Source: a virus. Taken from it: a stretch of 31,995 nt of DNA. Positions 1 to 31,995 of the stretch are shown in pieces (the stretch's first letter is position 1; every line of letters starts with the position of its first letter). The notes below the pieces were generated by a model. That model worked only from the letters and a program-made list of their open reading frames with translations. It was not told where the DNA came from and searched no databases. A program made the translations under genes and the position numbers. The DNA lies in IMG/VR virus record IMGVR_UViG_3300032278_000067, positions 1 to 31,995 of that record, one strand, 5' to 3'.

Positions 1-2
1 AG

Positions 3-1100
3 ACAAAGTGGGCCAGCGCCAATACCCGTTCTCACCAATACCTTGAATATGATAAGAATGCTGGTGAGGCACCGCGCAGACAGGAGTTTGCAGGTGTCCC
101 GACGGGTGCCTTGCAGGAAGCCATGAGTGCTGCTGATGATATGAAATCAATCACTGGAATTTTCGACTCATCACTTGGAGCACGGTCCAATGAAACGAGC
201 GGAAAAGCTATTCTCGCAAGGGAACGACAAGGAGACGTCAGCAACTTCCACTTCATCGACAATCTCACAAGAGCAATTCGTTATGCCGGAGAGATTCTTA
301 TCGAGATTATACCATCTGTGTACTCGACGAGATCCGCTATTCGTATTTTGGGTGAGGATCAGAAAGAGAATATCGTCAATCTTACACAGCAAGATGGGGG
401 ATCAAGTCAAAAGGGACCAGATGGAGGTCCGGCATTGTACAATCTGAGTGTGGGCAAATATGATGTAACTGTGAGCACTGGGCCATCATTCTCCACCCAG
501 AGGGAAGAAACACGTGAAACTCTTATTGAGATCATGCGACAGGTTCCTGATGCTGCTGCATTTTTGGGTGATGTGTTACTTGATCATATGGATTTCGTTG
601 GTGCTGATAAAGTTGCCAAGCGTCTTCAGCTTATATTGCCGGAGGCGATTCGCAAAGCTGAAGAAGCTGAGACAGACAGCGACAATCCAGAAGCTGCAGC
701 CCTCCTTCAAGAATTGCAAGCTAAGGACCAGGAATTTGCTCAAATAAAAGATCAGGTGATGTCTGAAATTGCAGAGTTGCAGAAAGAATTGGAATCAGAA
801 AAGTTCAATAATGAAGCTGCAACAATCAAAGCGCAGGGTGATGTAAAGAAAATTGAGAATGATTCTAGAGAACTGGCTCTTAAGGAAAGTGCAGCAGTTC
901 CTCCAAAATTGCAATGGGAATATGACAGACAATTAGCTCAGGATGATCGTAACTGGAGATCGGGTCAGAATGAGCTCGACAGAATGACTGATTTAGCCAA
1001 GGTCATTCTTAATAAGTCAATTGATGGCGAATTGCCTGAGGATCAAGAGGCAGCGATTAGCGAGGCTTTACGTCAAGCTGCAGAGGTGCTTCCACAATGA
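3..1100 (+). CDS. Portal protein, P22 type (C-terminal part; 5' end outside window)
   Basis: The reading frame is open from base 3, so the gene begins before the window. About 365 residues are visible. The segment with GARSNETSGKAIL, then RERQGDVSNFHFIDNL, then IRYAGEILIEIIP and RILGEDQ matches what I know of the P22-type portal family, the dodecameric ring at the packaging vertex through which DNA enters and leaves. The last 150 residues are rich in Glu, Gln and Lys and look like a helical barrel or coiled coil, as at the C-terminus of long portals. Its stop overlaps the next start (ATGA). The order portal, scaffold, coat is the P22 order. The family call is from recognition, not a search. 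Confidence 0.88.
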   Translation, partial: TKWASANTRSHQYLEYDKNAGEAPRRQEFAGVPTGALQEAMSAADDMKSITGIFDSSLGARSNETSGKAILARERQGDVSNFHFIDNLTRAIRYAGEILIEIIPSVYSTRSAIRILGEDQKENIVNLTQQDGGSSQKGPDGGPALYNLSVGKYDVTVSTGPSFSTQREETRETLIEIMRQVPDAAAFLGDVLLDHMDFVGADKVAKRLQLILPEAIRKAEEAETDSDNPEAAALLQELQAKDQEFAQIKDQVMSEIAELQKELESEKFNNEAATIKAQGDVKKIENDSRELALKESAAVPPKLQWEYDRQLAQDDRNWRSGQNELDRMTDLAKVILNKSIDGELPEDQEAAISEALRQAAEVLPQ

Positions 1101-1984
1101 CCCCACTTCAATATTTTCTAATGACTTCACATGGACGTGATGATACACGTGGACCCACCACAGAATATGAGACGATGTTTCCTGGTCAAGTAAGCGCTCA
1201 AGGTGGGCCTGGATGGCGACCGGATGACTCAACACAGCCAGATGCAGCACTCAGAAATGTCAGATCCCCCAATAGATGGGGATGGGGATCTGGTTGGCCA
1301 TCAAGAGAACAGTTAACATCAGGTGCTGGAAGTTTAATTGGAAGTTTACTCGGGCCAGCCGGGCAAGCCATTGGAGCAGGTGTTGGGGGTTACGCAGGAG
1401 GTATGAATGCTTCCAAGGCAGCGGGCACTGCTGCGGGAACTGCAATAGGTACGGCTCTAATGCCCGGCATCGGCTCAATGGTAGGCGGTTGGCTAGGTGG
1501 TAAACTTGGGGATCAGATTGGTAGTGGTACTGGGACAATAGACTATAGCGTACCTACTAGCTTGGAGGATGAACGGGCAATACACGGAACCTCAGCTCCA
1601 ATCACTAGACCAGCCAGCCCAGCCAGCAGAGCATCAGCAATTGATTGGTACCAACCAACAAGTATTGCTGGTCCAGCTATGTATGCAAATCCGGCTGGAC
1701 CTGCTGGCATGCCATGGAACGAGCTTCAGCAAATTCGGACATCAGAACTTGGAGGCGGACCTGGATGGTCGCCAACGGGTTATAATCGCACCGCTGCATC
1801 ACCAGTACCCTATGCGGAAAGTGTTTCGGATTTACAAACAATTCGGGCGACACCAACCCAAACGACTACGCCGTCCGCGCCACGAGTCGTCTCGGCACCA
1901 ACCCGCGCCGACACCGAGCGATATGATGAATGGCGACAAAATGAACCCTATGCCGGTTATGAACCGGGAGACCCTTGGGCATGA
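1097..1984 (+). CDS. Glycine-zipper virion protein of unknown function
   Basis: A 295-residue protein translated through an ATGA overlap with the portal gene. Residues about 72-142 are a long Gly/Ala-rich hydrophobic stretch with GxxxG spacing (LIGSLLGPAGQAIGAG, then AGTAAGTAIGTALMPGIG), typical of glycine-zipper membrane-active segments. The rest is low-complexity Pro/Thr/Ser sequence ending in a Tyr/Trp-rich acidic tail. A short motif occurs twice: GGPGWRP near residue 36 and GGPGWSP near 220. Its place between portal and scaffold suggests a virion component, possibly one that enters the host envelope during DNA ejection. That is inference; I do not recognise a named family. Confidence 0.72.
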   Translation: MTPLQYFLMTSHGRDDTRGPTTEYETMFPGQVSAQGGPGWRPDDSTQPDAALRNVRSPNRWGWGSGWPSREQLTSGAGSLIGSLLGPAGQAIGAGVGGYAGGMNASKAAGTAAGTAIGTALMPGIGSMVGGWLGGKLGDQIGSGTGTIDYSVPTSLEDERAIHGTSAPITRPASPASRASAIDWYQPTSIAGPAMYANPAGPAGMPWNELQQIRTSELGGGPGWSPTGYNRTAASPVPYAESVSDLQTIRATPTQTTTPSAPRVVSAPTRADTERYDEWRQNEPYAGYEPGDPWA

Positions 1985-2090
1985 GACAAGACGATTTTGC
2001 CCCCAGTTGGACGGGTCATTAATGAGTTATGGCTATAAATGATCACAACCGGATGCCACTCGAGAGAGACATCCAAAAAAGGAGAGTATG

Positions 2091-3146
2091 ATGGCAGATG
2101 AGACAACCGTCGCCGGTGGCGAAGTTGCCCCAGAAGTAGTTGCACCAATCCCAGTTGTAGATGCACCTGTTGAACAGGCGGCTGAAACAATTGAGACGAT
2201 AGACGTTACACCCACTGAAACTCTGGATCCTGCTTTGCCAGACGATGATGGTTTCATTGATGTTGAAGCAGCGGCTAATGCAGAAGAAGGTGGCGAATCG
2301 TCTGGCGACGAATCTGAAGAGCCAAACTCTGATGAATCTGAAGGCGAAACTGCCGAGACAATTGAGTTCGATTTTGGCGGAACTAAGCTTGAAGTTCTGA
2401 AGGACTCTCTTCCACCAGAACTTGCTGGTCGTGTGCAAGAATTCGCTTCGGGTATTTGGAGCGATTACACAGGCAAGTCTCAAGCCAATGCTGATATGGC
2501 GAAAGGACTAGAGGCACGTTCAAGTGCGCTAGATAACTTGACCCAACTCAATGGCGATGTACTGACAACTTATACACGAGGCATGCAAATTCAATCTGAG
2601 ATTGCCCAATTGCGACAAGTTGATACCAATGCACTCTGGAATTCGCAAGATCCCGATCCTGCTGTCAGGCAGGAACAATCTGATCGAGCGAGACGTGTTT
2701 CGGATCTGTTATCGCAGAAACAATCTGAGTTTGATAACGTCGTTGCACAAGTCGGTGAATATGAGACCAGACTTAATTCAGCACAAGCAGAGGAATCTGT
2801 CCGGGTAGCTGAAAAGGGTAAGGCAGTTCTCGATGGCCGCATCAAGAACTTCTCATCTGAGAAAGCTCCTGAAGTGGTTAAATACGCCATCGCTAGTGGC
2901 ATGGACAAAGCTACCGCTGAAGAGTGGTCGCACAATCCCAGAGTCACAGAATGGGCGTATAAAGCGATGCTTTATGATCGCATGGCAACCAAGAGGAAGC
3001 AAGTCTCACGTAAATCAACATCAGCAGTAGCACAGCCAGTCACACAAATGAAGTCGGCGGGCAATGCAGGTGTAGTTTCAAATGATCCTGAAAAAATGTC
3101 GATGGGTCAATTGAGCAAGCACTTAGGATTACATCCTGATAGCTGA
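2091..3146 (+). CDS. Putative scaffolding protein
   Basis: About 351 residues lying directly before the coat gene. The first 95 residues are strongly acidic and low in complexity. The middle, about 110-250, is rich in Gln, Glu and Ala with heptad-like helices. The end is basic with KRKQVSRKS, which fits the usual scaffold plan of an acidic disordered part, a helical part and a basic coat-binding tail. Two ATG codons are adjacent. AAGGAG at 2079-2084 is better spaced for the one at 2091 than for the one at 2088. Function is assigned by position and composition. I see no clear protease motif, so a fused maturation protease is unlikely. Confidence 0.7.
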   Translation: MADETTVAGGEVAPEVVAPIPVVDAPVEQAAETIETIDVTPTETLDPALPDDDGFIDVEAAANAEEGGESSGDESEEPNSDESEGETAETIEFDFGGTKLEVLKDSLPPELAGRVQEFASGIWSDYTGKSQANADMAKGLEARSSALDNLTQLNGDVLTTYTRGMQIQSEIAQLRQVDTNALWNSQDPDPAVRQEQSDRARRVSDLLSQKQSEFDNVVAQVGEYETRLNSAQAEESVRVAEKGKAVLDGRIKNFSSEKAPEVVKYAIASGMDKATAEEWSHNPRVTEWAYKAMLYDRMATKRKQVSRKSTSAVAQPVTQMKSAGNAGVVSNDPEKMSMGQLSKHLGLHPDS

Positions 3147-3186
3147 TATCCGAAACGCCCATTGCGGGCAAGAATAGGAGCCAATC

Positions 3187-4428
3187 ATGGCTAATACTCT
3201 GTTAACTGCGAGCATAATCGCTAAGGCGGCTGTGCTTCAGCTTGACAATAACCTCGTTATGGCCAAGAAAGTATTTCGTGGCTATGAAGGGGAATTTGCC
3301 AAGAACATAAATGGGTATGAGATTGGGGATTCGATCTCAGTCAGACGCCCAATGGACTTCACAGTTCGAGACGGTGCTGTGATGAATGTTCAAGACACAA
3401 CAGAAGGCAAATTCACGCTAACTGTTGATAAGCGTAAGGGTGTTGACTTTGAGTTCACGTCACAAGAGTTGACGTTGAGCATCAAAGAGTTATCTGAGCG
3501 TGTCATAAAACCAGCAATGATTCAGCTGGCTAACCAGGTTGACACTGATCTGATGGCACTCTATAAAGACGTTCCCTCATGGGTCGGTACTCCAGGTCAA
3601 ACGATCAACAGTTTTGCTGATCTCGCCTTGGGACCGGAGCGGATGGATGAAATGGCAAATCCGGTTGATGGCCGGAGTGCAGTTCTTTCACCGGCAGATC
3701 ATTGGGGGATGGTTGGAAATCTGACGGGATTGTACATTGAACGCTCTGCTAATAGTGCGTATCGAAACGGTTCCCTCGGAAATGTTGGCGGACTTGAAGT
3801 TCTGATGTCTCAGAATGTACCGACACACACAGTCGGAACAAACTGGGCAACAGGCTCCACACCTCTGACGAATGGAGCTGCGCAGGAAACTACGTATGCA
3901 GCTTCAAAGGACACAGATACAATGTCCTTGATCACAGATGGTTGGAGCTCTGGTGCGACTTCATTGAAGCAAGGTGATGTTTTCACCATTGCCAATGTGA
4001 ATGCAGTGAATCCTGTAACAAAAGTCGATCTTGGCTTTTTGAAGCAGTTTGCCATCACTGCAGATATCAGCGATACATCAGGTGCGATCACGATGACGAT
4101 CACTCCTGCTGCGATCCTGACGGGTGCGCATCAGAACATTTCTGCCACAATTGCTGATGGTGCAGCACTAACTGAAGTTGGAACGGAAGCGACAGGCTAT
4201 CGCCAGAATATGGTGTTCAATCAGAATGCTTTTGCTCTGGTTAGCGTGCCACTTGTTTCTCCTCCAGGTGCTGTAGATGTTGGACGTCAGTCATACAAAG
4301 GAACGAACGTTCGAGTGATTCCGGTGTATGATGGCACGAATGACATTTCCAAATGGAGACTTGACATTTTGTATGGTGTCAAGACTGTTGACTCTCGTTT
4401 GGCCCATCGTGTTAGTGGTACTGCTTAA
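3187..4428 (+). CDS. Major capsid protein, P22 coat type
   Basis: 413 residues beginning MANTLLTASIIAKAA after a good ribosome site (AGGAG at 3176-3180). The early segment with GDSISVRRP, the helical stretch LANQVDTDLMALYKD near residue 117 and the late segment VRVIPVYDGTNDISKWRL with LYGVKTVD match the P22 coat (gp5-like) branch of the HK97 fold. A beta-rich insertion at roughly 215-330 (Thr/Ser/Asp/Gly-rich) sits where P22 coat carries its telokin-like insertion domain. It forms the icosahedral shell with the portal and scaffold encoded just upstream. Confidence 0.9.
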   Translation: MANTLLTASIIAKAAVLQLDNNLVMAKKVFRGYEGEFAKNINGYEIGDSISVRRPMDFTVRDGAVMNVQDTTEGKFTLTVDKRKGVDFEFTSQELTLSIKELSERVIKPAMIQLANQVDTDLMALYKDVPSWVGTPGQTINSFADLALGPERMDEMANPVDGRSAVLSPADHWGMVGNLTGLYIERSANSAYRNGSLGNVGGLEVLMSQNVPTHTVGTNWATGSTPLTNGAAQETTYAASKDTDTMSLITDGWSSGATSLKQGDVFTIANVNAVNPVTKVDLGFLKQFAITADISDTSGAITMTITPAAILTGAHQNISATIADGAALTEVGTEATGYRQNMVFNQNAFALVSVPLVSPPGAVDVGRQSYKGTNVRVIPVYDGTNDISKWRLDILYGVKTVDSRLAHRVSGTA

Positions 4429-4484
4429 CTTTGAATGATTGACATCCTGCTTAATTTGGTGGGGCGTCAGTTAGGAGAACTATC

Positions 4485-4742
4485 ATGACTGTTGAGTACA
4501 TTGGTGATGGAAATACAGATGGAACCTGCCTTGGGCAGTCTTCATCTGAGCTTATTGCCTTTCACGGTGCAACACCTATTGCACAACCTGCTGCGGCAGC
4601 CCAAGCGGCTGCTCCTGCGGGTGGCACAGGTGCCACTGCTGGGGCATACGATACCGCCTCAAACCGGAATGACATGATCGACTTGGTCAACGCCATGAGA
4701 ACGGTGTTGGTTAATAATGGTCTCATGAAGGGTTCGGCGTAA
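4485..4742 (+). CDS. Small capsid-associated protein (head fibre/decoration-like)
   Basis: 85 residues. The N-terminus reads EYIGDGNTDGTCLGQS followed by ELIAFHGATPIAQP, then an Ala/Gly-rich linker, then a helical end NDMIDLVNAMRTVLVNNGLMKG. Proteins with this layout (DGTxLG, FxGATP, Ala-rich linker, C-terminal helix ending in GLIKG) commonly follow the major capsid gene in phages, and are often left as hypothetical or called head fibre or capsid decoration. The ribosome site TAGGAG (4472-4477) is well placed. A strong hairpin follows the stop. Exact role unproven. Confidence 0.75.
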   Translation: MTVEYIGDGNTDGTCLGQSSSELIAFHGATPIAQPAAAAQAAAPAGGTGATAGAYDTASNRNDMIDLVNAMRTVLVNNGLMKGSA

Positions 4743-4746
4743 ATCT

Positions 4747-4780
4747 GATGATGGGCCATCCTTCGTGATGGCCCATCATT
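4747..4780 (+). terminator. Strong hairpin after capsid genes
   Basis: GATGGGCCATC at 4750-4760 and GATGGCCCATC at 4767-4777 form a perfect 11-bp stem with loop CTTCGT, and the pairing extends by two or three more bases outward. It begins five bases after the stop of the 85-aa gene. What follows (ATTCTGATTCT) is T-rich but not a clean T-run, so it may act as a partial terminator or an mRNA 3'-end stabiliser between the abundant capsid genes and the neck/tail genes. Confidence 0.7.
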
Positions 4781-4799
4781 CTGATTCTAGGAGATTGTC

Positions 4800-5123
4800 G
4801 TGACAGATTTTTCGAGTATGTCGAAAAGAAATATTGTTGAAATGTTTCCTCAGCTGGATGCCAAGGAGACGAAGGATAAACTCGTTGCACAAGCTGAAGA
4901 GCTTGAAGCTGAAGACGCGCCTGATCATTCAGAAAAGATAACCATTCGTCAAGTCGGTGGTCCAGTCCACGGGTACAGGGATGGTAAAGATGGAACTATC
5001 GAGGCGACTCAGTTCGACAATGGCTCTATTGGGAAAGGTTGGTTTGATAGCCCATCCAAGTGCAAAAATAGATCTACTGCTCCGAATGGCACGCACATTT
5101 GGCTAAGAGCAGGGGACAGATAG
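4800..5123 (+). CDS. Hypothetical protein, neck region
   Basis: 107 residues with a GTG start and TAGGAG seven bases upstream. The first half is acidic and helical (LDAKETKDKLVAQAEELEAED). The second half holds KITIRQVGGPVHGYRDGK and the C-terminal piece TAPNGTHIWLRAGDR. No family recognised. It sits between the capsid hairpin and a putative connector gene, so a minor head or head-tail role is possible. The next gene starts just after its TAG. Confidence 0.6.
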   Translation: MTDFSSMSKRNIVEMFPQLDAKETKDKLVAQAEELEAEDAPDHSEKITIRQVGGPVHGYRDGKDGTIEATQFDNGSIGKGWFDSPSKCKNRSTAPNGTHIWLRAGDR

Positions 5124-5125
5124 TT

Positions 5126-5854
5126 GTGACGCTTCTTTCAATAGCAGACGATATTGCCTACGAGACGTCTGGACCAAATCCAGCGACCATCATTGGTAAT
5201 ACAAATCAGGATGCTCAGAACTATCTTCGCTTGATCAATAAGGTCGGCAAGCGTTTGCAATTGTCATATGCTTGGGACATTTTGACCAAACAGCATACTT
5301 TTACATCTGTAGCCTTAGAAGCCCAAACAACCGCAACTCCAATCCCAACAGATTTTGGTAGATTCATTCCTGAAACCTGCTGGGACCGTTCAACCAACAA
5401 TCTTATTTCTGGCCCGATTAGTGCAGTTGAATGGCAAGGTCTTAAAGTTCAAACCTATTCTAGTCAAAATAAGAAGTTCCGTTACAGAGGTGGAGTGTTT
5501 TTAACCTCTCCTGTTCTCCCTGCTGGAAATACAATTGCTTACGAGTATGTTAATATAAATTGGTGCGATGTTGCTGCAACAGGCACTGAAAAGACTGCCA
5601 TGACTCTTGATACTGATATCACGATCATTGATGAAGAACTTGTTACACTTGGTGCGATCTATGAGTTTCTGCTTCAGCAGGACCAACCTTGGCAGATGGC
5701 TGCTCAAGCTTATGAGAATAGATTCAATACACTTGTTGATAATGACGCAGCTAGTGGAAATATTGGTGTTGTTGGGGATATTTTTGCCCAGAACACTCGT
5801 CATTTTGACGGTACGCCCAAAGCCTCAAGAGCAAGCTACGGAGGAGATTTCTAA
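5126..5854 (+). CDS. Putative head-tail adaptor / neck protein
   Basis: About 242 residues from GTG at 5126, preceded by AGGGGA. A TTG at 5099 would add nine residues but has no ribosome site and overlaps the upstream gene. The N-terminus TLLSIADDIAYETSG, with a helical stretch LRLINKVGKRLQLSYAWDIL and later GAIYEFLLQQDQPWQMAAQ, has the shape I associate with a common phage family found between capsid and tail-hub genes. It begins MxxLLxIAxDxAxExG and carries long helices that could dock on the portal ring. Family name not certain; the role is inferred from position. Confidence 0.6.
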   Translation: MTLLSIADDIAYETSGPNPATIIGNTNQDAQNYLRLINKVGKRLQLSYAWDILTKQHTFTSVALEAQTTATPIPTDFGRFIPETCWDRSTNNLISGPISAVEWQGLKVQTYSSQNKKFRYRGGVFLTSPVLPAGNTIAYEYVNINWCDVAATGTEKTAMTLDTDITIIDEELVTLGAIYEFLLQQDQPWQMAAQAYENRFNTLVDNDAASGNIGVVGDIFAQNTRHFDGTPKASRASYGGDF

Positions 5855-7360
5855 GTGGCACAGTCGGTTTCCATACCTGTTCCGATCGGTGGCTGGGATA
5901 CTCGACAGGCCTTGTCGATGATGGATCCGACACATGCTGTTATTTTGGATAATTGGTTTCCTGGAACAGCAAAGTTAACACTCAGGAAAGGAAATACATC
6001 TTATGCCACCGGAATGGCTGGTTCTATTGAATCTCTAATCCCTTATGTTCCATTAACTGGAGCAGGTAAATTATTTGCCGCAAATGGTGGTAATATTTTT
6101 GATATTTCTTCTTCTGGCGCTGTGGGTTCTGCAGTTGTATCGGGTATGACTAATGCACGTTGGCAACACGTTAATATAGGCACAGCAGCAGGTCAGTTTC
6201 TGCTTGCTTTTAATGGTGCAGATGTTCCAAGAACATATAATGGATCATCATGGTCTACTTTTGGAGGAACTGGCCCAACGGTTGCGAATTTGATATGGTG
6301 CAATCTCCACCAACGTCGTTTATGGTTTGGTGAAGAGGATAGTTTATCGGCTTGGTATTTAGCGACCAATGCTATTACAGGAACTGCAACAGAATTCCCA
6401 TTACATGGCATTGCCAGAAAGGGTGGTTTCCTCATGGCAATGGGGACATGGACTAGGGATTCAGGTGCGGGTATGGATGATGTTGCTGTCTTTTTAACAT
6501 CTGAAGGTGAAGCAATTATTTATGTTGGAACTGATCCATCTGCAGCAGCAACATGGGAATTGATTGGCGTCTTTCGAATTGGCAAGCCCATTGGTCGACG
6601 ATGCATGGTTCAAGGTGGTAGCGATCTTATTCTCGTAACTCAAGATGGTTTTGTTCCGTTATCCGGAATCCTAAGCACTGATCGTAGCCAAGCTCGTCTT
6701 GTGGCTCTTTCTGATCAAATCAATGAAGCTGTCAATGTTGCTGTCACTAGATATGGATCAGTGTATGGGTGGCAGCCAATCGTTTATGCACAAGGAACGA
6801 TGCTCATTTTTAATATCCCTAAATCAGCAACTGAGTCTATTCAATATATTTTTAATACTATTACTGGAGCACCATGTAGATTTACAGGAATTAATGCTGT
6901 CTGTTTTGGACCACTTGAAGATGATATGTATTGGGGCGGGAATGATGGGGTTGTTTATAAATTTGATGATGGAACAAGCGATAATGGTACGGAGATAGAA
7001 GCAGATGCTGTTCCTGCATTTTCATATTTTGGTTTACCAGATTTATCTAAGTTATTTAAATTAGCTGAACCAATATTTGAAAGTGATGGTAATCCAAATC
7101 CAGCAGTCGATGTGAATACAGATTTTCAAGTTGCAGCACCTACAGGTCTTCCTGGACCTTCATCTGTTGGATCAGCAATTTGGGGATCTTCTACATGGGG
7201 TTCTGGAACTTGGGGTTCAGAGGGACAAATTTATCGTGGTTGGCGTGGAGTGAGGGGAGTCGGGCGAGCAGGTTCAGTGAGGATAAGGTTAAGTTCTTCA
7301 GTCGCTAGACCATCATGGATTTCTACAAATTTAACCTTCGTGAATGGTGGCCAGATCTGA
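5855..7360 (+). CDS. Tail hub / DNA-stabilisation-like structural protein
   Basis: 501 residues. GTG start immediately after the upstream TAA, with GGAGG 10 bases before. The N-terminus PVPIGGWDTRQALSMMDPT, then AVILDNWFPG and LRKGNTSYATGM, is the signature of a widespread phage structural family (NTRDPxxxMxPxxAVxLDNWFP, LRxGxxxHATG). The repeated short beta segments (WGSSTWGSGTWGSEG near 440) fit a beta-propeller-like protein. In P22 the protein after the adaptor (gp10) is a tail hub of this general shape, so I suggest an equivalent role; direct homology to gp10 is not claimed. The stop overlaps the next start (TGATG). Confidence 0.68.
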   Translation: MAQSVSIPVPIGGWDTRQALSMMDPTHAVILDNWFPGTAKLTLRKGNTSYATGMAGSIESLIPYVPLTGAGKLFAANGGNIFDISSSGAVGSAVVSGMTNARWQHVNIGTAAGQFLLAFNGADVPRTYNGSSWSTFGGTGPTVANLIWCNLHQRRLWFGEEDSLSAWYLATNAITGTATEFPLHGIARKGGFLMAMGTWTRDSGAGMDDVAVFLTSEGEAIIYVGTDPSAAATWELIGVFRIGKPIGRRCMVQGGSDLILVTQDGFVPLSGILSTDRSQARLVALSDQINEAVNVAVTRYGSVYGWQPIVYAQGTMLIFNIPKSATESIQYIFNTITGAPCRFTGINAVCFGPLEDDMYWGGNDGVVYKFDDGTSDNGTEIEADAVPAFSYFGLPDLSKLFKLAEPIFESDGNPNPAVDVNTDFQVAAPTGLPGPSSVGSAIWGSSTWGSGTWGSEGQIYRGWRGVRGVGRAGSVRIRLSSSVARPSWISTNLTFVNGGQI

Positions 7361-7809
7361 TGATCGTGACTTTTCAAGATGATCAGGTTCAAAAATGGGT
7401 AGCTGATCAACTGCCTTACGTTGATGAATTTGGACCATCTACGTCTTGTGCAGCAATTTCTAAAGAAGGTAAAATGATTGCTGGTTTTGTATTTCATGAA
7501 TATCGTCCTAACCTGAAGACAGTACAGATCTCAATGGCATCAATCAATCCGATGTGGGCAAGGAGAGAAAACATTCATCAAGTGCTGTCATATCCATTTG
7601 AACAATTGCAGGTGTTTAAATTATGGATTGCAACAATGCATACCAATGAGAAGATGCTGAAGGCTGCATCCCATATTGGCTTTCGTAAAGAAGCGATATT
7701 GGCTCATCAATATGGCATTAAACGTCATGCTGTAATTATGCGCATGCTTCAACCTGACTATATGAGGCTTTTTGGAGGTTGTTATGAAAAACAAGCCATC
7801 TGCGCCTGA
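7360..7809 (+). CDS. GNAT-like N-acetyltransferase (phage structural-block type)
   Basis: About 149 residues from ATG at 7360, in a TGATG overlap; an in-frame ATG at 7315 lies inside the upstream gene and has no ribosome site. The sequence has the order of a GNAT fold: strand IAGFVFHEYRPNLKTVQISMAS, then FEQLQVFKLWIATMHTNEKMLKAASHIGFRKEAILAH, where the NEKMLKAASHIGF helix-and-turn matches the acetyl-CoA-binding 'N..a......lGF..e' end of the fold, and a final strand HAVIMRML. Acetyltransferase-like genes often sit in tail blocks of such phages; substrate unknown. Its last 26 bases overlap the next gene. Confidence 0.66.
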   Translation: MIVTFQDDQVQKWVADQLPYVDEFGPSTSCAAISKEGKMIAGFVFHEYRPNLKTVQISMASINPMWARRENIHQVLSYPFEQLQVFKLWIATMHTNEKMLKAASHIGFRKEAILAHQYGIKRHAVIMRMLQPDYMRLFGGCYEKQAICA

Positions 7810-8674
7810 GCGTATTTATATCCCGAGTCCTGTCACGACGAGCGATCAGCAAGTAAAATATAATAAGGAAGCTGCGCTTCAAAGTCGTGCAATGGGTCTT
7901 ATTGATCAATACTCGCCAGAGGGGAGTATTAGATATTCTCAAACTGGTGAAGAAGTTGAAGGTATTCCTACAATTAGGATGGATCAAACATTATCTCCAG
8001 AGCAACGAGGCCTCTATGATGCAGGCCTCAGGATGTCTCAGGACTATGCCAATATTGCTGAAGCGCAGCTTGGGAGAGTTGGCGAGACATTGAGTTCACC
8101 GTTTGATATTTCTGGCATTGGCGATGTACCAACTCCTAGTGAGGCAACACGTCTGGCAGCACGAGAATCCATTCTTCAACGGGCACTACCACAGCTTGAT
8201 CGAAGAAGAGAACAGCTAGAAACAAGTTTAGCTAATCAAGGTTTCACTTACGGGAGTGAAGGCTGGAATGAAGCTATGGACGAAGACAATCGCCGAAGAA
8301 ATGATTTATTATTAGCAGCTGACATGCAGGCTGGTGGAGAAATGGATCGTTTATTTGGTCTTGAGACTGCAGATCGTGATCGACGTATTAACGAGTTAGC
8401 AATGCTTCGTAACATCCCTATAGGAGAGCTTGCTGCTCTTAGGGCTGGTTCGGTTCCAGGAGCACCTCAATTTCTTCAAACTCCATCAGCTACTGTTGCT
8501 GCACCTGATTATCAAACGGCTGCATATGCATCAGCTAATCAAGCAGCTAATCAAGCTAATCAGGCATTTCAAGCGGAAAACCAGTATCGGCTCGCCCAGG
8601 GAAGAGGTTTGTATGGTATTGGTGAATCAGCTCTACTGGCCGGCTCGCAACCTTGGAAGTGGGGTGTAGGATGA
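7784..8674 (+). CDS. Putative internal virion protein A
   Basis: 296 residues starting MKNKPSAPERIYIPSP. ATG at 7784 is preceded at five bases by TTGGAGG, which decides the start; an in-frame TTG at 7772 is part of that ribosome site. The middle reads LDRRREQLETSLANQGFTYGSEGWNEAMDE, a pattern I recognise from phage proteins located just before the ejection proteins, and the C-terminus is Ala/Gln/Asn-rich (QAANQANQAFQAENQ). No enzyme motif. Likely a virion protein delivered with DNA, by position and composition only. Confidence 0.62.
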   Translation: MKNKPSAPERIYIPSPVTTSDQQVKYNKEAALQSRAMGLIDQYSPEGSIRYSQTGEEVEGIPTIRMDQTLSPEQRGLYDAGLRMSQDYANIAEAQLGRVGETLSSPFDISGIGDVPTPSEATRLAARESILQRALPQLDRRREQLETSLANQGFTYGSEGWNEAMDEDNRRRNDLLLAADMQAGGEMDRLFGLETADRDRRINELAMLRNIPIGELAALRAGSVPGAPQFLQTPSATVAAPDYQTAAYASANQAANQANQAFQAENQYRLAQGRGLYGIGESALLAGSQPWKWGVG

Positions 8675-8719
8675 GAATTTTTGAATACAATGTGATGAAT
8701 TGCATTGGAGTGATTTCTA

Positions 8720-9970
8720 ATGGCTACTAGATTTGGATACGGAAAGGGAGATGAATTGACATCTCGCAATAGGTTTGCGAGATTGATGATGGAACAAAAC
8801 CGGAAGATGCCGGAGATCACGACCAATGTTGAAGGTTTTGGCAGACTTTTTAATGCTGCTCTTGGAGGTATGGCGCAAAGAGAAGATGTTCGTCAAAGGA
8901 GGGCAGCTGATGAGGCATTCACTCAGGGAATGCCACAAGGTTATGAAGCCAGCCTTGCTGCGATGCAAGAGTTACCTGATAATGAGTATGCTCAAAGATA
9001 TGCCCGTGATTTGCGAAGCCAATTAATGGCTACATCCGCTGCCGAAGAAGCGGCGGAGCTAAAGCATACACGTGCGATGGAAGTTGCTGGAGCTAAACCA
9101 GTCAAAGATCCAACGAGTTTTGCTGAATTTGAAAAAGCTAAAAATGATGGGTATGGCGGAACCTATGCTGAATATTTACAAGATCGGGATTTATGGAAAT
9201 TTGGTGTTATTCGGAATAAGAATCTAGTTTTGCCGGAAGGAGAGGCTAGACCTGGGACAGGTGCCGCAACCACAATTATTGAAGGAAGTCGTGCTGACAT
9301 AGCAAAGAAAACAGCAGAAGCAAGGGATCGATCTACAACTTTGGCAGAGGCAAGACATTCAGTGCAGGAAGAGAGGCTACGGATATTGGAGAAAAACCAA
9401 GATCCAGAAGTCATTATGCAGAGGAGAAGGCTCCTCAAACGAGCCGACCTTGAAATAGATAATGAAAGAGCCATGCCCGGTCGTCGTTTTGATATAATGA
9501 CCAAGACAGATCGTGAACCAATATTGGAAAGAACAATCGAAGAAATAAAGGATCTGTCCAGCAAATGGTCAACTGGCGGCACACTTGGTCAGATGTTGGC
9601 AAACCGTCCTGAATCAGATCAATATGCTCTGAATAAGAAGATGGAGCAGATCAAGGCAGCTGTCGGTCTTCAAGAGCTGATTGACATTAAGGCAGCTGGA
9701 GGGACATTCGGTGCGTTGTCAGATACTGAAATGTCGTTGTTGATTTCGGCAGTTGGTGCACTCGATCCTTACTTGGATGTTAAAGATCTTGGTAGAACAC
9801 TTGATGATGTAATGAGGCTTTACAGTCTGGGTCTAGCACGTAAAAAGATGGATTTTGCGGAAATGTATCCAGATGTTAAACGTCCATGGGAAAAGAAATC
9901 TGCAGTGCCCACGGTACCCACAGCTTCTAAAGTTCTACAATTTGATGAACATGGAGAGCTTATCCCATGA
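8720..9970 (+). CDS. Putative internal virion protein B
   Basis: 416 residues, ATG with GGAG about 10 bases upstream. Two long helical coiled-coil-like parts (about 95-130 and 190-260, rich in Glu, Arg and Ala) flank a short motif FAEFEKAKNDGYGGTYAEYLQ. That motif is common in phage virion proteins with the pattern FxEFxxAKxxGYxGTYxxYL. No catalytic motif seen. Its stop overlaps the next start by ATGA, so the two neighbours are probably co-translated. An ejection-protein role is inference. Confidence 0.6.
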   Translation: MATRFGYGKGDELTSRNRFARLMMEQNRKMPEITTNVEGFGRLFNAALGGMAQREDVRQRRAADEAFTQGMPQGYEASLAAMQELPDNEYAQRYARDLRSQLMATSAAEEAAELKHTRAMEVAGAKPVKDPTSFAEFEKAKNDGYGGTYAEYLQDRDLWKFGVIRNKNLVLPEGEARPGTGAATTIIEGSRADIAKKTAEARDRSTTLAEARHSVQEERLRILEKNQDPEVIMQRRRLLKRADLEIDNERAMPGRRFDIMTKTDREPILERTIEEIKDLSSKWSTGGTLGQMLANRPESDQYALNKKMEQIKAAVGLQELIDIKAAGGTFGALSDTEMSLLISAVGALDPYLDVKDLGRTLDDVMRLYSLGLARKKMDFAEMYPDVKRPWEKKSAVPTVPTASKVLQFDEHGELIP

Positions 9971-11784
9971 CCGAATGTCCACCTGGCAAGCGCTGTGCTC
10001 AATTATCTGATGGCACTCTGCTTGAATTCCCTGAAAATACAAATAATCAGGTAATTCAAGATACAGTTAAACGTATCGTACAGGAGAGGGCAGCATCCTC
10101 AGTGTCAACAGCGCCCTCAGCGGCACCTGCAGGTGCACCAGCTACGCTCCCAGGAGCCGATACGGTGGCACAAACACCTGTTCAACAAGCAGTTAATGGT
10201 GCACCGAAAAAAACATTGTCTTGGGGTGAGGTTGGCGTCTCTGCAATTCAAAATGTTCCGAGCAGCGGTAAGCAATTCTTCAAAGACATTTGGCAAGCTG
10301 TTCGTCATCCCATTGAAACTGGCGGTACCTTGTATGATATTGCTGATGGTGCCATAAGGCTGGCCGTCCCTGGAGGGGAGAGCCCCAATGAAGCAAAAGC
10401 CAAAGCTGTGGGCGATTTCTTTGTTGAAAGATATGGCTCAGTTGAAGGTTTAAAAAATACTGCAGCCAATGATCCGGTAGGATTCTTAGCAGATCTCTCA
10501 ATGATCCTTACTGGTGGCGGCACAATAGCGGCTCGAGCACCGGGTGCGGCTGGAAAACTCGCCACAATTGCTAGCACTGCTGGTAGGGCCATTGATCCTA
10601 TTAATATTGCAGCGAAAACTCCCAAAGCTATTGGGGCCGCGACGACTGCTGCTGAAAAGTTATCTGGAGTTCCTGTTGGCACTCTTAAGGAGTCTTTGAA
10701 AAGTGTTGCGACTATCCCTCCAACAGCTATTCTTGGTGGTTTAACTGGAGTAGGACAAGATGTCACTAGGACCATTGCAGAAACTGGATACCAAGGTGGC
10801 CGCGCAGGTGAAGCAACCAGAAAAGGTATGCGTTTTCCGATACATGATGAAATTGTTAAGGAAGCTCGCCATGGCTTAGCCAAATTGCGTGAAGCTCGTA
10901 GCAAATCGTACCAAAGTACGATGGGCAAGGTGGCTGAAGTTAATACAGTACTTGATTTCTCTAAAATTAACGAGGCATTTAGAAGCGTTGCAGATATGGG
11001 CACATTCAAGGGTGTAAATATTAAGCCCAGCACGCAAAAGATTGTTGCAGATATCGGCAATGTCATTGATGACTGGCGATTAATGGATCCGACAGAGTTT
11101 CATACCCCAATGGGACTTGATGCTCTTAAAAAGATGGTTGGTGATATTAGGGAATCGACAGAGTGGGGTACGCCTAGCCGTATCGTAGCTGATCAGGTTT
11201 ATCATGCCATAAAGAATGAAATTGTAAAACAGGCTCCTGAGTATGGCAAGGCTATGTCTGACTACGAAAATATGAGCGATCTCATACTTGAGATTGAGAG
11301 ATCGGTTGGCCTTGGCAATAAGAGATCAGCAGATACTGCTTTACGTAAACTCACATCTGCCATGAGAAATAATGTAAATACCAATTTTGGTAAACGTCAA
11401 GAATTGGTTAAAATATTAACTGAATCTGGTGCTCCAGATTTGTTACCTCATATTGCTGGCACCGCTGCCAATACATGGACCCCAAGAGGAATGCAAGGAC
11501 CTAGCACTGCTGCTGTCGGGCTAGGTACAACAGCAGCGGTCGCTACAGGAGCAGTTCCTTGGTGGATGGTACCAGCACTAGCAACAACTTCACCAAGGCT
11601 AGTTGGAGAGGCTCTTCACGCAGGAGGAAGAGTAACAAGGGCAGGTGTAGATGCTGCGCGGACAGCAGGTCAAGCAATTAATACACCGATGGCTCGGAGA
11701 CTGGCTGGCCATCAAGTTCGTAATCCAGCTGCCATGATGGGTCGACTTGAAAGAGAATTGTATGAGAAAGGACAGGCACGATAA
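9967..11784 (+). CDS. Putative internal virion / DNA ejection protein
   Basis: 605 residues, ATGA overlap with the previous gene. The first 40 residues (CAQLSDGTLLEFPENTNNQVIQ, then DTVKRIVQ) form the small N-terminal module found in many phage ejection proteins, with pattern DGTxLxFPxxTxxxVIxxxVKRxV. It is followed by an Ala/Pro linker. Residues about 90-260 carry several hydrophobic Gly/Ala stretches that could be membrane-inserting. The rest is helical. A second Gly/Ala-rich segment, VGLGTTAAVATGAVPWWMVPALATTSP, lies near 515. I see no lysozyme or transglycosylase active site. Confidence 0.65.
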   Translation: MTECPPGKRCAQLSDGTLLEFPENTNNQVIQDTVKRIVQERAASSVSTAPSAAPAGAPATLPGADTVAQTPVQQAVNGAPKKTLSWGEVGVSAIQNVPSSGKQFFKDIWQAVRHPIETGGTLYDIADGAIRLAVPGGESPNEAKAKAVGDFFVERYGSVEGLKNTAANDPVGFLADLSMILTGGGTIAARAPGAAGKLATIASTAGRAIDPINIAAKTPKAIGAATTAAEKLSGVPVGTLKESLKSVATIPPTAILGGLTGVGQDVTRTIAETGYQGGRAGEATRKGMRFPIHDEIVKEARHGLAKLREARSKSYQSTMGKVAEVNTVLDFSKINEAFRSVADMGTFKGVNIKPSTQKIVADIGNVIDDWRLMDPTEFHTPMGLDALKKMVGDIRESTEWGTPSRIVADQVYHAIKNEIVKQAPEYGKAMSDYENMSDLILEIERSVGLGNKRSADTALRKLTSAMRNNVNTNFGKRQELVKILTESGAPDLLPHIAGTAANTWTPRGMQGPSTAAVGLGTTAAVATGAVPWWMVPALATTSPRLVGEALHAGGRVTRAGVDAARTAGQAINTPMARRLAGHQVRNPAAMMGRLERELYEKGQAR

Positions 11785-12347
11785 TGGCACGTGATGGATC
11801 AGGCACTTATACTTTACCAGAAGCGGCATTTGTTTTTGGTACAGTGATTTCAGAAACTGCGGTGAACTCTGATTTGAGTGATATCGCCACTGCTCTTACT
11901 GGTTCTATTGCTAAAAATGGTGTAACTCCTATTACTGCCAATCTCCCGATGGCGACATATCGCCATACCGGAGTCGGAGATGGCGCTGCCTTAACTGATT
12001 ATGCCGCCATTAATCAAATCTCTTCTGGCGAATTAGTCTATGGAGGAATAGCCACAGGAACAGCGGATGCTTTGCTTTTAACCATTCCTATTGCCATCAC
12101 AGCCTATACCACCGGAATGCGAATATTATTCAAGGCGAGCAGCAGCCCTAATACCGGAGCAACCACGGTTAATATCAATTCTGTGGCTGTTAAGGCCATT
12201 CAGCTCAATGACACTGCTCTTGCTGCCAATGACATTTTGGCCAATGATTGGTTTGAGCTTTTATATGATGGAACATTGTTCCAGATGACTCAACTAAGCA
12301 AACCAGCCGGCATCGGTCTTGGCCTTGCCATAGCACTAGGAGGATAA
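11784..12347 (+). CDS. Tail fibre / tail spike N-terminal-type protein
   Basis: 187 residues, starting in a TAATG overlap. The opening MARDGSGTYTLPEAAFVFGT, then SDIATALTGSIAKNGVTPITANLPM and YRHTGVGDG with LTDYA, is a recognisable N-terminal module of phage tail fibres that attaches the fibre to the tail. Here it is followed only by a short beta-rich domain, so the gene is much shorter than a full fibre. The host-binding end may be supplied by the genes that follow (12672, 14033). Confidence 0.8.
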   Translation: MARDGSGTYTLPEAAFVFGTVISETAVNSDLSDIATALTGSIAKNGVTPITANLPMATYRHTGVGDGAALTDYAAINQISSGELVYGGIATGTADALLLTIPIAITAYTTGMRILFKASSSPNTGATTVNINSVAVKAIQLNDTALAANDILANDWFELLYDGTLFQMTQLSKPAGIGLGLAIALGG

Positions 12348-12351
12348 TAAA

Positions 12352-12675
12352 ATGTCTGAAGTTCTTACTGGTAAAGGTTATGTTATCACCACGACAATGG
12401 CTGCGGGTCTTACTGCAAGCAGTTCTCAAACTATTACCCTTATCGGTGTGACGGTCGCAAATATCCATGCTACTGACGGATCGTGGGTTACTGTAGATAT
12501 TGTCAGATCAGGTGGGGTAAATAGTGAACTATGCCATCAGATCGAAGTTCCTGTTAATGACAGTTTAAGTGTCCTTCAGGGTAAAGTTGTTTTAAATTCG
12601 AACGATGCAATTCACTTTGACGCAGAGAACGCTAGTAACTTAGAGGCAAGTCTTTCGTACTTGGTCCAGACATGA
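12352..12675 (+). CDS. Beta-rich small virion protein
   Basis: 107 residues, almost all predicted strands: VTVANIHATDGSWVTVDIV, then CHQIEVPVNDSLSVLQGKVVLNSNDAIHFDAENAS, ending in LEASLSYLVQT. The pattern 'v.ip...sl.vl.gk.vL...D.i...a..as.lea.lSYle' is one I have seen in small phage structural proteins next to fibre genes. It starts four bases after the previous stop, with GAGGATAATAAA as the ribosome region, and ends in an ATGA overlap. Likely a fibre-associated or baseplate accessory protein; unproven. Confidence 0.6.
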   Translation: MSEVLTGKGYVITTTMAAGLTASSSQTITLIGVTVANIHATDGSWVTVDIVRSGGVNSELCHQIEVPVNDSLSVLQGKVVLNSNDAIHFDAENASNLEASLSYLVQT

Positions 12676-13634
12676 GTGGGTTTCTCTCAGGACGCACTAG
12701 TCTTACCAGCGTAGCTGTTAGTGATCTTGCTGATGGAACAGATGGCCAGTTGATTACATGGGCTGCGGATGCAACTGCTGCTACTGTCGCTGTTGGAACA
12801 GCAACGCACGTACTCACTTCAAATGGTGCAGGAGCAGCGCCAACATTTGCTACTGCTGCGGGAACTGATATACAAACATTTACATCTAGTGGAACATGGA
12901 CGAAAGCATCAGGTAAGACTCTTGCTCTTGTAGAAGGATGGGGTGGTGGTGGTTCTGGTAGCAGAGTGTCTAGTGGTATTGGTGGAGCCGGTGGTGGTGG
13001 CGGAACATACTCTTGGGTTGTTCTTAATATAAGTGATCTAGGCTCAACAGAAACTGTGACGATTGGAGCGGGCGGTACAGCTATTACGGGTGATTCAACA
13101 AATGGAAATGCAGGCGGTAATACTACGCTAGGCTCGAAATTCACTATTTACGGCGGCGGAGGCGGAGCTTCGGAAACGAGCGGCGGCGGCGGCGGAGGCG
13201 GGGGTTCACCTGTTTCAGTAGGCGGCACATTAAGTGGGAATGTAGGAGCCGATGCTGGAACTTTTGGTGGTGCAGGTGGTAGTATTAATAACGCTGGTGC
13301 AGCCAACTGGTTTGGAGGAGGAGGTGGCGGTAAAGAAGGAGCCGGTGGTCAAGCTGGAATTGGCGGCGGCGGCGGCGGAGGTGGGTCAAACGGAACCGAT
13401 GCTGGAGTCGGTGGCGCATCTTTGTATGGCGGTGGCGGAGGCGGCGGCGGAGAAGATAGCACAGGAGTAGCTGGTGGTGTAAGTGTCCACGGCGGAAATG
13501 GCGGAGCAGGAGGTATAGGAGATGGTACAGCGGGTATTGCAGGAACAGCACCCGGTGGGGCTGGAGGCGGTGGAGGAGGTTCTTCCAACTCAGGAGCAGG
13601 TGCAGCTGGCCAACTAAGAGTTACATCGTGGTAG
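12672..13634 (+). CDS. Tail fibre with poly-glycine-rich tip domain
   Basis: 320 residues. The N-terminal 60 residues carry a fibre module (LADGTDGQLITWAADA, then HVLTSNGAGAAPTFATA). TDIQTFTSSGTWTKASGKTL then opens a glycine-rich domain that fills the rest, with many GGGGG runs separated by Ser, Asn or Ala. Glycine-rich fibre domains can fold as a sandwich of poly-Gly II helices whose loops bind the receptor, as in T-even-like adhesins. The C-terminal GGGGGGSSNSGAGAAGQLRVTSW is a typical cap. The matching DNA is GGC/GGT/GGA-rich and locally GC-rich, a coding effect rather than a separate repeat. Confidence 0.85.
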   Translation: MSGFLSGRTSLTSVAVSDLADGTDGQLITWAADATAATVAVGTATHVLTSNGAGAAPTFATAAGTDIQTFTSSGTWTKASGKTLALVEGWGGGGSGSRVSSGIGGAGGGGGTYSWVVLNISDLGSTETVTIGAGGTAITGDSTNGNAGGNTTLGSKFTIYGGGGGASETSGGGGGGGGSPVSVGGTLSGNVGADAGTFGGAGGSINNAGAANWFGGGGGGKEGAGGQAGIGGGGGGGGSNGTDAGVGGASLYGGGGGGGGEDSTGVAGGVSVHGGNGGAGGIGDGTAGIAGTAPGGAGGGGGGSSNSGAGAAGQLRVTSW

Positions 13635-13647
13635 TAGGAGATAAGGT

Positions 13648-14010
13648 ATGAAAAAAGCAGTAATAGATGGAACTGGTAAAGTAGTAAATATTGCTATAGT
13701 TCCTGACGATTGGACTAACGCACCGGGCGAATGGTCTCCGCCAGAAGATCATCAAGTCATTGATGCCGGTGAAGGTGGACCGGGAGATACATGGGATGGT
13801 GGTGTATTTAATAAATCAGTTATTGAATCTGCTGAATTGTGGGCAACACTACGGAAACACCGAAACACGCTTCTTGCTTCGACAGATTGGTGGTCTTTAA
13901 GCGACTCGCCAACAATGACAGAAGCTCAGACTATATATAGAGCGGCTCTTCGAGATTTACCAGCTAATACAGAAGATCCTAATGCACCAATTTGGCCGAT
14001 ACTTTCATAA
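13648..14010 (+). CDS. Tail-fibre assembly chaperone-like protein (Phage_tail_APC type)
   Basis: 120 residues with AGGAG (13636-13640) before the ATG. The N-terminus is a short beta module (KAVIDGTGKVVNIAIVPDD). The C-terminal half ELWATLRKHRNTLLASTDWW, then MTEAQTIYRAALRDLPANT, matches the Phage_tail_APC pattern 'LRxxRxxLLxxSDWT...YRQALRDLP'. Such proteins lie next to fibre genes and are thought to help fibre folding or attachment. Its position between two fibre genes supports this. Confidence 0.82.
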   Translation: MKKAVIDGTGKVVNIAIVPDDWTNAPGEWSPPEDHQVIDAGEGGPGDTWDGGVFNKSVIESAELWATLRKHRNTLLASTDWWSLSDSPTMTEAQTIYRAALRDLPANTEDPNAPIWPILS

Positions 14011-14032
14011 TTAAATTAAGAGGATAATAGAC

Positions 14033-14743
14033 ATGACAGGTTTTCTAGTACAGGGTGGATCACCTCCTAATCTATCCGTGACTACTGCTAAAATTGTAGA
14101 TGATGCCGTAACCTTGGCTAAAATGGCTCCGGGTACAGATGGTAATCTTATCACTTACGATGCATCTGGCAATCCAGCCGCTGTTGCCACTGGCTCGTCT
14201 GGAGATGTGCTGACCTCTGCTGGTGCGGGTGCAGCCCCGACATTCCAAGCAGCTGGAGGTGGTAAAATCTTGCAAGTTGTAGCAGTCGAGTCGGACACAA
14301 CTGGATCGTTTTCATCGTCTTCAACAGATGCTTTTGCAAACATCACCGGTGTTGTAGCAGCGATTACGCCTGGGGCTACTAGTTCAAAGATTTTGGCAAT
14401 TGTGAACACAGTTCTTGCCAAAAGTGTCGTATCGACAATGCACGTAGCTTTATTCAGAGACTCGACAAAGCTAGGCGCTGCTGACGTTAGTGCTCGCGTT
14501 GGAGGTAACATAGCAATCTTACCTTCTAGCCAAGCTAATTACGCGCTTGAACAATGGCCTGTATCATTCCACTATGTTGATTCACCATCATCGACAAGCG
14601 AACTAACATATCAACTGAAAGCTACTCTTGGGGATACCTATAGTGGCACAATTTATTTTAACAGGACCGAGAACGATACCGATGCTAGTTACGGTGCCCG
14701 GAGTCGGGCATCAATAACTTTGTTGGAGATAGATGGATCATGA
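14033..14743 (+). CDS. Tail fibre protein (second fibre module)
   Basis: 236 residues, AAGAGGA ribosome site. The first 70 residues repeat the module of the poly-glycine fibre: MAPGTDGNLITYDASGNPAA, then GDVLTSAGAGAAPTFQAAGG, compared with the 12672 product at its residues 15-60. The rest (KILQVVAVESDTTGSFSSSS, then FANITGVVAAITPGATSSKI and SYGARSRASITLLEIDG) is a known C-terminal beta domain of phage fibres that ends in 'S.itLlEI'. Ends in an ATGA overlap. Confidence 0.8.
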   Translation: MTGFLVQGGSPPNLSVTTAKIVDDAVTLAKMAPGTDGNLITYDASGNPAAVATGSSGDVLTSAGAGAAPTFQAAGGGKILQVVAVESDTTGSFSSSSTDAFANITGVVAAITPGATSSKILAIVNTVLAKSVVSTMHVALFRDSTKLGAADVSARVGGNIAILPSSQANYALEQWPVSFHYVDSPSSTSELTYQLKATLGDTYSGTIYFNRTENDTDASYGARSRASITLLEIDGS

Positions 14744-15027
14744 GTAATATACACGCAGCAATTAACTGGAAATTTGGGATTTTATCTGGAGTACGCGTAG
14801 AAAATGACGTATTAATTGAGCACCCTGATGGTGTTCCATCTGAAGAAAATCAATCGGCGTGGATTACCGAATACGAAGAGTATCTTGAAAGTATAGAATA
14901 CCAAAAGAAACGAGCCGTTGCGTATCCACCAATCGCGGATCAACTGGATAAGATATATCATGATGGAATCGAAGGATGGAAAGAACAGATCAAGGCTGTA
15001 AAAGATAAATATCCTAAACCGGAGTAG
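14740..15027 (+). CDS. Small fibre-region protein of unknown function
   Basis: 95 residues. The C-terminal half, AYPPIADQLDKIYHDGIEGW followed by KEQIKAVKDKYPKPE, matches a short motif (YPxixDQLDxiyhdG...wk..I..vK.kYPKp) found in many marine and environmental phage proteins next to fibre genes. The N-terminal half mixes strands and acidic helix. Begins in an ATGA overlap with the fibre gene. Function unknown; a fibre accessory or chaperone is possible. Confidence 0.68.
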   Translation: MSNIHAAINWKFGILSGVRVENDVLIEHPDGVPSEENQSAWITEYEEYLESIEYQKKRAVAYPPIADQLDKIYHDGIEGWKEQIKAVKDKYPKPE

Positions 15028-15032
15028 ATTGA

Positions 15033-15299
15033 ATGAGCAGCGATTGGACAGAAAAGCGCAATGGTAAAGTTAGTATGCAAAAGCTATATTATCGTATGGG
15101 CGAAACTGTACAGATCGTTAAAGGTATCGATGATAACTTAAATGCTCATATCAAAGGAACGAATGAACGTGACAAAGATCATTCGGAGCGGATTGAATCG
15201 TTAGAAACCAGTAGAAGTATAGCGAAAGGTGCAACTGGATTTCTTAGTCTTGGTTTTGTAGTGGCAATTCTTGAATACTTCGGAATCTTCCGATCGTGA
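15033..15299 (+). CDS. XhlA-like membrane protein (lysis region)
   Basis: 88 residues: a charged helical N-terminal part (GETVQIVKGIDDNLNAHIKG, then RIESLETSRS) followed by one C-terminal membrane segment at about 68-85 (TGFLSLGFVVAILEYFGIF). This N-terminal coiled coil plus C-terminal single transmembrane plan is that of the hemolysin XhlA family and related lysis-cassette proteins. GGAG lies 8 bases before the ATG. Its stop overlaps the next GTG. It starts the lysis block and could be a holin or holin partner. Confidence 0.62.
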   Translation: MSSDWTEKRNGKVSMQKLYYRMGETVQIVKGIDDNLNAHIKGTNERDKDHSERIESLETSRSIAKGATGFLSLGFVVAILEYFGIFRS

Positions 15300-15649
15300 A
15301 ATATCAGGTTAGTGACAGCACCGTATTCCGCTTTAGGCTCATACTATTGGTTGTCATTGTCTTGACAATTATCTTTATAATATCAGAGGCTGCAAATAGT
15401 CAGACAAGAAATTGTACCAATCGAGATATTATGGTAGAAATGTTGAATAAAACACACGGCGAAACTGTTGCTATGGTCGCACACAGCAATATGACTAAAT
15501 CAATGATAGAGTTCCTTGGAAGATCAGATGGGACTACTTGGACGATTATTATTACTTATAATAACGATATAGCATGTATCACTGCTGCTGGTGATTGGTG
15601 GATGATTCCCAAGAAAACTGATGCAACAGAACCAATAAATAGCAAATAA
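15296..15649 (+). CDS. Exported (periplasmic) protein of unknown function
   Basis: 117 residues from a GTG overlapping the previous TGA. Residues about 12-32 are a strong hydrophobic segment (LILLVVIVLTIIFII) followed by SEAANSQ, consistent with a signal anchor or signal peptide. The mature part has C..RDIMVEMLNKTHGETVAM, then TTWTIIITYNNDIACITAAG with DWW. This looks like a family of small secreted proteins with two Cys and a 'GTWTii.t...G..Cl.a.Ge.w' motif that I associate with Alphaproteobacteria and their phages. The two Cys could form a disulphide. Function unknown. Confidence 0.66.
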   Translation: MKYQVSDSTVFRFRLILLVVIVLTIIFIISEAANSQTRNCTNRDIMVEMLNKTHGETVAMVAHSNMTKSMIEFLGRSDGTTWTIIITYNNDIACITAAGDWWMIPKKTDATEPINSK

Positions 15650-15673
15650 TAAGAGAGTGATTGGTGAAGATGC

Positions 15674-15922
15674 ATGGAAATATTGAAAGTATATTGGCAT
15701 CAAATTCTATTCGTAGGTGGAATTGTTATAATTGCTGTTCGACTTGAATCCGAGGTGAGAGGTCTTAAAAAGGATCTTGATAGTCTGACGAATGAGCTAA
15801 GAAGACGCGATACCTATGTCGAGACAGTTAGACAGCGGAGTGAATTAGACGTTTTGTCCAAACAAATTGGAGCATTATGGAACTTTACAAACAAACTACG
15901 CGATAAATTTAACGGGAAATAG
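15674..15922 (+). CDS. Single-pass membrane protein with coiled coil (i-spanin- or holin-like)
   Basis: 82 residues. An N-terminal membrane segment at about 8-22 (QILFVGGIVIIAVRL) is followed by a long charged helix with heptads (ESEVRGLKKDLDSLTNELRR, then SELDVLSKQIGALWNFTNKL). An inner-membrane anchor plus periplasmic coiled coil is the plan of inner-membrane spanins. A small lipoprotein, which could be the outer-membrane partner, is encoded 480 bases downstream. No sequence family recognised. Confidence 0.6.
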   Translation: MEILKVYWHQILFVGGIVIIAVRLESEVRGLKKDLDSLTNELRRRDTYVETVRQRSELDVLSKQIGALWNFTNKLRDKFNGK

Positions 15923-15937
15923 ATTCATGGGCCAGAT

Positions 15938-16405
15938 ATGATGGAACTTCTTGTTGAACGTATAGCGTCCGATGCAGATACTACGATTGGGTTGTTTTGG
16001 ATTAATGGCATATTTAGGACATTCACTTGTGAAGACGAGTTTCGATTGGAAAAGGTTACCGGAGAAACACGAATACCAGCAGGTGAGTACCGAGTTGCGC
16101 TACGCACAAACAGTCCAATGGCTGATAGGTATGGGAAGAGGTTTGGTACTTGGCACGATGGAATGATATGGATTATTGATGTACCAAACTTTGAATATGT
16201 TTATATCCATGTTGGTAATACTGACAATGATTCCAGTGGTTGTATCTTGGTTGGGTATGGTGCTATGGCAAGACGGGCAGAAGGAATGAACATACAACAA
16301 TCACGATCTGCGTATGTTGAAATTGCCAAAGATATTTTTGCTGCATTTAAGATAGGTGAGCAAGTGAATATAACCATCACAGACAGAGATAGGAAGGATT
16401 GGTAA
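15938..16405 (+). CDS. DUF5675 family protein, putative peptidoglycan-acting enzyme
   Basis: 155 residues (ATG at 15938 or 15941). The family signature is clear: CEDEFR near 31, IPAGEYRVALRTNSP at 46-60, then YVYIHVGNTDNDSSGCILVG at 88-107. I recognise this as the DUF5675 pattern. The block 'H.GN...D..GCI' resembles the active site of L,D-transpeptidase (YkuD) enzymes, which have His then Ser-x-Gly-Cys, so His91 and Cys102 may be catalytic. It lies in the lysis block, which otherwise has no recognisable lysozyme, amidase or peptidase. A role as endolysin is my inference. The stop overlaps the lipoprotein start. Confidence 0.75.
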   Translation: MMELLVERIASDADTTIGLFWINGIFRTFTCEDEFRLEKVTGETRIPAGEYRVALRTNSPMADRYGKRFGTWHDGMIWIIDVPNFEYVYIHVGNTDNDSSGCILVGYGAMARRAEGMNIQQSRSAYVEIAKDIFAAFKIGEQVNITITDRDRKDW

Positions 16406-16551
16406 TGAGATACGCATTTGTAATCATCGTAGGATTCGTACTTTCGGGCTGTGTTACTGCCGCTACCATGGCTGGTCTTGCTGCCAGCGCGGGTGGTGTG
16501 TACGCAAGTTACACGGAACAACAAAAAGCAAAAACTATTGTTGGAGAATAG
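16405..16551 (+). CDS. Small lipoprotein (possible outer-membrane spanin)
   Basis: 48 residues, starting in a TAATG overlap with the previous gene. The N-terminus MRYAFVIIVGFVLSGC is a signal peptide with lipobox L-S-G-C, giving a 33-residue lipoprotein with Cys16 as lipid-modified N-terminus. The mature part has a Gly/Ala segment (ATMAGLAASAGGVYAS) and a charged end EQQKAKTIVGE. Very short outer-membrane lipoproteins in lysis blocks are often spanin partners; here the mature part is shorter than usual, so a different envelope role is possible. Confidence 0.62.
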   Translation: MRYAFVIIVGFVLSGCVTAATMAGLAASAGGVYASYTEQQKAKTIVGE

Positions 16552-16554
16552 ATT

Positions 16555-16707
16555 ATGCCTCTGAAAAAAGGAAGATCGAAAAAAACAATCTCGATGAATA
16601 TCAAAACAGAAATGCGAGCTGGCAGACCACAACGTCAAGCAGTCGCCATTGCGATGAATACAGCTGGCGTAGGTCGCAGAAGAAAACGACCAACCCGCAA
16701 AGCATAA
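16555..16707 (+). CDS. DUF6496-type small basic protein
   Basis: 50 residues, MPLKKGRSKKTISMNIKTEM, then RAGRPQRQAVAIAMNTAGVG and a Lys/Arg tail. This is the well-known small phage protein pattern 'MPLKKGkSqktIs.NI..l...GkpqkQAvAIAl..AG', which I know as DUF6496. It starts three bases after the lipoprotein stop. Function unknown; the high basic charge suggests nucleic-acid or membrane-surface binding. The repeated occurrence of this short pattern in many phages makes it a real gene despite its size. Confidence 0.78.
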   Translation: MPLKKGRSKKTISMNIKTEMRAGRPQRQAVAIAMNTAGVGRRRKRPTRKA

Positions 16708-16716
16708 TACTACTAA

Positions 16717-17349
16717 ATGATCACCACTAAAGAGCTGGCTCTCTCTTCTCAGGAAGTGTATAATGAGAATGTGCCAACGCATGTGGCTGGTAACAGTCAA
16801 GCACTTTTAAGAATGGACAACGCTAAGAATGCTAGCTGCACTTTTAGGGGAACAGAAAAACATTTTGGAGATATTCTGACAGACATGAGATTTGCTCCTT
16901 GGTATTCCCATAAGATCAAGGCCTGGTGCCATGCAGGCTTTTTAAAGGAGACAAGGAAGATGTATGAAATCATGTTTGGGGATGTGATATCGGTTCTTCG
17001 AATATGTTCAGATATCACTTTCACTGGTCATTCATTAGGTGGTGCACAGGCTACTATATTCACCTGTATGATCGCCAAGGACGCTCCTTGGGCAGTAAGA
17101 AAAAACCAACTCAGACTGACTTGTTTTGGATCACCTCCACCGCAATACGGTAATGGTCTTGAAAAATGGCTACAGAAAATTCCTGTAATGCTTTACAAGA
17201 ATGGTTCTGATTGTATCCCATCTCATCCTTTTCTTGGTCGACACGTAACACGCATCACCCACATTGGAGAAGAGGATACTGCAATTCGATCAGTTAGCAT
17301 ACACAGATACACAGATCATAAAATAGAACGTTATATATCTAGTTTGTAG
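16717..17349 (+). CDS. Class 3 lipase (alpha/beta hydrolase)
   Basis: 210 residues. CTFRGTEKHFGDILTD at 41-56 supplies the oxyanion-side strand seen in class 3 lipases, and ITFTGHSLGGAQAT has the nucleophile elbow GHSLGG with Ser106. Asp165 in KNGSDCIPS and His201 in YTDHKIERYI complete the likely Ser-Asp-His triad. No signal peptide is visible, so it would act in the cytoplasm or on the inner membrane unless released at lysis. Being last in the lysis block, it may help break the membrane or act on host lipids. In-frame TAA at 16714 fixes the earliest start; the ribosome site is poor. Its last 19 bases overlap the opposite-strand gene. Confidence 0.85.
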   Translation: MITTKELALSSQEVYNENVPTHVAGNSQALLRMDNAKNASCTFRGTEKHFGDILTDMRFAPWYSHKIKAWCHAGFLKETRKMYEIMFGDVISVLRICSDITFTGHSLGGAQATIFTCMIAKDAPWAVRKNQLRLTCFGSPPPQYGNGLEKWLQKIPVMLYKNGSDCIPSHPFLGRHVTRITHIGEEDTAIRSVSIHRYTDHKIERYISSL

Positions 17350-17582
17350 CTTGCTTTTTGGCCAGATCCTAAGCCTGAATTTCTAATAATATTAGTCCGA
17401 CAAGATTCTGCTCTCAATTTTAGAATTAACACTCTCATTATTGCAGACACAGACTGGTACCAATACTTTGGTCTATTTCTATTAACATAGATCGCTTCTG
17501 ATAATTCATCTATTGTGAATGTTGCATTTGGCTCATCCACAAAACAGCTTACAATTAATCGTTCAGTTTTGCTCAATTTCAT
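17331..17582 (-). CDS. Small winged-helix-like DNA-binding protein
   Basis: 83 residues. AAGGAGG lies seven bases before the ATG, inside the 3' end of the helicase gene. The sequence KLSKTERLIVSCFVDEPNAT, then FTIDELSEAIYV, followed by VSAIMRVLILKLRAES, resembles the winged-helix output domain of response regulators (LT..E..iL..L......v..deL...iw......s..v.v.I..LR.kl). It has no receiver domain. It is the last gene of the leftward helicase unit and could be a transcription regulator. Fold call is by pattern only. Confidence 0.62.
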   Translation of the reverse strand: MKLSKTERLIVSCFVDEPNATFTIDELSEAIYVNRNRPKYWYQSVSAIMRVLILKLRAESCRTNIIRNSGLGSGQKASYKLDI

Positions 17583-19254
17583 TTAATGCCTCCTTAAGAT
17601 CTCCCAGCGTCATTTGGCTGAGAAAGCGTTTCGTACTGTGACGTCTTCTAATCACAGTATCTGGAGAGCCTTTGGCCTGAAGGTCTGTCAAAACTACCCA
17701 ACCAACGGTTCCGGCTCTGTGAATTCTATCTTCAGATTGCCAACGATCAATTGAATTGTCAGAATTGGAATAATACAGTCCTCTGTCGCAAACTGCTTGT
17801 AAACCATCAACTCCGGCACCAGCTGATTGTGGATTGCCCAAGAAGTAGCGAATAGATTCATCTTCAATGAATCTGTTTTTGGCTTCTGTTTGTTTATTTG
17901 ATGAACCGTGATAATGAACAGCCTTGTCCCCTAGCACCAAAGATATTTGCTTGAAATCTTCTATGAATCTGGCCCAAATGGTAACCTTTCCACTGATGGT
18001 ATCAAGATATTGAAGCATGGCTTCTATACGTGGATTTTCGTTTGGGCTCTTAAATATTTGATGAACGACCCTATCTTGATCTATGATGAAGCCATTGCTG
18101 ATTTGCTGCATTTTCATAAATGCTACGGCAGCGTTGGCTGCTGTGACTGATCCATTGTCAATTTGAGTCAAGAGATCTCGCTTGATGTCTTTGATCATTT
18201 TCTTTTGGCTCGGAGCCAGATCAAATTTCCACTCTTCATAGGTTTTGGGCATGATCCCAAGTTCACTTTTAAGAGCACGAAAATAGTATGGTTCAACCAA
18301 TTTCTGAAATTGTTCAACATTCTTTGAACCTACAATCTGCCTTCCTTCAAAGCCTCCCATGATGCAGAACTCATTCCTAAAGTGAGTGATATATTTGATA
18401 CCGATAATGCTCTCATCCAGCCATTTGAACTGAGCCCACGGTTCGGTCAGATCCTTACCGATTGGAGTGCCAGTCATCATCCCTCTGTAAGCAGCCATTT
18501 GGCCCAACTTATTGGCTACCTTCCATCGTTGTGATTTTGTGTTCCTGATATCCTGTGACTCATCAATAAGCATCATGCATTTGCCCTTATGAGCACGCAT
18601 AAATTTCACACACATGTCATAGCCAGCTTTGGCTTTCATAGCATCGATATTTAGGGAGAGGAACTTAATTTCATTTCCAGGAAGCAACTTGGGAGGCAAT
18701 TCTGTCAAGTCTGCGCCAACTTGTCCTGGCTCGGTTCCATAATCCTTTTGTGATTGCAATGGCCAATATGCAGCAGAACTATTTGCGCCATAATGTTTGG
18801 GTATTTGAACATCTGTCCATTGTCTATGAACACCCTTTTTTCCAATAATGAGCACACCAGTTACCAATCCTTGTGACCACAATTGGCCAGAACGGTCGAT
18901 GTATATTTTGGTCTTGCCTGTTCCCTGTTCCATGAACAATGCAAAGTCTCTGCGGTTTTGCATCTTCTTTAGTGCACGCTTCTGCATGGGGAATGGCTTA
19001 ACCTTGATTTTGTATTCATGCTTGGCAGGTTCTGTATTTGAATCAAATTCTAGTGTATGATCCACAGGTCGTTTGACTTGCAGATCTGGCATTTCTGATT
19101 CAAGTATGCGTATATTATGTTCTGTTGGTTCAAGAGCCAGACCGCCAGATTTTAGCCATGATCTGCGACCTTCAAGTTTAGGCAGAATCGACAGGACCAA
19201 CGGGGACACTCCAGTGAATAAGGTGGCTCGTTTTTCTTCAATTTGCAAGATCAT
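17563..19254 (-). CDS. SNF2-type DEAD-like helicase (superfamily 2)
   Basis: 563 residues from ATG at 19254, with GGAG seven bases upstream; a TTG at 19269 would add five residues. Walker A EQGTGKT at 109-115, DESQ box at 231-234, motif III TGTP at 261-264, motif V around NPQSAGAGVDGLQ at 474-486 and motif VI QSEDRIHRAGT at 506-516 are all present and in order. The last is the SNF2-type 'Q..DR.HR.GQ' with Thr in place of Gln. Such phage enzymes remodel or unwind DNA in replication or repair. Directly upstream lies a pair of inverted GGTTCC elements. Confidence 0.9.
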   Translation of the reverse strand: MILQIEEKRATLFTGVSPLVLSILPKLEGRRSWLKSGGLALEPTEHNIRILESEMPDLQVKRPVDHTLEFDSNTEPAKHEYKIKVKPFPMQKRALKKMQNRRDFALFMEQGTGKTKIYIDRSGQLWSQGLVTGVLIIGKKGVHRQWTDVQIPKHYGANSSAAYWPLQSQKDYGTEPGQVGADLTELPPKLLPGNEIKFLSLNIDAMKAKAGYDMCVKFMRAHKGKCMMLIDESQDIRNTKSQRWKVANKLGQMAAYRGMMTGTPIGKDLTEPWAQFKWLDESIIGIKYITHFRNEFCIMGGFEGRQIVGSKNVEQFQKLVEPYYFRALKSELGIMPKTYEEWKFDLAPSQKKMIKDIKRDLLTQIDNGSVTAANAAVAFMKMQQISNGFIIDQDRVVHQIFKSPNENPRIEAMLQYLDTISGKVTIWARFIEDFKQISLVLGDKAVHYHGSSNKQTEAKNRFIEDESIRYFLGNPQSAGAGVDGLQAVCDRGLYYSNSDNSIDRWQSEDRIHRAGTVGWVVLTDLQAKGSPDTVIRRRHSTKRFLSQMTLGDLKEALNEIEQN

Positions 19255-19272
19255 TTGCACACTCCACAAGCT

Positions 19273-19382
19273 GGTTCCACGGTTCCTATTTTTCTAGCTT
19301 TTCAAGACTCTATAGGAATTTATGAAAGGAAGTAATACTCCTGAAGTTTCGGGATCCTTAAATAAATAAGAACCGTGGAACC
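19273..19382. repeat. Inverted GGTTCC element pair, locus 1 (before helicase gene)
   Basis: GGTTCCACGGTTC at 19273-19285 is repeated as its exact reverse complement at 19370-19382. Each 13-mer is itself a tandem GGTTC(C) pair two bases apart, followed inward by TATTT. The 84 bases between are A/T-rich with no gene. The same layout occurs at 23822-23906. The left copy is 19 bases from the helicase start codon. It could be an operator pair, a long RNA hairpin in the leader, or origin-related. Confidence 0.72.
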
Positions 19383-19390
19383 TTTGTTAT

Positions 19391-19636
19391 TTACGTTATT
19401 ACAACGTTGCCACGTTTAATATCCCAACGCAAATCGACACTTCTTCCACCAGCCTTGATAAAATCTTCAAAGATGATTCCAGGCTTTTTAAGGATGATTT
19501 CGAGAGACTTGCTGCCATGGCTTCCTGCTCTGCGGTTGTTCTTCTTTCCATCGGCCATGGTTAGTTTTTTACCAACAAATGCGGAAATGCGTCCACGAGG
19601 TTTGGTTACAGTTTCAACCAGATTTAATTTGGGCAT
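19391..19636 (-). CDS. Hypothetical 81-aa early protein
   Basis: 81 residues from ATG at 19636, chosen because GGAG is six bases upstream; an in-frame ATG at 19648 contains part of that ribosome site. The sequence MPKLNLVETVTKPRGRISAF, then basic KKNNRRAGSHGSK, then LEIILKKPGIIFEDFIKAGG and RSVDLRWDIKRGNVVI, suggests a small alpha/beta basic protein, possibly nucleic-acid binding. No family recognised. First gene after the second leftward promoter and upstream of the helicase. Confidence 0.7.
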   Translation of the reverse strand: MPKLNLVETVTKPRGRISAFVGKKLTMADGKKNNRRAGSHGSKSLEIILKKPGIIFEDFIKAGGRSVDLRWDIKRGNVVIT

Positions 19637-19670
19637 AATAAGCTCCATGTTGTGGGAATTTTAACGAAAT

Positions 19671-19701
19671 TATTATCGCTGATTAAATAATTAAAGAAAA
19701 G
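19671..19701 (-). promoter_or_regulatory. Leftward early promoter P2
   Basis: On the minus strand CTTTTCTTT, ten bases, then TCAGCGATAATA. GATAAT is a good -10 and TTTTCT a weak -35 with 17 bases between. The same two blocks at the same spacing occur at 23552-23582. It lies just downstream of the terminator of the ribozyme operon and about 35 bases before the 81-aa gene, so it starts the helicase unit. Confidence 0.75.
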
Positions 19702-19731
19702 GGTTAATGGTGATCTAAGCAATCCAGACAT

Positions 19732-19762
19732 AAAAAAAAGAGGGCACCCAGAAGGGTGCCCT
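19732..19762 (-). terminator. Intrinsic terminator of the ribozyme operon
   Basis: Reading leftward, AGGGCACCC at 19762-19754 pairs with GGGTGCCCT at 19749-19741 (9 bp, 4-base loop) and is followed after one C by eight T (19739-19732). This is a textbook Rho-independent terminator 27 bases after the stop of the DUF932 gene. Confidence 0.93.
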
Positions 19763-19788
19763 GAGTTTGGAGGAAATCGAGTTGTGGA

Positions 19789-20772
19789 TCAGGCAGCGAG
19801 ATCAACAAGAATTGATTCGGTCTCTTGCTTCCGACGAGCATTGTCGCCAACCCAAGAACGCCACATGCGCGAGCCTTGCTCACGACCTGCAACGTGATCG
19901 GCCCAATGGGTTACGCCATTGAGGACGCCCCAGCCTGTGCCTGGAACTGCACCAGGACCTTCATTGATGGAGTGTATGATCTCCTGAAGAGTCTTTGGTT
20001 GCTTTTCGATCTGCATGATTTCCTTCATGAGATCATCGTCTGCAGCAACTGCCTGATGAAACACTGGCACGAGAACTTTCTTGACTGTGTCCTCGAGATT
20101 GATCTTGAGCTTAGCGATCAGCTTGGATCTTGCCTCACATTCACGCAGTTGCTCAACCGCAGCTTCAACATGTTCCTTGGCTGCAGCAGTGTTAAACTCT
20201 GACAGATGATTCTGACTGTAGTGGATGGTGCTGGATGAATTGGCCAGAGCCATCGTATTAGCACAAACTACGCGAACAGTCGTTGTGCGAACGGTGATTG
20301 CCTTGCCGACCTCATGCGGAGATGTGATCAGAAGGTAACCGTTGACTGTGTCGCCTTTACGAACTTCGTAGCTGTGCTTCAACTTGGCCAATCCCCAAAC
20401 AACTCTGCCACCGCGCAATGCGCCAGCAGTTTCCAAAGTGGCTCCACCAGCCTTGACGTAGTCACGCATGAATCCGAGCATGTCGGAATTCTGCAGTGGC
20501 TTCCAAGACTTGCCAGTCAGAGTCATGACCTTGTTATCAAGATCACGCACAAGAGCAAAGCGATCAGGAACCTTGGAATAGGACGAATCACCCTTCTTGC
20601 TGCTCATGGGAAGAGGTGGCAATTCAAAGTACAGCTGCCTGAGAACCACTTGCCAATCAAGGCCAGCGGCCACGAGCATTTCCTCAACTGGGATTTTAGG
20701 GTCGACATTGACACCCAAACCATGCCAAGGAACTGCATGCGCATACGCCATCGTTTCTACTTCATGGGACAT
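19789..20772 (-). CDS. DUF932 / TIGR03299-type phage-plasmid protein
   Basis: 327 residues with GGAGGACAAT before the ATG. The opening MSHEVETMAYAHAVPWHGLG, then GLDWQVVLRQLYF, then FALVRDLDNKVMTLTGKSWKPLQN, ITSPHEVGKAITVRTTTVRV with VCANTMALA, and a late GTGWGVLNGVTHWADHVAG segment followed by WVGDNARRKQ, are the hallmarks of the DUF932 family (phage/plasmid-like protein TIGR03299). Full-length for the family. Biochemical role unsettled; such proteins are common in plasmids and phages. It is the last and largest gene of the ribozyme operon, behind hammerhead 1, and is followed by the terminator. Confidence 0.9.
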   Translation of the reverse strand: MSHEVETMAYAHAVPWHGLGVNVDPKIPVEEMLVAAGLDWQVVLRQLYFELPPLPMSSKKGDSSYSKVPDRFALVRDLDNKVMTLTGKSWKPLQNSDMLGFMRDYVKAGGATLETAGALRGGRVVWGLAKLKHSYEVRKGDTVNGYLLITSPHEVGKAITVRTTTVRVVCANTMALANSSSTIHYSQNHLSEFNTAAAKEHVEAAVEQLRECEARSKLIAKLKINLEDTVKKVLVPVFHQAVAADDDLMKEIMQIEKQPKTLQEIIHSINEGPGAVPGTGWGVLNGVTHWADHVAGREQGSRMWRSWVGDNARRKQETESILVDLAA

Positions 20773-20819
20773 ATTGTCCTCCTGTGTAATGCTAGCTCTC
20801 CGATAAAGAGTCTAAATTT

Positions 20820-20887
20820 GGCCTGTCTCATCAGTGCAGGTAGGCCGTATCCTGCAGACACCCAGTTCTCAGGCTGGGCGTTTCGAC
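20820..20887 (-). ncRNA. Type II hammerhead ribozyme 1
   Basis: Minus-strand order: GUC (stem II), GAAA (20884-20881), stem III CGCCCAG with CUGGGUG (one G-U pair), UC, cleavage expected between 20857 and 20856, stem I UGCAGG with CCUGCA, CUGAUGA (20834-20828), GAC closing stem II. The loop of stem I contains GGCCU, which is complementary to AGGCC just after stem II. It separates the 61-aa gene, whose TAG supplies its first base, from the DUF932 gene. Confidence 0.92.
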
Positions 20888-21072
20888 TATGGTTGGTTAT
20901 CAATGAACACACGCACAGCTTCCATCTCTGTGCGGTCTATGATGTTGTAGCCAAATGCAATCTCATAAAAGTCGAGAACTTGCTTCATGCTTCCCCAGAA
21001 GTCAATTGACTGACCTACCAGGAACGCACCTTTCTCCATTTGGCTATTGAAGTAAACTTCATGCGCAACCAC
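20887..21072 (-). CDS. Hypothetical small early protein (61 aa)
   Basis: 61 residues from GTG at 21072. This start is chosen because AAGGAGGTGA, nearly a full anti-Shine-Dalgarno match, lies eight bases upstream; a longer frame to 21126 would overlap the preceding gene and bury this site. Sequence VAHEVYFNSQMEKGAFLVGQ, then SIDFWGSMKQVLDFYEIAFG; mixed alpha/beta, acidic. No family recognised. Second gene of the unit between hammerheads 2 and 1; its TAG is the first base triplet before hammerhead 1. Confidence 0.66.
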   Translation of the reverse strand: MVAHEVYFNSQMEKGAFLVGQSIDFWGSMKQVLDFYEIAFGYNIIDRTEMEAVRVFIDNQP

Positions 21073-21091
21073 CGGAATCACCTCCTTCCGA

Positions 21092-21271
21092 TCAAGAAAT
21101 TGTGACTGTATAATTATCCATCTCACAGAGGTCGTTGACGTGTTCTTCCGTCAGCAACGCTCCGATTTTGAATCGGATACAGTCGATGGCTTTATCAACC
21201 CTGAATACATGCTTGGGGTCTTCAGGCGAGTTGCAGTCAGGGTTGAATACTTGCGTTAAGAATAGCTTCAT
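21092..21271 (-). CDS. Hypothetical small early protein (59 aa)
   Basis: 59 residues from ATG at 21271 with TGGAGG directly upstream; a longer frame would run back into the ribozyme and is not credible. Sequence MKLFLTQVFNPDCNSPEDPK, then AIDCIRFKIGALLTEEHVND. Mixed strand and helix, acidic, two Cys. Not recognised. It is the first gene after hammerhead 2, whose pseudoknot strand ends next to this gene's ribosome site. Confidence 0.68.
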   Translation of the reverse strand: MKLFLTQVFNPDCNSPEDPKHVFRVDKAIDCIRFKIGALLTEEHVNDLCEMDNYTVTIS

Positions 21272-21285
21272 CGTAGTTCCTCCAG

Positions 21286-21354
21286 AGATGATCTGTCTCA
21301 TCAGCGCAGGTAGATCATCTCCTGCGGACGCCCACAACTTGTGGGCGTTTCGAC
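21286..21354 (-). ncRNA. Type II hammerhead ribozyme 2
   Basis: GUC, GAAA (21351-21348), stem III formed by CGCCCACAA and UUGUGGGCG, UC with cleavage expected between 21327 and 21326, stem I CGCAGG with CCUGCG, CUGAUGA (21304-21298), GAC. Stem I loop AGAUGAUCU is complementary over nine bases to AGAUCAUCU following stem II, which runs to within two bases of the GGAGG of the next gene. Confidence 0.94.
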
Positions 21355-21530
21355 TAATAGGTTATCACCCTTGCTTGCTCAGCGACAACCGTCTTGCCTT
21401 CTGGCGTCTTTATCTTGACGACGCCACGTGCATGGCTCATGACCAAGCCAGTAACTGGCTTACCTATTGGCTCGTTTTCCCTTCCTAAGCGCTGATACGA
21501 ACATGGGGTATTTCTTTTGATGCGTGTCAT
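21354..21530 (-). CDS. Hypothetical small basic protein (58 aa)
   Basis: 58 residues: MTRIKRNTPCSYQRLGRENE, then PIGKPVTGLVMSHARGVVKI, then KTPEGKTVVAEQARVITY. Strong ribosome site TTGGAGG eight bases before the ATG at 21530. It fills the gap between the 95-aa gene and hammerhead 2, with its TAG touching the ribozyme, which matches the packing of the other genes. The sequence is basic at the N-terminus and beta-rich at the C-terminus, KOW/SH3-like in feel, but I do not assign a family. Confidence 0.75.
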   Translation of the reverse strand: MTRIKRNTPCSYQRLGRENEPIGKPVTGLVMSHARGVVKIKTPEGKTVVAEQARVITY

Positions 21531-21544
21531 CGGTTGTCCTCCAA

Positions 21545-21832
21545 TTAATAACGGTAGGGCTGAATTATGGCTTTGAGCAAGTCAGGATTCATATCCGGAA
21601 ACTCTCGCAGCCAGCGGCGCAACGACGCCTTGGTGGCGAAAATGGCCTTTTGGCCTTCTCTGGTAGGAACTTCGATCTCAAGCAAATTTAACTTTGCCTC
21701 AAGTCGATTTACATTGATTTGGGCACATTCACGTCTTGACTGTGAAGCAGCCATTGCCTCAGTGGTCGGGGATCGAAGAGGGACACCTCGTAATTGGCGT
21801 CGGCTTGCCTCAATGATATCTTTTTTAGTCAT
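21545..21832 (-). CDS. Hypothetical helical protein (95 aa)
   Basis: 95 residues with GGAG before the ATG, just after hammerhead 3. The N-terminal part MTKKDIIEASRRQLRGVPLR is basic. A long charged helix follows (RRECAQINVNRLEAKLNLLE), then a compact end with LRRWLREFPDMNPDLLKAII. Could form a coiled-coil dimer. No family recognised. Followed after 14 bases by the 58-aa gene with no ribozyme between, so these two share one processed unit. Confidence 0.72.
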   Translation of the reverse strand: MTKKDIIEASRRQLRGVPLRSPTTEAMAASQSRRECAQINVNRLEAKLNLLEIEVPTREGQKAIFATKASLRRWLREFPDMNPDLLKAIIQPYRY

Positions 21833-21844
21833 TTTGATTTCTCC

Positions 21845-21908
21845 ATGATCTGTTTCATCAGTGCTGGGAGATCATTCCCAACAGACGCCCGGCCATGGGC
21901 GTTTCAAC
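21845..21908 (-). ncRNA. Type II hammerhead ribozyme 3
   Basis: GUU, GAAA (21905-21902), stem III CGCCC with GGGCG (loop AUGGCC), UC with cleavage expected between 21884 and 21883, stem I UGUUGGG with CCCAGCA (one U-G), CUGAUGA (21861-21855), AAC. Stem II is GUU/AAC here and GUC/GAC in copies 1 and 2, a compensatory change. Loop AUGAUCU is complementary to AGAUCAU after stem II; GGAG of the next gene follows at once. Confidence 0.94.
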
Positions 21909-21913
21909 TAATA

Positions 21914-22087
21914 TCACAACACCCAGTGGCGATAAGGTTTTGTGAATGGAGACCAAAGCACGTAACAAACTTCCATCACCCCAGGGTGACCAGAGTGCTG
22001 ATTGCTGCACAGCGTGCAAAGCACAATGCGAGGAAGGCGAAATCCTAGCACTCGCATTATTTTTATTTCACGATCAAAATAGTACAT
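21914..22087 (-). CDS. Hypothetical Cys-containing small protein (57 aa)
   Basis: 57 residues from ATG at 22087, with AAGGTGA as a moderate ribosome site. Sequence MYYFDREIKIMRVLGFRLPR, then IVLCTLCSNQHSGHPGVMEV, then CYVLWSPFTKPYRHWVL. A CxxC followed by His residues and a third Cys hints at metal binding. The stop lies six bases before hammerhead 3, and the gene fills an otherwise empty gap, as do its neighbours. Coding status is likely but not certain. Confidence 0.55.
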   Translation of the reverse strand: MYYFDREIKIMRVLGFRLPRIVLCTLCSNQHSGHPGVMEVCYVLWSPFTKPYRHWVL

Positions 22088-22105
22088 ACCAGATTCACCT
22101 TCATC

Positions 22106-22369
22106 TTACCAAATGGGCCGAGTTACTGTGATTTCAGTTCCACCGTCCTGGATTCTGTAGGTTTGCCAGGATGCGGCCCGATCTTGCTCAAGCTTGAGCT
22201 GCTCTTCAGCATCAGTTTTGAGCGGGAATGACCAGACCAATGACCAATTGTCATCAGGATCAATTCCATGAATGCGCAGAGCAGCTTTATGATCCTCTGG
22301 CAATTCCTCATGCCGCATGATGCGGAAACGGTGAACCAATTCCTCATATGTGTTTTCATAAACGGCCAT
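22106..22369 (-). CDS. Hypothetical early protein (87 aa)
   Basis: 87 residues, TGGAGGAAAAACG before the ATG. Sequence MAVYENTYEELVHRFRIMRH, then GIDPDDNWSLVWSFPLKTDA, then an acidic helix and a terminal strand GGTEITVTRPIW. Mixed alpha/beta, acidic. No family recognised. First gene after hammerhead 4; the 57-aa gene follows after 18 bases without a ribozyme. Confidence 0.74.
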   Translation of the reverse strand: MAVYENTYEELVHRFRIMRHEELPEDHKAALRIHGIDPDDNWSLVWSFPLKTDAEEQLKLEQDRAASWQTYRIQDGGTEITVTRPIW

Positions 22370-22385
22370 CGTTTTTCCTCCAGTT

Positions 22386-22449
22386 GGTTGGTTGGATCAT
22401 CAGTGACTGGGGACCACCCAGCCAGACGCCCACTCATGGGCGTTTCACC
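22386..22449 (-). ncRNA. Type II hammerhead ribozyme 4 (weak stem II)
   Basis: GGU, GAAA (22446-22443), stem III CGCCCA with UGGGCG, UC with cleavage expected between 22425 and 22424, stem I UGGCUGGG with CCCAGUCA (one G-U), CUGAUGA (22403-22397), UCC. The base pair of stem II next to the core is a U-U mismatch, leaving two G-C pairs. Loop UGGUC shares UGGU/ACCA complementarity with the AACCAACC tract that precedes the ribosome site. Confidence 0.86.
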
Positions 22450-22453
22450 TTGT

Positions 22454-22981
22454 TCAAATTTTGAAGAAGCGACCAAGATCAGAAGTTGGTTTTCTGAATG
22501 TGCTCATTGCAGGTTTGCCTTTTCCGTGAACACGGTAGATGCAGATGACCCGACGAGCACGACCTTTTGTGTGGTCATGATTTTCGCCATCAACAACACC
22601 CAGCACATGCCCACTAGTGAAGAGCAAGTAGGTGCAACCGTCACGCCACACCTTGTTGAAACGCTCCATGTGGTGCGTGGTCACTGATTTGAGATTTTTG
22701 TGATTGCCAGGGTATTGCCTGATGAACTCATCAGGATGAATCAGCGTGACGTCAAAACCAGCCTGGACGATTGCATCAACACTTTGTTGATGGTGGGTGC
22801 CACGGCGGTTTTGACGGCCAGTTGCCTTCAGGGCAGCGTGCGCATCATCATAGCTTTGATCACAGACAACTGCTTGAGCGACGACTGAGCAATCACCACG
22901 CTCATTCATCACATTGCCAGAACTGTGCAGATTTTCAAATTTCTCAGACTTGGTTGCATACCTTGAAGTGATTCTGGCCAT
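22454..22981 (-). CDS. Papain-like cysteine peptidase-fold protein
   Basis: 175 residues with GGAGGAAACCG before the ATG. MNERGDCSVVAQAVVCDQSY at 25-44 carries a likely nucleophile Cys31 at the start of a helix. HAALKATGRQNRRGTHHQ follows, and FTSGHVLGVVDGENHDH at 121-137 carries His125 and Asp131. The order Cys-helix, GRxxRxGT and GHxxxVxDGxxxD is the plan of C39/papain-like proteins seen in phages and bacteria. The true activity, peptidase or other transferase, is not known. As an early gene it could modify host proteins. It lies alone between hammerheads 5 and 4. Confidence 0.72.
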   Translation of the reverse strand: MARITSRYATKSEKFENLHSSGNVMNERGDCSVVAQAVVCDQSYDDAHAALKATGRQNRRGTHHQQSVDAIVQAGFDVTLIHPDEFIRQYPGNHKNLKSVTTHHMERFNKVWRDGCTYLLFTSGHVLGVVDGENHDHTKGRARRVICIYRVHGKGKPAMSTFRKPTSDLGRFFKI

Positions 22982-22995
22982 CGGTTTCCTCCAGT

Positions 22996-23055
22996 TGGTT
23001 AGCTCATCAGTGATCAGGAACCACCCTGACCAGACGCCCAGTTGGGCGTTTCACC
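22996..23055 (-). ncRNA. Type II hammerhead ribozyme 5
   Basis: GGU, GAAA (23052-23049), stem III CGCCC with GGGCG, UC with cleavage expected between 23033 and 23032, stem I UGGUCAGG with CCUGAUCA (one G-U), CUGAUGA (23010-23004), GCU closing stem II by U-G, G-C, G-U. Loop UGGUU is complementary to AACCA right after stem II; CUGGAGG of the next gene follows. Confidence 0.92.
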
Positions 23056-23056
23056 T

Positions 23057-23290
23057 TCAGACCACCATGAAGCCAGCGTGGGCGTAACTGCCCGGATTGC
23101 TGCCACCGTTTGAATTGAAAAGAACGACCGGAGCGAACCGGACGATTTCAAGAAACGGATCATCACGAGTCACCACGACCGGAACCATCATGAACCGATC
23201 ATCAGGATGGAGAACTTTGGAAATCGCCTTCACGGCATTTTCCTCAGTGGCGTAGGTTTTGGCGGACTCAGCAATTTTGACTTGTTTCAT
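23057..23290 (-). CDS. Hypothetical early protein (77 aa)
   Basis: 77 residues from ATG at 23290, with CTGGAGGAAACTGAAA upstream; a longer frame would run into hammerhead 6. Sequence MKQVKIAESAKTYATEENAV, then KAISKVLHPDDRFMMVPVVV, then FLEIVRFAPVVLFNSNGGSN. Alpha/beta, no catalytic motif seen, family not recognised. First gene of the ribozyme operon; its TGA is two bases before the hammerhead 5 core. Confidence 0.74.
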   Translation of the reverse strand: MKQVKIAESAKTYATEENAVKAISKVLHPDDRFMMVPVVVTRDDPFLEIVRFAPVVLFNSNGGSNPGSYAHAGFMVV

Positions 23291-23307
23291 TTTCAGTTTC
23301 CTCCAGG

Positions 23308-23392
23308 TGGGCATTCTCATCAGTGCCGGCAGCCCAGTGCGCGACAGACGCTCGCCACTCCCTTAAAGAAAGGAGTCACGAGCGTTTCAAAT
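23308..23392 (-). ncRNA. Type II hammerhead ribozyme 6 (extended stem III)
   Basis: AUUU, GAAA (23388-23385), long stem III closed by CGCUCG with CGAGCG, UC with cleavage expected between 23347 and 23346, stem I UGUCG with CGGCA plus GCA/UGC above a bulged C, CUGAUGA (23323-23317), GAAU. Stem II AUUU/GAAU has four pairs. Loop UGGGC is complementary to GCCCA after stem II. It lies in the 5' leader, before the first gene. Confidence 0.92.
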
Positions 23393-23550
23393 TTTTAGGT
23401 TTTCTCCTTGACCCCAGAGCCGCGCGGCAACAGCGCCTTCGAGCCCGGTAACGCGAGAACTGAGTTGGGGAGTGGTCTGCCCTCATAGTGCCCGGCGGCC
23501 GAATCTCGGATCCGACTGGAGTTTTGGTCTATATGACCCCTCCCATAATT
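23393..23550 (-). other. GC-rich untranslated leader of the ribozyme operon
   Basis: About 150 bases transcribed from P1 before hammerhead 6. I find no gene here. The stretch is much richer in G and C than its surroundings and holds complementary pieces (on the minus strand CUCCCCA and UGGGG, and GCGC and GGCGC blocks), so it is probably folded. With hammerhead 6 active, it would be cut off as a short separate RNA. Confidence 0.55.
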
Positions 23551-23551
23551 C

Positions 23552-23582
23552 TATTATCGCTGAAAAGCGCATAAAAGAAAAG
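23552..23582 (-). promoter_or_regulatory. Leftward early promoter P1
   Basis: Minus strand: CTTTTCTTT, ten bases, TCAGCGATAATA, identical in both blocks and spacing to 19671-19701. -10 GATAAT, -35-like TTTTCT, spacing 17. Expected start of transcription near 23545, giving a leader of about 250 bases up to the first start codon. Confidence 0.75.
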
Positions 23583-23821
23583 CGTTTTAACACCATCCAG
23601 ATAAAATAATCGCATATCGTTAGTTACCCTGTTTTCCAAATCAACGATTTGCCTTGAAATCGTTTCTAAGGCAACAAACGCAGGCACCTGCAGAGTTAAG
23701 CCTTCTTGGGGGGCAACCCTACCCGGACCCTCCTTCAACAGCACTCCTTGGCCTCCCCTGGGGGTCCTTTTTTATGTTTTTGGCTTGAAATCTGGAAAAT
23801 TAGTGTTTTGCACTGGCCAAT
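23583..23821. other. Gene-poor stretch with hairpins, possible small RNA ending in a terminator
   Basis: No convincing gene. On the plus strand TGCCTTGAAA and TTTCTAAGGCA (23650-23673) form a hairpin with one bulged base, and GCAG/CTGC follow. GGACCC at 23725-23730 pairs with GGGTCC at 23762-23767 and is followed by six T, like a terminator for rightward transcription. A minus-strand frame of 71 codons spans 23529-23744 but overlaps P1 and has a poor start. A small RNA is possible; I see no strong promoter for it. Confidence 0.4.
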
Positions 23822-23906
23822 GGTTCCGAGGTTCCTTATTTTCCGCTATCGCTTTAAAACATTTTTCAATTATATAAAAATGGGGAATAATCGAACCGCT
23901 GGAACC
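23822..23906. repeat. Inverted GGTTCC element pair, locus 2 (before replication operon)
   Basis: GGTTCCGAGGTTCC at 23822-23835 faces GAACCGCTGGAACC at 23893-23906, the reverse complement type of the same tandem motif with a three-base spacer. The 57 bases between are very A/T-rich and include TATATAAAAA (TATAAT on the minus strand). Same design as 19273-19382. The right copy is 15 bases before the ribosome site of the ssDNA-binding-like gene. Candidate operator pair, promoter or origin. Confidence 0.7.
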
Positions 23907-23934
23907 TGACCAGCCACAAACCAGGAGAAGTAAA

Positions 23935-24717
23935 TTGGCTAAAAGTAAATCAGTCGTAAAGCGTAAGGGCACCGCAGCTGCGGTGCCTGATCAGTTTGGA
24001 GACCTAGCTGGAAGAGGCATGGAGAATGTCACCGGCTCTGATCTTCTCATTCCTAGGCTTGCAATCGTTCAGGCCTTATCACCACAATTGGATCCATCTC
24101 AGCCTCAGTATATTGAGGGAGCGCAGATTGGTCATATGTGCGATGTTGGAACTGGAGATTTGTTTCCAGACGAGATTGTATTTCTGCCTTGCTTCTGGCG
24201 CAAGGATTACATTGAGTGGGCACCAAGGAAGTCTGGCAAGGGTCTAGTTCAGATTCACTCAAGTCCAGAAATTCTTGACACATGTCAACGTGATGAGAAA
24301 AATCGGCCATTCACAGCTGAGGGAAATCTCATTGCCGAGACAGCTCAATGGTTCGGATTGAATCTTTCAGCTGATGGACGCAAGTCATTCATCCCGATGG
24401 CTTCAACGCAGCTGAAACATTCGAAGCGTTGGATGACGCAAGCCACTAGCGAAAAGCAAACACGTAAAGATGGTTCTGTGTTTACGCCAGCATTATTCTT
24501 CCGCACGTACAGACTGACCACTGGTGAAGAATCCAACAACGAGGGTAAATGGTCTGGTTGGCGGATCGAGCGCGGAGAAACATTGCCTGAGTTTTCTAAA
24601 GAATGGAAAGCTTACCTGGCAGACGCTGTGGGGTTCTGTGATTCGTTGGCTTCTGGTGAAATCAATGCCAATGTTAGTCACATGGACGGAGTTGATCGTG
24701 AAGAAGGTGCGATGTGA
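23935..24717 (+). CDS. Putative ssDNA-binding-like replication protein
   Basis: 260 residues. TTG start with AGGAG eight bases upstream; no better start. The Lys-rich N-terminus is followed by GMENVTGSDLLIPRLAIVQA, then LSPQLDPSQPQYIEGAQIGH, EIVFLPCFWRKDYIEW, FIPMASTQLKHSKRWM and PALFFRTYRLTTG, and an acidic C-terminal tail with DGVDREEGAM. This is a common phage family (NI...DL.IPRL...Q.lSP...) that I associate with ssDNA-binding or recombination modules. An acidic tail is typical of phage SSBs. Annotated elsewhere mostly as hypothetical, so the function is tentative. First gene of the rightward replication operon. Confidence 0.7.
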   Translation: MAKSKSVVKRKGTAAAVPDQFGDLAGRGMENVTGSDLLIPRLAIVQALSPQLDPSQPQYIEGAQIGHMCDVGTGDLFPDEIVFLPCFWRKDYIEWAPRKSGKGLVQIHSSPEILDTCQRDEKNRPFTAEGNLIAETAQWFGLNLSADGRKSFIPMASTQLKHSKRWMTQATSEKQTRKDGSVFTPALFFRTYRLTTGEESNNEGKWSGWRIERGETLPEFSKEWKAYLADAVGFCDSLASGEINANVSHMDGVDREEGAM

Positions 24718-25286
24718 CTGACGACGTTTTATCGTTTGACGTTGACGGAGAGGCGAAAGCCTCTCCTGATGCGCTCAAGAGATTACGTGAAGCGATAGCC
24801 ACAGCAATCTCTTTAAATGAACATATTGAGCAAATGGCATCTGACCTCAAAGCTGCTGAAATCACTGCTCGGGAAATGCGTGAAAAGCATATTCCAGAAA
24901 TAATGGCTGAGATCCAATCTGATCATTTCAGTCATGCAGGTTGGGACATAAAGTTAACAGATTTCGTCCACGGAGGATTGCCCAAGGATGAAGCAAAAAA
25001 GAAAATCGGCATCGATTGGCTTAAGAAGAATAATGGCGGTGGTCTGATTAAAAGTGTGTTAGGTGTTCAGTTTGGAATATCAAAGCACGCAGATGCAGTC
25101 AGATTGGCCAAGCGTCTTATTAAAGAAGGCCATCCAGCAACTTTGGTTTCAGCTGTTAATGCCGGCTCTTTAAAAAAGTATGCTCGTGAACGCATGAAGG
25201 ACGGTGATCCCATCGATTTTGAAGCATTGGGATTATACGTCGGCAAAGAAGCCAAATTTAAGTTGATCAAAGGAGATGATGAATGA
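24714..25286 (+). CDS. Phage early protein with N-terminal coiled coil, unknown function
   Basis: 190 residues from a GTG overlapping the previous TGA (GTGA). An acidic start is followed by a long helix (LREAIATAISLNEHIEQMAS, then AAEITAREMREKHIPEIMAE). The block FSHAGWDIKLTDFVHGGLPK, with WLKKNNGGGLIKSVLGVQFG and LVSAVNAGSLKKYARERM, resembles a recurrent phage protein found next to SSB-like genes ('LPeim.e.g...f.l.dG..i.i...v.gslP...'). I do not assign a function; it probably works with the upstream protein. Confidence 0.65.
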   Translation: MTDDVLSFDVDGEAKASPDALKRLREAIATAISLNEHIEQMASDLKAAEITAREMREKHIPEIMAEIQSDHFSHAGWDIKLTDFVHGGLPKDEAKKKIGIDWLKKNNGGGLIKSVLGVQFGISKHADAVRLAKRLIKEGHPATLVSAVNAGSLKKYARERMKDGDPIDFEALGLYVGKEAKFKLIKGDDE

Positions 25287-26242
25287 TTGTGGCAGGAGCT
25301 GGGATGTCGGGATTGCTCGCGGCTTGCATGTTACGCAATGAGTGTTCTTCCATCTTGGAGGCTCAACCTTGTCTTCCTAATAATCATTCAGCTGTTCTTC
25401 GTTTTCGGTCAACGGCTGTGTCAGACATTTTAAACATTCCCTTTAAAAAAGTCACAGTCATGAAGGCCATTCAGCCTTGGCGCAATCCGGTGGCTGAGGC
25501 CATGGCTTATTCAGTCAAGTGCAATGGTCATGCCTCAATGCGCTCAATATCAAGTGGAATGGGCAAAGTTGACAGGTACATTGCACCACAAAATTTAGTT
25601 CAGCAAATGGCAAATATGTGCTCTCCACAATCGGCTGGCGTCGGAGCCATTGATTTTGGCTTATGCCTTGATATTGGTCTCATTCAGGGAAATGGAGAAC
25701 CAATCATATCAACTTTACCCATGCCTATGCTTATGAAAATGTTAGAATGGGAAACAAAATCACAATTCAGAAGTGTCTCTGGTTTCAACCTTACCTGCAC
25801 CTTGCAAGAGGTTGAAGCATATTGTTCAGTGTATGTTCCAGAGCCAACTCATCCATATTCTCGAGTCTCGATCACTGATAATCGCCTAATTGTGGAGATA
25901 CCGGATCCTCACAGCCAATTTGCTGAAGATGAATTTTCCACTCGTAGGGAGTTGCATCGTCGTATTATTCAAGATGCCAGAATGCACCTAGGGGTCTTGG
26001 GTGTTGAGTGTCTGCATGATGATATAGAATGCAGACGACAAAAATATGCTAAGATCCTGCCCATTGATGAAAATGAACGTCAACGCTTTATCCTATGGGC
26101 AACGGAAAAGCATAATGTTTATTCACTTGGCAGGTTTGCCACTTGGCGTCCAGGCTTGTTGCTTGATGATGTTGTTAATGATGTCAGAGTAATTCATCGT
26201 TTGGCCAATGGTGCTACTCAGTACGAAGCTAAAAAGAAATGA
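25283..26242 (+). CDS. FAD-dependent oxidoreductase-like protein
   Basis: 319 residues, ATGA overlap. MIVAGAGMSGLLAACMLRN is a Rossmann dinucleotide-binding start (GxGxxG at 5-10). The C-terminal block reads CRRQKYAKILPIDENERQRF, then YSLGRFATWRPGLLLDDVVN, which in such proteins is the FAD-binding end. Phage proteins with this layout are often annotated as FAD oxidoreductase or UDP-galactopyranose mutase/amine-oxidase-like. The second large domain is short compared with bacterial relatives. It is next to ThyX, itself a flavin enzyme, so a role in nucleotide or DNA-base chemistry is possible. Confidence 0.78.
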   Translation: MIVAGAGMSGLLAACMLRNECSSILEAQPCLPNNHSAVLRFRSTAVSDILNIPFKKVTVMKAIQPWRNPVAEAMAYSVKCNGHASMRSISSGMGKVDRYIAPQNLVQQMANMCSPQSAGVGAIDFGLCLDIGLIQGNGEPIISTLPMPMLMKMLEWETKSQFRSVSGFNLTCTLQEVEAYCSVYVPEPTHPYSRVSITDNRLIVEIPDPHSQFAEDEFSTRRELHRRIIQDARMHLGVLGVECLHDDIECRRQKYAKILPIDENERQRFILWATEKHNVYSLGRFATWRPGLLLDDVVNDVRVIHRLANGATQYEAKKK

Positions 26243-26248
26243 ATAAGT

Positions 26249-26355
26249 TACAAAGGTCCTCTACTCCGGCTGGCGAGCGGTGGCGTCAGCTCAACCAAGC
26301 TTATCTCCGAACAGTGACCTTTGTAGGCGTATATCGGTCGGAAAGGTAAGCGACC
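26249..26355 (+). ncRNA. Structured RNA candidate upstream of thyX
   Basis: A 141-base gap inside an otherwise tightly overlapped operon. TACAAAGGTC at 26249-26258 pairs perfectly with GACCTTTGTA at 26316-26325. Inside is a hairpin GCTGGCG (26269-26275) with CGTCAGC (26284-26290). After the long stem comes GGTCG (26336-26340) with CGACC (26351-26355) and a ten-base loop, 18 bases before the ribosome site of thyX. It could be a riboswitch-like leader, a processed RNA or a small RNA. I do not match it to a known riboswitch, and it has no CUGAUGA core. Confidence 0.55.
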
Positions 26356-26383
26356 ACCGCATCCTAATATGAAGGGGACAAAT

Positions 26384-27118
26384 ATGAATGTATCCTTAAT
26401 CGATTATACAGGCATGGGTGCCCATCCGCACCATGCAGTTGACTTGCTTATATTCACCAAGAATACACGTCTTGAGATGAAGCCAGGATTGATGAATGAA
26501 ATTCGAGCATGGACTTGGAAAAGAAAGATGAAAGAGCTGGCCTATATGGCAAATACGATTCCATCCTCTTGGGAATTTGTACACTATACATTCTTAATCG
26601 AGAACGTGACACGTGCATTTACTCATCAGTTGGTTCGTACCAGAACAGCTTCCTTTGCTCAGCAAACCATGCGTGTATTGAATGTTGAGGGATGGACGTA
26701 TAGCACTGGACCGACAGTGATTGATGATCAATCCAATAATGCAATTTATCAAAATGCTATGAAAGATGTGTCTGGTGCTTATGATGATTTGATCAAGCAT
26801 GGTGCAGCAATCGAAGATGCTCGAGGAATATTGCCAACAAATATCCATACCAATATAGTAATGAGTGCCAACTTGCGCACAATAACAGAAATGATCCAAA
26901 AACGATCATCCCCAAGAGTGCAAGGTGAATATCGTGATTTCATTTCAATGATCAAAACTTGCATCACTGAAGTGCACAACTGGGCACAAATATTCTTCAA
27001 TCAAGATTTTGACAAAGCTGCAGATGATCTGTACCAAAACATTGCCAATGCCTCTGGGTTAAATACTGATGAGCGTACTGCCATGGTGAAATTAGTTGAT
27101 AAGATGAGGGCAAGCTGA
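26384..27118 (+). CDS. thyX: Flavin-dependent thymidylate synthase ThyX
   Basis: 244 residues from ATG at 26384, with AAGGGG seven bases upstream; an in-frame ATG at 26369 precedes that site. The ThyX motif is at 85-97, RTRTASFAQQTMR, where the usual RHR..S has Thr in place of His. WEFVHYTFLIENVTRAFTHQ precedes it, and LPTNIHTNIVMSANLRTITE, with EYRDF later, matches the C-terminal substrate part. It makes dTMP from dUMP using methylene-tetrahydrofolate and NADPH through FAD, feeding phage DNA synthesis. Sits with other nucleotide genes; the stop overlaps the next start. Confidence 0.92.
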   Translation: MNVSLIDYTGMGAHPHHAVDLLIFTKNTRLEMKPGLMNEIRAWTWKRKMKELAYMANTIPSSWEFVHYTFLIENVTRAFTHQLVRTRTASFAQQTMRVLNVEGWTYSTGPTVIDDQSNNAIYQNAMKDVSGAYDDLIKHGAAIEDARGILPTNIHTNIVMSANLRTITEMIQKRSSPRVQGEYRDFISMIKTCITEVHNWAQIFFNQDFDKAADDLYQNIANASGLNTDERTAMVKLVDKMRAS

Positions 27119-27615
27119 TGGAGCTCCAAGAATTATTCAAGCTGGGAATGGATCGAGATATAGATCCAGTGGCCAATGATCCAAAGACAGGCCAAGCCAT
27201 TAATGTTGGCGCAGGAAATAAAGAAATTGAAGGTGCAACTCCATTCGACTATCCTGAGTGGGATGCCGATGCTGAGTCATTGCCTCTTGTTGATGATAGC
27301 GTGAGTTGTATTCATGCCTATCATTTTCTTGAGCACGTTCAGAACCCAGTTCGGGTCCTGCAAGATTTTCAACGAGTCCTGATAGTGGGTGGTGTTGTCA
27401 ATATTGTGGTGCCCTATTATACATCCCAAATGGCAGCACATGATCTTGACCACAAGCATGTGTTTTGTGAGGAAACTTGGCGTGTGCTTTTTGGCAATCC
27501 ATATTACAACAAAAACAAGATTGAATGGAAGTTTCATGTTGGTCTTAATGTTATCATGGGTGTCAAAGAACGAAATCTCGCTCTCGTTACCCAACTTATG
27601 AAGATGCCATTCTGA
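27118..27615 (+). CDS. SAM-dependent methyltransferase (class I, Methyltransf_11-like)
   Basis: 165 residues, TGATG overlap with thyX. INVGAGN at 28-34 is motif I, DYPEWDADAESLPLVDDSV supplies the acidic loop and 'lP..d.s.d', and YHFLEHVQNPVRVLQDFQRV followed by GGVVNIVVPY is the 'ahvLEHv.dp...l.e..RVLkpGG...i.vP' block. Substrate not evident. It is shorter than bacterial relatives because it starts directly at motif I. The neighbourhood (ThyX, phosphatase, polymerase) suggests nucleotide, DNA or RNA modification, but a glycan target cannot be excluded. Confidence 0.82.
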   Translation: MELQELFKLGMDRDIDPVANDPKTGQAINVGAGNKEIEGATPFDYPEWDADAESLPLVDDSVSCIHAYHFLEHVQNPVRVLQDFQRVLIVGGVVNIVVPYYTSQMAAHDLDHKHVFCEETWRVLFGNPYYNKNKIEWKFHVGLNVIMGVKERNLALVTQLMKMPF

Positions 27616-28058
27616 TGAAACAGGCAATTGTGATTGATTTGGATGGCACACTTTGTGATTCCAAACACCGTGAGCACTTCGCCAGAAATCGAGAGTGGAA
27701 TAAATTCCACAGCAAGCTTATTGAGGATGAGCCTAATCCTGATGTCTGTTGGTTTGTGCAGCATTTGGTCAAGCATGCTAATGACATTTCAATTATTGCT
27801 TTGACAGGTCGCAATGAAGCATTTCGTAACCTTACGTATGACTGGCTTCAAAAATATAATTTTCCATTCGATCAAGTGATTATGCGACCAGAGGGTGATT
27901 TTAGACCAGATCACGTTTTAAAGATCGAGATGCTGAAGGCGCATTGTCACCAAACTGGTCTTCAGATTCTTTTCGTTCTTGATGATAGGGACAAGGTCGT
28001 GGAGGAATGGCGCAATTCGGGTTACAAATGTTGGCAAGTCAGGCCAGGAGGCTATTGA
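27615..28058 (+). CDS. HAD-type polynucleotide 3'-phosphatase (PNKP-like)
   Basis: 147 residues, TGATG overlap. VIDLDGTLCD has Asp8 and Asp10, the DxD of HAD enzymes. IIALTGRNEAFRNLTYDWLQ carries Thr64 and Arg66, then MRPEGDFRPDHVLK with Lys103, and LFVLDDRDKVVEEWRNSGY with Asp123/Asp124. The block order TGR..RxxTxxWL, MRxxGDxRxDxxxK and DDRxxVVxxWRxxGxxCxQVxxGxY is that of the phosphatase half of phage T4 polynucleotide kinase. The kinase half is absent. Such enzymes remove 3'-phosphate and, in T4, 2',3'-cyclic phosphate from RNA or DNA ends. Confidence 0.86.
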   Translation: MKQAIVIDLDGTLCDSKHREHFARNREWNKFHSKLIEDEPNPDVCWFVQHLVKHANDISIIALTGRNEAFRNLTYDWLQKYNFPFDQVIMRPEGDFRPDHVLKIEMLKAHCHQTGLQILFVLDDRDKVVEEWRNSGYKCWQVRPGGY

Positions 28059-28402
28059 TGAGTAAGACCGCTGATTTAAGAACTGTGCCAGAAATGCTAA
28101 TCCAAGCAGCAGAATTATATACCGAACGCAACAAATTGTATGGTGATAATTATAAATGTTTTGGATCCATTATGATGGCCTTGCAGCAAGGCATGCCCAA
28201 CACAATTAAAAGTCCAGAAGATTGGAATCGTATCGGCATTCTTGTACAGATGGTGGCTAAACTTTCTCGTTATGTAGAAAATTTCCACAGAGGTGGCCAT
28301 GCAGATTCACTCAATGATTTGGCAGTTTACTCAATGATGCTGCAGGAATTAGACAATTTAGAATATGCTTTAGATGGTGCAGCTGAGGTCATTGGCGGAT
28401 GA
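28058..28402 (+). CDS. MazG-like / DUF1599-like helical protein
   Basis: 114 residues from ATG at 28058 (TGATG overlap), with AGGAGG six bases before; the longer frame to 28007 lies inside the phosphatase gene. LIQAAELYTERNKLYGDNYK, then RIGILVQMVAKLSRYVENFH, then HADSLNDLAVYSMMLQEL, matches a phage pattern ('R...YG....nf......mm..Kl.R......h.Dsl.DLa.Y..m'). I associate it with DUF1599/DUF6378-type all-helical proteins related to nucleotide pyrophosphatases. Likely nucleotide metabolism. The stop overlaps the exonuclease start. Confidence 0.7.
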   Translation: MSKTADLRTVPEMLIQAAELYTERNKLYGDNYKCFGSIMMALQQGMPNTIKSPEDWNRIGILVQMVAKLSRYVENFHRGGHADSLNDLAVYSMMLQELDNLEYALDGAAEVIGG

Positions 28403-28935
28403 AGAAGACATTTGTGTTTGACACAGAAACGACTGGGCTAGTAAAGAATAGGCTTCTTCCATTAGATCAGCAGCCTAGAGTGATTGAATTTTATGGAGAA
28501 GTGATTAACTCTAAAGGCACATGTGAAGATAGAATACATTTCCTGTCCAATCCTGGATTCAGTCTTGAACCAGTTATAACGAAGATCACGGGATTGACAG
28601 ATGTTGACTTACGATCTGAACCTCCCTTCAAAGAATCAATTGATGGCCTTGTCAAAATTCTTGAATCAGTGGACGCTATTGCAGCCCATAATATTAAATT
28701 CGACAAGACGATGCTTGAAATCGAATTTGAGCATGCACAGATGGACCTTCCATGGCCGACCAGATCTATTTGCACAATTGAAGCTTCTGAACATTACAAG
28801 GGTCATCGGCTCAACCTTACCAAACTTCACGAATACCTATTTGACGAGATTTTTACTGATGCTCACAGAGCTAAAACAGATGTGGCGGCACTTGTTAGGT
28901 GTTTTAATGAAATGGTGAATAGAGGAGATATATAA
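28399..28935 (+). CDS. DEDDh 3'-5' exonuclease (DnaQ-like)
   Basis: 178 residues, ATGA overlap. FVFDTETTGL gives Asp8 and Glu10, AAHNIKFDKTML gives Asp102, and DAHRAKTDVAAL gives His156 and Asp161, the full DEDDh set in order. NPGFSLEPVITKITGLTDVD is the Exo 'p......tGIt...l' loop. It is the size of a bare proofreading domain (epsilon-like). The DnaE-like polymerase 250 bases downstream lacks its own exonuclease in the part seen, so this is probably its proofreader. Confidence 0.9.
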   Translation: MKKTFVFDTETTGLVKNRLLPLDQQPRVIEFYGEVINSKGTCEDRIHFLSNPGFSLEPVITKITGLTDVDLRSEPPFKESIDGLVKILESVDAIAAHNIKFDKTMLEIEFEHAQMDLPWPTRSICTIEASEHYKGHRLNLTKLHEYLFDEIFTDAHRAKTDVAALVRCFNEMVNRGDI

Positions 28936-29192
28936 TGACTCGACGATCTGAAAAAGATTTTAGAAGGCAACATAAATTATGGCAAGCTGGAAGAGATATG
29001 GACCTAATCAAAAAGGAAGATGAAAAGGTAATAAGCAGCTATTCAAACACACGCCATGTTCTTATACGGTTCGCTGATGTCAGAGAAGGGAATGGGGCAA
29101 GAGTTGGGTACTATAAAATAATTAAGGATGGCAAACTCATTAATACTGCTTTGACTAAAACAATAGCTCTTCGAAGAGCACTCAATTGTTAA
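28935..29192 (+). CDS. Hypothetical small basic protein (85 aa)
   Basis: 85 residues, TAATG overlap with the exonuclease gene. A charged start TRRSEKDFRRQHKLWQAGRD is followed by HVLIRFADVREGNGARVGYY and a strand pair, ending IALRRALNC. Basic, alpha then beta; no family recognised. It lies between exonuclease and polymerase, whose start codon overlaps its stop, so it may be a replisome accessory protein. Inference from context only. Confidence 0.66.
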   Translation: MTRRSEKDFRRQHKLWQAGRDMDLIKKEDEKVISSYSNTRHVLIRFADVREGNGARVGYYKIIKDGKLINTALTKTIALRRALNC

Positions 29193-31995
29193 GAACCAGA
29201 ACAGGTTACTCGTTTCGCCACTCTGTTGGCCATTTACGAGACGTCATTGCTAGATTGCAAAAATGCAATTATTCTGCAGCACCTATCACTGACAGAGCCT
29301 CCACCTTTGGCTGGGTAAAATGGAATCACTTGTGTGAAGATAAAAAGATTCGCCCAGTGTTCGGAATAGAATTGGCCGTAACTGATAGCATCAATGCTAA
29401 ACGCCCAACAGTTGATCATTGGGTGTTTCTTGCTCAAAATGACATCGGCGACATCAATCGTCTAACTGAGATAGCCACTAGACAATTCCGCTATCAGCCA
29501 TTGCTGACTTACGAACAAGCCTGTCATGCTCCAGGTGTATTCAAGATCATGGGATATAAATCTCAACTTGATCACGTTGATCACGGCACAGATTTGTTTG
29601 CTGGGCTTTCACCAGCTTGTTCTCGTGGATATGTCACTGCCATCAAGAACAAGAAGATCCCCTTCTTGGCTGTTGGGGAGAATGTATTTACCATTCCTGA
29701 GCAAAATGGTTTTTATGAAGTTGTTGCTGGTAGAAATAGCTCAATGCAAAGTTACCCACAGCACATACTTACGCAAGACGAGTGGGAAGAAGCTGTATCT
29801 TATGTAGGATTTTCTAAGACGCAACTTAATGATATTTGGAAAAATAGTCGACAGATACTTAAAAATTGCACCGCTAAGCTTAAGCATGGCAAGCTGCTCG
29901 CTCCAGAACGGCCAGTGCCTCTACTCAAGATGTGCGAGAAGGGGGCAGAGAAGCTTGGAGTTAATTTGAAAGATTCAATTTATCGAAAGCGTCTTCACCA
30001 TGAGCTAACACTAATTGAAGAAAAAGAGTATGAAGACTATTTTTATATCGTTTCAGATATTTGTGAATTTGCTCGTTCTCGAATGATTGTCGGTCCTGCT
30101 CGTGGCTCTAGTTGCGGGAGCCTTGTTTGCTACTTGCTTGGAATTACCACTGTTGATCCCATTCCTCATGGTCTCATATTTGAACGATTCATTGATATCA
30201 ACCGTAACGATCTTCCAGACATCGATATAGATTTTTCTGATCAGCATCGCCACATGGTCTTTAAATACATGTCTGACAAGTACGGCGAAAATAGGGTAGC
30301 AAGACTTGGCACTGTGGCGATGTACAAATCTCGCTCAGCGCTTAGCGAGTCTGGTGCTGCTCTGAGTGCACCCAGATGGATGTGTGATGCAGTTGCTGAA
30401 TCTTTGATTGAACGATCTAGTGGTGATTCTCGTGCACTTCTCACACTTGAAGACACACTCAAAACAATGCCAGCAGGGAAAGAGTTACTTGAAAAGTATC
30501 CAGCCATGATCGTAGCAGCGTCAATGGAAGGCCACCCACGTCATTACTCTCAGCATGCTGCTGCTGTTGTGATTGCCGAAAAGCCCATCACAGATTTTGT
30601 AGCCGTTGATCATCGTTCTGGTGCAACCATGTGTGACAAGTATGACGCTGAAGCTATCAACCTCCTGAAGATTGATGCGCTGGGTCTGACACAGTTGTCT
30701 GTATTTGAAGATGCGCTGGACATGGCTGGTTTGGCACGAGACACGCTGGAGAACTTATCGCTCGACGATCAGGATTCGTTCGAAGTACTTAATAAAGGGC
30801 ATTTCGCTGGCATCTTCCAGTTTAATGGCATGGCGCTACAATCAATTTGCAAGCAATTTGAAGTCACTGACTTTAATGATATTGTCCAAGTTACAGCCCT
30901 AGGTCGCCCTGGACCTTTGGCCAGTGGCGGTGCGCATGAGTGGATTCGACGTAAGAATGGTATCAATAGCGTAACCTACCCGCATCCAGTATTTGAGCCT
31001 TATCTGAATGACACACTTGGCATCGTTCTGTACCAAGAACAGGTAATGGAGATTGGTCGCAATATTGGCGGACTCGATTGGGGACAGGTTACTGCTTTGC
31101 GCAAAGCCATGAGCCGATCACTGGGAACAGAATACTTTGATCAATTTGGGGATCCCTGGAAGAAGGGAGCAATTGCCAAGGGAGTGAACCCAAATGATGC
31201 CAACAAAGTTTGGGACGATCTTTGTGCTTATGGAGCATGGTCATTTAATAAATCTCACTCTGTTGCATATGGTCTTATTTCCTACTGGTGCTGTTGGCTT
31301 AAGGCTCATCATCCTTTTGAATTTGCTGCAGCTACCCTGTCCCACGAAAAGGATCCAGATAGGCAGATACAGTTGCTCCGTGAAATTGTTTCTGAAGGAT
31401 ACAGCTATGAACCGTTCTCCCCAGAGTTAAGTGGAGAGGCATGGACAGTTGATTATAGGGAAGTTGATGGCGAGCTTTTAGAACAACCTGTGCTGATTGG
31501 CCCATTGACAAATATCAAAGGTATTGGGCCAAAGACGCTGGCAGCAATACTTGATGCGCGGAAGAATAATGTGCCATTGCCTGAGAAAATTCAGAAAATG
31601 CTAAGTAAGGATATTGTCACGCCGATCGATACATTATACCCAATAGGTGATGCCTTTAAACGACTCATTCCTGATCCCAGCGCACGCAACATAATCACTC
31701 CTCCAACTCCGATCATTGATATTAAGATCATGGAGAAAGATTATGAAGTGATGGTTTTCTGCACAACATCCAAGATAAATCCACGTGATGAGAATGAAGT
31801 GATTAATGTTCAACGCAGAGGCTACGAAATCAAGGATGGGCCAACAGCCTCACTAAATTTGCAGTTGACTGATGACACAGATACTGTGTTTGGCAAGATT
31901 GATCGTTTCAAATATCTCAAAATGGGAAAGCCAATTGTTGACAGAGGACGGCCAGGTAAATCTCTGTACGCTGTTAAAGGGGTCGTCAGAGGAGG
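29186..31995 (+). CDS. C-family DNA polymerase (DnaE-like), 3' end outside window
   Basis: About 936 residues, open to the window edge. The best start is TTG at 29186, overlapping the upstream stop. The N-terminus (TGYSFRHSVGHLRDVIARLQ, then TDRASTFGWVKW, KKIRPVFGIELAV) is a degenerate PHP domain. The palm follows: GPARGSSCGSLVCYLLGITT near 303 and LPDIDIDF near 343-350 with catalytic Asp residues. Later blocks are GHPRHYSQHAAAVVIAEKPI, LKIDALGLTQLS, GRPGPLASGG, GIVLYQEQVMEIG and SFNKSHSVAYGLISYW, all typical of DnaE. The end is entering an OB-fold. It is the main phage replicase, working with the exonuclease and ssDNA-binding-like protein encoded upstream. Confidence 0.93.
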   Translation, partial: MLRTRTGYSFRHSVGHLRDVIARLQKCNYSAAPITDRASTFGWVKWNHLCEDKKIRPVFGIELAVTDSINAKRPTVDHWVFLAQNDIGDINRLTEIATRQFRYQPLLTYEQACHAPGVFKIMGYKSQLDHVDHGTDLFAGLSPACSRGYVTAIKNKKIPFLAVGENVFTIPEQNGFYEVVAGRNSSMQSYPQHILTQDEWEEAVSYVGFSKTQLNDIWKNSRQILKNCTAKLKHGKLLAPERPVPLLKMCEKGAEKLGVNLKDSIYRKRLHHELTLIEEKEYEDYFYIVSDICEFARSRMIVGPARGSSCGSLVCYLLGITTVDPIPHGLIFERFIDINRNDLPDIDIDFSDQHRHMVFKYMSDKYGENRVARLGTVAMYKSRSALSESGAALSAPRWMCDAVAESLIERSSGDSRALLTLEDTLKTMPAGKELLEKYPAMIVAASMEGHPRHYSQHAAAVVIAEKPITDFVAVDHRSGATMCDKYDAEAINLLKIDALGLTQLSVFEDALDMAGLARDTLENLSLDDQDSFEVLNKGHFAGIFQFNGMALQSICKQFEVTDFNDIVQVTALGRPGPLASGGAHEWIRRKNGINSVTYPHPVFEPYLNDTLGIVLYQEQVMEIGRNIGGLDWGQVTALRKAMSRSLGTEYFDQFGDPWKKGAIAKGVNPNDANKVWDDLCAYGAWSFNKSHSVAYGLISYWCCWLKAHHPFEFAAATLSHEKDPDRQIQLLREIVSEGYSYEPFSPELSGEAWTVDYREVDGELLEQPVLIGPLTNIKGIGPKTLAAILDARKNNVPLPEKIQKMLSKDIVTPIDTLYPIGDAFKRLIPDPSARNIITPPTPIIDIKIMEKDYEVMVFCTTSKINPRDENEVINVQRRGYEIKDGPTASLNLQLTDDTDTVFGKIDRFKYLKMGKPIVDRGRPGKSLYAVKGVVRG

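Follow-up and report, generated by a model that had tools for sequence, protein, structure and literature searches.

A 2011 study described type II hammerhead ribozymes clustering around prophage genes and suggested that they process transcripts to single-gene mRNAs (PMC3088659). That work tested tandem arrangements from three bacteria, among them a triple around ardA, and saw cleavage by tandem prophage hammerheads in vitro and by the cloned triple from Agrobacterium tumefaciens in E. coli (PMC3088659). A pseudoknot between loop I and the 3′ tail is a known feature of the class, and the selection filter of the same study allowed no mispair at 10.1–11.1 (PMC3088659). What hammerheads do in bacteria and phages has been called an open question (PMC6155905, PMC10085705), and no published count of six or more per array was found in the literature searched.

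We analyzed a 31,995-nucleotide stretch of viral DNA (the window), which makes up its IMG/VR record. An initial annotation had proposed that six type II hammerheads punctuate a phage early operon on the minus strand. A scan of both strands of the whole window with 4227 Rfam families returned exactly six matches to RF02276 (Hammerhead_II), all on the minus strand at 20817–23392, and no other ribozyme. Five of these reach the Rfam gathering score of 37 bits (38.2–48.8), and the sixth, copy F, lies below it at 30.3. That the virus is a phage is borne out by portal, P22-like coat and amidase genes in the window. Early expression of the operon would be plausible, though sequence does not reveal timing; promoter-like sites occur at chance level only, and the GC-rich leader at 23393–23540 has no structure above that of shuffles (z 0.12). 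The features of the region are the following.

23306–23392, minus strand: type II hammerhead F, RF02276 30.3 bits, E 0.02 window-wide, predicted 5′-OH at 23346
23057–23290, minus strand: 77-aa ORF, no family match
22994–23056, minus strand: type II hammerhead E, RF02276 44.3 bits, predicted 5′-OH at 23032
22454–22981, minus strand: 175-aa ORF, phrog_3754 (unknown function)
22386–22450, minus strand: type II hammerhead D, RF02276 44.0 bits, predicted 5′-OH at 22424
22106–22369, minus strand: 87-aa ORF, no family match
21914–22087, minus strand: 57-aa ORF, shares a unit with 22106–22369, no ribozyme between
21844–21909, minus strand: type II hammerhead C, RF02276 48.8 bits, predicted 5′-OH at 21883
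21545–21832, minus strand: 95-aa ORF, no family match above cut-off
21354–21530, minus strand: 58-aa ORF, own GGAGG, no ribozyme before it
21287–21355, minus strand: type II hammerhead B, RF02276 48.8 bits, predicted 5′-OH at 21326
21092–21271, minus strand: 59-aa ORF, small ORF of the array region
20887–21072, minus strand: 61-aa ORF, GTG start, GGAGG, no ribozyme before it
20817–20888, minus strand: type II hammerhead A, RF02276 38.2 bits, cut after 20857, predicted 5′-OH at 20856
19789–20772, minus strand: DUF932 / phrog_1221 gene, family match, last gene of the punctuated segment
19741–19762, minus strand: intrinsic-terminator-like hairpin and T tract after the DUF932 gene

The six ribozymes fall within 2.6 kb around nine genes, on the same strand throughout. 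All six occupy gene gaps, as had been proposed; in A and B, stem II takes in the final base of the stop codon upstream. The cut sites parsed from the folds agree to the base with the six 5′ ends predicted beforehand. Copy F, the first of the array, sits within the operon leader and has a long stem III. The initial annotation placed one ribozyme before nearly every segment, which holds in part: there are six for nine minus-strand genes including DUF932, and three junctions of about 15–20 nt each (22106/22087, 21545/21530 and 21092/21072) carry none, resulting in two-gene units. From the coordinates, the predicted cuts fall 24–30 nt past the stop codons and 51–56 nt ahead of the start codons, with 84 nt in the case of DUF932. 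Models of defence genes gave no match to the small genes of the array.

No further RF02276 copy is present in the record itself. The same virus has a second record (99.96–100% identical) that bridges the two ends of the window; the roughly 6.2 kb it contributes hold no RF02276 match, so the virus genome is about 38 kb, with a likely total of six ribozymes.

Each copy was parsed individually. The topology, with stems I and III loop-closed and stem II open, is present in 6/6 copies, as are GAAA, CUGAUGA and the GUC at the cleavage site, and all six match the core pattern C3 U4 G5 A6 N7 G8 A9, G12 A13 A14, A15.1–U16.1, H17. Stem III spans 6–9 bp and stem I 5–9 bp. The core, type II topology, pseudoknot and phage setting, with five of the six copies over the cut-off, are thus those of RF02276 (PMC3088659), from which the window differs in having U at 11.1 in four of six copies, a U.U at 10.1–11.1 in one, and a sixth copy below the cut-off. 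At the core-adjacent position of stem II, 10.1–11.1, copies A and B have a G-C pair and copy C an A-U pair; D has U.U, and E and F both have G.U. The earlier claim that the helices are kept needs correction for stem II, where GGU/UCC in D includes the U.U and E and F have U.G. Under the published filter, the U.U would have set copy D aside for testing. Among the matches listed, 527 type II hammerheads gathered without a stem II requirement have C at 11.1 in 521 cases and T in 6, and four of those six are copies C–F of this window. Judged by sequence, A and B look fully canonical, C–F might cleave more slowly and D might cleave poorly. With the U.U in D and U at 11.1 in C–F, it is not certain that all six are active, and "six active ribozymes" is not established.

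The pseudoknot, which the initial annotation did not mention, is present as 5–8 contiguous pairs between loop I and the 3′ tail in A, B, C, E and F, and by eye as a short UGGU/ACCA in D. Its letters vary between copies (ATGATCT/AGATCAT, GGCCT/AGGCC, TGGTT/AACCA, TGGGC/GCCCA). Among the matches listed, complementarity of at least 5 bp is found in 54 of 142 ribozymes, versus 15 with shuffled tails. The minimum-energy fold of copy B pairs its long pseudoknot strands at the cost of stem I, so the model makes a competing hairpin between loop I and tail possible there.

In comparison with the prophage clusters of A. tumefaciens (the ardA triple), Azorhizobium caulinodans and Clostridium scindens (PMC3088659), the window is alike in that hammerheads flank single genes or small blocks, and unlike in having six in 2.6 kb. 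To place this density, we ran pattern scans with differing stem III sequences, three in viral contigs and one in genomes, each yielding at least ~120 stretches. From these, 78 whole contigs were searched with RF02276, having been picked for matching and, in a second group, for multiple matches. Among the matches listed, 13 of the 78 contigs hold 6–11 copies. The cultured Streptomyces phage Janus has 11, and its relatives Triumph, Sentinel and TrvxScott have 10–11; their annotations leave the ribozymes unmarked. These arrays resemble that of the window in having RF02276 copies amid small genes and on their strand, and differ in being larger, in having unrelated genes, and in stops that usually lie farther from the core. 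In the four Streptomyces phages, each of the 42 ribozymes follows the strand of the genes, and almost every one lies in an annotated gap. Array regions totalling 130 kb gave Rfam matches up to E 0.5 to Hammerhead_II alone, with all copies of a region on a single strand. At orthologous junctions of the Streptomyces phages, both sides of the stems vary with pairing kept and the core unchanged; at one junction, paired two-sided stem changes occur in 19 of 73 pair comparisons. Such compensatory change is direct evidence of selection for the fold.

These results bear on the statement that no described operon with six such ribozymes was known. A published count of at least six was indeed not found, but clusters have been in print since 2011 and arrays of 6–11 recur in public phage contigs, so "nothing described" is too strong. 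The array is a known element combined with a known clustering habit; it is no exception, and six is no record.

In synthetic operons, engineered ribozyme insulators and self-cleaving spacers between genes cut the message and standardize its ends. Those are man-made, whereas the window array is natural and repeated. We consider that the ribozymes here probably (at roughly two chances in three) split one phage transcript into six units with structured ends, uncoupling genes and protecting messages. The hammerheads would cut the single operon transcript co-transcriptionally into the DUF932 message and five coding segments of about 314, 608, 541, 557 and 470 nt. The upstream message at each cut would end in a 2′,3′-cyclic phosphate on the GC-rich hairpin of stem III, and each downstream message would begin with a 5′-hydroxyl on the stem I hairpin and the loop/tail pseudoknot, shortly before a Shine-Dalgarno sequence. 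The likely benefit would be that neighbouring genes are uncoupled and that the ends are poorly attacked by 5′-monophosphate-dependent and 3′-to-5′ nucleases. We infer cleavage in the cell, and with it mRNA stabilization through end protection and an effect on protein level.

This splitting of the transcript is supported by the single orientation, the gap positions, the full cores, the varying pseudoknots and the recurrent junction layout, and further by the terminator-like hairpin after DUF932 and by the published tandem cleavage (PMC3088659). The covariance-model folds are phased to stops and Shine-Dalgarno sites, and other phages retain the folds through compensatory changes. Arrays of up to eleven copies, the layout of stop, ribozyme and Shine-Dalgarno, and the compensatory change together argue that cutting between genes is the selected function, one that the cultured Streptomyces phages make testable in the laboratory. 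The splitting of the transcript is weakened as a reading by the U.U in D, the U at 11.1 in C–F, the sub-gathering score of F and the three ribozyme-free junctions, and also by the rarity of stop-codon docking in Streptomyces phages and the lack of an associated RNA-repair gene. A PNK 3′-phosphatase-like gene does lie at 27615–28058 of the window; a tie between arrays and an RNA-end-healing enzyme was considered and rejected, with the PNK-phosphatase-like family in 2 of 17 ribozyme-bearing phages versus 4 of 31 controls.

The docking of stop codons against the core is a regularity of its own. Among the matches listed, 432 ribozymes have an upstream open frame of at least 60 codons, and in 237 of these (55%) the stop ends 2–4 nt before GAAA, versus 101 of 2002 non-ribozyme GAAAC decoy sites (5%). 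The fraction is 64%, 51% and 57% in the three viral stem III classes and a weaker 36% in genomes. In the first set, the upstream genes form 129 clusters from 136, almost all unrelated. Only 4 of 41 ribozymes in Streptomyces phages are docked, so the habit is lineage-dependent rather than universal. A separate count of stops within the core, as the TGA of UGAAA, proved an unfit test, as T precedes GAAA in only 4 of 475 ribozymes among the matches listed. The regularity is apparently unreported: nothing on it was found in the literature searched, which left subscription papers mostly outside, and the main text of PMC3088659 mentions neither stop codons nor Shine-Dalgarno sites. Genome compactness is a sufficient explanation of docking, so coupling to translation can be put forward as a hypothesis only. 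It is doubtful that arrays of 6–11 ribozymes are a recurrent phage expression strategy in which docking couples termination and cleavage and gives each gene standard mRNA ends.

A ribosome on the stop codon would cover stem II and the core, as its footprint size implies. Terminating ribosomes might thus keep the ribozyme unfolded, with cutting confined to low upstream translation and tuning the stoichiometry of the operon. The excess of docking over decoys favors such a ribosome-gated switch, as do the stops in the window that end 2 nt (TAG, copies A and B) and 4 nt (TGA, copy E) before GAAA. We nevertheless think it unlikely, given that copies C and D lie 7–8 nt from the stop (8 nt for C, which follows the 57-aa ORF), that docking is scarce in the Streptomyces phages, and that compactness would be expected to give the same spacing.

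It is also quite unlikely that A and B work while C–F are mostly inactive relics. The rare U at 11.1, the mispair in D and the low score of F are what decay would produce. Relics would also be expected to lose core bases, however, and here the remaining core is intact in all six copies, stems I and III are intact, and the pseudoknots are kept.

The history of the locus raises the question of whether the ribozymes are mainly shared stretches for recombinational swapping of accessory genes, with cleavage secondary. Megablast of the window against phage records found nothing similar, and a pattern search with the 175-aa gene found no relative. RF02276 has no match in 40 contigs that share the DUF932 gene, nor in 50 that share the coat protein, so the array could not be followed into close relatives. 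Two relatives (L126 and L127) have the helicase, DUF932 and divergent genes in common with the window; their array locus is 0.7–1.6 kb versus 3.2 kb and carries no ribozyme. With these flanks shared, the small genes that the ribozymes punctuate resemble an accessory block that was inserted, which fits cassette boundaries, as do the unrelated flanking genes and the likeness of some same-phage copies (D/E 81%). Mean identity is, however, 0.68 within the window array versus 0.66 (sd 0.03) between arrays, too low for efficient homologous recombination, and compensatory changes preserve the fold among orthologues, a constraint for which a recombination site would have no use. We therefore regard swapping as the main role as improbable.

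Back-to-back ribozyme pairs about 68 nt apart occur in Sentinel, TrvxScott and a further contig (G107). RNAs with 5′-OH and 2′,3′-cyclic-phosphate ends are RtcB-type substrates. Such pairs and ends would suit the release of inter-cut segments and their joining into circles, but this is very improbable, as there is no ligase among the genes scanned and spliced or circular products were sought and not detected (Perreault 2011, PMC3088659). Further Rfam matches in the window, to sR5, suhB and mir, fall under the cut-off, and that to suhB coincides with the terminator hairpin.

Type II hammerheads also occur back to back, with a spacing of ∼68 nt within each pair, in three of the other sequences:

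Streptomyces phage Sentinel (L597), 15390–15522: back-to-back type II hammerhead pair, overlapping annotated gp073
TrvxScott (L598), 13227–13361: back-to-back type II hammerhead pair, overlapping annotated gp80
IMG/VR contig G107 (L581), 8121–8256: back-to-back type II hammerhead pair

The protein genes annotated over the pairs in Sentinel and TrvxScott are probably annotation errors. Cutting at both members of a pair would release a very short RNA.

Among the 527 type II hammerheads collected from the retrieved loci, about a quarter (125) carry a C at position 11.1 together with a T immediately 3′ of CUGAUGA. In the examples read, G–C pairing restarts one base further on, which suggests that this class is a common variant with a one-base insertion between A9 and stem II.

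A further array phage, IMG/VR contig G114 (L580), has 11 hammerhead matches. As in the window, its DUF932 gene is directly preceded by a hammerhead (region 6077–7101); the two DUF932 genes are 34% identical, and G114 also contains a related helicase.

The window also encodes, at 27615–28058 (+), a stand-alone gene related to the 3′-phosphatase domain of T4 polynucleotide kinase, which matches phrog_415 (E = 9e-39) and Pnkp1 (PDB 4xrp, E = 4e-13). Enzymes of this type act on 2′,3′-cyclic phosphate ends. The family shows no enrichment among ribozyme-bearing phages.

Upstream of the first ribozyme, window positions 23393–23540 (−) are GC-rich, compared with 45% GC for the genome; this stretch contains no convincing gene and folds no better than its shuffles. 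Finally, IMGVR_UViG_3300032820_000155 (L600) is another record of the same virus, which joins both ends of the window and contains a stretch of ∼6.2 kb that is absent from it.
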